DNA of 64,000 nt from an uncultured Rhizobiaceae group bacterium (GTDB taxonomy: Bacteria; Pseudomonadota; Alphaproteobacteria; Rhizobiales; Rhizobiaceae): the NCBI GenBank assembly GCA_937930845.1, contig CALHBJ010000001.1, forward strand, positions 62,001 through 126,000, written 5' to 3'. Below are positions 1 to 64,000 of the stretch, piece after piece (positions within the stretch are counted from its first letter, which is position 1; each line of letters begins with the position of its first letter). Made by a program: the position numbers and the translations under genes. A model generated the notes under the pieces. It ran no database searches, was not told where the DNA came from, and saw only the letters and a program-made list of their open reading frames with translations.

Positions 1-856
1 GATAACATCTGATTGGAAACACCAAACCATTGGAACGCGGCAGGCGGAAAAACGTCTGTAATTCGACGCGCAAATGCTGTTTTTTTCCTACATTTTCTGG
101 TGTCAGAGTTGTCTTTTGAATGCCCCATTTATGGTAGTTTTCGGGGCTCGTATCCAGCAGCGGATTGACGGTCATTGTCCAGTTTAGACGACGCGCTGGT
201 GCCCCTTGCTGGATGTTAAGCAGGAATTTCAACGCGCGGACAAAAATGCCTTTTTCATGGGCCAATGGCACAGGTGCATGCCATTCGAAAAAATTCATGC
301 CGATGTCAAAATCAAGCGACCAGTCCGCCTGAGTCGTGACCATTCCAGCGTCCATCCATAGATTATCTTCACGCTGATCCAGAACACAGAAATCGCCTTG
401 GGTTTGGCGCGTGATGTATTCCATCGGACCATAAGGCAGCGTGCTTGCATCCATAAACGTGAACTTGTCATCAATGCCCAGCGGTTTGTTGACCCAATGC
501 CATTTGTCGCCATCGCGTGTCAGTTGGAAAAGGTCCGGATAGTCCTTCGCCTTCTCAACCATAATGAGTTCGAGAAGATCCCACCCGTGAAGTTCCATGT
601 GAGGAAGCGACTGGCAGCGGAGCGGGTCTTCATCCAGCACCATGGCGCGGTCCGCCATTTCTGAAACATAGTGCTCATCCACGTCAAACGAGTTGTAATA
701 GACACTCCCTTCGCGAACCGGTGTGTGCGGCTCCATATTCACCGCATACATGTAGCTGTCTTTGTCGAAGGGAAATGGAAAACGCTTCATCGCCTCTGGC
801 GAATTGGAAAACGTGTAATCACCACGGAACGTTTCTTTCTTGAACTCGATACCCAT
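1..856 (-). CDS. dmmC: Dimethylamine monooxygenase haem-containing subunit (DUF3445), 3' end outside window
   Basis: This is the first 285 residues of a protein of the DUF3445 family (haem-dependent oxidative N-demethylase-like). I translated the reverse strand by hand: it starts M-G-I-E-F-K-K at 856 and stays open to base 1, so the C-terminus lies off the left edge. Family hallmarks are the segment F-F-E-W-H-A-P-V-P and, near the cut edge, L-R-V-E-L-Q-T-F-F-R-L-P. The ATG has GGAGA seven bases upstream, 9 bases after the dmmB stop. In Ruegeria pomeroyi dmmDABC encodes the oxygen-dependent enzyme that turns dimethylamine into methylamine plus formaldehyde. The order D-A-B-C here is the same, which is the basis for the subunit letter. 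Haem binding is family knowledge, not visible here. Confidence 0.85.
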   Translation of the reverse strand, partial: MGIEFKKETFRGDYTFSNSPEAMKRFPFPFDKDSYMYAVNMEPHTPVREGSVYYNSFDVDEHYVSEMADRAMVLDEDPLRCQSLPHMELHGWDLLELIMVEKAKDYPDLFQLTRDGDKWHWVNKPLGIDDKFTFMDASTLPYGPMEYITRQTQGDFCVLDQREDNLWMDAGMVTTQADWSLDFDIGMNFFEWHAPVPLAHEKGIFVRALKFLLNIQQGAPARRLNWTMTVNPLLDTSPENYHKWGIQKTTLTPENVGKKQHLRVELQTFFRLPRSNGLVFPIRCY

Positions 857-865
857 AGTTGTCTC

Positions 866-1828
866 CTAACGGTCCAAAACCAGCGTTTTGCCCACAAAGC
901 GGGATACGCAAGGCATAATTTTCTTGCCCGACTTATGTTCTTCTTCCTCAAGCCAATGGTCGTTGTGCACAAACTCACCGTCAGACTTGATGACGTTGGT
1001 TTCGCACATTCCGCACGCACCGCCGCGACACAGATAAGGCGCGTCCACACCCGCCTCCTCGATGGCTTCGAGCAGGCTTTGTTTTTCGCTCACATGAATG
1101 GTTTTTCCAGAAACGGCGAGTTCTACATCAAAAGGTTTGCCAGGCTCTGGCGCCAAAAACTCTTCATAGTGAATGCAGTTTTCCGGCCAACCTGCAGCGG
1201 TGGCTTGTGCAAGAACCCAATCAATCATGCCTTTTGGGCCGCATACATAAATATGCGTACCCAGCGGTTGGCCCGACAGAAGTCCTTCAACGTCGATCGC
1301 CTGATTTTGGTCGTCGTAGTAGACATGCACATTGTTGGGGAATTGCGAAGTCAACTCATCAACATATGAGCCCAGCGCAGGCGTGCGCACGGCGTAGTGC
1401 AGTTCAAAGTTGCCTTGATTGGCGGCAGACAATTGTTTAATTTGAGACAAAAATGGCGTGATGCCAATGCCGCCAGCAATCATCACATGCTTGCGCCCAC
1501 GCAAGTCCAGTGAGAACAAATTGACTGGATTGGAAATTACCATTTCCATTCCGGCTTTCACATGGTTGTGCAGGAACAGGGAACCGCCCCTGCCCTCATC
1601 ATCGCGACGCACCGAAATGGTATAAGCTGATCGATCCGTTGGGCTGCTCATCAAAGAGTAAGGGTTCAAACGGCGTGTTCCGTTGTCATCCATCTCCACA
1701 ACCGTGTGGGCCCCACCGGAGAAAGTCGGCATCAATTCGCCATCCGTCCGTTCAAAACGGAAGCGTTTCACCAAATCATTGACTTCAACAACGTCGGTGA
1801 CGCGCACATTCATCTTCGCCGCGCTCAT
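866..1828 (-). CDS. dmmB: Dimethylamine monooxygenase reductase subunit (flavin and 2Fe-2S)
   Basis: A 320-residue electron-transfer protein of the phthalate-dioxygenase-reductase type. The N-terminal third is a flavin-binding barrel (N-P-Y-S-L-M-S near residue 55). The middle is an NAD(P)H-binding fold with G-G-I-G-I-T-P-F. The C-terminal 85 residues are a plant-type ferredoxin with C-R-G-G-A-C-G-M-C and a final cysteine in M-P-C-V-S, the four ligands of a 2Fe-2S cluster. It should pass electrons from NAD(P)H to the haem subunit DmmC. Its ATG shares one base with the dmmA stop (TAATG), so the two are probably translationally coupled. The exact letter in dmmABC follows gene order and is less certain than the reductase role. 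Confidence 0.88.
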   Translation of the reverse strand: MSAAKMNVRVTDVVEVNDLVKRFRFERTDGELMPTFSGGAHTVVEMDDNGTRRLNPYSLMSSPTDRSAYTISVRRDDEGRGGSLFLHNHVKAGMEMVISNPVNLFSLDLRGRKHVMIAGGIGITPFLSQIKQLSAANQGNFELHYAVRTPALGSYVDELTSQFPNNVHVYYDDQNQAIDVEGLLSGQPLGTHIYVCGPKGMIDWVLAQATAAGWPENCIHYEEFLAPEPGKPFDVELAVSGKTIHVSEKQSLLEAIEEAGVDAPYLCRGGACGMCETNVIKSDGEFVHNDHWLEEEEHKSGKKIMPCVSRFVGKTLVLDR

Positions 1829-2436
1829 TATAAAATCTCCACTGGGTCTGGCACGTTGCCTGGATCTTCAGCGTCTATGCAGACCCCCTGAAATGCAGCC
1901 AACCTCCGTGAATAGTGATCTCGAACGAACAGGTTCAGTCCACAATGTGAGCAGACGAATGGGTCCGTGATCACGTCCTCAGTTATGCCTTTGCAGTGGA
2001 CGCACTGCATGCGGCGTGCTTTGGAACCGCGATGTTCGGTTTGGATCGATTGGAATGGATAGCCGACATTCATCGCTTCGCGTTGTGCTTGACCCATCAC
2101 CCCTTCACTGCCGGCAAGATAGATTTGCAACCCGTTGGAAGCATCACTCAATACCCGCCGGATGCGGGAGACAGCCGCCTCATAAGACGGTCCGGTATAG
2201 CACTGCTTGGCACCCAGACTTTCCAGCTTTGACACGTATTTTTCTTTCGTGTCCTTTGGTATGAAAATAATGTGGGCGCGGTCTAAAAAGCCATCATCAG
2301 CTTTTGCCACAACATCGAGTATGGCTTGACCGCCCTCTCCGTCAGCGATCAACAGGTGTGATGTTCCGTTGCGGGGTTCAAGTTCACCGTAAACCGGGCG
2401 ACTTATGATTGATTTTGGAAATTCAGTCTTTGCCAC
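1828..2436 (-). CDS. dmmA: Dimethylamine monooxygenase small subunit with C-terminal zinc ribbon
   Basis: A protein of about 202 residues. The first 130 form an alpha/beta domain reminiscent of a ferredoxin-NADP reductase NAD lobe (I-Y-L-A-G-S-E-G). The C-terminus carries a zinc ribbon, C-V-H-C-K-G followed about 13 residues later by C-S-H-C-G. This architecture fits the DmmA family, required with DmmB and DmmC for dimethylamine oxidation. An upstream ATG exists at 2463. I prefer the GTG at 2436 because AGGAGA lies about 9 bases before it, whereas the ATG has no ribosome site. It sits between dmmD (75 bases upstream) and dmmB (one-base overlap). What the zinc ribbon binds is unknown to me. 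Confidence 0.8.
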   Translation of the reverse strand: MAKTEFPKSIISRPVYGELEPRNGTSHLLIADGEGGQAILDVVAKADDGFLDRAHIIFIPKDTKEKYVSKLESLGAKQCYTGPSYEAAVSRIRRVLSDASNGLQIYLAGSEGVMGQAQREAMNVGYPFQSIQTEHRGSKARRMQCVHCKGITEDVITDPFVCSHCGLNLFVRDHYSRRLAAFQGVCIDAEDPGNVPDPVEIL

Positions 2437-2511
2437 GCGCGAAAGTCTCCTATCATCATGCAACTAAGGGTGCAGCGAAACGCGGCACCCTCAGATTGGT
2501 TCAAACCCGGC

Positions 2512-3660
2512 TCAGCCTTTGGCAGTGCGGATCGATTTATCGACATCATAGAACGGCATCTCTTCTGCGGTGGCTGCAAGCTCGGTGCCGTTGGGTTGTT
2601 TCACGGTCAGCTTGGTTCCAGGTTTCGCAGCACTTGGTGCGATGCGTGCGATTGCAACGCTGTATCCGTTCAACTCGGATGAGAGACCGTAGGTAATAAC
2701 GCCTATGTCCTTGCCGTCTTGCAGAACGCGAGCGTGCATTTCCATCTGTTCCATGCTGTCAGACAGTTTAACGCCGTAAATCTTGAAGCGCTCTTTGCCC
2801 TGTGCCGCGTAATGGTTCTCGGCACCAATGAAGCCCTCTTTGCCAGGCGAAACGGTGAAATCCAACCCAAGTTCCCAAAGCGTGTCACCACAAGGCTCAT
2901 CATCAAATGGGAAGGTCTCGGAATTGTCACCTGGATAGAAAAGCAAATAGCTTTCAATGCGCAACATATCGAGCGTGCTGAACTGCGTTGGGCGCACACC
3001 TTCTGCTTTGCCAGCTTCAAGAACACTGTCCCAGATATGGGGCGCGTCTTTTGCACGGCAGAAAATTTCGTATCCGCGTTCACCGGTATAACCCGTGCGA
3101 GAAATCATGACATCGCGGCCATAAAGGCGGGTTTGCATCAGACCAAAATAAGCGAGATCGCGAATGGCCGGAATTTCCTTGGCCAGGATGTCCACTGCCG
3201 CCGGTCCCTGCAGGGACATATCGTGCAGATCATCGTCAAAAATGACAGAACAGTTCTTAGCGGCTGCAACTGATGTCAATTGCTCCATACCGGTTCCGGT
3301 TCCATGAACCACAAGCCACGAGTTTACGGCAATGTGGTAGATGATGCAGTCATCGATGAATTTGCCCTGATCGTTCAATATGGAGGCGTAGACTGATCTG
3401 CCAGGGGCAATCTTTTCAACGTTGCGGGTTGTGACGCGGTCAATCACGTAGGCCGCATCTGCACCGACCACATGAACTTTCTTCAGACCCGATACGTCCA
3501 TCAGACCCGCTTTGGTGCGGATCGCTTCATAGTCGGCCTTCGCGCGCTCGGGAGTGTGGTCATAAAACCACGCGGTTCCCATGCCGTTCCAATCTTCCAG
3601 CTCGCCGCCGATTTCGGCATGACGGTGTGCCAGCGCTGACGTTCTCCATAAAATGGCCAT
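2512..3660 (-). CDS. dmmD: GcvT-like tetrahydrofolate-binding protein of the dimethylamine monooxygenase operon
   Basis: A 382-residue member of the aminomethyltransferase (glycine-cleavage T protein) family. Hallmarks are D-V-S-G-L-K-K-V near residue 65, L-Q-G-P near 145, S-R-T-G-Y-T-G-E-R-G-Y-E near 190 and a C-terminal barrel. In methylated-amine clusters this protein precedes dmmABC and is thought to trap formaldehyde on tetrahydrofolate as 5,10-methylene-THF; that role is inferred, not shown. The ATG at 3660 has GGGAGG six bases upstream; an in-frame start at 3684 lacks one. It is the first gene of the leftward operon dmmDABC and has a candidate operator at 3745-3761. It is distinct from a true gcvT: no gcvH or gcvP is nearby. 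Confidence 0.85.
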   Translation of the reverse strand: MAILWRTSALAHRHAEIGGELEDWNGMGTAWFYDHTPERAKADYEAIRTKAGLMDVSGLKKVHVVGADAAYVIDRVTTRNVEKIAPGRSVYASILNDQGKFIDDCIIYHIAVNSWLVVHGTGTGMEQLTSVAAAKNCSVIFDDDLHDMSLQGPAAVDILAKEIPAIRDLAYFGLMQTRLYGRDVMISRTGYTGERGYEIFCRAKDAPHIWDSVLEAGKAEGVRPTQFSTLDMLRIESYLLFYPGDNSETFPFDDEPCGDTLWELGLDFTVSPGKEGFIGAENHYAAQGKERFKIYGVKLSDSMEQMEMHARVLQDGKDIGVITYGLSSELNGYSVAIARIAPSAAKPGTKLTVKQPNGTELAATAEEMPFYDVDKSIRTAKG

Positions 3661-3744
3661 GTCAGACCTCCCTTTGACAATCAAAATTCCTCTTCAACAT
3701 ACAGAACGATGGAAGCTCAAAAATCAATACTGTGATGCAGATTT

Positions 3745-3761
3745 TTTTCCTGTGAGGCAAT
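3745..3761. promoter_or_regulatory. Candidate operator, copy B, upstream of dmmD
   Basis: TTTTCC-TGTGA-GGCAA followed by T. It shares a 15-base run (six T, then CCTGTGAGG) with the site before tmoX at 10068-10084. It lies 84 bases upstream of the dmmD ATG. No regulator is encoded nearby. Confidence 0.5.
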
Positions 3762-3771
3762 TTCTAACAAT

Positions 3772-3800
3772 AAAAAAAGGGCCACCAAATGGCAGCCCTT
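3772..3800 (-). terminator. Intrinsic terminator downstream of the 56-residue protein gene
   Basis: On the minus strand a 9-bp stem AGGGCTGCC / GGTGGCCCT (two G-U pairs) with a 4-base loop is followed by a run of seven T. It closes the amt operon before the dmmD promoter region. Confidence 0.85.
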
Positions 3801-3820
3801 CCCTAGTCATTTAACCGAAC

Positions 3821-3991
3821 CTAGCGTTCGGACTTGTCGTAACTTTCTTTTTCATGACGGCCGCCGATAATCAAAGCAGCCAGACACAAAACGATAGAGA
3901 CAACAAGCCAGAGCATTTCCGCTCCACCAAGGCCCGTATAATAGGCGCCTGCGACGCCCGTCCACGTGCCCGTATCAAAAGGTGCACCCAT
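3821..3991 (-). CDS. Small single-span membrane protein downstream of amt
   Basis: A 56-residue open frame read by hand: it begins M-G-A-P-F-D-T-G-T-W, has one hydrophobic segment (about residues 26-44, E-M-L-W-L-V-V-S-I-V then L-C-L-A-A-L-I-I) and ends with a charged tail H-E-K-E-S-Y-D-K-S-E-R. GGAGAA lies about 6 bases before the ATG. It starts 21 bases after the amt stop and ends 21 bases before the terminator stem, so it is almost certainly co-transcribed with amt. I do not recognise the family. An accessory or regulatory role for the transporter is only a guess from position. Confidence 0.7.
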   Translation of the reverse strand: MGAPFDTGTWTGVAGAYYTGLGGAEMLWLVVSIVLCLAALIIGGRHEKESYDKSER

Positions 3992-4012
3992 GATATTTCT
4001 CCTTTTTCTGTG

Positions 4013-5410
4013 TTATTCAGCAGCCACAGGTGAACCACCTGTCATGCCTTCAGGATAAGCGCGCGCTGGAACTTTGGTGATGTCCAGGCCTGCCACTTCA
4101 GCAGCCTCTGGTACACGCAACTTGCCCAGTGATTTGTAGATGAGCGAAATCAGATAGCCCGGTACAAATCCACAAAGCCCCATGACAATGCCGCCAAGCA
4201 ATTGGCCCATGAAGTTAATTGTCGCTGCACCATCAACGGCCAGCGCCGGGTAACCGCTTGCGAAAATTCCGCAGGCGATTACACCCCAGAAACCGAGAAC
4301 GCCGTGGACAGTTACCGCGCCAACCGCATCGTCAATGCCCATTTTCTCCAGCCACTTGGCTGCATATGGCATCATGCATGCACCGGCAAAACCGATCGCG
4401 AATGCCAGAGGTGGCCAATACAAATCAAGACCGGCAGCACATGAGATGATCCCGCCAAGGGCACCAGACATCATCCAGAACGGATCACGTGTCACCATCC
4501 ATGCACCAATGATTCCGCCAGCAAAGCCCATCAAAATATTGAAGGTCAGCGCTGAAAGCGTCAAAGGAGTACCGTAGATTGAGGTAAACTCGGTTGTTGA
4601 CCAAGACCAGGCTTCGCCCGGTGCAATAACGCAAGCCATGAGGAAGCCCCAGAAACCAGCGATAATCAACATCAATCCCATCAAAGTCATCGGCATTGAG
4701 TGGCCTGCAATGTGATTTGCAGAACCATCGGCATTGAACTTGCCAATACGCGGTCCAAGGTTGATCAAAACACCAAGAGCGAAGAAACCAGCAACCATGT
4801 GAACGACACCTGCAGCGCCAAAGTCATGGTAACCCCAGTTGGTCACCAACCAACCGTCAGCATGCCAGCCCCAGGCAGCGCCCAAGACCCATGCGAATGC
4901 ACCCAGTACAATTGCCAACACAATAAATGCATTCAACTGAATGCGCTCGATAACCGCGCCGGACATGATAGATGCCGTTGTTGCAGCAAAGAGAGTGAAG
5001 GCCCCCCAGAACACGCCGGTTGCGTTGTCCCCAAGGTTTGGCCCCATCGCTTCGCCAACAGGGCTTGCGGCGCCGACTGCATAGGCCCAACCCGATATTT
5101 CCTGCGGACCAACGCCCATAGTGATCCCTGCTGGAAAAGCCCAATAGCAGAACCAACCGAAGTAATAGAAAGTTGGCACAAGGAATGCGAAAGCCAATAT
5201 GTTCTTTATGCCTGAAGCCAGAACATTCTTGGAGCGGGATGCTCCCATTTCATAGGCCAAAAAGCCCACATGAATCAGAATCATCAGAGGAATTGTGATG
5301 TAATAAAACATTTCAGCAAAGGCTGTATTGCCTGTGCTGTTAGCTGCTTTTAAAGCTGCCAATTCCTTTGTTAGAGCTACAACTTGTTCTTCCACGATTG
5401 GTCTCCCCAT
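4013..5410 (-). CDS. amt: Ammonium transporter (Amt family) of the methylated-amine cluster
   Basis: A channel-like transporter of about 465 residues with eleven predicted hydrophobic segments. Family signatures are Y-H-D-F-G-A-A-G-V-V-H (the conserved Asp and first pore His) and T-V-H-G-V-L-G-F-W-G (second pore His). The pore Phe in T-L-F-A-A-T-T is kept. The protein has an unusual N-terminal helix before the first membrane span. The ATG at 5410 has no clear ribosome site; an in-frame TTG at 5440 has GGGAGAG just upstream and may be the true start. A TATAAT (-10 like) reads leftward at 5479-5484, with candidate operators just beyond. It likely recovers ammonium released from methylamine or takes up methylammonium; the sequence does not decide which. 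Confidence 0.9.
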   Translation of the reverse strand: MGRPIVEEQVVALTKELAALKAANSTGNTAFAEMFYYITIPLMILIHVGFLAYEMGASRSKNVLASGIKNILAFAFLVPTFYYFGWFCYWAFPAGITMGVGPQEISGWAYAVGAASPVGEAMGPNLGDNATGVFWGAFTLFAATTASIMSGAVIERIQLNAFIVLAIVLGAFAWVLGAAWGWHADGWLVTNWGYHDFGAAGVVHMVAGFFALGVLINLGPRIGKFNADGSANHIAGHSMPMTLMGLMLIIAGFWGFLMACVIAPGEAWSWSTTEFTSIYGTPLTLSALTFNILMGFAGGIIGAWMVTRDPFWMMSGALGGIISCAAGLDLYWPPLAFAIGFAGACMMPYAAKWLEKMGIDDAVGAVTVHGVLGFWGVIACGIFASGYPALAVDGAATINFMGQLLGGIVMGLCGFVPGYLISLIYKSLGKLRVPEAAEVAGLDITKVPARAYPEGMTGGSPVAAE

Positions 5411-5508
5411 CAATTTGAAATTGACGGTGGAAACCCACAATTTTCTCTCCCGGGCTCCCACCGGAATAGAAAGTAAGCATTATAATGACGGGCTTGACCA
5501 GCAAAAAA

Positions 5509-5525
5509 TTTGACTGTGAAGAAAA
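5509..5525. promoter_or_regulatory. Candidate operator, copy C, between amt and mgsA
   Basis: TTTGAC-TGTGA-AGAAAA, matching 14 of 17 positions of the tmoX site. It lies 78 bases before mgsA and 98 bases before the amt ATG, just upstream of the leftward TATAAT, so it could serve both divergent genes. Confidence 0.45.
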
Positions 5526-5528
5526 TTC

Positions 5529-5540
5529 GTTTCCTGACAG
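5529..5540. promoter_or_regulatory. Candidate operator half-site, copy D
   Basis: GTTTCCTGACAG, three bases after copy C. It keeps the TTTCCTG half of the palindrome and has lost the other half. It may be a second weak site for the divergent amt/mgsA promoters. Confidence 0.3.
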
Positions 5541-5603
5541 TTTACGCTCATATTTTTTGGTGGTAGCGTTTTTGGAAACTACGAGAAGTTCAGGACACAC
5601 ATT

Positions 5604-6500
5604 ATGTGCGGAATCGTCGGACTATTTTTAAAAGACAAATCGCTTGAACCTCAGTTGGGCTCAATGCTCACTGATATGCTGGTTACAATGACCGACCGTG
5701 GCCCCGACAGTGCGGGGATTGCGATTTATGGCAATGATGTGGACCAGAATTTCAAACTGACGGTACAGTCTGACCGGCCAGATGAGGACTTTGCCAATCT
5801 CGATAAGGAACTGGCAGATGCTATTGGTACGCCGGTTTCCATGCGGTTGAAAGATACCCATGCGGTGCTCGAGATGGACGCGGGAAAAACAAAATCCGCC
5901 CGCGCGGCTCTCAGGGAACTGCGCCCGTCCGTTCGGGTGATGAGTGTTGGCGATACTGTGGAAATCTACAAAGAAGTCGGCTTGCCAAAAGATGTGGCAG
6001 AGCGCTTTGATGTGCGCTCCATGTCGGGCAGCCACGGCATCGGCCACACACGCATGGCAACAGAATCCGCGATCACCACAATGGGTGCGCACCCGTTTTC
6101 CACCGGCTCTGACCAATGCCTGGTCCACAACGGGTCACTTTCAAATCACAACAGCCTTCGCCGGAAACTCAAACGCGAAGGCATGACGTTTGAAACGGAA
6201 AACGACACTGAGGTCGGTGCGGCCTACCTCACCTATAAGATGCAAAATGGCAGTAATCTTGGTGAAGCATTAGAATCCAGTCTTGAAGATTTGGACGGGT
6301 TTTTCACCTTTCTGGTTGGCACCAAAGATGGCTTCGGGGTCGTTCGTGATCCAATCGCATGTAAACCCGCTGTCATGGCTGAAACCGATCAATATGTGGC
6401 CTTTGGGTCTGAATATCGTGCACTGGTCAATTTGCCCGGCATCGAAGACGCCAAGGTCTGGGAACCAGAGCCTGCAACCGTTTACTTTTGGAGCCATTGA
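5604..6500 (+). CDS. mgsA: N-methylglutamate synthase subunit A (class II glutamine amidotransferase domain)
   Basis: A 298-residue protein beginning M-C-G-I-V-G, with the N-terminal nucleophile cysteine of class II glutamine amidotransferases. Further family motifs are D-R-G-P-D-S-A-G, G-H-T-R-M-A-T, H-N-G-S-L-S-N-H and E-N-D-T-E. It corresponds to the amidotransferase part of glutamate synthase, split into its own gene. In the N-methylglutamate pathway MgsABC converts gamma-glutamylmethylamide (or methylamine plus glutamate) into N-methylglutamate. It is the first gene of a rightward operon mgsABC-gmaS; its TGA is one base before the mgsB ATG. Confidence 0.92.
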   Translation: MCGIVGLFLKDKSLEPQLGSMLTDMLVTMTDRGPDSAGIAIYGNDVDQNFKLTVQSDRPDEDFANLDKELADAIGTPVSMRLKDTHAVLEMDAGKTKSARAALRELRPSVRVMSVGDTVEIYKEVGLPKDVAERFDVRSMSGSHGIGHTRMATESAITTMGAHPFSTGSDQCLVHNGSLSNHNSLRRKLKREGMTFETENDTEVGAAYLTYKMQNGSNLGEALESSLEDLDGFFTFLVGTKDGFGVVRDPIACKPAVMAETDQYVAFGSEYRALVNLPGIEDAKVWEPEPATVYFWSH

Positions 6501-6501
6501 A

Positions 6502-7185
6502 ATGCAGACCTTAGATATGGCGACAACGGAATTGCGTGAAGTGAACGCAACGCTGCAGTCACAAAAGGCGGACACCAATCAACGCGCCTGGGAAATTGTG
6601 AATCCAAAAGGCAGCCATGCAATTGCCTGCGGTTTGGACGGTCCAATCGAAGTCACCGTCCGTGGCTCTACAGGATATTACTGCGGTGGCATGAACAAAG
6701 AAGCGACGGTTCATATTGTTGGCTCTGCAGGCCCAGGCGTTGCAGAAAACATGATGTCCGGGACTGTGATCATCGATGGTGATGCCAGCCAATATGCCGG
6801 CGCAACAGGTCATGGCGGATTGCTCGTGATCAAGGGCAACGCTTCCTCACGATGTGGCATTTCCATGAAGGGGATCGATATCGTCGTACATGGAAACATC
6901 GGCCATATGTCTGCGTTTATGGCGCAGTCGGGCAATCTTGTTGTGCTTGGAGACGCGGGCGATGCTCTCGGCGACAGCTGTTATGAAGCGCGTTTCTTCG
7001 TTCGTGGAAAGGTCAAAAGCCTGGGCGCGGATTGCGAAGAGAAAGAAATGCGTCCTGAGCATATCGAAATCTTGAAAGACTTGCTTGAGCGCGCGGGCGC
7101 TGATGCCAAACCTGAAGAATTCACGCGCTATGGCTCCGCCCGAAAGCTCTATAATTTCAACATCGATAACGCTGCCGCGTATTGA
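6502..7185 (+). CDS. mgsB: N-methylglutamate synthase subunit B (GXGXG domain)
   Basis: A 227-residue protein made almost wholly of the right-handed beta-helix found at the C-terminus of glutamate synthase. Glycine-rich repeats are visible (R-G-S-T-G-Y-Y-C-G-G-M, G-H-G-G-L-L-V-I-K-G-N, I-V-V-H-G-N-I-G-H-M). The frame is open further upstream, but the ATG at 6502, one base after the mgsA stop, fits coupling and the usual family length. It should act as a structural partner of MgsA and MgsC in N-methylglutamate synthase in the cytoplasm. Confidence 0.9.
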   Translation: MQTLDMATTELREVNATLQSQKADTNQRAWEIVNPKGSHAIACGLDGPIEVTVRGSTGYYCGGMNKEATVHIVGSAGPGVAENMMSGTVIIDGDASQYAGATGHGGLLVIKGNASSRCGISMKGIDIVVHGNIGHMSAFMAQSGNLVVLGDAGDALGDSCYEARFFVRGKVKSLGADCEEKEMRPEHIEILKDLLERAGADAKPEEFTRYGSARKLYNFNIDNAAAY

Positions 7186-7209
7186 TCGGCTTGGGAAAGA
7201 ACTAATTCA

Positions 7210-8559
7210 ATGAATGATATGACCAAGCCTCCACTGGGTATTCCGCAGACCGCGCCAATCAAGTCGGCAACCTTTACAGATCCCATCAATGCTGAAATTC
7301 GGCGTGCGGCGGCAACTGGAATTTATGACATTCGCGGCGGTGGTGCGAAACGCAAAGTGCCACACTTTGATGATCTGCTGTTTCTTGGCGCGTCGATTTC
7401 CCGCTACCCTCTGGAAGGGTATCGCGAGAAGTGCGAAACGAAAGTCACTTTGGGCACACGTTTTGCGAAAAACCCCATCGAACTCGATATTCCAATTACC
7501 ATCGCAGGTATGAGTTTCGGTGCACTTTCTGGCCCCGCTAAAGAAGCGCTTGGCCGTGGAGCCAATGCTGCCGGAACATCAACGACCACTGGTGATGGCG
7601 GCATGACACCGGAAGAGCGTGGCCATTCATCCAAACTTGTCTATCAATACCTGCCATCCCGTTACGGCATGAACCCGGATGACTTGCGCAAAGCAGACGC
7701 CATTGAAGTCGTGGTTGGCCAGGGCGCGAAGCCAGGCGGCGGCGGCATGTTGCTGGGGCAAAAGATTTCGGACCGAGTTGCAGAAATGCGCAATCTGCCA
7801 AAAGGCATCGACCAGCGTTCCGCTTGTCGTCATCCGGATTGGACCGGGCCTGACGATCTTGAAATCAAGATTCTTGAATTGCGCGAAATTACGGGCTGGC
7901 GCGTTCCAATCTACATCAAAGTTGCCGGAGCGCGCCCTTACTATGATACCACGCTGGCGGTGAAAGCTGGTGCGGATGTTGTGGTACTCGATGGCATGCA
8001 GGGTGGCACGGCTGCAACCCAGGATGTGTTTATCGAAAATGTCGGTCAACCAACGCTTGCCTGTATTCGCCCTGCTGTTCAGGCTTTGCAAGACATGGGC
8101 ATGCACCGCAAAGTTCAGTTGATTGTTTCCGGTGGCATACGCACAGGGGCAGATGTGGCCAAAGCAATGGCACTTGGCGCAGATGCCGTTGCTATTGGTA
8201 CGGCAGCTTTGATTGCGCTTGGTGACAATGATCCGCGTTGGGAAGCTGAATACAATGCCCTGGGAACGACTGCTGGCGCCTATGACGATTGGCATGAAGG
8301 CAAAGACCCTGCTGGCATTACAACCCAAGATCCTGAGCTGATGGCGCGTTTTGATCCTATTGCTGGCGGTCGTCGTCTTTCAAATTACCTCAAAGTCATG
8401 ACCCTTGAAGCGCAGACAATTGCGCGAGCTTGCGGCAAAAACCACCTTCATAATCTCGAACCTGAGGATATGTGTGCCTTGACAGTTGAGGCCTCGGCTA
8501 TGTCCGGTGTCCCGCTGGCTGGCACAAATTGGGTGCCGGGCCGCGGCGGTGATTATTAA
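7210..8559 (+). CDS. mgsC: N-methylglutamate synthase subunit C (FMN-binding glutamate synthase domain)
   Basis: A 449-residue protein of the glutamate-synthase FMN-binding (TIM-barrel) family. Signatures are A-G-M-S-F-G-A-L-S, G-Q-G-A-K-P-G-G-G-G, I-K-V-A-G-A-R-P, D-G-M-Q-G-G-T-A-A-T and G-G-I-R-T-G-A-D-V. This is the catalytic subunit where the amino group transfer to the acceptor occurs. The start is 24 bases after mgsB; gmaS follows after 28 bases with GGGAGG before it. The three mgs genes plus gmaS form one transcription unit ended by a strong terminator. Confidence 0.9.
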   Translation: MNDMTKPPLGIPQTAPIKSATFTDPINAEIRRAAATGIYDIRGGGAKRKVPHFDDLLFLGASISRYPLEGYREKCETKVTLGTRFAKNPIELDIPITIAGMSFGALSGPAKEALGRGANAAGTSTTTGDGGMTPEERGHSSKLVYQYLPSRYGMNPDDLRKADAIEVVVGQGAKPGGGGMLLGQKISDRVAEMRNLPKGIDQRSACRHPDWTGPDDLEIKILELREITGWRVPIYIKVAGARPYYDTTLAVKAGADVVVLDGMQGGTAATQDVFIENVGQPTLACIRPAVQALQDMGMHRKVQLIVSGGIRTGADVAKAMALGADAVAIGTAALIALGDNDPRWEAEYNALGTTAGAYDDWHEGKDPAGITTQDPELMARFDPIAGGRRLSNYLKVMTLEAQTIARACGKNHLHNLEPEDMCALTVEASAMSGVPLAGTNWVPGRGGDY

Positions 8560-8587
8560 TCTAAGTCTCTTGGGAGGGAGCAAATAA

Positions 8588-9919
8588 ATGGCTTCAAAAC
8601 TGGCTGAGTTCGCTAAACAAAATGGCGTGCAATATTTTATGGTGTCGTTCACTGATCTGTTTGGTGGACAGCGCGCAAAATTGGTCCCAGCGTCCGCAAT
8701 AGCCGACATGGAAGAAGATGGTGCAGGCTTTGCCGGCTTTGCCACCTATCTCGATATGACGCCGGCACATCCTGACATGCTGGCTGTTCCAGACCCCTCT
8801 TCCGTGATCCAACTTCCGTGGAAAAAAGACGTGGCATGGGTCGCGGGAAACTGTGTGATGGAAGATGAAGACGTCGCGCAAGCACCGCGCAACGTATTGC
8901 GCAAGCTGATCGCAGAAGCTGCCGACGAAGGCATGCACGTCAAGACGGGTATTGAAGCAGAATTTTTCCTGCTGACACCAGATGGATCGGAAATATCTGA
9001 TCCTTTCGATACGGCTGCAAAGCCCTGTTACGATCAGCAAGCGGTTATGCGCCGCTATGATGTCGTGCGCGAAATCTGCGACTATATGCTTGAACTGGGT
9101 TGGGGGCCCTATCAAAACGACCATGAAGACGCCAATGGTCAATTCGAGATGAATTGGGAATTTGATGACGCTTTGAAGACAGCCGATAAACATTCGTTCT
9201 TCAAGTTCATGACCAAGTCAGTTGCTGAGAAACACGGCTTCCGCGCCACATTTATGCCGAAGCCGGTTGAAGGCTTAACAGGCAATGGTTGTCACGCTCA
9301 CATCTCCGTTTGGGATGCACCTGGCAGTGCTTCCAAAACAAATGTTTTTGCGACCGACAAGGGCGAAGGACAAACAGGAGAGCTTGGCCTTTCTGAAAAG
9401 GGAAAGCACTTCCTTGGCGGCATAATGAAACACGCTTCTGCATTGGCTGCGATCACCAACCCGACCGTAAACAGCTATAAGCGCATCAATGCGCCACGCA
9501 CGATGTCAGGAGCGACCTGGGCTCCCAACACAGTGACCTGGACTGGCAACAACCGCACACACATGGTGCGCGTTCCAGGGCCTGGTCGTTTCGAACTGCG
9601 CCTGCCTGATGGTGCGGTAAATCCTTATCTGTTGCAGTCTGTGATTATTGCAGCTGGTCTTGATGGTGTGCGCTCCAAAGCCGACCCGGGAAAACGTCAC
9701 GACATCGATATGTATGCCGAAGGCCACAAGATCAAAGGCGCTCCGCGTCTGCCGTTGAATATGCTTGATGCCCTGCGAGAGTTCGACAAGGACAAAGGAT
9801 TGAAAGCTGCAATGGGAGAAGAGTTCTCCGCTGCATATTTGAAACTGAAGCATCAGGAGTGGAACGATTTCACGTCACACTTCTCCCAGTGGGAAAAGGA
9901 CAACACCCTCGATATTTAA
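8588..9919 (+). CDS. gmaS: Gamma-glutamylmethylamide synthetase
   Basis: A 443-residue enzyme of the glutamine-synthetase superfamily. It shows the beta-grasp start (V-Q-Y-F-M-V-S-F-T-D), the metal/glutamate motif G-I-E-A-E-F-F-L, E-D-A-N-G-Q-F-E, and the ATP-side motif N-G-C-H-A-H-I-S. GmaS joins methylamine to glutamate with ATP to form gamma-glutamylmethylamide, the first step of methylamine use in many marine alphaproteobacteria. Its place directly after mgsABC separates it from an ordinary glutamine synthetase or glutamate-putrescine ligase. GGGAGG lies 9 bases before the ATG. Confidence 0.9.
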   Translation: MASKLAEFAKQNGVQYFMVSFTDLFGGQRAKLVPASAIADMEEDGAGFAGFATYLDMTPAHPDMLAVPDPSSVIQLPWKKDVAWVAGNCVMEDEDVAQAPRNVLRKLIAEAADEGMHVKTGIEAEFFLLTPDGSEISDPFDTAAKPCYDQQAVMRRYDVVREICDYMLELGWGPYQNDHEDANGQFEMNWEFDDALKTADKHSFFKFMTKSVAEKHGFRATFMPKPVEGLTGNGCHAHISVWDAPGSASKTNVFATDKGEGQTGELGLSEKGKHFLGGIMKHASALAAITNPTVNSYKRINAPRTMSGATWAPNTVTWTGNNRTHMVRVPGPGRFELRLPDGAVNPYLLQSVIIAAGLDGVRSKADPGKRHDIDMYAEGHKIKGAPRLPLNMLDALREFDKDKGLKAAMGEEFSAAYLKLKHQEWNDFTSHFSQWEKDNTLDI

Positions 9920-9952
9920 TCGCTCATGAGGGAAATGCGTTGAGAAGATTGA

Positions 9953-9984
9953 AGAGCCCGGTACAGCCGCACCGGGCTCTTTTT
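9953..9984 (+). terminator. Intrinsic terminator of the mgsABC-gmaS operon
   Basis: A perfect 10-bp stem AGAGCCCGGT / ACCGGGCTCT with an 8-base loop, followed by a T-run, 33 bases after the gmaS stop. Confidence 0.92.
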
Positions 9985-10067
9985 ATTGAAGGGAAATAGT
10001 TTTTCACAATATGCAAAAAGTGAGTTGCCAAACCTCGGTAATTATAACATTCTTCTTATGATGTATT

Positions 10068-10084
10068 TTTTCCTGTGAGGAAAA
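10068..10084. promoter_or_regulatory. Candidate operator, copy A, upstream of tmoX
   Basis: TTTTCC-TGTGA-GGAAAA, a 6-5-6 perfect inverted repeat, 74 bases before the tmoX ATG. It is the best copy of a motif also found before dmmD (3745-3761) and between amt and mgsA (5509-5525). Confidence 0.55.
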
Positions 10085-10158
10085 CAACGTCGGTGAACAC
10101 CAGGGTTGGGAGAGCAAAATCGACCGGGTGAACCAATACACAATTTGGGAGAATTGAA

Positions 10159-11097
10159 ATGAAACTCACTAAGATTTTAGCCTCAACAACACTTGCGGCT
10201 ACTCTGGCTTTCTCAGCGCCAGCATTCGCTGAGGATTCCAGCCAGCCTATCAAAATTCCTACACACAACTGGTCCAGCCAAATTGTTATGGCCCACGTGA
10301 TCGGCGGCATTTTCCAGAGCATGGGAAACAACGTTGAATACGTAACAGCTGATTCGCAGGCTGTATATGAAGCCATTCGCAACGGTGATGTTACAATTTC
10401 TCACGAAGTCTGGCAGTCCACCTTCGGCAAGTCGTTTTACAACGCGATGGAAAAGGGTGGCGTTATCGACGCTGGTACGCATGCTGCTACAACCCTTGAA
10501 GAAATGGGCGTTCCTAAACATGTGATCGACAACAATCTTTGCCCTGGCCTTCCCAATTGGGAAGCACTGAAGAATTGTAAGGACGTTTTCAAAACAGCCG
10601 ATTCCGGCGGTAAAGGCCGTTGGCTTGAAGGTCCACAAAGCTGGCACGGCGACCTGATGCCTGTTCGCGTTGAAGCTCTTGGCCTTGCTGATGATTACAC
10701 CGTGACATTCGCTGGTGGCGCTGATGCTCTGTGGGCGGAAATCGCTTCCGCCAAGAAAGACAACCGCGGCCTGATCGTCTTCAACTGGACACCAAACTTC
10801 ACCGATGCTGATGGTTTCGTCTTTATCGAATTCCCAGAATACAAAGAAGGCTGCCGTAAGGCTGATGGTGGCGACGGATCATGTGGTTCACCTAAAGGTT
10901 GGCTGAAGAAAGCCGCAAACTACAAGTTCCCCAAAACACATCCGGCGGCTTACACGGCTTTCTCCAAAATCTCCTTCACCACGAAGCAGATTGGTCAGAT
11001 GGCGGCGTTGGTCGATATTGACAAAATGACTCACAAAGACGCTGCCAAAAAATGGCTGGCGGATAACGAGGCTGTTTGGAAACCTTTCACACAGTAA
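10159..11097 (+). CDS. tmoX: Periplasmic substrate-binding protein of the TMAO ABC transporter
   Basis: A 312-residue binding protein of the glycine-betaine/choline (OpuAC) family. It has a classical signal peptide (about residues 1-24, ending A-P-A-F-A-E). Several tryptophans that could form an aromatic cage for a quaternary or tertiary amine are visible (T-H-N-W-S-S-Q, H-E-V-W-Q-S, F-N-W-T-P). The family can bind choline, betaine or TMAO. TMAO is inferred because the gene heads tmoXWV and lies next to tmm and tdm, as in marine Rhodobacteraceae. GGGAGAA lies before the ATG, and a hairpin terminator after it probably raises tmoX over tmoWV. Confidence 0.85.
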   Translation: MKLTKILASTTLAATLAFSAPAFAEDSSQPIKIPTHNWSSQIVMAHVIGGIFQSMGNNVEYVTADSQAVYEAIRNGDVTISHEVWQSTFGKSFYNAMEKGGVIDAGTHAATTLEEMGVPKHVIDNNLCPGLPNWEALKNCKDVFKTADSGGKGRWLEGPQSWHGDLMPVRVEALGLADDYTVTFAGGADALWAEIASAKKDNRGLIVFNWTPNFTDADGFVFIEFPEYKEGCRKADGGDGSCGSPKGWLKKAANYKFPKTHPAAYTAFSKISFTTKQIGQMAALVDIDKMTHKDAAKKWLADNEAVWKPFTQ

Positions 11098-11127
11098 AGT
11101 TGAGAGATACTACGGCTTGAAAATTGA

Positions 11128-11163
11128 ACCTCTCCCTTGGCATTGCACGGGGAGAGGTTTTTT
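11128..11163 (+). terminator. Internal terminator/attenuator between tmoX and tmoW
   Basis: A perfect 10-bp stem AACCTCTCCC / GGGAGAGGTT with a 13-base loop and a T-run. It lies in the 134-base gap after tmoX. Partial termination here would give more binding protein than ATPase and permease. Confidence 0.85.
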
Positions 11164-11231
11164 GTAGGGCAAGGTTGGGCCATCTGGTCTAACGATTGCT
11201 TTGTAAAGAATAATAGGAGGCCACTTAGTGT

Positions 11232-12302
11232 GTGGCTGGGGAAGCTGGAATGACCACCAAAAATCAAGCAAAAAAACAACCGGTCATAAAATGCAAAGGC
11301 ATTTACAAAATATTCGGGGAAGCCGTTCCCTCGCTCATACGAGAGAACAACGGCGCCATCGATGTCGAAAGCTTCAAGCAACAAGGTTGCATCTTTGGTG
11401 TGAACGACGCTTCCTTCGAGGTGTATGAAGGTGAAATGCTCGTCGTAATGGGGCTGTCCGGCTCCGGCAAATCGACATTATTGCGCTGCATCTCCCGTCT
11501 GACCGACACGACTTCCGGAAATATCTTGATCGACGGTGAAGATCTTCTGGCAATGAATTCAAAAGAGCTCATCGAACTTCGGCGTAACAAAATGGGCATG
11601 GTCTTTCAGAGCTTTGCCCTTTTGCCTCACAAGACAGTTCTTGAGAACATCGCTTTTCCTCTCCAGGTCAAAGGTATGAGCACGAAGGAAAGCATTGAAC
11701 GTGCATCCGCGATGATTGACCTTGTCAGCTTAAGTGGTCGGGAAAACTATTATCCGCGGCAACTTTCTGGCGGACAACAACAGCGCGTTGGCATTGCCCG
11801 TTCCCTGGCCGTTGAACCGGATATCTGGTTTTTGGACGAGCCATTCTCTGCCCTTGACCCGTTGATACGGAAAGAAATGCAGGATGAATTCCTGCGCCTT
11901 CAGGGCCTGTTGAACAAAACCATCTTGTTTGTCACCCATGATTTTGATGAGGCCCTGCGCCTCGCTGACCGAATTGCAATTATGAAAGACGGTGTGATTG
12001 AACAAATCGATGCACCAGCGAACATCGTCCTCAATCCAGCGACAGAATATGTGGCCAAATTCACCAACGAGGTTCCTCGTGAGAAAGTGCTCAAATGTTC
12101 TGATGTCATGGAGAAAGAGGACAAAAATACAAAAAAGATGAGTTCAATAAAAGTGCCTGCAAATGCCATTATTGAAACGGTTGCTGAAGAAGTCCTGAAT
12201 GAATCCAAGCCGGTGCCTGTTGTCGATGAAACGGGCAAGACGGTTGGTGTGCTCAACCGGACTTCGATCATTCATGTGTTGTTTGGCAAGCACGAGCACT
12301 GA
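11232..12302 (+). CDS. tmoW: ATPase subunit of the TMAO ABC transporter
   Basis: A 356-residue ABC ATPase of the glycine-betaine/proline (ProV/OpuAA) class. The Walker A is G-L-S-G-S-G-K-S-T, the signature L-S-G-G-Q-Q-Q-R-V and the Walker B I-W-F-L-D-E-P. The last 90 residues form a short regulatory tail in place of full CBS pairs. The GTG at 11232 is 11 bases after AGGAGG; an ATG at 11250 is the alternative. It powers the TmoV permease and is followed by tmoV after 17 bases. Confidence 0.87.
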   Translation: MAGEAGMTTKNQAKKQPVIKCKGIYKIFGEAVPSLIRENNGAIDVESFKQQGCIFGVNDASFEVYEGEMLVVMGLSGSGKSTLLRCISRLTDTTSGNILIDGEDLLAMNSKELIELRRNKMGMVFQSFALLPHKTVLENIAFPLQVKGMSTKESIERASAMIDLVSLSGRENYYPRQLSGGQQQRVGIARSLAVEPDIWFLDEPFSALDPLIRKEMQDEFLRLQGLLNKTILFVTHDFDEALRLADRIAIMKDGVIEQIDAPANIVLNPATEYVAKFTNEVPREKVLKCSDVMEKEDKNTKKMSSIKVPANAIIETVAEEVLNESKPVPVVDETGKTVGVLNRTSIIHVLFGKHEH

Positions 12303-12319
12303 TTGCTGAGGGGATCAAC

Positions 12320-14428
12320 ATGCTGAATTCTTTCAAACAATCGAAATTACAACAGTTCGCACTGCTCTTAGTTGTTTTCATCACGCTGTGTTGGCTTGTG
12401 CCAAAGCCCGATGATTACAAATATCTGGTCAGTGCAGCCACCTCCAATACCGGGTCTGACAATTGGTTGTGGCGCTTGCCTGATCTCATTGCATGGCTGC
12501 CGTTATGGCTGGCTGATGGAATTAATTATGTGATGTTCGACTGGATAACCGTCGACGTCTACAATGAAGACCTTGAAGAAAATGAATCAATCTCCGTGGT
12601 CAAAGAGATTACGCGATCACTTTCCTGGTTCGTTTTGTTTTTCATACAAACCATCCGAGAATTCCTGGTTGGTGGGTTGAAGACTATTGTAACTTTCACA
12701 AGCTGGGATTTCATCAATGATAATCCCTGGGCGAAACTGCCCGGACTGCCTTGGACTGTTGTAACGGGTGCTGCAATCCTGCTCGGCTTCAATTTGGGTG
12801 GTCGGTTTCTGGCGATTTTGGTTGGTGCGTCCCTCACCTACATCTCATTGTTTGGTCAATGGGAACCAGCGATGAAGACTCTCTCGCTGGTGCTGGTGGC
12901 GGCATCAATATCTGTTGTTTTCGGTCTCCTATTGGGCATTGCCGCCTATCGCAGCAAGCTTGTTGAAGCCGCTTTGTCGCCCGTTCTGGGCATAGCGCAG
13001 ACCATGCCTCAATTCTCATATCTGGTGCCGATGTTTGTCTTGTTTGGACTGGGCGATCATGCGGGCGCGCTGGCAACCATCGTATTTGCAACGCCACCTA
13101 TGGTGCGCCTCACCCTGTTGGGACTCAAATCTGTCCCAAGTGAAGTGGTTGAAGCTGGATTGATGAGCGGTTGCACCCGTCGCCAACTGATGTTTGGCGT
13201 CATGTTACCAGCAGCACGACAAAACATTCTTGTCGGAGTCAATCAGGTGATCATGCAATGCCTCGCTATGGTGGTTATTGCTTCGCTTATCGGAGCAACG
13301 GGCATTGGCGACGACCTGCTCAAGGCTCTGAACGGCTTGAAATTGGGCAAAGCATTTGAACTTGGTGTTTGCATTGTTCTTATGGCCATTACGCTCGACA
13401 AGCTGTCGCTTGCCTGGGCGAACAAGCCCATCGACTATTTCGCCGATCTGAGTTTTTCCCAACGTCACCGCAACAAGTTTATTCTGCTGGCAATCCTGGC
13501 TGCTGGCGTCCTGCTTGCGCTCATCGGGCGCTATGTGTTTGGCGATGGCATAAATTACTTTTTCATCATCGATACCAACAAGGGTCTGACGACTGAAAGC
13601 TATTTGGATGCTGGCATCGACTGGATGGTCACCTCTTGGTTCCAGCCTTTGGAAGCTTTCAAGGCCTGGGTTTTTGTGGATGTTTTGGAGCCCGTCAGAA
13701 GTGCCTTCAGGGGCATGCCAGCGATAGCCACGTTCACCCTTGTGATGGGTGTGGGTTACATCATCGGCGGGGTCCGATCGGCCCTGGTCGTGGGTGCCTA
13801 CCTCTTGTTCATCGCGTTGACTGCCTGGTGGGACCGGGCGCTGACCACAGCCTATTTCGTTGCAATCGCTTTGGTTATTGCCGGAAGCTTAGGGGCGCTA
13901 TTGGGGATATTGTGCGCACGAAGCAACAGAGCTTCCAAGGTCGCCCTAATTATGTGCGATACGCTTCAAACCTTTCCGTCCTTCATATATCTCATTCCGG
14001 CAATCATGCTGTTTCAGGTGTCGAACATCGCCGTATTAATCGCGATTACACCCTATGCGATGATTCCGGCTCTGCGTTACACAATTGAAGGTTTGCGCAA
14101 TGTGTCGCCTGCCTTGCAGGATGCTGGCTCTATGTCTGGCGTGAGCCGGATGCAAAGACTGATCTCAATTGAATTGCCCCTCGCCTTTCCGCACATCGTT
14201 TTGGGTATCAACCAAACCGTCATGTTCGCGCTGGCCATGGTGATCATCGGCGCCATGATTGGCAGTACGGAAGACCTCGGCGAACTCATTTTGGGTTCTC
14301 TGTCTGATGCCCAGGGCATCGGCAAAGGGCTCATTTTGGGACTCAATGTTGCGTTTATGGGCCTCATTATTGACCACCTGCTCAATACCTGGGCCCGGGA
14401 ACGCAAGGAAGCATTGGGCTTAGCCTGA
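12320..14428 (+). CDS. tmoV: Permease of the TMAO ABC transporter, two fused membrane modules
   Basis: A 702-residue inner-membrane protein with two binding-protein-dependent transport modules in one chain. Each has an EAA coupling loop: G-L-K-S-V-P-S-E-V-V-E-A-G near residue 270 and G-L-R-N-V-S-P-A-L-Q-D-A-G near residue 590. Ordinary glycine-betaine permeases are half this size and pair up, so this fused form replaces a dimer and is typical of TmoV. The region between the modules holds extra membrane spans. tmm starts 27 bases after its stop, so uptake and oxidation genes are one operon. Confidence 0.87.
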   Translation: MLNSFKQSKLQQFALLLVVFITLCWLVPKPDDYKYLVSAATSNTGSDNWLWRLPDLIAWLPLWLADGINYVMFDWITVDVYNEDLEENESISVVKEITRSLSWFVLFFIQTIREFLVGGLKTIVTFTSWDFINDNPWAKLPGLPWTVVTGAAILLGFNLGGRFLAILVGASLTYISLFGQWEPAMKTLSLVLVAASISVVFGLLLGIAAYRSKLVEAALSPVLGIAQTMPQFSYLVPMFVLFGLGDHAGALATIVFATPPMVRLTLLGLKSVPSEVVEAGLMSGCTRRQLMFGVMLPAARQNILVGVNQVIMQCLAMVVIASLIGATGIGDDLLKALNGLKLGKAFELGVCIVLMAITLDKLSLAWANKPIDYFADLSFSQRHRNKFILLAILAAGVLLALIGRYVFGDGINYFFIIDTNKGLTTESYLDAGIDWMVTSWFQPLEAFKAWVFVDVLEPVRSAFRGMPAIATFTLVMGVGYIIGGVRSALVVGAYLLFIALTAWWDRALTTAYFVAIALVIAGSLGALLGILCARSNRASKVALIMCDTLQTFPSFIYLIPAIMLFQVSNIAVLIAITPYAMIPALRYTIEGLRNVSPALQDAGSMSGVSRMQRLISIELPLAFPHIVLGINQTVMFALAMVIIGAMIGSTEDLGELILGSLSDAQGIGKGLILGLNVAFMGLIIDHLLNTWARERKEALGLA

Positions 14429-14455
14429 CGAATGGCAATTGGAGGAAAGACGGCT

Positions 14456-15793
14456 ATGAAACGTGTTGCAATAATTGGTGCTGGTCCATCGGGTCTTGCA
14501 CAAATGAGAGCATTTCAATCCGCTAAAAATAACGGAGAAGAAATTCCCGAAATTGTTTGCTTTGAAAAACAGGCCGACTGGGGCGGATTGTGGAACTACA
14601 CATGGCGCACCGGTCTGGACGAGTATGGCGAACCTGTTCATGGCTCAATGTACCGCTACCTGTGGTCCAATGGTCCCAAGGAAGGTCTGGAATTTGCGGA
14701 CTATTCTTTTGAAGAGCATTTTGGAAAGCAGATCGCATCCTACCCTCCCCGCGCGGTTCTGTTCGATTACATACAAGGTCGAGTGGAAAAAGCCGGCGTT
14801 CGTGACTGGATCAAGTTTCGCACTCCGGTTCGAAATGTGGAATGGGATGACGCCGCAAAAACGTTCACCGTAACTTCCCATGACCTTTTGAATGACAAGG
14901 TGAGCACAGAGCAGTTCGACAATGTTGTTTGCTGTAGCGGACATTTCTCGACGCCAAATGTTCCTGAGTTCGATGGGTTGGACCGCTTCAATGGCCGGGT
15001 TTTACATGCCCATGATTTTCGGGATGCTGTTGAGTTCGCGGGAAAAGATATTCTCATAATTGGCACTTCATATTCGGCCGAAGACATCGGTTCTCAGTGT
15101 TGGAAATATGGTGCAAAGACAATCACCGTCAGCCACCGAACAGCCGCTATGGGTTATAAATGGCCCGACAATTGGACCGAAGTTCCCCTGCTGACAAAGG
15201 TGGTTGGCAATACGTGCACTTTCAAAGACGGCTCTACCAAAGAAGTTGATGCCATAATTCTTTGCACGGGATACCTACACCATTTTCCATTTATGGCCGA
15301 AGACCTGAAACTGCGCACGACAAACCGGCTGGCAACAGCGAGCCTCTACAAGGGTGTCGCATTGGTCGACAACCCCGCATTGATGTATATTGGGATGCAG
15401 GACCAGTGGTTCACGTTCAACATGTTCGATGCCCAGGCCTGGTGGGCGCGGGATGTGATTATGGGCAAAATAAGAACGCCCGATACGGCGACTATGAAAG
15501 CTGATGTGGAAGATCGCGTGGCGCGTGAGGACCAGGTCGAAGACGACTATGATGCCATTTGGTACCAAGGCGACTATGTGAAAGAGCTCATATTGGAAAC
15601 GGACTATCCGACCTTCGATGTTGAAGGTGCCTGCCAGGCTTTCAAACAATGGAAAGGCCACAAAAAGAAGGACATCATGACCTTCAGAGACAACAGCTAT
15701 CAATCTGTTATCACTGGCACTATGGCGCCGGCTCACCACACACCCTGGAAAGATGCCATGGACGATTCACTTGAAAGCTATATGCAGAACTGA
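14456..15793 (+). CDS. tmm: Trimethylamine monooxygenase (bacterial flavin monooxygenase)
   Basis: A 445-residue FAD- and NADPH-dependent monooxygenase that oxidises trimethylamine to TMAO. The FAD motif I-G-A-G-P-S-G is at residues 7-13. The flavin-monooxygenase fingerprint region [11 protein letters not shown] lies mid-protein. The NADPH motif is I-G-T-S-Y-S-A-E-D. The ATG at 14456 is chosen because GGAGG lies upstream and the length then matches characterised Tmm proteins; an in-frame ATG at 14432 lacks a ribosome site. Flavin monooxygenases vary in substrate, but the flanking tmoXWV and tdm leave little doubt here. Confidence 0.93.
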
Positions 15794-15827
15794 CGCGAGA
15801 TTCAGTTTCTCGAAGTGAGTCCTGCCC

Positions 15828-16223
15828 CTAGACTTTGTTCAGCTTCACCAGGCTGATGGCAACACGCTCAAATGCTTCCATTAACCTGGTCTTGGATGAA
15901 ACCGCTATTGCGACCTCATCCAAGGCCAGGTTCATACAAAATAGCCAATCATCGGCATGTGATTGAGTGATCGATATGTGCTCGTGCATTTGCTTTAAAT
16001 TTAGGTGGTGGTGTTTCTCGAGATAATATTTTCGACCACCCATAAACCCACACAAAAAATTAAACTGCTCGATTCTGGAGTGAGCCACACCATGTCCATC
16101 CATGTGTAGTTCCAAAATGCTGCGGCCACGTGGATGGGTTTCGATCAGATCATAAAATCGCTCGACCAAGGCCCGAACGATTTCCTCGCCGCCAATTTCA
16201 TCAACAAGACTGTTTGCGGACAT
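15828..16223 (-). CDS. Group II-type truncated haemoglobin in the tdm operon
   Basis: A 131-residue globin of the 2-on-2 (truncated) family. The probable key residues are Tyr24 (B10, in R-F-Y-D-L), His80 (proximal F8, in Q-M-H-E-H-I-S-I) and Trp93 (G8, in D-D-W-L-F-C-M), a set typical of groups II and III. F-L-C-G-F-M-G-G-R-K-Y-Y matches the E-helix/glycine region of group II. It starts 3 bases after the tdm stop on the same strand, so it is almost certainly co-transcribed, and it converges on tmm. Possible jobs are O2 supply or storage for the oxygen-dependent Tmm and DmmABC, or NO/peroxide handling; the sequence does not choose. Confidence 0.87.
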   Translation of the reverse strand: MSANSLVDEIGGEEIVRALVERFYDLIETHPRGRSILELHMDGHGVAHSRIEQFNFLCGFMGGRKYYLEKHHHLNLKQMHEHISITQSHADDWLFCMNLALDEVAIAVSSKTRLMEAFERVAISLVKLNKV

Positions 16224-16226
16224 AGC

Positions 16227-18596
16227 TTAGCTACGAGGCTTACTTTTTGTTGGATCGTAATGTGCAAACGGAACAATGGTGGCTGGCAGTCTCATCTGAT
16301 GGCCATCCAGCTTTCCAATTTCCAGTTCGGTGCCAATCTCGCTATGGGCGACATCCACGCGCGCAAGGGCAATATTCTTCTTAAGCAGCGGTGAACGCAT
16401 AGAAGACGTCACTTCACCAATTTGCGCACGCCCAATGTGAATACAATCACCATGGGCAACATCCACATTGCTATCGATGTCCAAACCGACCAGTTTCCTC
16501 ATTGGATTTTCTTTGCGACGAATAAGCGCGGAGCGGCCGATGAAGTCATCTTCTTTGCTTTTCAGGGGAACTGTGAACCCGATCCCTGCTTCGAACGGAT
16601 CTGTTTGATCTGAGAAATCATAACCGGCGAAAATCAGACCGGCTTCAATGCGCACCATATCCAAAGCCTCCAGGCCCATGGGCTTGAGGCCAAACTCCTG
16701 GCCAGCTTCCCAAATCGCATCGAAGACTTCTTCACAATGCTTTGGGTGGCACATGACTTCGTAACCGAGCTCGCCAGTATATCCGGTACGGGACAAAACG
16801 AAGGGCGTTCCGCTTTCGTTGTTCAATCGAGCAGGCGTAAAGCGGAACCATCCAAGTTGATCAAACTCAGGATTATGTGGGGCTGTCCAGACGATTTTTC
16901 GCAAGAGATCACGACTTAAAGGCCCCTGCACGGCGACATTGTGCAAGTGATCCGTGGATGATCTGATCAGCACATTCAGACCAAGCTTTTCCGCCTGTTC
17001 GCGAATCCATTCACCGCCAAAATCATTGCCACCGATCCATCGGAAATTATCTTTGCCAAGGCGGAACACGGTTCCATCATCGATCATGCCGCCATGTTCA
17101 TAACACATGGCCGTATAGACCACCCCGCCAACGGGCAGGGTTTTCATGTTGCGGGTGAAAATATATTGGCACAGCACCTCACTGTCCGGCCCGACAATTT
17201 CGAACTTCCGCAAGGGCGACAGATCCATAATGACTGCCTTTTCCCGGCAGGCAATATATTCCTCAATGGGTCCAGCTTCCGCGAAGCAATTCGCCAGCCA
17301 GTAGCCATTATACTCGATGAAATTACGGGTGTATTTTGCAAAGCTTTCATGGAAGCCGGTTTGTTTTGTCATTTTCGGCTCCGAGTCCGGTGTGGCGCGG
17401 GTTGCGATCGCGCGTGAAAATTTTTGTTCGCCCGAATAGGTGCGAACATGAATATCTGATGGGTTCCACCCATTGGCTGGGCTGGTGTCGTCGGGACACG
17501 CCGATGAAACACAAACGATGTCGGTGAGTGCCCTCAGCAAAACGTAGTCGCCGGGCCGGGACCACGGTTCATCGCTGTACATGACGCCATGTTCATCGAG
17601 AAATGTGTTGAAGAAGAAGTTGATTGCCATCCATCCTGGGCGGCCGGTGACATTGAATTTTTCCAGGGCCCCGTTGAAATTTTCCGAGCAGTTTATGTGC
17701 CCCGGATATCCAATATCGTCGTAATATTTTGCTGAACATGCCAATGCGAATGCATCATGGCGACCACAGGTGTCCTGGACAACTTCGACCAGTGGCACCA
17801 TTTCCTGATCATAATATTTTGCGTGAAGACCGGGCATTGGATAGGCATGCCCCATCAGCGTTCTCGTCGTGGTGACATCGAGAGCATGTTCGATGCCACG
17901 GTCGAGTTTGCGGGCGCTGAAGCACTCAAAGTCGGTGCATTGGCGACCATCCACATCAATGATTTGGATGAAGTCCCCCGCCTTCACGAAAAAGGCTTCT
18001 GCTGTTTGGGTATGAACGCGAATTTCATCCAGAGGTTCCGCCAATGGATCGGGCAGTTTGTATCTGGATTTGGTTTTGACCGTTGCGCGTTTTACTAAAA
18101 CCGTGAGCGGCGTGGTAGTGTTTTGAACTTCGGCATCCATTGCACCACCCGGTGCGGCAATGACGACAATACCGTCTCTTTCCACGGTCAGATCAACACC
18201 CTCGCCTGCGGGTGATGCTTCGCTGAAGAAACGAATTGCTTCTGCTTTCCCCAAGTCAATTTTGCGCGCCTCCAACCCCAGTCGCAACCCTTGAAGACTT
18301 TGATCATTCTCCAACAATAATGACTTTAGGCCCTGCGCGGTGCAGTTTGCTTTTTCACCCACAATTGAGGCGTCTGACTTTCCATCTTCACCTACGGCTA
18401 ATATTTCGCAAGGCTGTCCACCCTCATCGTTTGTGACCTTGATCGTATCGCCCTGCTCAACAGCAATCAAAACGGCACCGGAACCCAGCACCTGATAGCG
18501 CTCCGTACCTGGTGGCAGAGCAAATATACTGGGACGTATAATTTGGCTTGGTCGTGGCGGTTCAGCACTCACCTCTGGATAAACCAACTGATTCAT
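16227..18596 (-). CDS. tdm: Trimethylamine N-oxide demethylase (TMAO aldolase)
   Basis: A 789-residue two-part enzyme that splits TMAO into dimethylamine and formaldehyde. The N-terminal ~400 residues belong to the DUF1989 (urea-carboxylase-associated) family, with conserved cysteines in Q-C-T-D-F-E-C-F and V-C-V-S-S-A-C-P-D-D that in characterised Tdm help bind zinc. The C-terminal ~380 residues are a GcvT-like folate domain (M-D-L-S-P-L-R-K-F, V-Q-G-P-L-S, S-R-T-G-Y-T-G-E-L-G-Y-E) that captures the formaldehyde on tetrahydrofolate. Length and domain order match known Tdm. It is transcribed leftward, away from the small membrane protein gene, with a globin gene directly behind it. Confidence 0.93.
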   Translation of the reverse strand: MNQLVYPEVSAEPPRPSQIIRPSIFALPPGTERYQVLGSGAVLIAVEQGDTIKVTNDEGGQPCEILAVGEDGKSDASIVGEKANCTAQGLKSLLLENDQSLQGLRLGLEARKIDLGKAEAIRFFSEASPAGEGVDLTVERDGIVVIAAPGGAMDAEVQNTTTPLTVLVKRATVKTKSRYKLPDPLAEPLDEIRVHTQTAEAFFVKAGDFIQIIDVDGRQCTDFECFSARKLDRGIEHALDVTTTRTLMGHAYPMPGLHAKYYDQEMVPLVEVVQDTCGRHDAFALACSAKYYDDIGYPGHINCSENFNGALEKFNVTGRPGWMAINFFFNTFLDEHGVMYSDEPWSRPGDYVLLRALTDIVCVSSACPDDTSPANGWNPSDIHVRTYSGEQKFSRAIATRATPDSEPKMTKQTGFHESFAKYTRNFIEYNGYWLANCFAEAGPIEEYIACREKAVIMDLSPLRKFEIVGPDSEVLCQYIFTRNMKTLPVGGVVYTAMCYEHGGMIDDGTVFRLGKDNFRWIGGNDFGGEWIREQAEKLGLNVLIRSSTDHLHNVAVQGPLSRDLLRKIVWTAPHNPEFDQLGWFRFTPARLNNESGTPFVLSRTGYTGELGYEVMCHPKHCEEVFDAIWEAGQEFGLKPMGLEALDMVRIEAGLIFAGYDFSDQTDPFEAGIGFTVPLKSKEDDFIGRSALIRRKENPMRKLVGLDIDSNVDVAHGDCIHIGRAQIGEVTSSMRSPLLKKNIALARVDVAHSEIGTELEIGKLDGHQMRLPATIVPFAHYDPTKSKPRS

Positions 18597-18670
18597 GACC
18601 TAACCACCTATCCTATATACAAATTCTTGTTGCATGAGCGGAATAAAAATTTATCAATAAGAATAACACG

Positions 18671-18688
18671 CCACAAGAGTACCACAAG
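18671..18688. promoter_or_regulatory. Direct repeat CCACAAG x2, 11-bp period, in the divergent tdm promoter region
   Basis: CCACAAG occurs at 18671-18677 and 18682-18688, one helical turn apart, in the 93-base gap between divergent tdm and the 67-residue protein gene. It could be a tandem regulator site; it abuts the ATG at 18690. Confidence 0.35.
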
Positions 18689-18689
18689 T

Positions 18690-18893
18690 ATGAGCTTACG
18701 GTTTCATCGTGAATCTGATGGGAAAAAACGGATTACCAATCGCCAAATCGATTTTGCAGGCTGGATTTTGTTCATTATCTCAGCATGCGGTTTCATAATT
18801 GCCAGCATCGGCAGCTTTTGGGCGATGTTTGGCAGTGTCTTTTTTCTACTGGCTTGTCTCGTCTTTATCATTCCATTCTTCAGAGAAGGCTAG
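18690..18893 (+). CDS. Small two-span membrane protein upstream of an EamA transporter
   Basis: A 67-residue protein with a basic N-terminus (about residues 4-19), two hydrophobic segments (about 24-40 and 45-62) separated by a short turn, and the C-terminal sequence F-F-R-E-G. I do not recognise the family. It begins 93 bases from the divergent tdm start and its stop is 3 bases before the TTG of the EamA gene, so the two are one unit. There is no obvious strong ribosome site; GTACCACAAGT precedes the ATG. It may be an auxiliary subunit of the transporter. Confidence 0.6.
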   Translation: MSLRFHRESDGKKRITNRQIDFAGWILFIISACGFIIASIGSFWAMFGSVFFLLACLVFIIPFFREG

Positions 18894-18896
18894 ACT

Positions 18897-19775
18897 TTGG
18901 GAGCCATCAGCTTTGGTCTTTGCGCGGCCCTCGCCTGGGGTATCCACGACATATTGGTGCGCCATGTCAGCCAAAAGCTTGGAATTTTAATAAGCCTGAT
19001 CTCGGTGCTTATATTTGGGGCGATTGCGCAATCACTGATGGTTGGCACTTTTGGCCAACCGTCGAATGTCTCCCTCGAAGGGCTGTTATTGAGCGCCGCA
19101 GCGGGAGGTGCGTTTTCCATCGCCTGCATAGGACATTACAAGGCTTTTCAGCGCGGCCCTGTCAGACTGGTGGCACCAGTTATCGGCTGTTATGCGGTGC
19201 TCGCCTTTCTGGTTGCCGCGTTGAGTGGAAAAACAGTCCTTTTGCCCCAATGGATTGCTCTTTTTGTACTCATTATCGGCATTGCTTTGGTGGCGCGTTC
19301 TTCTGAAAACGATAGTGAGGTCAGTGATCACCCAGATAGAAATGCAACTGCAAAGACCCTGATTTATTGCCTTATGGCAATGGCTGGATTCGCGGTGACG
19401 TTTGAGCTTGGGCAAAGAGCAAGCGCCATCGACGACCCACTCTCAACCAGCCTGATCACGCGACTTGTTACGATATCAATCATAGGGTCTGTTCTGTGGT
19501 TTCAAATTCAAAAACAGAACGGGTCTTTCAACTGGCCGGATCGATCCACATTGTTGATATTGGCTGGAATGGGCATTCTGGACGCAATCGCCTTGGGCGT
19601 CGTATTGGCGGCTGGCATTTTCGCAAGACCTGAATTTGCGTCCGCAGCTTCTTCCATCTTCGGGTTGGTAACAGTTATTCTTGCGTGGCTGTTCATGCGC
19701 GAGAAAATAAATCTGGTGCAATGGTCAGGGATTGCGGCCGTGTTTGCTGCCATTGCTTATTTGGCATCAGCCTGA
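18897..19775 (+). CDS. EamA/DMT-family transporter
   Basis: A 292-residue inner-membrane protein with ten hydrophobic segments in two five-span halves, the layout of the drug/metabolite transporter superfamily. The first half opens C-A-A-L-A-W-G-I-H-D and keeps the pattern A-P-V-I-G-C-Y near residue 98; the second half ends in E-K-I-N-L-V-Q-W-S-G-I. The start is a TTG three bases after the preceding stop, with GAAGG about 7 bases before it. Its substrate cannot be read from sequence. Its 3' end overlaps the 3' end of the convergent folD-like gene by 19 bases, which suggests it belongs to the cluster. Confidence 0.8.
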   Translation: MGAISFGLCAALAWGIHDILVRHVSQKLGILISLISVLIFGAIAQSLMVGTFGQPSNVSLEGLLLSAAAGGAFSIACIGHYKAFQRGPVRLVAPVIGCYAVLAFLVAALSGKTVLLPQWIALFVLIIGIALVARSSENDSEVSDHPDRNATAKTLIYCLMAMAGFAVTFELGQRASAIDDPLSTSLITRLVTISIIGSVLWFQIQKQNGSFNWPDRSTLLILAGMGILDAIALGVVLAAGIFARPEFASAASSIFGLVTVILAWLFMREKINLVQWSGIAAVFAAIAYLASA

Positions 19776-20656
19776 ACCCAGCCCGCATCGAGCTGTCTTT
19801 GGTGAGCAACAACAGCATTGCGCATCAAAATTGCAGTTGTGACAGGGCCAACACCACCCGGCACTGGCGAAATCCAACTGGCGACCTCTTTCACTGCATC
19901 AGTGTCCACATCACCAACAATGCCAGTGCTTCCATCGGGCTTATTAATCTGGTTGATGCCGATGTCGATCACAGCAGCGCCGGGGCGCACCATGTCTGGG
20001 CCGACAAGATGTGCTTTGCCAACAGCAACGACGACCACATCAGCGCGCCGTGAATGCATGGCCACAGAACGTGTCATATGGTGGCAAACGGTGACAGTCG
20101 CGCCTTGTGCCATCAACATCATCGCCACCGGCTTACCGACAATTTCTGAATGCCCGATAATGACGACTTCAAGGCCTTCCATTTTAAGGCCAGTCTCACG
20201 GATCAACTCAACAGCCGCCGCAGCCGTACACGGCGCCAATGCAATATCATTGTAAACGATGTTTCCGATTGAAGCAGGGTTCATCCCCTCAACATCCTTC
20301 AACGGATGGATTGCGCCCTGCAATGTTCGAAGATTGATATGTTCTGGTACAGGCCGTTGGAGAATGACACCCAGCACATCTGATCGATCGTTCATCTCTG
20401 TCAGCGCGGCTTTGCAACCAGCTTGCGAGATATCAGAAGACCAGGAGACCTTTTCAAAGGGAATGCCACACTTTTCAGCAGCCCTCGCCTGGTTGCGAAT
20501 GTAAACATCGACCTCAGGCACGTCCCCAATGCTGATCGAAATAAGGCGTCCCGTTGGATTTCCTGCCTGTTCAAACCCCTCAACGGTTTGCTTTACTTCT
20601 GCCAGAATTCGAGCTTGTACGGCCTTACCATCTATGAGGCGGTTTTCTTTCATCAT
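19757..20656 (-). CDS. FolD paralogue with substituted catalytic residues
   Basis: A 299-residue protein of the methylene-THF dehydrogenase/cyclohydrolase family. The NADP-fold motifs are recognisable but altered: G-H-S-E-I-V-G replaces the usual G-R/A-S-N-I-V-G, and C-H-H-M-T-R replaces C-H-S-R-T. The catalytic lysine (Lys54 in E. coli, in Y-V-x-x-K) is Gln56 here (Y-I-R-N-Q). The catalytic aspartate of K-D-V-D-G is Glu123 (K-D-V-E-G). The glutamine of the Q-L-P-L-P motif is kept as Gln100 (Q-R-P-V-P). Loss of the lysine is expected to cripple cyclohydrolase activity, so this may be a dehydrogenase only, or have another C1-folate role. It is the last gene of the leftward operon fhs-folD-folD-like. 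Confidence 0.85.
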   Translation of the reverse strand: MMKENRLIDGKAVQARILAEVKQTVEGFEQAGNPTGRLISISIGDVPEVDVYIRNQARAAEKCGIPFEKVSWSSDISQAGCKAALTEMNDRSDVLGVILQRPVPEHINLRTLQGAIHPLKDVEGMNPASIGNIVYNDIALAPCTAAAAVELIRETGLKMEGLEVVIIGHSEIVGKPVAMMLMAQGATVTVCHHMTRSVAMHSRRADVVVVAVGKAHLVGPDMVRPGAAVIDIGINQINKPDGSTGIVGDVDTDAVKEVASWISPVPGGVGPVTTAILMRNAVVAHQRQLDAGWVQADAK

Positions 20657-20670
20657 ACCCTCTTTGCCTT

Positions 20671-21573
20671 TTAGGCGGTCAAGCCTTCGGGCTCTTCCAG
20701 GTCATTTGCCCTGCAACATGCAGTCACTGTGTTGGCTAACAAACAGGCGATGGTCATGGGGCCAACGCCACCTGGGACTGGTGTGATTGCGCCGGCAACA
20801 TCACTGGCGGAAGCGAAGTCCACATCACCCACCAATTTCATTTTTCCTTCGCCCTTTTCGGGAGCGGGAATACGGTTGATGCCGACGTCAATGACCGTAG
20901 CGCCCGACTTGATCCAATCAGCATTAATCATTTCAGGCCTGCCAACTGCAGCAACAAGAATGTCCGCCTGTTTGCACAGAGCTTCAATATTTTTGGTGCG
21001 ACTGTGAGCAATGATGACTGTGCAACTGTCGTTCAAAAGCAGGTTGGCCATCGGCTTGCCAACAATATTGGAGCGCCCCACGACCACAGCGTTCAAACCT
21101 GAAAGACTGCCGTGATGGTCGCGCAACATCATGAGGCATCCCAACGGCGTGCATGGCACCATGGATTTCTGCCCCGTGCCCAGCAATCCCACATTGGAAA
21201 TATGAAACCCATCGACATCCTTGTCGGGTGCAATGGAATTGATGATCAGGTCTTCGTTCAGATGATCTGGAAGAGGCAACTGACATAAAATTCCATGCAC
21301 CGCTGGATCTTTGTTCAAGTCATCGATCAATTTCAAAAGGTCAGCTTCAGAAGTATCTGCTGGCAACTTGTGTTCAAACGAATTCATACCGACTTCGATT
21401 GTTTGCTTGCCCTTGTTGCGCACATAAACTTCGCTTGCCGGGTCTTCCCCCACAAGCACCACTGCCAGACCCGGCACAATATTGTAGTGAACTTTCAAAC
21501 GCCGCACATGAACAGCAACCTGTTTTCGAACAGACGCGGCAAATGCCTTTCCGTCAATCAATTGAGCCGCCAT
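20671..21573 (-). CDS. folD: Bifunctional methylene-THF dehydrogenase/methenyl-THF cyclohydrolase
   Basis: A 300-residue FolD with intact active site: Y-V-R-N-K keeps the catalytic Lys, C-Q-L-P-L-P keeps the Gln, K-D-V-D-G-F keeps the Asp, and G-R-S-N-I-V-G-K-P and [10 protein letters not shown] are canonical. It oxidises 5,10-methylene-THF to 10-formyl-THF with NADP. Here it would process the formaldehyde-derived C1 units made by Tdm, DmmABC and N-methylglutamate breakdown. It starts one base after the fhs stop and ends 14 bases before its diverged paralogue. Confidence 0.93.
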
Positions 21574-21574
21574 T

Positions 21575-23251
21575 TTAGAAAAGTCCTTCGATCAGTCCGT
21601 CATCATTGAGCATGATGCTCTCAGAAGAAGGCACACGTGGCAGACCGGGCATCGTCATGATCTCTCCGCACACCACAACAACAAAGCCTGCCCCAGCAGA
21701 CAGTCGCACTTCACGCACCGGCAATGAATGCCCGGTAGGCGCGCCACGCAATTTTGGGTCCGTCGAGAACGAATATTGAGTCTTGGCCATGCACACGGGC
21801 AAATCGCCAAAACCTGCCTTTTCCCACTGTTTCAGTTGATCCCGAATTTTCTTGTCCGCAAGAACTTCGTCGGCGCGGTAAATACGTTTCGCAACAGTTT
21901 CTATTTTTTCAAACAACGGCATGTCATCAGGATACAAAGTTTGGAACTGCGCCATATCACTGTCCGCAATTTCAGCAATACGAGTTGCCAGTTCTTTCGT
22001 TCCTTTTGAGCCATCAGCCCAGTGTTTGCACAGGATAGCCTCCGACCCCAGGCTTTCCACATAGTCTTTGCAGGCCTGAATTTCCGCTTCGCTATCGCCG
22101 TGGAAATGGTTGATCGCGACAACTGCTGGCACACCGAATGACTTCACATTTTCGATGTGGCGGCCAAGGTTCGGACAACCTTCTTTAACAGCTTGGACAT
22201 TTTCAGCCCCGAGATCTTGCTTCAATACGCCGCCATTCATTTTCATGGCGCGGATGGTTGCGACGATGACAACGGCAGACGGTGCAAGACCTGCTTTGCG
22301 ACACTTGATGTTCAAGAACTTTTCTGCGCCGAGATCCGCGCCAAAACCAGCTTCCGTCACCACATAATCGGCAAGTTTCAGAGCAGTTTTCGTCGCAACC
22401 ACCGAGTTACAACCATGGGCAATATTGGCGAATGGACCGCCGTGAACGAAAGCCGGGTTGTTTTCTAATGTCTGGACAAGATTGGGCTGCATTGCATCTT
22501 TGAGCAAAACAGTCATCGCCCCATCAGCTTTGATGTCTTTGCAAGTTATGGCCTTACGGTCACGGGTATAGGCAACAATGATATTACCAAGGCGCTCTTG
22601 CAGATCTTCCAGATCATTGGAAAGGCACAAAATCGCCATGACCTCGGAGGCCACCGTAATGTCAAATCCCGCCTGACGGGGGAAACCATTTGGAACACCG
22701 CCGAGAGACGTGACGATATCCCGCAAAGCACGGTCGTTCATATCGATCACACGTTTCCAAACCACGCGACGGTTATCGATATCAAGCGAATTGCCCCAAT
22801 AAATATGGTTGTCGATCATCGCAGACAACAAATTATGGGCAGATGTGATGGCGTGGAAATCACCCGTAAAGTGGAGGTTCATTTCTTCCATGGGAACAAC
22901 CTGTGCGTACCCACCGCCTGCGGCGCCACCTTTCATGCCAAAACATGGACCAAGCGACGCTTCACGAATGCAAATAGCCGCTTTCTTTCCAATAGCATTC
23001 AATCCATCACCAAGACCGACCGTTGTGGTGGTTTTCCCCTCACCAGCAGGTGTTGGATTGATCGCTGTCACAAGAATGAGCTTGCCATCTTTCTTGTTCG
23101 CTTGCGCTTTGATGAATTCAGCACTGACCTTGGCTTTATCATGTCCGTAGGGAACAAGGTCTTTCTCACCAATTCCCAGCTTTGCACCAATTTCCTGAAT
23201 TGGCCGCTTTTTCGCTTCTCTGGCAATCTCGATATCTGTCTTGAAGGACAT
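21575..23251 (-). CDS. fhs: Formate-tetrahydrofolate ligase
   Basis: A 558-residue enzyme that interconverts formate plus THF plus ATP with 10-formyl-THF. The P-loop is [11 protein letters not shown] near residue 67; T-V-G-L-G-D-G-L and [10 protein letters not shown] follow. In this setting it probably runs in the ATP-yielding direction, releasing formate from the FolD product. It is the first gene of a leftward operon with two folD genes. The 270-base leader to the upstream gene contains the 10-mer ATAAGAATAA (23328-23337), also present before tdm. GGGAGAGG lies just before the ATG. Confidence 0.93.
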
Positions 23252-23521
23252 GAAACCTCTCCCATCTGCTCCTCATGCTGTCACCGCCAAACGTATTAGA
23301 TATATTCACACAGGTAAACACATATTCATAAGAATAAACAAATTGGCGCAGGTCGATGAATATCAGTTTGAACTAATCCATAGGTATGGAATGCCAGCGC
23401 CAAGGTTGATGGTAATCGTGATCTGCGCGATGGGACACTTGATCAGGGCGAGACCTGTTGTCCTAACCGTGTAGGGTGATGGCTTCGCAGTGCTGAATGG
23501 CTTCCGCTCTGACCGAAAAGG

Positions 23522-23827
23522 TCAGTGGGTCCAGGGGATCTTTCGATCATAACGGAAATTGTCCGTATAGGATGCTGGCCGGCGTTTGGGGATTTTGGGC
23601 TCTATGACGCGATATTCGATGTCATTGCGTTCGGCATAAGCGACCGCGTCTTCGCGAGACTGGAAAGACAGTCGAACCTGGGACAGCATATCCGTGGAGG
23701 ACGCATAGCCCATGAGGGGATCAATTGTTTTCGCCGTGCTCGGCTCGTGCTCGATCACCCATGTTTGCGTTTTCAGCTTGCCGGACTGCATTGCCGTTTT
23801 CGCGGGCTGGAAAATGCGAGCGACCAT
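23522..23827 (-). CDS. NDUFS4-like NADH dehydrogenase accessory subunit
   Basis: A 101-residue protein of the ETC complex I subunit (NDUFS4/18-kDa) family, found in alphaproteobacteria and mitochondria. Conserved elements are the start with A-R-I-F-Q-P-A-K-T-A-M-Q-S-G, the W-V-I-E-H-E-P core, P-L-M-G-Y-A-S-S-T-D, and the C-terminal Y-T-D-N-F-R-Y-D-R-K-I-P-W-T-H. It is a peripheral subunit of respiratory complex I. It marks the left end of the conserved chromosome next to the amine cluster. A hairpin CTGACC/GGTCAG overlaps its stop codon but has no T-run. Confidence 0.88.
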   Translation of the reverse strand: MVARIFQPAKTAMQSGKLKTQTWVIEHEPSTAKTIDPLMGYASSTDMLSQVRLSFQSREDAVAYAERNDIEYRVIEPKIPKRRPASYTDNFRYDRKIPWTH

Positions 23828-23951
23828 GTAGAGCTCCTCAAATGCACGGTGCAGGCTTGCTCCATGAGCAGTGCTGAACTCATCAAATCATCCCTGAAAA
23901 TTAGAACAGAGGCAATTGAGGCAGAGCAGCCCGCCTGCGATATGAAAGACG

Positions 23952-24028
23952 TGGTCGGGGCAGCAAGATTCGAACTTGCGACCCCCTGGTCCCAAACCAG
24001 GTGCGCTACCAGGCTGCGCCATGCCCCG
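23952..24028 (-). tRNA. tRNA-Pro (anticodon UGG)
   Basis: On the minus strand, acceptor CGGGGCA pairs with TGCCCCG; the anticodon loop TTTGGGA in the stem CTGG/CCAG gives UGG; the T-loop is TTCGAAT. CCA is encoded. It is 77 bases long and occupies most of the otherwise gene-free stretch 23828-24150. Confidence 0.96.
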
Positions 24029-24150
24029 ACAGGGTCTTTCAACCGGGGCTTCTATGAAGTCCTCCAGCAGCTTTTGCAAGGGGAAATTTGTGGGAAACTG
24101 AATCTAGGCCAAGCCATTCCACAATCCCCATGCCGATGGGCTTAATCCTA

Positions 24151-24714
24151 TCAGGATTTTGGGATTTTAAACCAGGGGTGGCGCATTTGCTGGCCCACTT
24201 CCAGACCGTAGCTTTCCACCTCCCCTGCGTTTACCTCCAGCACATATTTTGCCGGACCGTTGGACGATATATTTTCCAGTGAGTGGGGCACGGCCCCCTG
24301 GTGAATATGGGTGATTTTGCCTGCCGAATTGAGGAACACCATGTCCAGAGGAATCAGAGTGTTCTTCATCCACATGGCAACGGGTTCCTCATTCACAAAG
24401 CGGAACAACATGCCATTGAGGGGTGCCAATTGCTCGCGAAACATCAGCCCGCGCGACCGTGATGCATTGTTGGAGGCAAGTTCCAGCGTCCACTCTACCT
24501 GCCCGGCACTGGTTTCGACCTGAATCTTATCAAGTGCGGCCTTGACCGGTTTCTCCTGGGCCCAGGCCCCGGACGACGCTGCCGGCAGCATGGCAAAAAG
24601 TGAAATCATCAAAAATGCGACCGATGACAACACCAGCTGCAAACGCGGGAGATTTGGAGAAGTCGTTAGGTGGGGCATTAGCATGGACATCGTGTGGGGC
24701 ATTGTTACGGGCAT
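24151..24714 (-). CDS. DUF192 family exported protein
   Basis: A protein of up to 187 residues. The N-terminus has a hydrophobic segment ending G-A-W-A-Q, likely a signal peptide. The rest is the DUF192 domain with S-R-G-L-M-F-R-E, M-W-M-K-N-T-L-I-P-L-D-M-V-F-L and a C-terminal V-L-E-V-N-A-G. The domain's function is unknown. Several in-frame ATGs in the first 13 codons make the start uncertain. In Rhizobiales the gene commonly sits near a tRNA and the cold-shock protein gene found next to it here. Confidence 0.87.
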   Translation of the reverse strand: MPVTMPHTMSMLMPHLTTSPNLPRLQLVLSSVAFLMISLFAMLPAASSGAWAQEKPVKAALDKIQVETSAGQVEWTLELASNNASRSRGLMFREQLAPLNGMLFRFVNEEPVAMWMKNTLIPLDMVFLNSAGKITHIHQGAVPHSLENISSNGPAKYVLEVNAGEVESYGLEVGQQMRHPWFKIPKS

Positions 24715-24898
24715 CCTGATTGCGAGAACTCAACGAAACATGTGGCAACACAGTGACCGCTGCGCTCAGGCAGCGCAAACAGGGCACATGAATGTTTCTT
24801 ACATGTCTTCATATCGTGCAGTTTCGCAGTGAAACTGAATCGCAACCGGCGTTCTGGTCTGTCAATTGGCGACCAATGCCAAACTGTTTATCGGCCCA

Positions 24899-25540
24899 TC
24901 AATGGCTGTTTGGCATCGTGGACTGGGACACGGGATGAACCTCAGCTGCCATCAGTCCCTTTTGGCCATCACCAAAGCGGACCATAACAAATTGCCCAGG
25001 GCGTAACTCGGTTAAACCGTAGCGGCGCAGGGTTTCCATATGGATAAAGATATCTTCGGTCCCCTCGCCACGGGTGAGAAAGCCAAACCCTTTGGTGCGG
25101 TTGAACCATTTAACCTCTGCTTTGACCAGATCACTTGTGGGCTGAACGTCCACATGGGTTTTGGCCGGGGGCAGTTGGGAGGGGTGGATCGCCGTGGAAT
25201 TGTCCATGGAAAGCACACGGAAAGCCTGCAATCCGCGCGATTTTTCGACCACTTCACACACAATGCGCGCGCCCTCGTGGGCGGTTTGATAGCCATCATC
25301 GCGCAAGCAGGACACATGTAAAAGTACATCCGGCAGGTCGTCATCGGGCACCACGAAACCAAATCCCTTGGAAACGTCGAACCATTTGATGGCGCCAGCC
25401 ACTTCAAAAACTTCGGCGCCTAAGCCTTCCTCGCCAGACAGGGCAGCGGAAGTATCAATATCGAGTTCGTCTTGTGTCACTTGACCCCGCTCGCTGGCCA
25501 ACCCGCTCTCGGCAAAATCACCGGGAATGCGTGTGCCCAT
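24899..25540 (-). CDS. Double cold-shock-domain protein
   Basis: A 213-residue protein with two cold-shock domains, [14 protein letters not shown] and [14 protein letters not shown], each followed by the RNP2-type D-V-L-L-H or D-I-F-I-H. The domains are joined by a ~50-residue linker. An acidic N-terminal tail precedes them. The ATG at 25540 is chosen because GAGGGGG lies just upstream; the open frame continues 30 codons further without a better start. Single-domain Csp proteins are about 70 residues, so this is a tandem RNA chaperone type common in alphaproteobacteria. Confidence 0.88.
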
Positions 25541-25770
25541 CTTTTTCCCCCTCAGCGCACCAGCACTTGCTGTGTGCACCACTGCCTCATAAATGCGTTT
25601 CAGCCACCCAAATACCAAAATGTCGGGCATTGGGCACCGGGGTGACTTTCACGATCCCTGCTCCCGACACCCTTATTCGGCCATCGAACGCTTGATTCGC
25701 AACGTTAAGATAACATATCGCCGTGCGAATGCTGCAAGCCCATCAGCAGAAATATGTGGGCAGTCTCACT

Positions 25771-26574
25771 TCATTCCTCCATTGCCTGCACTATTTGCGA
25801 AAGAGCTGGCCCGATTGGTGCCTGCAATGTGAGATGGGCAATCTTGTCCAGGGGCGTGGAGTCGCGGTTGATGATCAGCAGTTTGGCCCCATTGTGCTGG
25901 GCGATGATCGGCAGGCTTGCCGCGGGTTGCACCACCAGCGATGAGCCCAACACAACAAACAAATCACACTCCAGCGCCATTGTTTCTGCCTCCACCATTT
26001 TTGCCTGGGGCATGGGTTGGCCAAATGAGATGACGGCCGCCTTAACCAGTCCGCCGCATCGCGTGCATGTGGGGGACGATCCTTGGCTGTCGATATGGGT
26101 TTTGGCCTGGTCGAGCGCCATGGGGCTTTGGCACTCCAGGCAGGCTGCACGGGTGCCGTTGCCGTGGATTTCGATAATATCGGTTTCTTGAACACCCGCG
26201 CGCTGATGCAGGCCATCTATGTTCTGGGTGATGACACCCCTGCCCTTTTGCCGCCCCATGATCTGGGCCACAGCAACATGTCCGGCATTGGGCGAAGCTG
26301 CATCAAATTCTGCCTGGAAATGGAAACGGCGGCGCCAGTCTTCCATGCGGGTGGCTTCGTCAGCAACAAAATCGCTGAACTGAATGGGCTTCATCTTGGT
26401 CCAGATTCCGCCTGGGCTGCGGAAATCCGCAATGCCTGATTCAGTTGAAATGCCCGCGCCTGTGAAAAATACGATGGACTGCGCCTCATCAAATTCTCCC
26501 ACCAGATCATCCCATTCGCTCTGGGTGAGGCCAAAATTTTCGACAGGTTGGGGCGCGTTCACTTGAGTTTCCAA
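25771..26574 (-). CDS. NAD-dependent protein deacylase (sirtuin)
   Basis: A 267-residue Sir2-family enzyme. The NAD-binding motif is F-T-G-A-G-I-S-T-E-S-G-I-A-D-F-R; T-Q-N-I-D-G-L-H-Q-R-A-G and the catalytic His in E-I-H-G-N follow. Zinc ligands are C-L-E-C and C-T-R-C. It removes acyl groups from lysines using NAD. The start is a TTG at 26574; a GTG at 26562 is possible. The enzyme resembles CobB, but the acyl preference cannot be told. Confidence 0.9.
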   Translation of the reverse strand: METQVNAPQPVENFGLTQSEWDDLVGEFDEAQSIVFFTGAGISTESGIADFRSPGGIWTKMKPIQFSDFVADEATRMEDWRRRFHFQAEFDAASPNAGHVAVAQIMGRQKGRGVITQNIDGLHQRAGVQETDIIEIHGNGTRAACLECQSPMALDQAKTHIDSQGSSPTCTRCGGLVKAAVISFGQPMPQAKMVEAETMALECDLFVVLGSSLVVQPAASLPIIAQHNGAKLLIINRDSTPLDKIAHLTLQAPIGPALSQIVQAMEE

Positions 26575-26646
26575 TTCTGATCTCTAGGGTCGTCGCCAGC
26601 AGGTTCATCCCCAAGGGGATGGGCTATATCCTGGAGCAAGAAGCCT

Positions 26647-27087
26647 ATGAAATATCTACATACTATGGTGCGGATCAAGGACATTGACGAATCCCTTGAT
26701 TTCTATGTGAACAAAATGGGCATGGTGGAAACCAAGCGCAAAGAATTTGAACAGGGCCGGTTCACACTGATCTTTCTGGCCGGCACCGATGATGCAGATG
26801 CGGCAAGGGCACAAAACGCGCCGGAACTGGAACTCACCTATAACTGGGATCCGGAAGACTATGACACGGGCCGCAATTTCGGCCATCTGGCCTATAGTGT
26901 CGACAATATCTACGAGACCTGCCAACGGCTGATGGATGCTGGTGTGACGATCAACCGGCCACCCCGCGACGGGCGCATGGCTTTTGTCAAATCACCGGAC
27001 AATATTTCGTTTGAATTGCTGCAAAAAGGAGATGCGCTGGAACCGGCCGAACCATGGGCATCCATGGAAAATACTGGCAAGTGGTGA
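26647..27087 (+). CDS. gloA: Lactoylglutathione lyase (glyoxalase I)
   Basis: A 146-residue enzyme of the vicinal-oxygen-chelate fold. It begins [11 protein letters not shown] with the first metal His, then [18 protein letters not shown] and a final Glu in I-S-F-E-L-L-Q, the four usual metal ligands. It converts the methylglyoxal-glutathione adduct to lactoylglutathione. Length and motifs are those of bacterial GloA. It is transcribed rightward, away from the sirtuin gene. Confidence 0.92.
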
Positions 27088-27315
27088 TTTCGGCCCAAAC
27101 GGGCATTGCGCGACACAATACTGCCTTACTTGGCCTTTAGCGCCAGACAGACGTTGGATTTTGTTGATTTTCTGGTGGAAATGGGCAAAACGGCTTGATG
27201 AGTCTTATTGGGATTCGTTTGACCTTGGGGAGGGTTCAAACGGATGTCAGCGGCTTATCCATTGGGGCACAACAGGGTCGCACATTTGCGCTGCAACTGT
27301 TTTGGGAGCTGACTA

Positions 27316-28413
27316 TTGTTGAGACGCGACGGGCCAAAGGCTGAACGCAATAATTCCCAGCGCGGTTTGGCGCGGGCTTGTCGTTTAGGCATTGCCATAA
27401 GCTCCCTTTTCGCACTCACAGCTTGTGTTGCCGGCGGCGCATCAATCCCAAAAGATCTGGGTTCCGTCCTCACGCCCCAACAATCCACCGTTGCTGAAAA
27501 ACCCATTGAACCGGATACCAGCCTGGCACTTGCCGACACGGGCAAAACCTCACCGGTTGAGCGGGCAATCGTCAATAACAACACCGCCAAGACCCCTAAG
27601 ACCGCACAGCCAGCCACTAAGACCAAAGCCGCGACAAAGACCGATGTAACCACAGCGTTGCGCCCGGTCACGCCAGCGGCGAGTGCATCTGACACGGCTG
27701 CGACACAGGCAAAGGTCAATGCCCCCGCAAAAGCGGATGCGGCAAAAACTACGGCCATCAAACCTGTATCGGCCCCTGCGCCAGCTCAGCCTGCACAGAA
27801 AGCCAAGGAAAAACCAAAAAGCCTTTTTGCCGCGATCATCGCAGCCAACAAAAATGGGCGCAAAAAAGCGCAAAAAGCAAAAAAGCGCACCGCAACCCGG
27901 GCGCGGCTGACCAGCCGGTCGGCGGGCAGCGCCCTGCCCGGTGTGCGCAAAAACCGTTCAATCTTCGCCATCGACGAATCAAATGAAACCGAAGAGTTGG
28001 ACGAACCAGTGCGGTTGGCAGCAGTGACCAATCTGGCACGGCGCGGCAATCATGGCCTGTTATTGCAGCGCAAGGGTGTACAGGTAGGCTGTTTCCCACC
28101 CCATCTGGTGCGTTTGCTCAAGACGGTTGAACGCAAATTTGGCCGCACGCCGATTGTGACTTCGGGCTTCCGCTCTCAACGACATAACCGCATGGTGCGT
28201 GGCGCGCGCAATTCCACCCACACCCGCTGCCTGGCGGCGGATATTCAGGTGCAGGGCGTTTCCAAGTGGACATTGGCCAAATATTTAAGAAGTCTGCCCG
28301 GCCGTGGCGGCGTTGGCACCTATTGCCACACCAAATCGGTTCATATCGACATTGGATCGAAACGCGCGTGGCATCATTGCGGCCGCAAGCGCAAGCGCAA
28401 AAAGCGCGCCTAG
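27316..28413 (+). CDS. Lipoprotein with C-terminal M15-type peptidase (DUF882-like) domain
   Basis: A 365-residue protein. A signal peptide ending L-T-A-C (Cys about residue 36) indicates a lipoprotein. Residues ~60-200 are a low-complexity Ala/Lys/Thr/Pro linker. The last ~110 residues are a peptidase M15-like domain with V-T-S-G-F-R-S, H-T-R-C-L-A-A-D-I and S-V-H-I-D-I-G, the zinc-ligand pattern of D-Ala-D-Ala peptidases. The tail is very basic (K-R-K-R-K-K-R). It probably acts on peptidoglycan in the periplasm, with the basic linker and tail binding wall or membrane. The start is a TTG. Confidence 0.75.
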   Translation: MLRRDGPKAERNNSQRGLARACRLGIAISSLFALTACVAGGASIPKDLGSVLTPQQSTVAEKPIEPDTSLALADTGKTSPVERAIVNNNTAKTPKTAQPATKTKAATKTDVTTALRPVTPAASASDTAATQAKVNAPAKADAAKTTAIKPVSAPAPAQPAQKAKEKPKSLFAAIIAANKNGRKKAQKAKKRTATRARLTSRSAGSALPGVRKNRSIFAIDESNETEELDEPVRLAAVTNLARRGNHGLLLQRKGVQVGCFPPHLVRLLKTVERKFGRTPIVTSGFRSQRHNRMVRGARNSTHTRCLAADIQVQGVSKWTLAKYLRSLPGRGGVGTYCHTKSVHIDIGSKRAWHHCGRKRKRKKRA

Positions 28414-28506
28414 GGCCGCTGCAAAAAATACCCATAAATGTTGTGTTTTTTTGGTCATTAAGGCCTTGCAGCCAAATCCATTCCTGCCTATAGAACTGGC
28501 GACTGT

Positions 28507-28581
28507 GGTCCCTTCGTCTATCGGTTAGGACGCCAGGTTTTCAACCTGGAAAGAGGGGTTCGATTCCCCTAGGGACTACCA
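28507..28581 (+). tRNA. tRNA-Glu (anticodon UUC)
   Basis: Acceptor GGTCCCT pairs with AGGGACT; the anticodon loop TTTTCAA in CAGG/CCTG gives UUC; the T-loop is TTCGATT; CCA is encoded. Length 75. Confidence 0.95.
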
Positions 28582-28822
28582 TTCCTTCCACATGTCATCG
28601 AAACTGCCGGACCGCCCAAAGACATTGGGCGTTTGTCGGAACGATTTTGCGTGGGTTTCGAAGAGAGGCAAATTCTTCCTCGCCCGACACCAATAGAGGC
28701 AATGCAAAGCCAGCGTGACGTCAAGTGACCGGCAACAAAGCGACAAAATGTGGAACTTTGCTCCACGTTACAGATGCTCAATTCGGTTGTCTGCGCTTCG
28801 TTTGGCTAATGATCAAATTTGC

Positions 28823-30283
28823 TTAAGCAACCAGGCGGTTCTTCGTTCCCAGTTCGTTGCGCGTAGAACGAATATCGATGATTTCTGCGCATCCGCGTCC
28901 TTTGCTTTTTGCGGCATACAAGGCTTGATCCGCTTGGCGAATAATGTCCGAAACAGAAGCGGTGTAGTCACTCCAGATTGCCACGCCGACACTTGCTCCA
29001 ATCCGAACACTCATGTCGCCGATTGGAATTGCCAATGACACGACTGACACAATTTCGTTGCTCAGTGCCTTCAGTTCTTTGGCATCGCTGGCATCATAAA
29101 TGACAACGGTGAACTCGTCGCCACCCACGCGGGCCACGATGCCTTTGTCTTCAACAACGTCATTCAACCGTTCGGCAGTGGTCTGAAGAACTGCATCGCC
29201 CGCGTGATGGCCCCAAGTATCATTTATCGGCTTAAACTTGTCGAGATCCACACAAAGGATGGCTGTCGGGGTTTGCCCGTTGGCGTTTGCAATTCGTTCA
29301 AGCGTCTGGTCCAATCTCGCTCGGTTGGGAAGCCGCGTTAGAGGGTCGTGAAAAGCCATGAAAGCATTGTTGATTTCGCTTTCCTTTAGCTGAATCAGCG
29401 CTTGTCCGTATTTTCGGGAAAACACCCATAACAAGGCACCAAACAGCGCGACCATCAAAACGATCCAAGGAATGGACCTCTGCCAGATGGCCGTCGATGG
29501 CTTGGGGGCATTCCACACGGCTTTCAAGTCGGCAAAGTCCGAGAGCTTCACTTCGAATTCCCGATCAGTCACTCGATCTGATGGTACGATCTCGAAGGAG
29601 GATAAACCAAGCTTGTCCCTGATTTCAGTCATCACGCTTTCAGTCAGGGGTTTTTGGGTCAACAGAACGAATGGTTTGCCATCGGGAAGCAAAAATCCTT
29701 CGCTGGGTACAATTGCCTGGGCGAGAAACAAACTGACCGTATCACTCGTCATGCGAAATTCATGGGCGTGAATTTCGGTGCCCGGTCGAACAGGATCTTC
29801 GGGAAAAGAATACCCGTTTCGGTGGCGCTTGCGGCCCTCAAAATAGAGTTTTGTTGTGGTGTCGATCAGCTTTTGGTTTTGCTCAACCAGGGATTTCCCC
29901 ACATCCGGCTCCAGCAATTTGGCCCGGTGAACAGTCACGACCGGTTGACCTGAGGGAGCGACGATAATCGAGTCCTCAATATCGAAGTCTTCCCAGAGCC
30001 ATTCAGCGATTTCACGGCGCATGAAACTCTTATCGAGATCGCCATTAAGGGCTTTGAGAGTATCATCCCAATTGGAGATTTGAGATTGATCCCGGGCCAT
30101 CAAATCGACCTGACGCGCAATCTCATTCTGTACGAGGACGACCCTGTTTTTTTCGTCCGTCCGGTCCGCAATGTTAGCGGCTGAGTAAAGAACGAACAGG
30201 CTCCAACTCAAAAAAACGGCCAGTGTGAAGCCGCTCGCAAGATACAATACCGGCGTCAATTTATCTTTGAAGCGAAAGATCAT
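28823..30283 (-). CDS. Membrane diguanylate cyclase with CHASE4 sensor and GGDEF domain
   Basis: A 486-residue signalling protein. A first membrane span (about 12-35) precedes a ~220-residue periplasmic domain with the CHASE4-like motif I-S-N-W-D-D-T. A second span lies near residue 275. The C-terminal GGDEF domain shows D-P-L-T-R-L-P-N-R, D-L-D-K-F-K-P-I-N-D and an intact R-V-G-G-D-E-F catalytic loop, so it should make cyclic di-GMP. No EAL domain is present. No inhibitory RxxD is evident just before GGDEF. It stands alone between tRNA-Glu and recJ. A link to the polysaccharide locus 5 kb away is speculative. Confidence 0.9.
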   Translation of the reverse strand: MIFRFKDKLTPVLYLASGFTLAVFLSWSLFVLYSAANIADRTDEKNRVVLVQNEIARQVDLMARDQSQISNWDDTLKALNGDLDKSFMRREIAEWLWEDFDIEDSIIVAPSGQPVVTVHRAKLLEPDVGKSLVEQNQKLIDTTTKLYFEGRKRHRNGYSFPEDPVRPGTEIHAHEFRMTSDTVSLFLAQAIVPSEGFLLPDGKPFVLLTQKPLTESVMTEIRDKLGLSSFEIVPSDRVTDREFEVKLSDFADLKAVWNAPKPSTAIWQRSIPWIVLMVALFGALLWVFSRKYGQALIQLKESEINNAFMAFHDPLTRLPNRARLDQTLERIANANGQTPTAILCVDLDKFKPINDTWGHHAGDAVLQTTAERLNDVVEDKGIVARVGGDEFTVVIYDASDAKELKALSNEIVSVVSLAIPIGDMSVRIGASVGVAIWSDYTASVSDIIRQADQALYAAKSKGRGCAEIIDIRSTRNELGTKNRLVA

Positions 30284-30650
30284 TTCCTGCTTCCCCCATC
30301 CCTACGATGGTCGGACACTAAGACTATCCAGTAAAATTTAGAGAAATCGAAAATTACAATTTAGAGAGTTCGCAGTAATTATTTATCAATATTAAATCTG
30401 AGACAGCATCTACAATACCTGAACAGCGTACGCGGAATTTTCATCGTGAGCGCAAGCCTACAAACGGCGGCTGTTACCCTCTAATGTCGGTGCAAGGCGT
30501 GGCGCAACGCGCGCGTCAGTAAAACCTGAATTCGGTATAATATCCCCATTGCCGCCATCAACCGTTACTTGGACTATCCATTTTTCAGCGACTTTCCCGT
30601 CTCGGTCAGGATGGTTGTGTTGGTCATCGATTTTTAACTCCACACGAAAT
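30284..30650. other. 367-base intergenic stretch
   Basis: Between the diguanylate cyclase and recJ. The right part contains a 61-codon frame on the minus strand (30458-30643, GTG start, no ribosome site) directly after recJ. I see no homology or codon evidence for it. The left part (30310-30400) is AT-rich and probably holds the cyclase promoter. Confidence 0.4.
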
Positions 30651-32453
30651 CTATATGCGTTTGGGGATGGTTGCTACGTCGATCAGGCGCAATTGGACCC
30701 GGCGGGTGCCTCTGAAGAAATCGGCGCTTAGGGTGCCTGCGAAATGCATGCGTTCGCCGCGCCCCGTCAACAGGGCTTCGCCCAGCGGGGTGTCTGCGGC
30801 GCGAAATACGATGCCGCGCAGTTCTGCGCCATCGGGTGAACCAATGGAAAATCGCACATGGTTTTCGCCCACCCTGTCGGCAAACCGCACCACGTGATTG
30901 GGAAAGGCAAAGACTGGTTGACTGTTGCCAGCGCCAAAGGGACCGGCCTTTTCCAGCAGGTCAACAAACTCAACACTGGCCCCGCGCGCGGACAGGGCTG
31001 CATCCACTTTCAACGCCCGCGCGGCGGCAGCGTCTTTCACATCGCCGCCCAGATGGGATTCCAGGAAAGAGCGGAACTGGGCTAATTTGCCCCGTTCCAA
31101 CGTAATCCCGGCGGCCATGGCATGACCGCCCCCTTTGACCAATATGCCCTGTTCAACCGCCAACCGCACCGCTTTGCCCAAGTCCACTCCGGCGATGGAC
31201 CGCCCGGAGCCCGTGCCCACGTCACGGTGGTCAAATGAAATCGCAAATGCCGGGCGGTTGAATTTGTCTTTCAGGCGCGACGCGAGCAGGCCCACAACGC
31301 CCACATGCCAGGTGTCCCGTTGGGTGACCAATACGGACGGGCCCTCCCCCAGGCCGATTTCAGCATCGGCTTCGTCAATGGCTTGCGCCAGCATGACTTT
31401 TTCCAAGGCCTGCCGTTCAGCGTTCAACTGGTCCAGTTTGTCGGCAATTTCCTGGGCTTCTTCCCGGTCAGAACAGGTTAACAAACGCGCCCCAAGCGAA
31501 GCATCTCCGATGCGCCCTCCTGCGTTAATTCTAGGCCCCAGCAAAAAACCCAGATGCCAGGCTGCCGTGGGACCGTCCTGGCGTGCAGCCTGGGCCAGTG
31601 CTGCCAGCCCAACGGATTTGCGCTGGCGCATGATTTCCAGACCACGGACTACAAATGCCCGGTTTAACCCCTGAAGCGGAACCACGTCACAAACCGTGCC
31701 CAGGGCGACAATGTCGAGCCAGTTCATCAGGTCGGGTGCTGGATGGTCACTATACCAGCCGGACTGACGCAATTCGCGATTGAGGGCAACAAGCGTTAAA
31801 AACACCACGCCCACTGCGCATAGATGCCCCTGCCCCGACAAATCATCATTGCGGTTTGGATTGACCAGCGCGACCACATCCGGCAATTCATCGCCAACCT
31901 GGTGGTGATCAAGCACAATCACATCCACGCCCAGTTTGCGGGCATGGCCGAGCGCGTCGAGACTGGTGGAGCCGCAATCGACGGTGACAATCAGCTTCGC
32001 GCCATTTTCCACCAGTTCGCCAATCGCGGCTTCATTGGGCCCATATCCTTCAAAAATGCGGTCGGGAATGTATATTTCTGCCTCAATGCCACAGGCGCGC
32101 AGGAAATTGGCCAGCAGTGCCGACGATGTTGCGCCATCCACATCATAGTCGCCAAACACGGCGATCTTGTCGCCGGCAATGATGGATTGGTGCAAGCGTT
32201 TTGCCGCCACATCCATGTCGGTCAGTGTCGACGGGTCGGGCATCAGATCGCGCAGGGTTGGCGCAAGATAGGACCGGCTGTCGGCAGCGGTTACGCCGCG
32301 CGCTGCCAGCACCCGCGCCAGGGGCGCCTCAATGTGAAATTCGTCCACCATTGTTTGCGCCTGGCCCGCTTCGACACGGCCCATGCGCTCGATCCAGCGC
32401 TGGCCGGACAGGGAGTGTTCTACTTCCAGAAATGCGCGTTCAGGCTGCTCCAT
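30651..32453 (-). CDS. recJ: Single-strand DNA-specific exonuclease RecJ
   Basis: A 600-residue 5'-3' exonuclease of the DHH family. It begins F-L-E-V-E-H-S-L-S-G-Q-R-W. The DHH-type metal motifs are present: F-G-D-Y-D-V-D-G-A-T, V-D-C-G-S and L-D-H-H-Q-V. The DHHA1 motif is G-G-G-H-A-M-A-A-G, and a C-terminal OB-like domain follows. It acts in recombinational repair. The start overlaps the end of ctaA by 14 bases, so the two are translated from one leftward message. Length is normal for alphaproteobacteria. Confidence 0.95.
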   Translation of the reverse strand: MEQPERAFLEVEHSLSGQRWIERMGRVEAGQAQTMVDEFHIEAPLARVLAARGVTAADSRSYLAPTLRDLMPDPSTLTDMDVAAKRLHQSIIAGDKIAVFGDYDVDGATSSALLANFLRACGIEAEIYIPDRIFEGYGPNEAAIGELVENGAKLIVTVDCGSTSLDALGHARKLGVDVIVLDHHQVGDELPDVVALVNPNRNDDLSGQGHLCAVGVVFLTLVALNRELRQSGWYSDHPAPDLMNWLDIVALGTVCDVVPLQGLNRAFVVRGLEIMRQRKSVGLAALAQAARQDGPTAAWHLGFLLGPRINAGGRIGDASLGARLLTCSDREEAQEIADKLDQLNAERQALEKVMLAQAIDEADAEIGLGEGPSVLVTQRDTWHVGVVGLLASRLKDKFNRPAFAISFDHRDVGTGSGRSIAGVDLGKAVRLAVEQGILVKGGGHAMAAGITLERGKLAQFRSFLESHLGGDVKDAAAARALKVDAALSARGASVEFVDLLEKAGPFGAGNSQPVFAFPNHVVRFADRVGENHVRFSIGSPDGAELRGIVFRAADTPLGEALLTGRGERMHFAGTLSADFFRGTRRVQLRLIDVATIPKRI

Positions 32454-33543
32454 AGGAAGGGCTTACAACTCCCGAACGTGGGGTGGAAGATATAATATTG
32501 CGCGGTGAAAGCGCCCGCCAATGGGCGGTGGCAAAGACCAGCAGCACCACTCCGCCAAACTGATGCATCAATGCCCAGCTGATCGGCACCTGCAACAGCA
32601 GGGTCATGATGCCGATACAGGCCTGGAGGGTGATCAACACAAACAAAAATACCGCCCGCCGGGAATGGGTGGTTGTGGGATGTTTGGCGACAACCAGAAC
32701 TGCGTGCAGCCCGGCTGCGCCCCACAAGATATAGGCAGAAACCCGGTGTAAAAATTGTGCGGCCTTGGCGTTGTCGAGGAAATTTTGCCACCACGGCTCC
32801 ATCACCAGAATGCCGGTTGGCACATAGACACCATCCATTTTGGGCCATGTATTATAGGCCATGCCAGCATCAAGACCGGCAACAATTCCGCCAATAAATA
32901 TTTGTACCAGCAACAACACAATCAGCGCCCCGCCCTGCCATGCGATGGCCTGTGCGGGGCTTTCGCTATGCTGTGCCAAAGAGCGCGCGAGCCAGATCGT
33001 GGCAACCAAAATCACGCAAGCCAATGTGAGGTGTATGGCCAGGCGAAGCTGGCTCACATCTACTCTTTCGGTCAGCCCGGACTTGACCATCCACCAGCCG
33101 ATTGCACCTTGCATTCCCCCCAATATGACCAATCCAATCAGCAGGGGTTTTAACCAGGCTGGCAATTGCCCCCGTGTCCAGAACCAGATCATGGGCAAGA
33201 TCACGGCAAAACCGATCAAGCGCCCCAAAAAGCGATGTCCCCATTCCCACCAAAAGATGAACTTGAACTGGTCCAGCGACATGCCGGCATTGACCGTCTG
33301 GTATTCCGTGGTGGTTTTGTATTTTGTAAATTCAGTCGCCCAATCAGCCGCATTAAGTGGCGGAATCATGCCCGCAATGGGTGCCCATTCCGTGATCGAA
33401 AGGCCTGAATCGGTGAGCCGTGTCGCGCCCCCCACCAGCACCATGACCGATACAAGAACCGCTATGCCGTAAAGCCAAAAGCGCACGGCACGGTGATCGT
33501 CTGCCCACATTGAATTTGCTACCCGGTTAAATCTGTGAGGCAT
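32440..33543 (-). CDS. ctaA: Haem A synthase (COX15/CtaA)
   Basis: A membrane protein of about 367 residues with eight hydrophobic segments. The family motifs are G-G-A-T-R-L-T-D-S-G-L-S-I-T-E-W, W-E-W-G-H-R-F-L-G-R and I-H-L-T-L-A in the first half, and H-R-V-S-A and H-Q-F-G-G in the second; the histidines are the haem ligands. It oxidises haem O to haem A for cytochrome oxidase. The open frame continues upstream to 33615; the ATG at 33543 (M-P-H-R-F) gives the usual family length. Confidence 0.92.
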   Translation of the reverse strand: MPHRFNRVANSMWADDHRAVRFWLYGIAVLVSVMVLVGGATRLTDSGLSITEWAPIAGMIPPLNAADWATEFTKYKTTTEYQTVNAGMSLDQFKFIFWWEWGHRFLGRLIGFAVILPMIWFWTRGQLPAWLKPLLIGLVILGGMQGAIGWWMVKSGLTERVDVSQLRLAIHLTLACVILVATIWLARSLAQHSESPAQAIAWQGGALIVLLLVQIFIGGIVAGLDAGMAYNTWPKMDGVYVPTGILVMEPWWQNFLDNAKAAQFLHRVSAYILWGAAGLHAVLVVAKHPTTTHSRRAVFLFVLITLQACIGIMTLLLQVPISWALMHQFGGVVLLVFATAHWRALSPRNIISSTPRSGVVSPSYGAA

Positions 33544-33733
33544 GGATATGCCTGCCAATATCCGCGTTGTTTTGTGCCCGCTCGCCCGGAATGTAAAGCC
33601 CGGAAACTTGCGCAAAAAGCGGCATCGCGTCGCGTTTGCACAACAAGTTCAGCCAGGCTCTGGCACAATTGCGCCAAGGAGCTTATGAAGCAAAAAAGAC
33701 GCCCGGAAACGGCTCAACTGTCAGGACATTCCC

Positions 33734-33958
33734 ATGCGATTTACTTTGCCTCTTCGCATCAAAAAGATGATTGGCATGATTTTGATTGTCGTGCTTGTGG
33801 TGGTCTATGCGCTTGGCGCAGTTGCGGTTGCCTCTGCAAGTCTGGCAACCGCGCCATGGTATGCACATTTGTTGTTTTTTATGTTCAGCGGCTTCTTGTG
33901 GGTCATCCCGGCCATGGTGATCATCAAATGGATGTCTACGGATACCGCATCCAACTGA
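33734..33958 (+). CDS. DUF2842 small membrane protein
   Basis: A 74-residue protein with two hydrophobic segments (about 13-35 and 44-64). The ending W-V-I-P-A-M-V-I-I-K-W-M and the basic start R-I-K-K-M-I-G match the alphaproteobacterial DUF2842 family, of unknown function. It is transcribed rightward, between divergent ctaA and the convergent deacetylase gene. Confidence 0.75.
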   Translation: MRFTLPLRIKKMIGMILIVVLVVVYALGAVAVASASLATAPWYAHLLFFMFSGFLWVIPAMVIIKWMSTDTASN

Positions 33959-33978
33959 CGCGCTGGCGCATTTGGCGC

Positions 33979-35064
33979 TTAGGCCACGTTGAGCCGGCTT
34001 ATGCCTGTTCCAAGGCGTGTGGGCAGGCCGGTCGTGAGTGGCGCGAAGTGGCGGCGGCTTTGATAAAGCCCGTTGACTGACACACGCGGCAGCGCCGTCA
34101 TATGGTCTAAATGACTGGCGAATATGTGCCCTGCCCGGGTTGTGACCGCGGTTTTGAAGCCCACATCTTTTGCCAAATCGAATTCCCGGCTCGCGGCCGC
34201 CGTGGGATAGCCATAGGGAAATGCGAAATGATCGGGTCTCTGTGACAGGCGTTTTTCGATCTCCGATGCCCCCTCTTCCATTTCCTGACGGGCGCGCTCT
34301 TTGGACAGGCGCGCCAGGGCATAATGATTGACCGAATGGGCGCCAATGGTGCAAAGCGGGTCTTTGGCAATCTCTGCAATCTCATCCCATTGCATGAGTT
34401 GCGATGTGCGAATTGCCCCCAGATCAATATCGTAGCGGGCGCACATGTCGTGCACCGTTCTGGCCTGGTCAAGTTCCGGCACTTCCTGGGTCAAATACCC
34501 CAGCAAACGGCCATAAGCTGCATATTTACGCTCAACCGTGTCACAGCGCAGTAGTTCTTTTTCATATCCGCTGCCCAATTCCACCGTGTCGTGCTTGCGC
34601 ACCAGTTCGGCAATGGCGTCCCACCAAAGTTCTGAGGTGCCGTTGATCAGCCCGGTCGCAAAGTAAATTGTGTAGGGCAGATTGCGTTGTTTGAGGATGG
34701 GAGCCGCCAGGGTGGCCGTGTTCTTGTATCCGTCATCGAAGGTCAGTGCCGCAAACCGTTTATCCCTTCGGGGATTGGCAATGCGCTGGGGCAAGTCATC
34801 CATGCTGATCACTTCAAAGCCTCTGGCTTCAAGTATGTCGAGCGTTGTCTCAAGAAATTCCGGGGTGATGCTCAAATGTGCATTGGGGTCAAATTTTTCA
34901 GTCGATTGCGGCTTTACATGGTGAAACGTGAGCACAAGCCCCAGTTCCGAGCCCATTTGCTGATATAACCGATCAACCCCAAGCGTATTAAGACCTGTGA
35001 GAACAGCTTTTGTTAAGCGTGTTGTTCTTTTTGCCATCTCTATCGCGTCCCAATTCATTCCCAC
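33979..35064 (-). CDS. Polysaccharide deacetylase family protein
   Basis: A 361-residue enzyme of the NodB/CE4 superfamily. It has L-T-F-D-D-G-Y (catalytic Asp pair) near residue 108 and the metal-binding I-G-A-H-S-V-N-H-Y near residue 240, then F-A-F-P-Y-G-Y. No signal peptide is evident, so it is probably cytoplasmic or membrane-associated. It likely removes N-acetyl groups from a polysaccharide precursor. It lies at the edge of the polysaccharide locus, divergent from the acyltransferase gene. An ATG at 35037 (M-A-K-R-T) is an alternative start. Confidence 0.87.
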   Translation of the reverse strand: MGMNWDAIEMAKRTTRLTKAVLTGLNTLGVDRLYQQMGSELGLVLTFHHVKPQSTEKFDPNAHLSITPEFLETTLDILEARGFEVISMDDLPQRIANPRRDKRFAALTFDDGYKNTATLAAPILKQRNLPYTIYFATGLINGTSELWWDAIAELVRKHDTVELGSGYEKELLRCDTVERKYAAYGRLLGYLTQEVPELDQARTVHDMCARYDIDLGAIRTSQLMQWDEIAEIAKDPLCTIGAHSVNHYALARLSKERARQEMEEGASEIEKRLSQRPDHFAFPYGYPTAAASREFDLAKDVGFKTAVTTRAGHIFASHLDHMTALPRVSVNGLYQSRRHFAPLTTGLPTRLGTGISRLNVA

Positions 35065-35116
35065 ATGAAACTAGGCAGAACTTGTTTAGAAATTCCTGAC
35101 AATATTCAACCATTGC

Positions 35117-36349
35117 TTGCCAACATCATTAATGAAGAAATCTGCCGTGTTCATGGAAGTCAGCGCCCCACACTTTAGCAGCCAGACCCGGTTTCATACG
35201 GTGGGCCTCGGCGATGTTGAGGTCTTTATCACCGAGGACTTCGCTTCGCTGGAGAGGCAGTGGCGCGCGCTGGAGGGCCAGGGCATTGGCTCGCTTTATC
35301 AACGCTATGACTGGATGAAAATCTGGGCTGAATCGGTGGGCAGACCGGCGAAAGTATCGCCACGGCTGGCGCTGATTTCCCATGGTGACGAGACGCTTTG
35401 CATTCTGCCTCTGTCGGTGCGCATGCGCGGCCCCTTCAAAATGGTGACATGGTTGGGCGACAGCCACACCAATTTTCACATGGGTTTATACTCCAGACAC
35501 TTCCTGCAATCCGCCAAGCCAGACGATGTGCGCGGATTGATTGACCACGTCATTGGCCAATTGGGCAAACAGGATATTTTGGAACTGTGCTGCCAACCGG
35601 TGATGTGGCAAGGCTATACCAATCCCATCACCTTCTTAAAGTCGCAACAATCTCACAATCATGCCTTCGCGCTGAGCCTGGAGCCGGATTTTGACGCCGC
35701 CCTTAATCGCAACAATGGGGCGCGGAAACGCAAGAAATATCGCTGGCAGCAAAACAAGCTGCGCGAACATGGCGGTGCCGAACTCCTGATTGCCAGGACG
35801 GTGGAAGATGTGGATCGAATCCTGGATGTGTCGATGCAACAAATGTCGCGCCGGTTCAGCCGATCCGGCATTTGGAACAGGTTTGAAGACGCGGGCGTGA
35901 TGTCGTTTTTCCGCGAACTCGCCATTGCAGAACTGGATAAGGAAAAACCCAGCCTCCGGTTGTATGGATTGGAAATTGCCGGGGAAATCCGCGCCACTTT
36001 TGCAGGTGGCGAAAACAATAATCAGTTTTCGGGATGTTTCATCTCCCTGACCAATGACGAATTCGCACGCATATCCCCAGGTGAACTCATCATCTATCTG
36101 GTCATTGAGGACTGTGTAAAACGCGGCCTTGAGGTCTTCGACCTGGGGCGCGGTGAAGAGCGTTACAAGACTTCGTGGTGCGACACCACAATGCCAATGT
36201 TCGAGACCACAATCGCACTGAGCAAACGCGCCATCGCTTTTGCCGCTTATGAGCGGGCAAAAACTTCTGTTAAACGCACTGTGCGCAACAATGAAACCAT
36301 GTGGTCAATGGCCAAAAAGGTGCGCACCCGGCTTTACGGGCGCATCTGA
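35117..36349 (+). CDS. GNAT/FemX-like acyltransferase of the polysaccharide locus
   Basis: A protein of about 410 residues related to the BioF2-like/CelD group. The first half holds the typical S-L-Y-Q-R-Y-D-W-M-K-I-W. The second holds the acyl-CoA binding N-acetyltransferase fold with G-E-I-R-A-T-F and a conserved D-L-G-R-G-E-E-R-Y-K near residue 355. Such proteins acylate cell-surface sugars or peptides. The start is uncertain: TTG at 35117, ATG at 35132 or ATG at 35153. Its stop abuts the stop of the convergent ExoP-like gene with no gap. Confidence 0.82.
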   Translation: MPTSLMKKSAVFMEVSAPHFSSQTRFHTVGLGDVEVFITEDFASLERQWRALEGQGIGSLYQRYDWMKIWAESVGRPAKVSPRLALISHGDETLCILPLSVRMRGPFKMVTWLGDSHTNFHMGLYSRHFLQSAKPDDVRGLIDHVIGQLGKQDILELCCQPVMWQGYTNPITFLKSQQSHNHAFALSLEPDFDAALNRNNGARKRKKYRWQQNKLREHGGAELLIARTVEDVDRILDVSMQQMSRRFSRSGIWNRFEDAGVMSFFRELAIAELDKEKPSLRLYGLEIAGEIRATFAGGENNNQFSGCFISLTNDEFARISPGELIIYLVIEDCVKRGLEVFDLGRGEERYKTSWCDTTMPMFETTIALSKRAIAFAAYERAKTSVKRTVRNNETMWSMAKKVRTRLYGRI

Positions 36350-38623
36350 TCAGGCGACTTCCAGTCCCATCAACTGACGTTCTTCCTGGGTGGCATGGAC
36401 CACCAACGGCGCGCGGAAGCCCGCATGGCGCAACATTTCGCTGACCATGCTGATTGTATCTTGCTCCCCACCATTGGCGTTGAGAATATTGATCGTGGCG
36501 GGTGTGGAAACCCGTTTCAAACCGGCGGCATCAGCGGCACCACAATCGACAATCACATAGTCATAGGACTGCTGGAGCGCGTCCAAAATTCCGGGCAATC
36601 TCGTAGCACTTTCGGCAGTCAATTGAGCCGTCATGGTGCCGGTTGGCATGATATGCACGTCCGAGGCTGAATCGGCATGGAGTGCCTGTCCAAAACCCGC
36701 CGTTCCTGCCAGCAGGTCTTTAACTCCCACCATTTCATCACTGCCAAGTATCACACGTGAGGAAGCACCGCTGCCCGTCATGTCAAGCACGACAACGCTT
36801 GGCCCCTGCCCGGCCAGATAGCGGGCCAATGCCACGGTGGTTTGCGATCCTTCATCACCGTCGGGCGACAGCATCGCGATGCGCGCTTTACCCAGGATCA
36901 TCATGGAACGAACGGTCTTTTGAACGCTGGTCGTGCCGTTGGGATTTGCGGCGTGAACTGGTTGGGTGAGCGATTCCATCGCTGGCGCCAAAGGCGGTGT
37001 GTGGGTCTGCTGCAATTCTGCCGGGTAAACATCATCGCCCAATGGCGGATTTTCTCTCATCCCATGGAGTGTCCCGTGGGAAGTTCCATGGGGTGCCAGT
37101 GCTGGCTCGTGCTGCCGCATAGCGTAATAGCGGTCCATCTGCAATTGACGCGCTGAACTGTTGGTCAACACGGCAGCAGCCAGTGTGATGAGCGACCCCA
37201 GCAGGAATGTGCCAAAGAATGCGCCCAGCAACATGGGGAGTTTCTTGGGGAAATAGGGTTTGCTTTGAATCTGCGCACGGGAGAACACATAGGCATCCGC
37301 CGGCAGGAAGTCGCGGTTCTGGCGTGACTTGGCTTCTTTAAAGCGCACCAGATAGGTATTGAGCAATTGACGTTGCGCCTCTGCTTCGCGCTCCAGTGCA
37401 CGCAGATCAACCTGGGCTTTGCCAACACGACCAGCTTCGGATTTCAGCTGATTACGGCGTTGTACAAGATCCTGCTCGCGCTCGCGGGCCACTTCAGCCT
37501 CTTCCTGCAAACTGCTTTCAATCTTGGAAACTTCACGGTTGATCTGTGAATTCAACGTGGAAATCTGCGATCTGAGGCGCTGGATTCTGGGATGGCCCGA
37601 CAACAAGGTCGTGGAAAGCTCAGACAATTGCGAGTTCAGCGTCACCTGACGTTCCCTCAATCGCTGAATAAGGGGCGACTGCAACACGCTTGGCGCAGCG
37701 TCCAGCGAACCGCTTTGCAGGGCGCGGCTCACCGCTGCTGCATTGGCTTCGGCACGCGAAAGCTGGGCGCGCACACGGCCGAGTTCTGTGGAGAGTTCGG
37801 AAAGTTCCTGGGTTGCCAAAGAAGCATTGTCGCGCCCCTGCAACAAATCTGACGACGAACGAAACTCTGCCACCGCAGCCTCTGCATTTAGCACACTGGC
37901 GCGCAGTTCTTTCAACTCAGGTTCGAGTTTTTGCAGCTCATCGGGCCCGGCACCACGCTTCAACTCTTCCTGCAAAGCCAGATATTCATCTGCAATCATG
38001 TTGGGAATCGTTGCCGCCAGTTTAGGATCCTTGGACCAGAACTTGACGACGATCACGCGCGAGCGCTCTGCCTGAAAGACTTTCAGTCGGTCAAAATACG
38101 TATCCAGCGCCCGGTCTTCGGCCGTAACACCGCGCCCGTTTTCGGAAAGCCCGGCAATCGACAAAATACGATCCAGGGCTGAGCGTTTCAGCAACGGGTC
38201 AAACTCGGCGCTGTCTTTCAGCTTCAGGGTTTTGACGATTTTGCGTGCGATTGTGCGTGACTGTAAGAGCTGCACCTGGCTGGCTATGCCCGGATCGTCC
38301 AATTCGGACTGGGCGTTTTGACGCGATGATGAACCTGCTTCCAAAACGGAATCGCTTTGTCGGATAAGAATGCGTGCTTCGGAGCGATAACGCGGCGAAA
38401 TCACCTGCAACAATGCAAAGGTCAACAGCGTGACGATAAGGCTCGCCAGAAAGATCTTGAATTTGTTGCGCCAGACACTGGCAAAAATGCCGCCCAGATC
38501 AATATCGACATCTTGATTTAATTCGTGCTCGCCAGCCATGGAACGCGCAACCCATTCGGTAAAGGGAACTCTTAATTGCGCACGATATTCATCATTTATG
38601 GTAACCAAGCCGTTAACCTGCAC
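36350..38623 (-). CDS. ExoP/Wzc-like polysaccharide co-polymerase with degenerate kinase domain
   Basis: A protein of up to 757 residues. A Wzz domain opens with a membrane span (near residue 60) followed by Y-R-S-E-A-R-I-L-I. A long coiled-coil region covers about 215-420. A second span (near 475) ends the periplasmic part, with the family Pro motif in F-P-K-K-L-P. The C-terminal domain resembles the BY-kinase/MinD fold (V-V-V-L-D-M-T, V-I-V-D-C-G-A). However, the Walker A reads G-D-E-G-S-Q-T-T, without the essential Lys, and there is no Tyr cluster at the end. It probably controls chain length and export without kinase activity. The start is unclear; ATG at 38539 is an alternative. Confidence 0.85.
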   Translation of the reverse strand: MQVNGLVTINDEYRAQLRVPFTEWVARSMAGEHELNQDVDIDLGGIFASVWRNKFKIFLASLIVTLLTFALLQVISPRYRSEARILIRQSDSVLEAGSSSRQNAQSELDDPGIASQVQLLQSRTIARKIVKTLKLKDSAEFDPLLKRSALDRILSIAGLSENGRGVTAEDRALDTYFDRLKVFQAERSRVIVVKFWSKDPKLAATIPNMIADEYLALQEELKRGAGPDELQKLEPELKELRASVLNAEAAVAEFRSSSDLLQGRDNASLATQELSELSTELGRVRAQLSRAEANAAAVSRALQSGSLDAAPSVLQSPLIQRLRERQVTLNSQLSELSTTLLSGHPRIQRLRSQISTLNSQINREVSKIESSLQEEAEVAREREQDLVQRRNQLKSEAGRVGKAQVDLRALEREAEAQRQLLNTYLVRFKEAKSRQNRDFLPADAYVFSRAQIQSKPYFPKKLPMLLGAFFGTFLLGSLITLAAAVLTNSSARQLQMDRYYAMRQHEPALAPHGTSHGTLHGMRENPPLGDDVYPAELQQTHTPPLAPAMESLTQPVHAANPNGTTSVQKTVRSMMILGKARIAMLSPDGDEGSQTTVALARYLAGQGPSVVVLDMTGSGASSRVILGSDEMVGVKDLLAGTAGFGQALHADSASDVHIMPTGTMTAQLTAESATRLPGILDALQQSYDYVIVDCGAADAAGLKRVSTPATINILNANGGEQDTISMVSEMLRHAGFRAPLVVHATQEERQLMGLEVA

Positions 38624-38808
38624 CCTCCCGGAGCATAAATTACCCCAACATCACAATAATAGTTCAACAATTACGGGCTGTTCGGCAATTTACGCAGAAT
38701 TAACCATAAACGTATTTTATGGGCTCAGATGAGGCGGACAGCAGTGCGCCTGCATGTGTGTAACGACTGTTCCATCAGGATTGGTCGAAGTTGAGTCAGG
38801 GTAATTTA

Positions 38809-39384
38809 ATGAACAGGCGCTCGTTTCTCGTATCAGGCCTTGCAACCGCACTCACTGGCCTTGTGGCCACTGGTTGCGCTTCGCGGTATCAGCCTGCCCC
38901 GCCCGCTTTCCATAAGATATTGCAACAACCCTATCGGCTCGATGCGGGCGACAGGTTGCGGGTCACAGTTTTTGAGCAGGACGACCTGACCAATACATAT
39001 GTTGTCGACAAGGCCGGCTATCTGGCCTTCCCGCTTGTGGGCGCTATCGCCGCTCGGGGCCGCACCATCAAAGAGATTGAGGGATCGATCGCCGAGAAAC
39101 TTTCACAAGGATATATTCGCAGCCCCGATGTTTCCGTTGAGATTGACCGCTACCGTCCGTTCTTCATTATGGGCGAGGTCGGCACCGCCGGTCAGTATAC
39201 TTATGTTCCAGGCATGACCGTTCAAAACGCCATTGCAGTGGCTGGTGGCTATTCTCCCCGTGCGGCACAGGGCGATGTGGACATTACGCGCCAAATCAAC
39301 GGCAAGGTGATGACAGGACGTGTGCCAATTACCGATCCCATCCTGCCAGGTGACACAATCTACCTGCGTGAACGACTGTTCTGA
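38809..39384 (+). CDS. Wza-like polysaccharide export lipoprotein
   Basis: A 191-residue outer-membrane export protein. The N-terminus N-R-R-S-F-L-V-S-G followed by A-T-G-C resembles a twin-arginine signal with a lipobox. The polysaccharide export domain has Y-R-L-D-A-G-D-R-L-R-V-T-V-F and P-L-V-G; an SLBB domain follows with F-I-M-G-E-V and the C-terminal L-P-G-D-T-I-Y-L-R-E. It is shorter than E. coli Wza, as in rhizobial ExoF-like proteins. The ATG at 38809 has AGGG about 7 bases upstream. It starts the rightward operon, divergent from the co-polymerase gene; the glycosyltransferase follows after 3 bases. Confidence 0.9.
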   Translation: MNRRSFLVSGLATALTGLVATGCASRYQPAPPAFHKILQQPYRLDAGDRLRVTVFEQDDLTNTYVVDKAGYLAFPLVGAIAARGRTIKEIEGSIAEKLSQGYIRSPDVSVEIDRYRPFFIMGEVGTAGQYTYVPGMTVQNAIAVAGGYSPRAAQGDVDITRQINGKVMTGRVPITDPILPGDTIYLRERLF

Positions 39385-39387
39385 TCC

Positions 39388-40545
39388 GTGACGGATGCAC
39401 TGACTAACCCATCCGAACGCCTGCGCATCGTCCATTGTTTTCGCTCGCCCGTTGGCGGCATATTTCGGCATGTGCGTGACCTCATCGCCGAACAGGTGAA
39501 GCTTGGACATGAGGTCGGCATTATCTGTGACAGCAATACCGGGGGCGAATTTGAAGAGCGGCTGTTTGAAGAACTTCGCCCATCCTTGACGCTTGGGTTG
39601 CACAGGCTACCCATGGATCGGTCCATTGGACCGCGTGATGTCTCCATATTGTGGAAATTGTATAAGAACATCAGAAACTTAAAGCCTGATATCCTACATT
39701 CTCATGGGGCCAAGGGTGGTGCATATGCACGCCTGATCGGCACCCCTTTGCGATTGGGCTCCAAGCGGCCTGCCCGCCTTTATTGCCCCCATGGCGGGTC
39801 GGTTCACTATGACAGATCCAAACTAAGTGGCTGGATTTATTTCCAGCTGGAACGGTTGTTGGAACGCATGACCGACCGGCTTATCTTTGTATCGAACTAT
39901 GAGCGTGATGGATATTTTGAAAAGGTGGGGCCAAGCAAGTGCCCCAGTTCGCTGGTCTACAATGGTCTCACGGAGGAAGAATTTCTGCCCGTTGGCACCA
40001 ATTCCAAGGCAAGCGATTTTGTCTATGTTGGGATGATGCGTGACCTGAAAGGGGTCGACCTTTTCTTAAAGGCCCTGCCATTGGTTCACCAAAAGTGCGG
40101 CCAGCCTGTTTCGGCCCTGCTGGTGGGCGATGGCCCGGACCTTGAGCGGTACAAGCAAATGGCACAGACCCTGGGAGATGGTGTGACCACCCGTTTCATG
40201 GACCCCATGCCCGCTCGACAGGCGTTTGGTTTGGGGCGCACATTGGTTGTGCCTTCGCGTGCCGAGAGCATGCCTTACATCGTTCTGGAAGCGCTGGCTG
40301 CCCAACGCCCCATGCTGGCCACCCGTGTTGGCGGTATTCCTGAGATTTACGGCCCCTATGCGGGGGCGCTGGTGCAGCCGGATGATCTCGATGCCCTGGC
40401 AGTGGCGATGAGCGCACAATTGACGGGTCGCCTGAAACTGCCCAAGCCCCAGGAAATGGCAAATCGCATCAGGGAACGGTTTTCATCCAAAGTGATGGCC
40501 GCCGATGTGATGGGGGCATACCGGGAAGTGTTGGATAATAGCTAA
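39388..40545 (+). CDS. Family 4-type glycosyltransferase
   Basis: A 385-residue GT-B fold enzyme. The N-terminal half opens I-V-H-C-F-R-S-P-V-G-G-I-F-R-H and contains D-I-L-H-S-H-G-A-K-G-G. The C-terminal half has D-L-K-G-V-D-L-F, L-L-V-G-D-G-P-D and the sugar-nucleotide motif P-S-R-A-E-S-M-P-Y-I-V-L-E-A, all typical of GT4. It adds a sugar to the lipid-linked repeat in the cytoplasm; donor and acceptor are unknown. The start is a GTG three bases after the export lipoprotein stop. Confidence 0.9.
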   Translation: MTDALTNPSERLRIVHCFRSPVGGIFRHVRDLIAEQVKLGHEVGIICDSNTGGEFEERLFEELRPSLTLGLHRLPMDRSIGPRDVSILWKLYKNIRNLKPDILHSHGAKGGAYARLIGTPLRLGSKRPARLYCPHGGSVHYDRSKLSGWIYFQLERLLERMTDRLIFVSNYERDGYFEKVGPSKCPSSLVYNGLTEEEFLPVGTNSKASDFVYVGMMRDLKGVDLFLKALPLVHQKCGQPVSALLVGDGPDLERYKQMAQTLGDGVTTRFMDPMPARQAFGLGRTLVVPSRAESMPYIVLEALAAQRPMLATRVGGIPEIYGPYAGALVQPDDLDALAVAMSAQLTGRLKLPKPQEMANRIRERFSSKVMAADVMGAYREVLDNS

Positions 40546-40626
40546 ACTTTCGAACGAGTTACCAGGGTCAGGGCAATTTAAAGGGTTTCTTAGCCGCTGA
40601 GCGATAAGAATTGTGATGAAAACACA

Positions 40627-42204
40627 TTGTCTGCGATGGACCGACGATCAATGGATCCACACGATTCCCTAGACCCAAAACAAACCTTCAACGCTTCCGC
40701 CGTTGTTGCTGCCAGTGTATCGGGTCATTCCGACCACAAACGTGGCGCGGTAAAGCTGAACAGCCGTGCTGAACAGGTGGCGTCGCAATTTGCACAAAAT
40801 GCCGTCTCCCCTTTCCTGTTGGCAACAGGATTGCGCATAGTTGAATTTCTGAGTGTTCTGAGCCTTGGTCTGGGCATCTATTTCTTCTACGTCGTTCCCA
40901 TGGACGGTGTGAAGACGTTCTATCTGTTCACCTGTTTGCTTGGGGCCATCCTCACATTTGTCGCTCTTCAGGCGGCTGATACGTATCAGGTAGCGTCCAT
41001 GCGCACGAGCATCACCCAGTTGGGGCGTGTGATGGCTGCCTGGACCGGTGTGTTTGCCACATTGGCACTGCTGGCCTTCTTCATGCGCATTTCCACCGAC
41101 TTTTCCCGCCTGTGGTTTGGCACATGGTATGCCAGCGGCCTGATATTCTTTGCAATAGAACGCAGTTTTGTTTCCGTGATGGTGCGCCGCTGGGGGCGTG
41201 ATGGCAGATTGGAGCGCCGGGCGGTGATTGTTGGCGGCGGCAGCAATGCCGAAGATCTGATCATGTCGCTGGAATCCCAGGCTGACAATGACATTCGCAT
41301 TTGCGGCATATTCGATGACCGCGCAGGCGACCGCTCTCCCCCCATGGTTGCTGGCTACCCCAAGCTTGGCACCGTTGCAGAACTGGTGGAATTTGGCCGC
41401 CGCGCCCGCATTGATATGCTCATCGTTTCCCTGCCGATCACGGCAGAAAGCCGCGTATTGGCGCTGCTGAAGAAAGTCTGGGTCTTGCCCGTGGACATTC
41501 GTTTGTCGGCCCATACCAACAAGCTGCGTTTTAGACCGCGTTCCTATTCCTATGTGGGTTCGGTGCCGTTTCTCGATGTGTTTGACAAGCCGATTGCCGA
41601 CTGGGATTCGATCATGAAGCGCAGCTTCGACATCTTTTTCAGCATTTGCGCGCTGGTGGCCCTGTCTCCGTTGATGTTGATTGCCGCAATCGCAATCAAA
41701 TTGGAAAGCAAAGGACCTGTTATTTTTCGCCAGAAACGTTTCGGCTTCAACAACGAAGTGGTGGAAGTTCTCAAGTTCCGTTCCATGTTTACCGACATGA
41801 GTGATCACGACGCGAAAAAGGTTGTCACCAAGGACGATCCGCGCGTCACCCGCGTTGGTCGTATCATTCGCAAAACGTCGATTGATGAACTGCCACAACT
41901 GGTCAACGTGCTGTCCGGCAAGCTTTCCCTGGTTGGCCCCCGGCCCCACGCGGTCAATGCTCACACCGAAAACAAGCTGTGGGATGAAGTGGTTGACGGC
42001 TATTTTGGACGTCACAAGGTCAAACCCGGCGTTACCGGCTGGGCGCAGATCAATGGCTGGCGCGGCGAAGTGGACAGTGAAGAAAAAATCCGCAGGCGCG
42101 TGGAACATGATCTTTACTATATCGAGAACTGGTCGGTCCTATTCGATCTCTACATTCTTGCCGCAACGCCGCTCAAGCTCATGAATACGGAGAATGCGTA
42201 TTGA
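40627..42204 (+). CDS. Undecaprenyl-phosphate glycosyl-1-phosphate transferase (WcaJ/ExoY-like)
   Basis: A 525-residue initiating transferase. Four membrane spans lie in the first 190 residues, followed by a Rossmann-like CoA-binding-type domain ([11 protein letters not shown]). A fifth hydrophobic segment precedes the catalytic bacterial-sugar-transferase domain, with [27 protein letters not shown] and G-P-R-P-H-A. It starts polysaccharide synthesis by loading hexose-1-phosphate onto undecaprenyl phosphate. The start is TTG 40627 or ATG 40636. Its TGA overlaps the TTG of the next gene by 4 bases. Confidence 0.92.
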
Positions 42205-43472
42205 GCCTGACGCTCGACCAAAACGGCACAATCTCAGGCGCGGGTCAATTTGACTCCGCGCCTTTTGCGCCTTCTGGCGCGGCAAAAAAGATTGCCCGAT
42301 GGACCATTGGTCTGACAGCATTTCTGGGCGCTTTCGTTATCAACGAACCTGCCCCATACGAACTCTTTCTCGCCGTTGCGATGGCTGGGTTCCTGTTATT
42401 TGGCATGCGACTGAGCCGGTTATCAATTAACCTGGCCATGCTTTGGCTGCTGTTTAACATCGGTGGCCTGCTCTCCATGTTCACCATGGAAGATTTTCGC
42501 GAAATTCCGCTTTATCTGGCTGTCTCCCTGTTCCTTGGACTGTCTTCGGTGTTCTGGTGCGCGGCAATCGAGGCGGACATGGGCCGGTTGCGCACGCTCA
42601 TGCGTGGCTATGTGCTGGGGGCAACGCTCACGGCGGCGCTTGGCATTGCCGGTTACGCAAACGCCTTTCCCGGTTTAGAGATTTTCACCCGCTACGGACG
42701 GGCGATGGGGGCATTTCAAGACCCTAACGTGTTCAGCCCGTTTTTGGTGCTGCCCATGCTCTACCTCATCTATGGGTTGATTTATCGCAGCCCGCTTCTG
42801 GCAGCGGTGCGCTTTGTCCTGCTGATCATATTGGCCTTGGGATTGTTCCTGTCGTTTTCACGCGGTGCGTGGGGGCTGATGGTTGTGGCGGGCGGTCTGT
42901 TTTATGTGTTTTTGCTCATGAGCGAATCCTCGCAACGCATGCGGCTCAAACTGCTGGTTTTGGGTGCCGTTGGCACAGCATCAATGGTTCTGCTCATTGT
43001 CATCGCGCTGCAGTTTGATGCGGTCTATGAAATGTTTGAACAACGCGCGCGCCTGGCACAAGACTATGACAGTGCCGAGTTCGGGCGCTTCGCCCGCCAT
43101 GCGATTGGATTTCAATGGGCGCTGGAAAACCCGCTGGGCATTGGCCCGCTGGAGTTCGGCCGCACCCTTGGGGAAGACACGCATAATATCTATGTCAAAT
43201 CACTGATGGCCTATGGCTGGCTTGGGTTTACCAGTTTCATGATCATCGTTGTCGCCACGTTGGTGGGCGGCGGCAGGCTGCTTGGGCGCAAGCGCGCCTG
43301 GCACCCTTATCTCGCCTGTGCCTATGCAACTTTCATCGGCCATCTGGGCCTTGGATGGCTGATCGATATCGACCACTGGCGTCACGTCTATCTGATTATC
43401 GGCATCATTTGGGGTTGTATGGCGCTGGAAGCGCGCCACCAAGACGACAGGCAAACCCGCGCCCTGACATAG
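42201..43472 (+). CDS. O-antigen ligase/polymerase family membrane protein
   Basis: A 423-residue inner-membrane protein with about ten hydrophobic segments. It has a large loop (about residues 270-330) carrying A-L-E-N-P-L-G-I-G-P and D-T-H-N-I-Y-V-K-S, the Wzy_C/O-antigen-ligase signature with its conserved His. L-S-F-S-R-G-A-W-G precedes the loop. It is probably the Wzy-type polymerase of this locus. The TTG start overlaps the previous stop. No Wzx flippase gene is in the window. Confidence 0.88.
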   Translation: MSLTLDQNGTISGAGQFDSAPFAPSGAAKKIARWTIGLTAFLGAFVINEPAPYELFLAVAMAGFLLFGMRLSRLSINLAMLWLLFNIGGLLSMFTMEDFREIPLYLAVSLFLGLSSVFWCAAIEADMGRLRTLMRGYVLGATLTAALGIAGYANAFPGLEIFTRYGRAMGAFQDPNVFSPFLVLPMLYLIYGLIYRSPLLAAVRFVLLIILALGLFLSFSRGAWGLMVVAGGLFYVFLLMSESSQRMRLKLLVLGAVGTASMVLLIVIALQFDAVYEMFEQRARLAQDYDSAEFGRFARHAIGFQWALENPLGIGPLEFGRTLGEDTHNIYVKSLMAYGWLGFTSFMIIVVATLVGGGRLLGRKRAWHPYLACAYATFIGHLGLGWLIDIDHWRHVYLIIGIIWGCMALEARHQDDRQTRALT

Positions 43473-43561
43473 GGAGCTGCCCAACGCTTCATTCAAGTCT
43501 GATATATCAAGTCTGAAATATTAAGTGTCACTCAAGTGCCTGGAACGGCCCCTTGAGGAAA

Positions 43562-43638
43562 TGGTCGGAGTAGCAGGATTCGAACCTACGACCCCACGCC
43601 CCCCAGGCGTGTGCGCTACCGGACTGCGCCATACTCCG
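43562..43638 (-). tRNA. tRNA-Pro (anticodon GGG)
   Basis: On the minus strand, acceptor CGGAGTA pairs with TACTCCG; the loop CTGGGGG in CACGC/GCGTG gives GGG; the T-loop is TTCGAAT; CCA is encoded. It is the only feature in the 355-base gap 43473-43827. Confidence 0.95.
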
Positions 43639-43827
43639 ACTGTGTTTTCGTTTAGTGCGGTGTCGGGAAAAGATCAAGCAATTCCCACGGCGCAATGGCA
43701 TTCAATATGTAATTTCTGATCAACTCTGGCACAATTGCGGATGGCTACACATGTGCGATTGCGCACGTCCAGGTTTGAGAAAATTGCACAAGTTGGACGC
43801 AGGGAAAACTTGAAGGAGAATTGCGAA

Positions 43828-44244
43828 ATGTCAGAGGAAAATCACAAGGAAAAGCTCAATGCCGTGAAAGCGGCTGAAGAGGCGTATATTGCGGCAACCA
43901 TTGCTATGCTGGAGGCCTATATCGCATTTTTGACCCCTTACACCGAGGCGGGTTCAGCGGCGGGGCTGAGCGATGATACTCTGCTGGAAGCCTATGCTGT
44001 GGTGCAGACTGCCTGGACATTTTTGCACACCGTCAAAAACTCACGCGCCTATAACAATCCACAGGTGCGGATGCTTTACAAAAAGCTCGATGGTATCGTG
44101 AAGAAGGCCTATGCGGTGCTGGGCGCGGAAGTTGGCAAGCGAAAGCTGATACTGGAAGCCGAGAAACGCAAAAAGGAAATTGAAAAACTGGAAGGCCCGC
44201 TTATTCCGCCATTCATCGAAGGGCCGCCCAAGGAAACATATTAA
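43828..44244 (+). CDS. Hypothetical helical protein, 138 residues
   Basis: I do not recognise this protein. It is charged and predicted to be almost all helix. It starts M-S-E-E-N-H-K-E-K, has Ala-rich stretches around residues 17-35 and a basic coiled-coil-like region near the end (A-E-K-R-K-K-E-I-E-K-L-E), and finishes in a proline-rich tail P-L-I-P-P-F-I-E-G-P-P-K. There is no signal peptide or membrane span. AAGGAG lies 9 bases before the ATG at 43828, so I prefer it over the open frame's earlier ATG at 43735. It lies between tRNA-Pro and the convergent MerR gene. Confidence 0.65.
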   Translation: MSEENHKEKLNAVKAAEEAYIAATIAMLEAYIAFLTPYTEAGSAAGLSDDTLLEAYAVVQTAWTFLHTVKNSRAYNNPQVRMLYKKLDGIVKKAYAVLGAEVGKRKLILEAEKRKKEIEKLEGPLIPPFIEGPPKETY

Positions 44245-44305
44245 AACCAGACAGACAGGGTCAGGCCGTTTTGCGGCCAGGGCAAATGCAAACCCGAAAC
44301 GCCCG

Positions 44306-44752
44306 TTAGCGAACCTGATCCAGCAGTCTTTTGCATTCGAGCAATTCGGTCAGAGCGGCTTGCAACTTGGCCCGGTTGCCTGCTGGCTCACCACCACCAC
44401 CTGATCTAGCCTGTTCCACCACCTGGGCAACAGGTAATGCCTGTTTCAGCGGTTCAGCGCCTTCCACAGCCAATGTGGCCCCGTCTACGGCGACCTGAGC
44501 CACGAAACGGTTGCCCTGCTCTTTCAGGATGCGCTGCACACCTTTGATCGTATAGCCTTCGGCATATAACAGCGTGCGAATGCCCTTGAGCAGATCAACA
44601 TCTTCGGGGCGATAATAGCGCCGCCCGCCGCCACGCTTCATCGGCTTTATCTGTTTGAAGCGTGTTTCCCAGAACCGCAGCACATGTTGTGGCAGATCCA
44701 GTTCTTCGGCGACTTCGGAAATGGTGCGGAAGGCATCAGGGCTTTTGTTCAT
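44306..44752 (-). CDS. MerR-family transcriptional regulator
   Basis: A 148-residue regulator with an N-terminal MerR winged helix: [22 protein letters not shown], then [11 protein letters not shown]. The F-W-E-T-R-F variant is typical of the alphaproteobacterial gene found downstream of ihfA. The C-terminal half is a short linker and helix with no metal-binding cysteines, so the ligand is unknown. It follows ihfA after 65 bases on the same strand. Confidence 0.9.
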
Positions 44753-44817
44753 GGTGGCGCTCCAGAATCATGCGGCCCCCAACAAATAACAAATATCTGA
44801 CGGGCAGCGACAGATAA

Positions 44818-45126
44818 TCAGCCTTTTGAACTCTTTTGATTGGATTCCAAAACGCGGTCTTTGAGGATGTTCGAAGGTTTGAACACCATGACGCGGCGCG
44901 GTGTAATCGGCACCTCTTCCCCGGTCTTGGGGTTGCGGCCAATGCGTTCATTCTTGGACCGCACGGAAAATGTGCCAAATGAAGAAAGCTTGATTGATTC
45001 GCCGCGCACAGCCGCCTGGCAAATTTCCTCAATAACGCTTTCAACCAGACTGGCGGATTCCGTGCGGGACAGGCCCACCTTTTGATAGACGGATTCACTT
45101 AGATCCGCACGTGTTAGAGTTTTCAC
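44818..45126 (-). CDS. ihfA: Integration host factor alpha subunit
   Basis: A 102-residue DNA-bending protein. It begins [12 protein letters not shown] and carries the HU/IHF signature [16 protein letters not shown]. It pairs with IhfB. The place between fabH and a MerR gene is the usual alphaproteobacterial arrangement. Confidence 0.95.
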
Positions 45127-45263
45127 TGACCTGCTCCGTATCTCATCCGCACAATGGCGCCCTGCAATAATTACGATCGGTTCGCAATCTGAAGAAAACC
45201 ATATGATTCAATTATTTCACCGTCAACAACCGACTGGGCATATCTGACCTTTGGTAAGATAAT

Positions 45264-46235
45264 TTACCAACGCACAAGTACGGCGCCCCAGGTGAATCCG
45301 CCACCCATGGCTTCCAGCAGAACCAGGTCGCCCTTTTTCAGCCGCCCGTCATTGCGCGCCACATCAATGGCAAGGGGAATTGAGGCCGCAGACGTGTTGC
45401 CGTGTTGCTCAACGGTCATCACCACCTTTTGCGAAGCGATGTTGAGTTTTTTGGCGGACGCATCGATGATGCGCCGATTGGCCTGGTGGGGAATGAACCA
45501 GTCAATATCATCGGCGCTCAAGCCCGTGGCATCAAACGCTGCTTCAATCACATCGGTAATCATTGCAACGGCGTGTTTGAACACTTCCCGCCCCTGCATT
45601 CTCAAATGGCCAACGGTTTGCGTGGTGGATGGGCCGCCATCCACAAACAGCTTATCCTTGTGAGACCCGTCCGAACGCAGGTGACTGGTGAGAATCCCCC
45701 GGTCGTTGGACATGCCAACGCCCTCCTGGGCTTCCACCACGACAGCGCCTGCCCCATCGCCAAACAGGACACAGGTAGTGCGGTCTTCCCAGTCCAGAAT
45801 GCGTGAGAATGTCTCGGAGCCAATCACCAAAATACGTTTGGCCTGTCCGGACTTGATATAGGTATCAGCGGTTGTGAGCGCGAAGACGAAGCCGGAACAT
45901 ACCGCCTGCATGTCAAAGGCGGCACCATGTTTCATGCCAAGCCGGTGCTGAATATCCACGGCGGTGGCAGGAAATGTGTTGTTGGGCGTTGAGGTTGCCA
46001 AAATGATGAGATCAATGTCTGCAATTTCCACACCCGCATCTGCCATGGCAGCGCGGGCCGCTCTTTCGCCTAAGTCTGCGGTTGTCTCATCGGATTCGGC
46101 GATATAGCGCTGGCGAATGCCCGTGCGCTGAACAATCCATTCGTCAGACGTATCCACACGTTTGGCGAGATCATCATTGGTCACAAGCGTGCGTGGTTTT
46201 GCAGCGCCGGAGCCCAAAATTACAGAACGGATCAT
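45264..46235 (-). CDS. fabH: 3-oxoacyl-ACP synthase III
   Basis: A 323-residue ketoacyl synthase that starts fatty-acid synthesis by condensing acetyl-CoA with malonyl-ACP. The triad is visible: Cys in Q-A-V-C-S-G-F, His in P-H-Q-A-N and Asn in H-G-N-T-S-A-A-S. The C-terminal G-G-G-F-T-W-G-A is canonical. plsX lies 65 bases upstream on the same strand, forming the conserved plsX-fabH pair. Confidence 0.96.
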
Positions 46236-46300
46236 ACTTCAATTCTCCAATGTTCCGTGCCGCCAGCGGGCTTTACGGATCACAACTTACACAATAATCG

Positions 46301-47374
46301 TCAATCCAGGGCTTCGGGTTCCACCGCATCGTCCAAATCAGAACCAAACCGCGATTGTTCAAGATCAGCGGATATTTTTTGCTGAAGATCATTTCGAACC
46401 ATATTGTGGCCCATATCGATGGCGCTGGCGATGCCTTCGGCATCTGTTCCCCCATGGCTTTTGATCACAATTCCATTCAGCCCCAGGAAAACGGCCCCGT
46501 TGACTTTGCGCGGGTCCATTTTTGCCCGCAACATGTCAAATGCATCTTTTGCCAAAAGATAACCCAGTTTTGCCCGCCAGGTGCGTGACATGGCATCGCG
46601 CAAATATTGACCCACCTGTTTTGCTGTGCCCTCGGCGCTTTTCAGTGCGATATTGCCGGTAAAACCTTCGGTAACGACCACATCCACGCCTCCCCGGCCC
46701 AGATCATCGCCCTCGACAAATCCCACATAGTCCATTCCATCAAGATCAATCTCGCGCAACCGCGCCCCGGCTGTGCGTATTTCTTCCAGCCCCTTGACCT
46801 CTTCGACACCGATATTGAGCAATCCCACGCGGGGACGGTCCATATCAAACAAAGCGCGCGCCATGGCGCTTCCCATCAGGGAATAGTCAACCAGCGCCTC
46901 GGCATCAGCGCCGATTGTTGCGCCCACGTCCAACACAATGCTTTCGCCTTGAAGATTGGGCCATACGGCGGCCAGCGCCGGACGTTCGATGCCGGGCATC
47001 ATGCGCAAGCAGAATTTCGACATCGCCATGAGCGCACCGGTGTTGCCCGCTGACACCATGACATCGGCATTGCCATCGCGCACACTCTCCAAGGCCTTCC
47101 ACATGCCGGAGACCCGCCTGCCTTTGCGCAGCGCCTGGCTGGGCTTCGTATCCATGGCTATGGAGGTGTCGCAGGCAATAAATTCAGACGCTTCTTTCAG
47201 CTTTGGATATTTTTCAAGCTCCGGCAGCACCGCATCAGCTTCCCCGTGCAAGACAAACCGCAATTCCGGATAGCGGCGGCGAGAGCGTTCAGCACCGGCA
47301 ATAACGACGGAGGGACCGTGATCGCCCCCCATAGCATCAAGTGCAATCGTTATGAATTTTGGTGATATGGCCAT
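46301..47374 (-). CDS. plsX: Phosphate acyltransferase PlsX
   Basis: A 357-residue enzyme that makes acyl-phosphate from acyl-ACP for phospholipid synthesis. It begins [12 protein letters not shown] and holds [10 protein letters not shown] and [12 protein letters not shown]. Length and motifs are standard. It is followed by fabH and preceded by the DUF177 gene after 128 bases. Confidence 0.96.
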
Positions 47375-47502
47375 CTATGAAACCGGGGGCAAGGAAATTT
47401 CGTGGGACACGGTCACAGGACCGTCTGATCCATGCAAATGGCCCGCGACCGGTTCAATTGCAAGTGGTCAGGAATTTTGTGAACAAACCTCATCGGGAAA
47501 TG

Positions 47503-48054
47503 TCAGTGTTTCTTCAGGGTGCTCAAAATCGCAAATGGTGATGTGGTTTCGTCTCCGGCGGTGGAAATTCCCTTTTCCGGTAAAGGCTGAGCATGCGGGC
47601 TGCGCAGGAACGGATCGATCGCCAGCAATAAAAACTCCATCCACACATCGCCCACATTGATGCTGTCGCCAATAAATGTTTCAGGCAGGTCATCGCCTTC
47701 GGGGTCGAGCAGAATCTCGCCCTCCTCATTGACCCGTGGCTTGGACAATTTTGACCCATCAGGCACAAAAATCGCCTCAAACGGCTCATCAATGGTCACA
47801 TTCAGTGGTGCCAGTGTGACCGCGCAAGGCTGAATGATCTTGGCTTTCACGCGGCCAGAGAGCTGCACGCCATCGCGCTTCCACGGCGCAAGCAAGCATT
47901 CGCCGCGAAACTCCGTCACTTCGATCAGGTCGTTTTGCCGAGCAATTTCTGCCCGTTCCTCTTCCGTGGCGGGGTGAATGACCATCTGCCCTTTTCGCGG
48001 CAGGCGGCGGACATTGATCTCCAACGTTATGGGAGAAGGCAGTGGATTGCTCAT
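47503..48054 (-). CDS. DUF177 (YceD-like) protein
   Basis: A 183-residue protein of the YceD/DUF177 family. The conserved core is C-A-V-T-L-A-P-L, a long acidic stretch (D-P-E-G-D-D-L) and D-P-F. In E. coli the relative YceD is tied to 23S rRNA processing. In alphaproteobacteria the gene sits between the bc1 chaperone and plsX, as here. It lacks the rpmF neighbour seen in other phyla. Confidence 0.87.
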   Translation of the reverse strand: MSNPLPSPITLEINVRRLPRKGQMVIHPATEEERAEIARQNDLIEVTEFRGECLLAPWKRDGVQLSGRVKAKIIQPCAVTLAPLNVTIDEPFEAIFVPDGSKLSKPRVNEEGEILLDPEGDDLPETFIGDSINVGDVWMEFLLLAIDPFLRSPHAQPLPEKGISTAGDETTSPFAILSTLKKH

Positions 48055-48072
48055 TTTCAGTTTCCTTAACCG

Positions 48073-48651
48073 CTAAATATCTGCCGCCGACGGCAAGACC
48101 GGATCACCCATAAAAACGCCTGCGTGTTCCATTACCACATCTGCCGCCTGTTGTTGCAGATGGGTGTGTTCGTGCGCCATGTAACGCGCCAATCGCGATG
48201 CGGCCATGAAATTTTTCTCAGGCTCATCGTCTGGGAAGATATTGCGGGCCAATATGGTGGTAAGCGCTTGCTCGCGCTGTTGTTCTTCAGCGGGCTCGGG
48301 ACCAAGCACCGTGTCGTACACGCCTGCTCTGCCATAATATACACGTGTCATCTTGTTGATGCGTTTTGGAACAGCTTGATCACCCACCGCGGCTTCGCGC
48401 AATGCTGCGTCCATATCATCGATAAAAGCGTCGAAGACCTCCTGGGACAGCTGTTTACCGGCCTGGCCTTCATCTCGCAGCCGCGCGTGGAGCAAATAAA
48501 GATGCATGGCCAGCAGTTCGAAACGCCCGTCAAAGCTGTCAGGCATGGCGTTGGGGCCAAAAAGTGCCGGGTGCCGTGATCTTGCCACAACCGCCGCATA
48601 AAGACGGGTTGCGGTAGATGGCTTCGATCTGCGGAATAGAGAACTGAACAT
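48073..48651 (-). CDS. Ubiquinol-cytochrome c chaperone family protein
   Basis: A 192-residue protein of the CBP3/UQCC1 family, which helps assemble cytochrome b of the bc1 complex. Typical sequence is R-L-Y-A-A-V-V-A-R-S-R-H-P, D-S-F-D-G-R-F-E-L-L-A-M-H-L-Y-L-L and a D-M-D-A-A-L-R-E motif. The gene is leftward, 18 bases before the DUF177 gene, and diverges from the bamE-like gene. Confidence 0.92.
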   Translation of the reverse strand: MFSSLFRRSKPSTATRLYAAVVARSRHPALFGPNAMPDSFDGRFELLAMHLYLLHARLRDEGQAGKQLSQEVFDAFIDDMDAALREAAVGDQAVPKRINKMTRVYYGRAGVYDTVLGPEPAEEQQREQALTTILARNIFPDDEPEKNFMAASRLARYMAHEHTHLQQQAADVVMEHAGVFMGDPVLPSAADI

Positions 48652-48782
48652 TAAGGCTTCCAGAGGGTTATCTACGTTAACTGTTGCAGGCTCGTATCAA
48701 CAGCGATTGCTTGTTTTTGGATGAATAGGTTCTTATGACGGTATTTAAAGGTCACCAAACGTTTTTGGGTGGAGAAACGACC

Positions 48783-49280
48783 ATGGCTAAGGAATTCACG
48801 ATGATGCAGTCTTTTGGCGCACGTAAAGTGCTTGCGGCCTTCGGCTTTGCGGCTTTGTTAAGCGTTTCGGCCTGCACTTCCATGGAACAGGTTCAGCGTC
48901 ACGGCTATCAGTTGAACGAAGAATCGCTGGCGCTGGTGCCAGAAGGTTCATCGCGCGAACAGGTGCGGTTGTCATTGGGCACCCCTTCCACCACCCAAAT
49001 TGCGGAAAATGGTACTGAGACTTTCTACTATATCAGCCAGACGAAATCGCGCCCTGTGGCATTCATGCAATCAAAGGTCGTCGACCAGCGCGTTCTGGCA
49101 GTGTATTTCAGCGAGGGCGATACCGTCCAGCAAATCGCAAATTACGGCCTGCAGGACGGCAAGGTGTTCGACTTTGTGGGACGTGTTACCCCCACAGGCG
49201 GTAAGGAACTGACGTTCCTGAGCCAATTGCTGGGCGCAGCCACTTCTGTTGCCAACCCGCTAACCCGTGGCGGCTCATAG
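48783..49280 (+). CDS. bamE: Outer-membrane assembly lipoprotein BamE/OmlA
   Basis: A 165-residue lipoprotein with lipobox S-V-S-A-C. The SmpA/OmlA domain follows: G-S-S-R-E-Q-V-R-L-S-L-G-T-P-S-T-T, a strand pair with F-Y-Y-I-S and the end V-T-P-T-G-G-K-E. It is a partner of the BAM complex that inserts outer-membrane proteins. The ATG at 48783 has GGAG about 9 bases upstream; an earlier in-frame ATG at 48735 is less likely. Confidence 0.9.
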   Translation: MAKEFTMMQSFGARKVLAAFGFAALLSVSACTSMEQVQRHGYQLNEESLALVPEGSSREQVRLSLGTPSTTQIAENGTETFYYISQTKSRPVAFMQSKVVDQRVLAVYFSEGDTVQQIANYGLQDGKVFDFVGRVTPTGGKELTFLSQLLGAATSVANPLTRGGS

Positions 49281-49297
49281 GGTCAGCAGAACCCAAC

Positions 49298-50533
49298 CTA
49301 GTTGATTTTGTGGTTGCGCAATGCCAGCCAGCCAAGGCTGAGCAGGCAAATTGCAACGATTGGAAACACGATCAGGTTGATCATGTCCCAGCCATAGGTG
49401 TTTAGCGTGTGGCCTGACATGAGCGAAGCAAACGCAACCGATCCAAACAACACCAGGTCATTGGCCCCTTGTGCTTTAGCTTTTTCTTCGGGGCGATAGG
49501 TGTCTGTCAGCATGGCGGTGGCGCCAATGAAACCAAAATTCCAGCCAATACCCAACAAGACCAGCGACAGATAGAAATGGCTCAAATCGAGGCCTGACAA
49601 GGCAACTGCGGCGCAGGCCACCAAGATGAACATGCCAATGGCAACGATTCGCTCTTTGCCAAAACGGGCAATCAAATTGCCGGTGAAGAAACTGGGGCCG
49701 AACATGGCCATCACATGCCACTGAATGCCCATTGTAGCCTGGTCCTGATGATGCCCATGGGCCACCATGGCCAGCGGCGCGCCTGTCATCACAAATGACA
49801 TCAAAGCGTAGGAACCCACGGCGCACACAACCGAGACAATGAATTTGGGCTGCGCCATGATTTCGAACAAAGGCCGGCCGCTATGGGTTGCATTGCGCTC
49901 CGCTTTGGTTGGCGGCTTATCAAATTTCAGCAATGACAGCACTATGGCACCGGCAATCCACAAAAACGAACCGGCGAAAAAAGCCCCGGCAAATTGCACC
50001 GGTGCAAAATAATCGCGCATATGGATGGCAGTTTGGGGACCAATTACAGCGGCAAACAGACCGCCAGCCAACACCCAGGATATGGCCTTGGGTTTAAAAT
50101 CTGCCGTCCCCTGATCAGCTGCGGCGAAACGGTATTGCTGAGTGAACGCCCCGCCGCTGCCATTGATCAACATGCCGCAACAGAACAGCCAAAAATTGTC
50201 CTGCATAATGGCGAATGTGGACAACAACATGCCCAACATGCCGATGCCCGCGCCGGTCATGAAACCAAACCGACGTCCAATCCGCGCCATCAACATGGCA
50301 GCAGGCAAAGCCATGAGTGCAACGCCGATATTATATCCTGTCACTGGCGCGGTCGCCAAAGACTTGTCGGCACCGAGCAGGTGGAACCCTGCCAGCCCTC
50401 CAAGGGCAATGGAAATGGGCGCAGCCGCACCAGTCAGCGCCTGGGCGCAAGACAGCAACAGCGCATTGCGCCGGGCAGATCGGTTGGGATCAACCGGGCT
50501 GGCCCCAACGGCGTCAGGTGTGATCTGGCTCAT
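49298..50533 (-). CDS. Major facilitator superfamily transporter
   Basis: A 411-residue protein with about twelve hydrophobic segments. The loop between spans 2 and 3 carries the MFS motif A-R-I-G-R-R-F-G-F. A cytoplasmic midloop near residue 205-225 separates the halves. It resembles the multidrug/sugar-type MFS carriers; no substrate can be assigned. It starts 8 bases after thiL ends and lies convergent to bamE. Confidence 0.87.
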   Translation of the reverse strand: MSQITPDAVGASPVDPNRSARRNALLLSCAQALTGAAAPISIALGGLAGFHLLGADKSLATAPVTGYNIGVALMALPAAMLMARIGRRFGFMTGAGIGMLGMLLSTFAIMQDNFWLFCCGMLINGSGGAFTQQYRFAAADQGTADFKPKAISWVLAGGLFAAVIGPQTAIHMRDYFAPVQFAGAFFAGSFLWIAGAIVLSLLKFDKPPTKAERNATHSGRPLFEIMAQPKFIVSVVCAVGSYALMSFVMTGAPLAMVAHGHHQDQATMGIQWHVMAMFGPSFFTGNLIARFGKERIVAIGMFILVACAAVALSGLDLSHFYLSLVLLGIGWNFGFIGATAMLTDTYRPEEKAKAQGANDLVLFGSVAFASLMSGHTLNTYGWDMINLIVFPIVAICLLSLGWLALRNHKIN

Positions 50534-50541
50534 TGCGTGTC

Positions 50542-51531
50542 CTATCTGTGCTCGTAGGAAAGCGTTACGGGATTAATAGGCATACCGCGAAAGGTAATTC
50601 CAACCCGCTCTTGGCTCTTGCCGCTTGGTTCACAGATTTCACCAATCCGCGTGCAGCGATATCCAAGCGCGTCTGCCGCTTTGCGCAGGGTTGTCGATTT
50701 TGATTGCGGCACCGATAGTAAGACAACGTAATCATCTCCCCCGGTCGCCATTTCCAATCGAATTTCAACGTCATTCATATCAAATGCCTGGTCTGCCGCC
50801 GCAGAGAACGGAACAGCTTCCAGCGATATTTTCCCCTGTACTTCGCTCGCAGCGCACATCTTTGAAAGATCGCCCAGCAGACCGTCAGATACGTCCATGG
50901 CCGCTGAGGCACCCGAACGTACGACCTGCCATGCCAAAGGCAAAACCGCTGGCACGCTTTGGCGCTGGATCAATTCTTGTGCCGGTGCAGAATCCTCACA
51001 AGTCCGCGCGCCGGTGCGCAGGGCCAATCCCAAAACGGCATCGCCAATGTTGCCCAATACATAGATTTCATCGCCCGCGGCGGCACCCATGCGGGACACA
51101 TAGGCATCGTCAGGTATGTGGCCGAACATCGTCACCGATGCCATGAGGCCATGGGGTGAGCGGGTTGTGTCCCCGCCCAGCAGGCGCAACGAAAAAATGG
51201 CCATATCGGCTGCAAGACCCTGGGCGAAATCCGCCACATCATGGTCTTCCCACCGGTCGGGAATGGACAGGGAAAGCAAAAACGCATCGGGACGTCCGCC
51301 TTTGGCAACAACGTCTGACAAATTGGTGCGAATGACCTTGCGGGCAATGTCGCCGGGCCTGTCATCGGGGAAAAAATGGATGGTTTCAACGATCGTATCT
51401 TGGGTCACCACCAGCCGTTCGCCGGGCGGTGGAGCATATTGCGCCGCATCGTCTTTCAGGCCAAAACTGCCCTCGCCTGCCAGGGGTGCAAAATAACGAT
51501 CAATCCAGGAAAACTCCCCGGAGCGGCTCAT
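50542..51531 (-). CDS. thiL: Thiamine-monophosphate kinase
   Basis: A 329-residue enzyme that phosphorylates thiamine monophosphate to the diphosphate. It shows the N-terminal [24 protein letters not shown] and D-V-S-D-G-L-L-G-D of the PurM-like fold. Its ATG overlaps the nusB stop by 4 bases (ATGA), so translation is coupled. Confidence 0.94.
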
Positions 51532-52049
51532 TCTTCGGGCTTGGCAGTCTCATCTTTCGGCACACCAGCCGAACTGCCCTCGCTTGGTTTCGGGTCCAGT
51601 TCTCCTTCACGCACCTGCCGTGAAATGCGATCCAGCACGCCATTGACCATCTTGGATTCATCGCCTTCAAAAAAGGCTTTTGCCACTTCCACATATTCGG
51701 AAACGATCACCCGGGCGTCCACATCCCTGCGGTTTTGAAGTTCGAACACTGCCGCCCGCAATGTGGCGCGCAGGGTTGAATCAATGCGCGACAAGGGCCA
51801 GTCGGCTGTCAGTGCGTTGTGGATGATCGGATCAATTTTCTTTTGGTCGCGCACAACGCCGCCCACAATCCCTCGAAACCACGAAGCATCGGCATCCAAG
51901 TAGGTCTCACCGTCAATCTCGCGGCCCAATCGAAAATTTTCATATTCGGCCACGATCTCGGTCAGGCCGGTGCCGCCGATATCCATTTGATACAGCGCCT
52001 GGACAGCCGCCAGACGGGCCGCTCCGCGTTTGTTTGCCGGCTTAGACAC
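51528..52049 (-). CDS. nusB: Transcription antitermination factor NusB
   Basis: A 173-residue RNA-binding protein. It begins [16 protein letters not shown] and ends the core with [14 protein letters not shown]. It acts in rRNA antitermination. It overlaps ribH by 8 bases upstream and thiL by 4 downstream. An acidic extension of about 20 residues at the C-terminus is common in alphaproteobacteria. Confidence 0.95.
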
Positions 52050-52482
52050 CGAATTTTTCCCGCATGGCTATCATGTCCAGAACGGCGGTGGCGGCATGTC
52101 CGCCTTTGTTGAGTTCTTCCTTGCGCGCGCGGGCCAGCGCCTGCGCTTCATTTTCAACCGTCTGGATGCCATTGCCCAGTGCCAGACAATGTTCGACTGT
52201 TAAATCCATAATCGCGCGGGCCGATTCAAAAGCTACAATGTCATAATGCGTGGTTTCGCCCCGGATCACACAGCCCAGCGTGACAAATCCGTCATAGCGG
52301 GTCGCCGCTGTTGGGTTGGCTTTCACCGCCATGGCCACAGCTGCTGGAATTTCCAACACGCCGGGCACGGTGAGGTAGTCATAGGTCGCGCCAGCCGCGT
52401 CCAGAGCTTGCTTGGCCCCATCCACCAGAGCAGTGGAGATGTGCGTGTAATAAGGGGCATCGATGATGAGGATATGGGGCAA
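52042..52482 (-). CDS. ribH: 6,7-dimethyl-8-ribityllumazine synthase
   Basis: A 146-residue lumazine synthase, the step before riboflavin synthase. It has [23 protein letters not shown] with the catalytic His, and G-N-G-I-Q-T-V-E. The gene follows ribE with 68 bases between them. Confidence 0.95.
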
Positions 52483-52550
52483 TGCCGCACTCCGTTTCGT
52501 ACTAAATCATTGTCGGTGCAGAAAACACGCGGCACCCGGCTTTGCAAGAA

Positions 52551-53153
52551 CTAAACCGCAGGCGCTGGAAATTCTGCAAGGCGGGCCGCGTAACGCGCCA
52601 TGGTATCAATCTCGATATTCACAAAGTCCCCAAGCTTTACCTCGCCCCAGGTTGTCACTTCCTGTGAGTGGCGAATGAGCAATACATCAAAGTCGGTGCC
52701 CTTCACTCCGTTCACCGTCAACGACGTGCCGCCAAGGGCCACCGAACCTTTGGGAGCAATGAAGCGCGCCAGATGTTCGGGGGCGCGCAGGGTATATCTG
52801 GTCGCCTCGCCCTGGGACTTCACCGCGACAATTTCAGCCATGCCATCCACGTGGCCGGAAACGATATGCCCGCCGAGTTCGTCTCCCACTTTCAGGGCCC
52901 GTTCCAGATTGACGCGGGTGCCCATGGTCCACTTGCCCAGCGTGGTCAATTGCAACGCCTCTTCCCAGGCTTCCACATCATAGGTGTTGCCCGCCTTCGA
53001 AACTACGGTGAGGCACACGCCATCATGGGCAATGGACGCACCAATATCGATGCCCGCCACATCGTATTGGGTGGCGATGGTCAAACGCCGCCCCTGGGGC
53101 AATTGCGCTACCTTTTCGACAGTTCCGATGTCCGTGATTATGCCGGTGAACAT
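52551..53153 (-). CDS. ribE: Riboflavin synthase alpha chain
   Basis: A 200-residue enzyme made of two lumazine-binding repeats. It begins M-F-T-G-I-I-T-D-I-G. S-I-A-H-D-G-V-C-L-T-V in the first repeat is mirrored by G-S-V-A-L-G-G-T-S-L-T-V in the second. It converts two lumazines to riboflavin. It starts 3 bases after the ribD stop. Confidence 0.95.
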   Translation of the reverse strand: MFTGIITDIGTVEKVAQLPQGRRLTIATQYDVAGIDIGASIAHDGVCLTVVSKAGNTYDVEAWEEALQLTTLGKWTMGTRVNLERALKVGDELGGHIVSGHVDGMAEIVAVKSQGEATRYTLRAPEHLARFIAPKGSVALGGTSLTVNGVKGTDFDVLLIRHSQEVTTWGEVKLGDFVNIEIDTMARYAARLAEFPAPAV

Positions 53154-53156
53154 TGC

Positions 53157-54254
53157 TTAAGTCCTTTTAAGTAGTGTTTGCCGGTCATCGCCCCAGTTGA
53201 GTTCGCGATAGACTTCAAACCCATGGGGTAGATCTTCAAGTATCATTGGCGCGGGAATGCCTTTGTCGCCGATTTCCATGGTGCCGGTAAACAGCGCGAT
53301 CTCATCGACCAGATTGGCTTCCAGAAAAGCCGATGCGGTTTGTGCCCCGCCTTCAACCATCAGTGTGGCAATACCCCTGTTGGCCATATCTTCCAATATT
53401 TCAGGCAATGCCAAACGGCCATCGTGTTCTTCGGCTGCAAATAATCTGACACCCAATTGGGCCAAATCATCGGGCAATTCGGATTGTGCCGATATGATAT
53501 GGGTGGGAATTTGTTGCGCTGTTCGTGCCAAATGCGTGTTTGGTGACAATCTTGCCTTTGTATCCAGAACAAACCGTGCGGGCGACCGGTTCTCAAGTCC
53601 AGGCAACCGGCAGGTCAACTGAGGGTCGTCGGACACCACTGTGGCCCTGCCCACCAATATCGCCTCGCTTTCAGCGCGCATACGGTGCACAGCGTTTCGA
53701 GCCAATTGGCCGGTGATCGCCACTTCCTGGCCTGCCACGCCGACTCTACCATCGCGGGACACCGCAAGCTTCAGTGTGACTTGGGGGCGTCCAAATTTCT
53801 TGACCGTCAGATACCCGGCAAGATCATGGGCTGCCACCTCTCCCAACACGCCAACGGTGACCTCAATGCCGGCAGCGCGCAGCATGTCGTGGCCTTTTCC
53901 ATCGACCCGGTGGTCAGGATCGGTCCACGCGGTGACCACCCGGCGCACGCCGGCATCTATGAGGGCCTGGGCACAGGGAGGTGTGGCCCCGTGATGGGCG
54001 CAAGGTTCCAATGAGACATAGGCCGTTGCGCCCTTGGCCCGGTCACCGGCCATTTCAATCGCCACCGGTTCTGCATGGGGCCGCCCGCCGCGGGCGGTGA
54101 TACCCGATCCAACGACCAGGGCACCGCGCGGCGTGTGCTGCACCAACAATGTACCAACCGATGGGTTGGACATGGTCTGCGACCGGTGACGCCGCGCCAG
54201 GCGCAGGCACGCGGCCATGAACATTTGGTCTTCGGTGTGAGTATTGCCGGTCAT
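53157..54254 (-). CDS. ribD: Bifunctional riboflavin deaminase/reductase RibD
   Basis: A 365-residue fusion enzyme. The N-terminal deaminase has the zinc site H-A-E and P-C-A-H-H-G-A-T-P-P-C. The C-terminal reductase starts near residue 155 with V-T-L-K-L-A-V-S-R-D-G and has E-G-G-A-Q-T near residue 305. It catalyses the second and third steps of riboflavin synthesis. It lies in the rib block with nrdR upstream. FMN demand from MgsC, Tmm and DmmB may matter, but I see no FMN riboswitch. Confidence 0.95.
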   Translation of the reverse strand: MTGNTHTEDQMFMAACLRLARRHRSQTMSNPSVGTLLVQHTPRGALVVGSGITARGGRPHAEPVAIEMAGDRAKGATAYVSLEPCAHHGATPPCAQALIDAGVRRVVTAWTDPDHRVDGKGHDMLRAAGIEVTVGVLGEVAAHDLAGYLTVKKFGRPQVTLKLAVSRDGRVGVAGQEVAITGQLARNAVHRMRAESEAILVGRATVVSDDPQLTCRLPGLENRSPARFVLDTKARLSPNTHLARTAQQIPTHIISAQSELPDDLAQLGVRLFAAEEHDGRLALPEILEDMANRGIATLMVEGGAQTASAFLEANLVDEIALFTGTMEIGDKGIPAPMILEDLPHGFEVYRELNWGDDRQTLLKRT

Positions 54255-54278
54255 GGTGTGACTATGGCAGCGCTGCAG

Positions 54279-54752
54279 CTACACGTCATCCCCGGTATCT
54301 TGGGTATCGGTCAGTGCACCAAGGAAGTTGGTAAAGTCGCTGGCCACGGTAAAATCCTGATACACACTGGCGAAGCGCACATAGGCCACTTCGTCCAATC
54401 CTTTCAGACCCTCCATAATGGTCTGGCCGATGACCTCCGCCTCGATTTCCTGTTCGCCTGAGGATTCCAGACGCCGGACAATGCCGGACACCAACCGCTC
54501 CACCCGCGTGGAATCCACCGGGCGTTTGCGCAATGCAACTTCCACGGAACGCGCCAGCTTGTCGCGGTCAAAGGCAACCCGCCGGCCAGATTTCTTCACG
54601 ACAATCAAATCGCGCAGTTGAATGCGCTCAAATGTGGTAAAGCGCCCACCGCAGTCGGCGCACACTCTCCTGCGCCGGATGGACGTGTTGTCTTCAGATG
54701 GCCGCGAATCTTTGACCTGTGTGTCGTCACAACTGCAAAAAGGGCAACGCAT
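54279..54752 (-). CDS. nrdR: Ribonucleotide-reductase repressor NrdR
   Basis: A 157-residue regulator with an N-terminal zinc ribbon (M-R-C-P-F-C and C-A-D-C-G). An ATP-cone domain follows ([17 protein letters not shown]). It represses ribonucleotide reductase genes in response to ATP/dATP. The position between glyA and ribD is the typical alphaproteobacterial order. Confidence 0.96.
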
Positions 54753-54770
54753 CTGAAATCTTCAATCGGG

Positions 54771-56084
54771 TCAGAGGTTAGGATAGATCGGGAAACGATC
54801 TGTCAGGGTGATTACTTTTGCAGCCACAGCCGCTTCAATTTCCCCATTGCCCTCTTCGCCATGTTTGGCGAGGCCTTCGAGAACTTCCAAAATGAGCTTC
54901 GCTACCTGCTGAAATTCACCGACGCCAAATCCGCGCGTGGTAGCAGCGGGAGACCCCAGCCGAATGCCGGATGTGATCGTTGGTTTTTCAGGATCAAACG
55001 GCACACCGTTTTTGTTACACGTCATGTTGGCCCGCCCCAGTGCGGCTTCAGCGGCCTTGCCGGTTAAGCCTTTGGGCCGCAAATCGACCAACAGCACGTG
55101 GGTGTCGGTGCCGCCGGAGACCAGATCAAGGCCACCGGATTTCAAAGTTTCGCCCATCGCTCTCGCATTGGCGACAACTTGAGCTGCATAGGTGCGGAAT
55201 TCTGGGGTCAAAGCTTCCCCAAACGCCACCGCCTTGGCGGCGATGACATGCATCAATGGGCCGCCCTGGATGCCGGGGAAGATGGCTGAATTGAATTTCT
55301 TGGCCAGAGCTTCATCATTGGTCACGATCAAACCACCACGCGGACCGCGCAAGGTCTTGTGGGTGGTCGATGTGGCCACATGGGCATGAGGAAACGGGCT
55401 TGGATGAACGCCTGCAGCCACCAGCCCGGCAAAATGGGCCATATCAACGTGGAACCACGCGCCGACTTCGTCGGCGATCTTGCGGAAACGGGCAAAATCG
55501 ATTTCGCGCGGATAGGCCGATCCACCGGCAATGATCAATTTGGGCTTATGTTCACGGGCCAGCTGTTCGACCTGGTCAAAATCGATGAGATTATCTTCTT
55601 TACGCACCCCGTATTGGATTGCGTTGAACCATTTGCCCGACTGGTTAGGCGCGGCACCATGGGTCAAATGCCCACCGGCATCCAGACTCAGTCCCAAGAT
55701 CGTATCACCGGGTTTGATAAGTGCCTGAAACACGGCCTGGTTGGCCTGACTGCCAGAATTGGGCTGCACATTGGCAAAGCCGCAATCGAACAGCTGTTTG
55801 GCGCGATCAATTGCAAGCTCCTCGGCGATATCGACAAATTCGCAACCACCATAATAGCGACGACCCGGATAGCCCTCGGCATATTTGTTGGTCATGATGG
55901 AGCCCTGGGCTTCCAGCACGGCCCGCGAAACGATGTTTTCAGACGCGATCAATTCAACTTCGTGTTGCTGGCGACCAAGCTCGCCGCGAATTGACTTGAA
56001 AAGTGCTGGATCTGTGTCTTCCAAAGATCGGTTGAAAAACGTATCGGCGACTGACTCAGATTTCACGGTTTCCGCGATGGCCAT
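54771..56084 (-). CDS. glyA: Serine hydroxymethyltransferase
   Basis: A 437-residue PLP enzyme that moves a C1 unit between serine and THF. It has [18 protein letters not shown] and the PLP lysine motif [13 protein letters not shown]. It is the housekeeping copy of the glyA-nrdR-rib block. It also offers a way for methylene-THF from amine demethylation to enter serine. Confidence 0.96.
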
Positions 56085-56218
56085 GGGGCTCTCCTGAAAT
56101 TGCGGCGCATGTTGGCGCGCTCATAGGCGTGATATGCAAATGACGCCAGTGCTTTTGGCCGTCATTCACTTAAATTCAGCAAAAATGTCGATGGGTCTGC
56201 GACCTCGATGGCGGGTGT

Positions 56219-57520
56219 TTACTGGCTCCAGGCCAGTTCGTCTACACCATCACGCTGGTAAATATCATCGCGGAACTGGACCACGCCATTGTCGGTGGAC
56301 CAGGCGCTCACATAGGTCATGTAGATAGGTACAGGCTCAGCCAGCCTCAGGTCAGTGCGCTCGCCGGAAGCAATAATGCTTTCGATGGACCTGCGGTCAC
56401 CGCCCGGGGTTTCCTTGGCAAGCCATGCCAGAAGGTCGCGCACGTTTTTAACCCGCACGCAGCCCGATGAATCGAACCGCAGGAATTTGTTGAACAAGCC
56501 CTTTTGCGGCGTGTCATGCAGATAGACGGCATGGGGATTGGGGAAATTGATCTTGGCAGACCCCATCGCGTTAATGCGGCCGGGTTCCTGACGGAAACGG
56601 TATTTGACCGCTTCCTCCGTGTTCCAGTCGATCTGGGTTGGCGGAATTTCTTCGTTATTGGGACCGAACACCAAAATCTTGTTTTCCGCCAGATAGTTAG
56701 GATTTTTCTGCATCAGCGGAATGATATCCTTACGGACAATCGATTTGGGTGCGGTCCAATAGGGATTGAGGTTCAACTCATAAATTTTGGAATTCAAAAT
56801 GGGAGTCTGCCGGCTGATGCGGCCAACAATTGCCGTGTGTCGTTGTTCAACCCGCCCATTCTTGACCGCCTCAATCTGGGCAGCAGGAATGTTCACCATC
56901 ACATAGCGATCCCCCAAAAAGCCGGACATGGAACGCAAACGCACCAAATTTGTTTCCAATTGGCCAAGGCGCACATTGGCAGGCACATTCATGGCGGCAA
57001 ATGAATATTTGCCCAACACGCCATCGGCAGGCAGCCCGTGGCGCTCCTGAAAGCGCTTAACGGCAGCATCCACATAAGTGTCAAACTGATTAGAGATGCC
57101 CGCTGAGGCGGACAAATCACCGGAAATCATCAACCGGCGACGCAAAACCTGGACAGTTGGCGAGGAAACGCCAAGTCGCAGTTTTTTGTCAGAGGGCACG
57201 CGCGGCCAACCGCCGCCACCTACGATGCCCTGATATTCAGCGATGGCCTGCTGGATATAGTCCACGGTTTGCGGTGCAAAAATAGGGGTGCGCGAAGCCA
57301 CGCTGCCACGGTTCGTCGATGCGGCATCAAACTGTTTGTTCCACCGGTCTCGGTTCGAAAAGTTCAAAATGCGGTCAATTGCGGTTTCAGCTAGGGCGGA
57401 ACCGGACGTCATTGCAGAAGCGGTCAACGCTCCGCCAAGAGCCCCTGCCCCTTTAAGAAGCCCGCGGCGTGACAACTGAACCGAACGCGATGGGTTCGAT
57501 GATGTGTCTGACTTCTTCAT
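56219..57520 (-). CDS. ldtP: L,D-transpeptidase with Tat signal
   Basis: A 433-residue periplasmic enzyme. The N-terminus carries the twin-arginine motif S-R-R-G-L-L-K and a cleavage region S-A-L-A-E. A peptidoglycan-binding domain lies around residues 130-185. The YkuD catalytic domain ends with H-D-T and S-S-G-C-V-R, containing the nucleophile Cys. It cross-links or remodels peptidoglycan. The ATG at 57520 has GAGGTGG six bases upstream. The neighbouring MarR gene makes this the LdtP/LdtR pair described in Liberibacter and Sinorhizobium. Confidence 0.88.
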   Translation of the reverse strand: MKKSDTSSNPSRSVQLSRRGLLKGAGALGGALTASAMTSGSALAETAIDRILNFSNRDRWNKQFDAASTNRGSVASRTPIFAPQTVDYIQQAIAEYQGIVGGGGWPRVPSDKKLRLGVSSPTVQVLRRRLMISGDLSASAGISNQFDTYVDAAVKRFQERHGLPADGVLGKYSFAAMNVPANVRLGQLETNLVRLRSMSGFLGDRYVMVNIPAAQIEAVKNGRVEQRHTAIVGRISRQTPILNSKIYELNLNPYWTAPKSIVRKDIIPLMQKNPNYLAENKILVFGPNNEEIPPTQIDWNTEEAVKYRFRQEPGRINAMGSAKINFPNPHAVYLHDTPQKGLFNKFLRFDSSGCVRVKNVRDLLAWLAKETPGGDRRSIESIIASGERTDLRLAEPVPIYMTYVSAWSTDNGVVQFRDDIYQRDGVDELAWSQ

Positions 57521-57639
57521 ATTCGGCCACCTCAATGTGGAATTTCAATTGTGCGGATTGAGAGAATCAGCCGCCCAGCGCTTAGCTTTCGTGCAAATCA
57601 TATCGAAAATATGGTTAACAGGCCTTAACCAACCCAACA

Positions 57640-57652
57640 TTACGTAACGTAA
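57640..57652. promoter_or_regulatory. Perfect palindrome upstream of ldtP
   Basis: TTACGT-A-ACGTAA, 120 bases before the ldtP ATG, within the 332-base gap 57521-57852. Another inverted repeat, GGTTAA-N6-TTAACC, lies at 57613-57630. Either could be an operator, for example of the adjacent MarR protein. No binding site is known to me for this species. Confidence 0.4.
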
Positions 57653-57780
57653 AATTTATTACACCCCAAGACAAGCGAGAAATGGGCGTGTGATCAGGCA
57701 ATTTCAAGGCAACCGAGCTAATCTGCAAGATTAAATGCGCGTTTCAACAAGAGTTGACCTTTTGTCGCGGACCAACGGGT

Positions 57781-57811
57781 AAAAACCGGCCACCTGAAAG
57801 GTGACCGGTTT
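57781..57811 (-). terminator. Intrinsic terminator after ldtR
   Basis: On the minus strand, AAACCGG-T-CACCT / AGGTG-G-CCGGTTT with one mismatch and a 3-base loop, followed by a T-run, 42 bases after the ldtR stop. Confidence 0.85.
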
Positions 57812-57852
57812 CAACGCTTGTCGCGCCAAATACGTAAGGCTGGTTGTAAATT

Positions 57853-58365
57853 CTACAGTCTGTAGAGGATCTGGTCTGTCCAGAAACGCTCAAGACGCTG
57901 CAATGAGCGATTGAGCTGTTGGAACGAGCCGGAATCGATGCCGCCTATCTGTTCCAGGGATTTCGTGTGACGGTCGTACAAGGAATCGACTGTTTGGGCG
58001 ACTTCTTTGCCTTGATCAGTCAGGCTGACGCGAACCGAACGACGGTCGGTGCGTGAGCGCTGGTGGTGAATGTAGCCCATCTCAACCAGTTTCTTCAGGT
58101 TGTAGGACACATTCGAGCCCAGGTAGTAGCCACGGGTGCGCAACTCGCCTGCGGTGAGCTCAGCATCACCCAGATTGTGCAATAACAGGGCTTGCACCGC
58201 GTTAATGTCGTTGCGGCCCTGGCGGTCGAATTCGTCTTTGATCACATCAAGCAAACGGCGATGCAGCCGCTCAACTAATGTCAGAGCTTCCAGGTATACT
58301 GGCTTGATTTCAATTTGTTCTTCCATCGGTTCGGCAGCAGCGCCGATCATATCTGGGTTGTTCAT
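57853..58365 (-). CDS. ldtR: MarR-family regulator LdtR
   Basis: A 170-residue MarR-type winged-helix regulator. The DNA-binding core is E-L-R-T-R-G-Y-Y-L-G-S-N-V-S-Y-N-L-K-K-L and the wing is R-S-R-T-D-R-R-S-V-R-V-S-L-T. It begins M-N-N-P-D-M-I-G; GTGAGG lies 6 bases before this ATG, so I prefer it to the upstream open frame. In Liberibacter and Sinorhizobium LdtR controls the adjacent ldtP and stress tolerance. Here ldtP is the next gene leftward, after the terminator at 57781. Confidence 0.88.
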   Translation of the reverse strand: MNNPDMIGAAAEPMEEQIEIKPVYLEALTLVERLHRRLLDVIKDEFDRQGRNDINAVQALLLHNLGDAELTAGELRTRGYYLGSNVSYNLKKLVEMGYIHHQRSRTDRRSVRVSLTDQGKEVAQTVDSLYDRHTKSLEQIGGIDSGSFQQLNRSLQRLERFWTDQILYRL

Positions 58366-58525
58366 TTTCGCCTCACTGTGTTTTGACGGATATGTTTCCG
58401 CCTTGAGACACAAGGTAAGCGTAGCGGATAAAATTTGAGTCAAAGCACAGACTTAACTCATTCTTACCACGGAATTCGCAACTTATTGATTTATTTGACT
58501 TTAATTTTATCGAAAGGCTATGGAT

Positions 58526-58954
58526 TCATCCTTTCTTGGCGATAACCCATAGTAGAAGTTGTAAAATCAGATAGATGATCAAGGTGACGGCGTGGAAAAA
58601 CACCACCGGCGCATTGAGATCAAACCCGGCGTTAACCTGCGATATTGCGATTGTCTGGAAGGCTATGGTGGTGAACCAGATCACCCGCCCCCAGGAAAGC
58701 GTGGTCCAAAGCCCCACGGCGCAAATGGGGGCAAGTATTGCCAATACGCTGGCATAAACCCGCCAATGGGTGCTCATGAGATCAAATCGGCCTGGGCCGA
58801 TGGGCCATATGCCCAGCAACAACCCCCAAATAAGAATGCTCAGGCCGAGGAACACCAGTGCCAAAAGGCGCAGGTAGGTGGTCAGGGTTCCAGTCGCGAT
58901 CCGTTCGGCGCGGCTGGCTTCCTCTTTGACGGTAGTTAGAACAGCACCGGTCAT
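58526..58954 (-). CDS. DUF6163-like membrane protein
   Basis: A 142-residue protein with four hydrophobic segments (about residues 25-45, 60-85, 88-105, 110-135). It looks like the small integral membrane family (DUF6163) that accompanies ldtR in Rhizobiales; the family name is from memory. Its ATG overlaps the stop of the enoyl-CoA hydratase gene (ATGA), so it is translated as the second gene of that pair. Its function is unknown. Confidence 0.65.
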   Translation of the reverse strand: MTGAVLTTVKEEASRAERIATGTLTTYLRLLALVFLGLSILIWGLLLGIWPIGPGRFDLMSTHWRVYASVLAILAPICAVGLWTTLSWGRVIWFTTIAFQTIAISQVNAGFDLNAPVVFFHAVTLIIYLILQLLLWVIAKKG

Positions 58955-60042
58955 TGGGGCAGTTCCCAATCGCCCACCGCACCACGCAGTTTGGCCTGGG
59001 GATTAAGGGGGGCGAAACACTCGTTGACAAATTCTGCGTCGACCCCGGCCCGGTCAGACGGGTTCCAGACTGGACTGGCGTCTTTATCAATGATTGCCGC
59101 ACGGATTCCTTCGTAGAATTCTGCCTGTGGCAAAAGGCGGTTCAAGATGCGGAACTCCATGCCCATACATTGGGGCATGGACATCGTGGCCGCCAGCCTG
59201 ATTTGTTGAAACGCCACCGCCAGACTGGTGGGAGATGCTTTGGCCAGCAAACCAAGAGTGCGACTGGCAAATTCACCGACACGCCCCTCATCTTCGCCCA
59301 TCTTTTCCAGACGTTGGAAAACATCCTCAAGCGTGTCACCCCCAAACGCCTGGTCAATCAGTTCAACCTTATCGCGCAATTGTCCCGGTTCCACAGTATT
59401 GTGGTGGGCTTCCAGAAGCGGCTCCAGATCATCAACGGCCCCAAGGGCACAGATATCATCCTCCAAAGCCGCCAGATTTGCAGAGGGACATGCATGTGTC
59501 GCCAAACCGGTCCAAAAGCAATCTTCGGCAGAGATACGGTCTCCCGTCATTCCAAGATACAAGCCCAAATGGCCTGGAAGGCGTGACAATAGATAAGAAC
59601 CGCCCACATCGGGAAAAAATCCGATGGTGACTTCGGGCATGGCAAATCGGGCCCTTTCGCCCACCACACGGTGGGAACCATGGAAGGACACCCCAACCCC
59701 ACCGCCCATCGTGATGCCATCAATCAGGGCAATATAGGGTTTTGGAAACAGGTGAATGCGGCGGTTCAATACATATTCACGGGCAAAGAAATCGATGTCG
59801 AAATGTCCTTTCGCCCCTTCTTCATACAAATAGCGAATATCGCCACCGGCGGAGAACGCCCTGCCGGGCACGGCTTTGATTATAATAAACAAGACTGCGG
59901 AATCAGCTTCCCAAATGTCCAGTTGACTGTCTATTGCGATCAACATTTCATCGGTGACGGCATTGAGCGCGCCGGGACGGTTTAACGTGACAATGCCCGC
60001 CCTGCCCTTCACCTCAAACAAGATGTCTTTCGTTGTCGGCAT
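58951..60042 (-). CDS. Enoyl-CoA hydratase/isomerase family protein (3-hydroxyisobutyryl-CoA hydrolase-like)
   Basis: A 363-residue crotonase-fold enzyme. V-T-L-N-R-P-G-A-L-N-A-V and A-F-S-A-G-G-D-I-R form the oxyanion region. I-D-G-I-T-M-G-G-G-V-G and M-P-E-V-T-I-G-F-F-P-D-V-G follow; the Glu and Asp here are typical of 3-hydroxyisobutyryl-CoA hydrolases of valine breakdown. The open frame extends upstream to 60792, but that part overlaps hemB antisense, so the ATG at 60042 (M-P-T-T-K) is taken as the start; it has no strong ribosome site. Confidence 0.85.
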   Translation of the reverse strand: MPTTKDILFEVKGRAGIVTLNRPGALNAVTDEMLIAIDSQLDIWEADSAVLFIIIKAVPGRAFSAGGDIRYLYEEGAKGHFDIDFFAREYVLNRRIHLFPKPYIALIDGITMGGGVGVSFHGSHRVVGERARFAMPEVTIGFFPDVGGSYLLSRLPGHLGLYLGMTGDRISAEDCFWTGLATHACPSANLAALEDDICALGAVDDLEPLLEAHHNTVEPGQLRDKVELIDQAFGGDTLEDVFQRLEKMGEDEGRVGEFASRTLGLLAKASPTSLAVAFQQIRLAATMSMPQCMGMEFRILNRLLPQAEFYEGIRAAIIDKDASPVWNPSDRAGVDAEFVNECFAPLNPQAKLRGAVGDWELPQ

Positions 60043-60226
60043 GAAAGTATGAACCCGATCAAGGATAGTTAGGCTGTTGGGCCGACCATATTGCCCAGCC
60101 GGGACTTGGGCAACCAAACTTTGTGCTGGAATGATCCAATCAGCCTGCTTTTCGTTGGGTGACTTGCTTTTCATTGGGGCGCTGATTGTGTAAATTTTTC
60201 GCAACATTTGCGGGGAATAGAATTCA

Positions 60227-61246
60227 TTGCCAGATATTGACCAGACAACCGACATTGTTGACGCCGTGACGGGCAGCAGACGGCTGCGGCGCAACCGCCG
60301 CTTCGATTGGAGCCGCCGTCTGGTGCAGGAACACACACTCACAGCAAATGATTTCATATTGCCGGTCTTCGTGGTTGAAGGTGAAAATGCATCCGAACCG
60401 ATCAAGGCAATGCCAGGGGTCGAGCGCCATTCGATAGATCGTCTCATCGACATCGTGAAAGAAGCGCGGGATCTGGGCATTCCGGCAATTGCCCCGTTTC
60501 CAAATGTGGACGTGTCCCTGCGCGACCGGACCGGCAGTGAAATCACAAATCCCGACAACCTCATTTGCAAGACGGTACGCGCCATCAAGGCGGCAGTTCC
60601 TGATATTGGTATCATCACCGATGCGGCGCTGGACCCGTTCACCGACCATGGCCATGACGGGGTGTTGCGCGATGGTATCATCGTCAATGACGAAAGCGTT
60701 GCCCAAATTGTTGAAGGTGCGTTGCGACAGGCCGAGGCTGGTGCCGACATTATTGCACCTTCAGATATGATGGATGGACGCATTGGCGCCATTCGTCAGG
60801 CTTTGGACGGCGCCGGCTTCAATGATGTGGCAATCATGTCCTACACCGCTAAATATGCGTCTGCCTTTTATGGCCCCTACCGGGAGGCGATCGGCACTGA
60901 TGGCCTGCTACAGGGGGACAAGAAGACCTATTATATCGATCCCGCCAACAGCAATGACGCCATGCGGGAAGCGGAACTGGACATTAATGAAGGTGCCGAC
61001 ATGCTCATGGTGAAGCCGGGCATGCCCTATCTGGATATTGTACGGCGCATGAAAGACGAGTTTCAAATGCCGGTCTATGCCTATCAGGTTTCAGGCGAAT
61101 ACACGATGATCGAGAGCGCTGCTGCCAATGGTTTCATTGATGGGGAGCGTGTGATGATGGAAAGCCTGTTGGCCTTCAAACGTGCCGGTGCAGATGGCAT
61201 ATTGAGTTATCACGCCTTGCGGGCAGCGCGGCTGTTGGCGCGCTGA
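60227..61246 (+). CDS. hemB: Delta-aminolevulinic acid dehydratase
   Basis: A 339-residue enzyme that joins two aminolevulinates into porphobilinogen. Schiff-base lysines lie in Y-T-A-K-Y-A-S-A-F-Y and M-V-K-P-G-M-P-Y. The metal-site region reads D-A-A-L-D-P-F-T-D-H-G-H-D-G, without the zinc cysteines of the zinc-dependent type, so this is the magnesium-type enzyme common in alphaproteobacteria. The start is a TTG with GGGGAA upstream. Confidence 0.95.
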   Translation: MPDIDQTTDIVDAVTGSRRLRRNRRFDWSRRLVQEHTLTANDFILPVFVVEGENASEPIKAMPGVERHSIDRLIDIVKEARDLGIPAIAPFPNVDVSLRDRTGSEITNPDNLICKTVRAIKAAVPDIGIITDAALDPFTDHGHDGVLRDGIIVNDESVAQIVEGALRQAEAGADIIAPSDMMDGRIGAIRQALDGAGFNDVAIMSYTAKYASAFYGPYREAIGTDGLLQGDKKTYYIDPANSNDAMREAELDINEGADMLMVKPGMPYLDIVRRMKDEFQMPVYAYQVSGEYTMIESAAANGFIDGERVMMESLLAFKRAGADGILSYHALRAARLLAR

Positions 61247-61311
61247 TTGCTCGCGACCGACTTGAAATTGGAACCAGTCGACCCATATCCAGTGCACAGG
61301 AGGGCTGTGCC

Positions 61312-61776
61312 ATGACGACTTCACCCACAATCGACAATGACAGCGGACAACGTGTTATCGCACCTGGTGAATTGGATGGTGTGCGTGTTGCACGTTCGCT
61401 GGCATTCATAATTGACTATGTGATTGTTGCCGTACTTTGCCTGCCATTCGCGCTGGTAATTTTCTTTCTTGGCATTCTAACACTTGGCCTTGCCTGGGGG
61501 CTTTTCGCCATATTGCCGATCCTCGTGGCTCTGTTATATATTGCCCTCACAATGGGCGGCCCGGCCCAGGCGACGTGGGGCATGGCCTTCATGGGGGTCA
61601 AGGTGCGCCGCCTTGATGGCCAGCGGGTTGATCCCACACTGGCTGTCTTACATGCCGTCTTATTCTGGTTCATCCATTCGGTGGCATTGATATTGCCCCT
61701 GTTTGTCAGTTTGTTTTCATCAAAAAAGCGTCTGTTGCATGACATCCTGCTTGGCACTTACGTTGGCCGCGCCTAA
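61312..61776 (+). CDS. RDD-family membrane protein
   Basis: A 154-residue protein with the RDD pattern A-R-S-L-A-F-I-I-D-Y near residue 28. Three hydrophobic segments follow (about 35-57, 60-85, 115-135), with T-W-G-M-A-F-M-G-V-K-V-R-R-L-D-G between the second and third. The family's function is not established. AGGAGGG lies before the ATG. The gene follows hemB after 65 bases. Confidence 0.82.
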   Translation: MTTSPTIDNDSGQRVIAPGELDGVRVARSLAFIIDYVIVAVLCLPFALVIFFLGILTLGLAWGLFAILPILVALLYIALTMGGPAQATWGMAFMGVKVRRLDGQRVDPTLAVLHAVLFWFIHSVALILPLFVSLFSSKKRLLHDILLGTYVGRA

Positions 61777-61844
61777 ACTTATGTGACCGGGCGAGGTTTT
61801 GGCTCAAGCCCGGTCGCTAAGGCAAACAGCATCGGATTGGCTTT

Positions 61845-63674
61845 TTGGAAAACATGCATATGTGGCTGACCTTTGCGGTCATTGCCTGTTCCATTGTCGC
61901 CTATGCCACCGAAAAATGGTCCATTGAAGGAATTTCGCTCGCGTCTATCGTGGCGCTGCTGATTGTCTTTGTGTTTGTGCCCCAAACCGGCGATGCGCAA
62001 GTGACGGCCGCCAGTTTGTTGGAAGGGTTTGCTAATCCTGCCTTGATCACGGTTCTGGCTTTGCTTGTTCTGGGACAATCCCTGTTCAACACCGATGCCC
62101 TGGAAGCGCCCACAAGATGGCTGACCCAATTGGGCGGCCAATCCAATCTGCGCACCATCTTTGCCATTCTTGTAGTCACCGTGGCCACCAGCGCGTTTCT
62201 CAACAACACGCCCGTTGTGGTGATGCTCATTCCCATTGTGCTGGCAATCGCAGCAAAACGGGACTTCAGCGCATCGCGTGTCCTCATGCCCCTCTCCTTT
62301 GCCGGCATATTGGGCGGCATGATCACGTTGATCGGCTCGTCCACCAACCTGTTGGTTGCCGGTGTTGCAAATCGCTATGGGGTGCAATTGGGCTTTTTTG
62401 ACTTTGCGGTGCCGGGCCTGATTATCGCGGTGATTGGCATTGTGTATCTGATGTTTGTGCTGCCCTGGATTTTAGGCAACAACGCTGCCAACCGCGGCAA
62501 ACATGTGCAGTCCAGTGGGCGACAATTTGTTTCCCAAATTCACATTGATGAAAACCATCCCTTACGCGGCATGAAATCGGCGCATGGGCTGTTTCCGCAA
62601 TTGCAGGATTTGACCATTCGCTCAATTCAGCGCGACGGCGACACCGTGCTCCCTCCGTTTGAAGATCTCGAATTGCGCGCGGGCGATGTCATGGTGGTGG
62701 CGGCGACCAGAAATGCACTAATGGCCGCGCTGGCTTCCGGCGCAGCCAGTCTTCCGCGCATTTCGCCTGATGCCGTAAACAATGAACGCGCCAGTGATCA
62801 GTTGGACGGTGTTGTGCGAGAATTCACCGTGGCTGAAGCTGTGGTTGCTCCCGGCTCGCGTTATGCCGGGCGCACGGTGGATGCGTCCCGCATCCGTGTC
62901 AATTACGGTACGATGATCCTCGGCGTGCAGCGCCGCAGCGCCATGACACGCGGACTGGTGCGCGACATCAGGCTGGAACCGGGCGACACGCTGCTTGTGG
63001 GTGGGTTGAACGAAGACCTCGAACGGTTGCGGGAAAGCCGCGACCTGCTGTTGCTGGAACGGTCTGCGCTGGAAGTTCCCTTGCGCAAAAAAGCCCCCTT
63101 CGCCATCACTATATTCGCGCTGGTTATTTTCATGTCAGCCACGGGCATGGCGCCAATTGTCGCTGCTTCCATGATCGGTGCCTATGCGGTGATCGCAACG
63201 GGCTGTTTGTCCATACGGCAGGCGGCGCGCAGTTTTGACCGTCAGATTTTCATGATGGTGGGTGCGTCATTGGCATCGGCAACGGCATTGGAACAAACAG
63301 GTGGCGCGGCGTATCTGGCGGGCACAGTTGTTGACGCACTGGCGGGCTTCAGTACGATTATCGTTTTGTCGGCACTGTTTGCAGCTACCGCGCTGTTGAC
63401 CAATGTTTTGTCGAACAATGCAACGGCGGTATTGTTTACGCCAATTGCGATTGGCATTGCGCAACAGCTCAACGCCCCCATTGAACCATTTGTGATCTGC
63501 ATCATTTTGGCGGCAAATTGTTCGTTCGCGACACCGGTTGGCTATCAGACCAACCTGTTGGTGATGGGGCCAGGGAAATACCAGTTCAGGGACTTTTTGC
63601 GGGCGGGCCTTCCGTTGGTCTTCATTGTCTGGCTGACATTTTCGCTGATTGCTCCGCTGCTTTATTCCATTTGA
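61845..63674 (+). CDS. SLC13-type permease with two RCK_C domains
   Basis: A 609-residue membrane transporter of the DASS/SLC13 group. About ten hydrophobic segments occur in two halves. Between them (about residues 220-400) are two TrkA-C/RCK_C-type regulatory domains (E-D-L-E-L-R-A-G-D-V-M-V-V and L-E-P-G-D-T-L-L-V-G). The family motifs S-A-F-L-N-N-T-P and L-L-T-N-V-L-S-N-N-A lie in the two reentrant loops. The substrate may be sulfate, a dicarboxylate or another anion. The start is TTG 61845 or a nearby ATG (61854, 61860). Confidence 0.87.
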   Translation: MENMHMWLTFAVIACSIVAYATEKWSIEGISLASIVALLIVFVFVPQTGDAQVTAASLLEGFANPALITVLALLVLGQSLFNTDALEAPTRWLTQLGGQSNLRTIFAILVVTVATSAFLNNTPVVVMLIPIVLAIAAKRDFSASRVLMPLSFAGILGGMITLIGSSTNLLVAGVANRYGVQLGFFDFAVPGLIIAVIGIVYLMFVLPWILGNNAANRGKHVQSSGRQFVSQIHIDENHPLRGMKSAHGLFPQLQDLTIRSIQRDGDTVLPPFEDLELRAGDVMVVAATRNALMAALASGAASLPRISPDAVNNERASDQLDGVVREFTVAEAVVAPGSRYAGRTVDASRIRVNYGTMILGVQRRSAMTRGLVRDIRLEPGDTLLVGGLNEDLERLRESRDLLLLERSALEVPLRKKAPFAITIFALVIFMSATGMAPIVAASMIGAYAVIATGCLSIRQAARSFDRQIFMMVGASLASATALEQTGGAAYLAGTVVDALAGFSTIIVLSALFAATALLTNVLSNNATAVLFTPIAIGIAQQLNAPIEPFVICIILAANCSFATPVGYQTNLLVMGPGKYQFRDFLRAGLPLVFIVWLTFSLIAPLLYSI

Positions 63675-63737
63675 AAACACGCTGCGATCACAATCAATAG
63701 ACTTTACACGCAGGGCACAAATGCACATGTTTGGCTC

Positions 63738-64000
63738 ATGACTGCGCACACTCTCGATACCCCGCAATTTTATCTCACCGCGCCAGCCCCCTGCCCCTAT
63801 ATCGAGGGAAAGCTGGAGCGCAAGGTGTTCACCCATCTGGTGGGTGAGCGGGCTTCACGGCTGCATGATGAATTGTCCAATGGCGGATTCCGGCGCAGCC
63901 AAAACATCGCGTATCGCCCGGCTTGCGAAACCTGCAACGCCTGTGTGGCGACCCGGGTGCTGGTGGATGAATTCCAACCAACAAAGTCCATGCGACGGGT
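63738..64000 (+). CDS. bpt: Aspartate/glutamate leucyltransferase (Bpt/Ate family), 5' part only
   Basis: The first 87 codons of a protein that runs off the right edge. It shows the family's N-terminus: [16 protein letters not shown], then [21 protein letters not shown]. In bacteria such enzymes attach leucine to proteins with acidic N-termini for degradation. The ATG at 63738 gives the expected start. The C-terminal GNAT domain lies outside. Confidence 0.88.

Follow-up and report, generated by a model that had tools for sequence, protein, structure and literature searches.

The window, a stretch of 64,000 nucleotides from an uncultured bacterium of the Rhizobiaceae, contains two adjacent folD genes, here called folD1 and folD2. 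The features considered below are the following:

1828..2463, minus strand: DmmA-family dimethylamine monooxygenase subunit (NCBIfam NF041259, 111 bits, cut-off 60)
2512..3684, minus strand: GcvT-like protein of the dimethylamine monooxygenase group, which we take to be DmmD-like (NCBIfam GcvT-type matches, all below cut-offs)
8588..9919, plus strand: type III glutamine synthetase-like gene, presumably gmaS, judging by context (NCBIfam TIGR03105, 657.7 bits, cut-off 469.6)
14432..15793, plus strand: tmm, trimethylamine monooxygenase (NCBIfam NF058570, 830.9 bits, cut-off 675)
16227..18596, minus strand: tdm, trimethylamine N-oxide demethylase with a GcvT-like C-terminal part (NCBIfam NF053776, 1213.4 bits, cut-off 1100)
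18897..19775, plus strand: transporter-like gene, product presumably EamA-like, convergent with folD2 and overlapping its 3' end by 19 bases
19757..20656, minus strand: folD2, protein of 299 aa with a predicted FolD fold and Q56/R101/E123/H169/H193
20671..21573, minus strand: folD1, intact YXXXK and DVDG motifs (NCBIfam NF010785, 511.2 bits, cut-off 396)
21575..23251, minus strand: fhs, formate-THF ligase, 558 aa (PF01268, E 1.8e-270)

On the minus strand the genes thus run fhs-folD1-folD2, separated by 1 and 14 bases, with tdm downstream, and these coordinates bear out the earlier note, which had placed two adjacent folD genes after fhs. The folD2 frame is open throughout and begins with ATG, as seen in the list of open reading frames and the translation. 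Tdm and Tmm both score above the NCBIfam equivalog cut-offs. The membrane transporter-like gene, relatives of which are transcribed in the direction opposite to that of folD2 in 27 loci, gave no match in an NCBIfam scan at E 1e-20, and neither did a 131-aa open reading frame located between tmm and tdm (15828-16223, minus strand; relatives in 21 loci), whose product we take, by eye, to be globin-like.

FolD2 contains the PF02882 NAD(P)-binding domain (197.4 bits, cut-off 27), and its AlphaFold2 model, derived from 49 sequences, has a mean pLDDT of 90.0 and a pTM of 0.88. When the model was compared with the PDB using Foldseek, the best 50 matches listed were all FolD or MTHFD proteins (TMq 0.82-0.90, E 5e-32 to 4e-29); human MTHFD2 came first among them, MTHFD2 and MTHFD2L being among the best structural neighbours listed (TMq 0.87-0.90), and the E. 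coli FolD chains listed gave TMq values of 0.82-0.87. FolD2 reached none of the NCBIfam FolD cut-offs among the 25 families listed out of 30, its best score being 259.1 bits where 421 were required. Of the features expected of a bifunctional FolD, the protein therefore has the PF02882 domain and, as modelled, the fold, as well as Gln100 and the glycine loop, and it lacks both the catalytic Lys of the YXXXK motif and the Asp that binds the pterin head group.

The motifs of FolD2 are Y52-I-R-N-Q56, Q100, K-D-V-E123-G, G168-H-S-E and C191-H-H-M-T-R; those of FolD1 (Y-V-R-N-K, D-V-D-G, G-R-S-N, H-S-R-T) are canonical and the protein is presumably bifunctional. The earlier note had read Gln56 for the Lys, Glu123 for the Asp, a retained Gln100 and the G-H-S-E and C-H-H-M-T-R motifs, and all of these residues are as it stated. 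We aligned 163 distinct FolD sequences, mostly alphaproteobacterial and drawn from the loci that we fetched, 107 with Q56 and 56 others. Q56, E123, H169 and H193 occur jointly in 107/107 FolD2-type sequences (Gln at the catalytic Lys, Glu at the pterin-head-group Asp) and in 0/56 other FolDs, which have K56 in 55/56 cases and D123 in 56/56. A further change, absent from the earlier note, is just as constant: R101 replaces the usual L101 in 107/107. The place of Arg169 is occupied in the 56 other FolDs by 54 Arg and 2 Ala, and that of Ser193 by 53 Ser, 2 Arg and 1 Ala, so that neither place is strictly constant in ordinary FolDs. All 163 sequences share Y52, Q100, P102, K120, D121 and the P-G-G-x-G loop. 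FolD2 thus resembles bacterial FolD, as represented by the E. coli enzyme, in having Tyr52, Gln100, the glycine loop and the PF02882 domain, and differs from it by K56Q, L101R, D123E, R169H and S193H, at about 32-42% identity; at the last two of these places the E. coli enzyme itself carries Ala and Arg.

The position of these changes can be judged against the human enzyme, for which the available part of PMC3368264 lists seven key catalytic-site residues (Tyr52, Lys56, Gln100, Leu101, Asp125, Gly273 and Gly276) and assigns the binding of the NADP 2'-phosphate in MTHFD1 to Arg173, His196 and Ser197, Ser197 being also named as a ligand in the portion of PMC9173628 at hand. In that numbering, FolD2 is changed at three of the seven key catalytic residues and at two of the three 2'-phosphate ligands, with His at both the Arg and the Ser places. 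Since the changes are joint and fixed in 107/107 relatives, they are not random losses: as read from the alignment, the switch is a set of changes within an otherwise conserved site. A replacement of V40 by Ser near the Lys was dropped as a sign of a changed site, because the bifunctional Leishmania enzyme also has Ser40 (PMC3368264, same part). One of the 56 other FolDs, an actinobacterial protein encoded on an Embleya plasmid (L159, 192-1028), has Ile at the catalytic-Lys place, possibly an independent loss.

The tree comprised 106 rows, namely 50 FolD2 sequences and the 56 others, the remaining 57 of the 107 FolD2 sequences having been omitted by sampling. In it, FolD2 formed one side of one branch, supported at 100/99 by a bootstrap that had not quite settled, and its stem measured 1.36 changes per site; the midpoint root serves for drawing only, and the software issued a long-branch warning for FolD2 and the Embleya row. 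At 55% identity or more, FolD2 was found in 14 of 241 alphaproteobacterial genomes, spanning 10 families, with the next best match at 42%; at E 1e-70 it was found in 15 of 397 genomes of the phylum, all of them Alphaproteobacteria and 8 belonging to one genus of the window's family. The gene is also present in Rhodobacter capsulatus, in strains DSM 1710 and SP108. Matches to FolD2 also occur in records titled Thiothrix, Gammaproteobacteria and Enemella, which may be transfers or mis-binned contigs.

The FolD2 clade is under purifying selection: in four pairs of relatives, dN was 0.033-0.085 and dS 0.65-2.8, while comparison of the folD2 gene of the window with two relatives gave a dN of 0.16-0.17 at saturated dS. 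A pseudogene or a sequencing error is ruled out by the changes common to 107/107 sequences and by a dN far below dS in the measured pairs. In-frame stops were flagged in three relatives; the two examined are ordinary C-terminal stops, and the third is L130. Judged from its sequences, FolD2 is a real and stable FolD subfamily with a rebuilt active site. Our literature searches, for which subscription journals were mostly outside reach, found no earlier description of such a subfamily.

We then asked which genes accompany FolD2. All 14 FolD2 genomes gave at least two FolD matches at E 1e-20 (three in G000), the place of another FolD being printed for 12 of them (not G013 and G220), so that an ordinary FolD stays at hand. 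Fhs was above the cut-off in 14/14 FolD2 genomes as compared to 99/227 others (Fisher p 1.6e-5), and at least 10 GcvT matches, tallied by hand, were present in 12/14 versus 18/227 (p 1.1e-10), the remaining two FolD2 genomes having 5 (G013) and 3 (G051). Tdm was detected at E 1e-100 in 8/14 versus 12/227 genomes (p 1.1e-6), one of the eight (G018) on the basis of a partial match at 44% identity, and was missing from the other 6/14. All these p values, and that given below for PurU, come from tests on the 241 genomes that ignore kinship (14 FolD2 genomes, 10 families). PurU was above the cut-off in 1/14 FolD2 genomes versus 61/227 others (Fisher p 0.08), and the genome counts neither support nor firmly exclude it as a partner.

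The local neighbourhoods are more diverse. Among 82 folD2 loci, tdm (at least 50% identity) was found in 35, fhs in 12, folD1 in 19 and fdh in 9, one or more of the C1 genes sought being present in 56; a folD1 overlooked by the script in L005, where the record annotates it next to folD2, makes a 20th adjacent case. For the 46 loci flanked by 7 kb or more on each side, the figures were 20 for tdm, 30 for at least one C1 gene and 16 for none of those sought. One of tdm, tmm, gmaS, mgs or tmo lies beside folD2 in 38/82 loci and in 21/46 of the well-flanked ones. Three genomes of family f20 (L127, L153 and L154) have the trio in the other order, fhs-folD2-folD1, with ftsH close by in L153; in Ruegeria pomeroyi, the legend of a supplementary figure of PMC4744692 places folD, tmm, tdm, ftsH and formate dehydrogenase genes around two fhs copies. 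Away from tdm, the neighbours of folD2 identified by Pfam and NCBIfam scans have mostly unrelated functions, with the exception of formate dehydrogenase subunits and GbdR-like regulators. An FAD-dependent oxidoreductase is encoded beside folD2 in L116, and a 1006-aa GcvT-containing protein near it in L125.

The earlier suggestion of a clade confined to methylated-amine clusters does not hold, given that tdm is found in 20/46 well-flanked loci, none of the C1 genes sought in 16/46 and no Tdm match at E 1e-100 in 6/14 genomes. Nor is the clade unlinked to C1 genes, as it is associated at genome level with those that depend on THF (Fhs in 14/14). Because Tdm accompanies FolD2 in 8/14 genomes only and folD2 is often found at a distance from methylamine genes, the association of FolD2 extends beyond methylamine clusters and concerns THF-dependent demethylation more broadly.

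What, then, does the rebuilt site do? The nearest bacterial mutant that we found in print is E. coli FolD K54N, which, according to the accessible text of PMC5688156, retains about 19% of the dehydrogenase activity with undetectable cyclohydrolase. As in FolD2, the Lys is replaced there by a polar amide residue and dehydrogenation partly persists; unlike FolD2, the mutant is described in that text as a single mutation selected by carolacton, without the other changes. By contrast, the portion of PMC6443876 at our disposal reports that Bombyx MTHFD K53A has near wild-type cyclohydrolase and dehydrogenase activities, so that loss of the Lys need not abolish the cyclohydrolase, and that the kinetics of D120A for methylene-THF were not measurable, which indicates that a changed Asp could damage the dehydrogenase, although FolD2 has Glu and not Ala. 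The earlier note had predicted a loss of cyclohydrolase and offered a dehydrogenase-only protein as one possibility; on the strength of the clade-fixed changes and of E. coli K54N, the latter stands as the best reading, with the Bombyx K53A result counting against it. FolD2 is therefore, by analogy with the E. coli mutant, probably a methylene-THF enzyme with dehydrogenase activity only, the cyclohydrolase being lost or barely left.

The main alternative, which we consider unlikely, is that FolD2 has kept both activities, with R101 or some other fixed substitution doing the job of Lys56, so that the site would be rewired and not crippled. Bombyx K53A shows that such retention can occur, R101 is present in 107/107 sequences at a position listed as key (PMC3368264, in the part cited), and the changes are fixed rather than decaying; however, E. 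coli K54N lacks detectable cyclohydrolase, and the further FolD match in 14/14 genomes implies that FolD2 need not keep this activity. Even less probable is a different substrate or pterin, such as another C1-folate, with Glu123 and Arg101 reshaping the pterin pocket. An Asp to Glu change fixed in all FolD2 sequences at a residue contacting the pterin head group (PMC3368264, as above) and the length of the stem (1.36 changes per site) would fit this idea, but no change has touched Y52, Q100 or the glycine loop, and the genome-level partners are THF enzymes; an alternative C1-folate, also raised by the earlier note, found no positive evidence here. Finally, it is very improbable that FolD2, itself non-catalytic or regulatory, pairs with FolD1 in mixed dimers, for although folD1 is adjacent in 19/82 loci by script plus the annotated 20th and both gene orders are found, 62/82 loci (some ending at contig ends) have no adjacent folD1 and the invariant substrate-site and nucleotide-site residues are retained.

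The cofactor of a dehydrogenase-only FolD2 is less readily predicted. The replacement of two of the three 2'-phosphate ligands makes the use of NAD, which the earlier note had named as a possibility, plausible; yet E. coli FolD, in which our alignment shows Ala and Arg at the corresponding two positions, is described as NADP-using (PMC6443876, available portion), so that it dispenses with both ligands and weakens the argument. We therefore lean only slightly towards an NAD-linked over an NADP-linked FolD2, and give this less weight than the dehydrogenase-only reading. Human MTHFD2 is comparable in that the Ser197 place is replaced in both proteins and in that FolD2 would share its role in catabolic C1 oxidation; it differs in having Lys88, Asp155 and, at the Ser197 place, Arg233 (PMC9173628, same portion), the corresponding residues of FolD2 being Gln, Glu and His.

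Yeast MTD1 is a monofunctional NAD-linked methylene-THF dehydrogenase, and the activity proposed for FolD2 would be like it, but the two proteins appear to be very distant, 1edz being the weakest of 27 PDB matches (E 1.5e-7). Among bacteria, a monofunctional Peptostreptococcus enzyme is mentioned in PMC6443876 (portion cited), indicating that dehydrogenase-only enzymes are already known there.

In the pathway that we envisage, Tdm, DmmD-like proteins and the enzymes oxidising N-methylglutamate and sarcosine would load formaldehyde onto THF, and FolD2 would oxidise the resulting 5,10-methylene-THF to 5,10-methenyl-THF. The methenyl-THF would then be hydrolysed to 10-formyl-THF, either spontaneously or by an ordinary FolD of the same cell (FolD1 in this case), and from it Fhs, running in reverse, would produce formate and ATP; formate dehydrogenase would convert the formate into CO2 and NADH. 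The available text of PMC4744692 describes Fhs as important for methyl-group oxidation in Ruegeria pomeroyi. Our fullest proposal, to which we give somewhat less than even credence, is that an old, unnamed alphaproteobacterial branch of FolD may be a dedicated NAD-linked, cyclohydrolase-free methylene-THF dehydrogenase with a new residue set, Gln56-Arg101-Glu123, through which methyl groups of methylated amines and betaines would be oxidised to yield NADH, leaving biosynthesis to the ordinary FolD.

FolD2 is an uncharacterised variant of a known family, and published models of marine methyl-group oxidation treat FolD as one bifunctional step (PMC3160333 and PMC4744692, in the parts available). 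If the proposal is true, a separate dehydrogenase alters the redox bookkeeping (NADH versus NADPH) in the catabolism of trimethylamine, betaine and the like, and FolD2 provides natural sequences in which the two activities of FolD are split, a matter that has long occupied mechanistic studies. The label 'bifunctional' would then be wrong in both of the annotated records among the three plasmid records that match at 60% or more.

The source genome (3.76 Mb, 16 contigs) offers further context. A separate FchA-type cyclohydrolase was rejected as a partner of FolD2, as PF04961 had no match in this genome. It has three FolDs, namely folD1, folD2 and a gene at C1:842903-843778 (L165), which is flanked on one side by a sarcosine oxidase alpha gene and on the other by a GbdR-like regulator gene scoring under its family cut-off; the place of this third FolD points to two separate demethylation clusters, each with an ordinary FolD. 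A second fhs, 93.9% identical to that of the window, lies downstream of formate dehydrogenase genes in the C4:75943-80558 region of another contig (L164).
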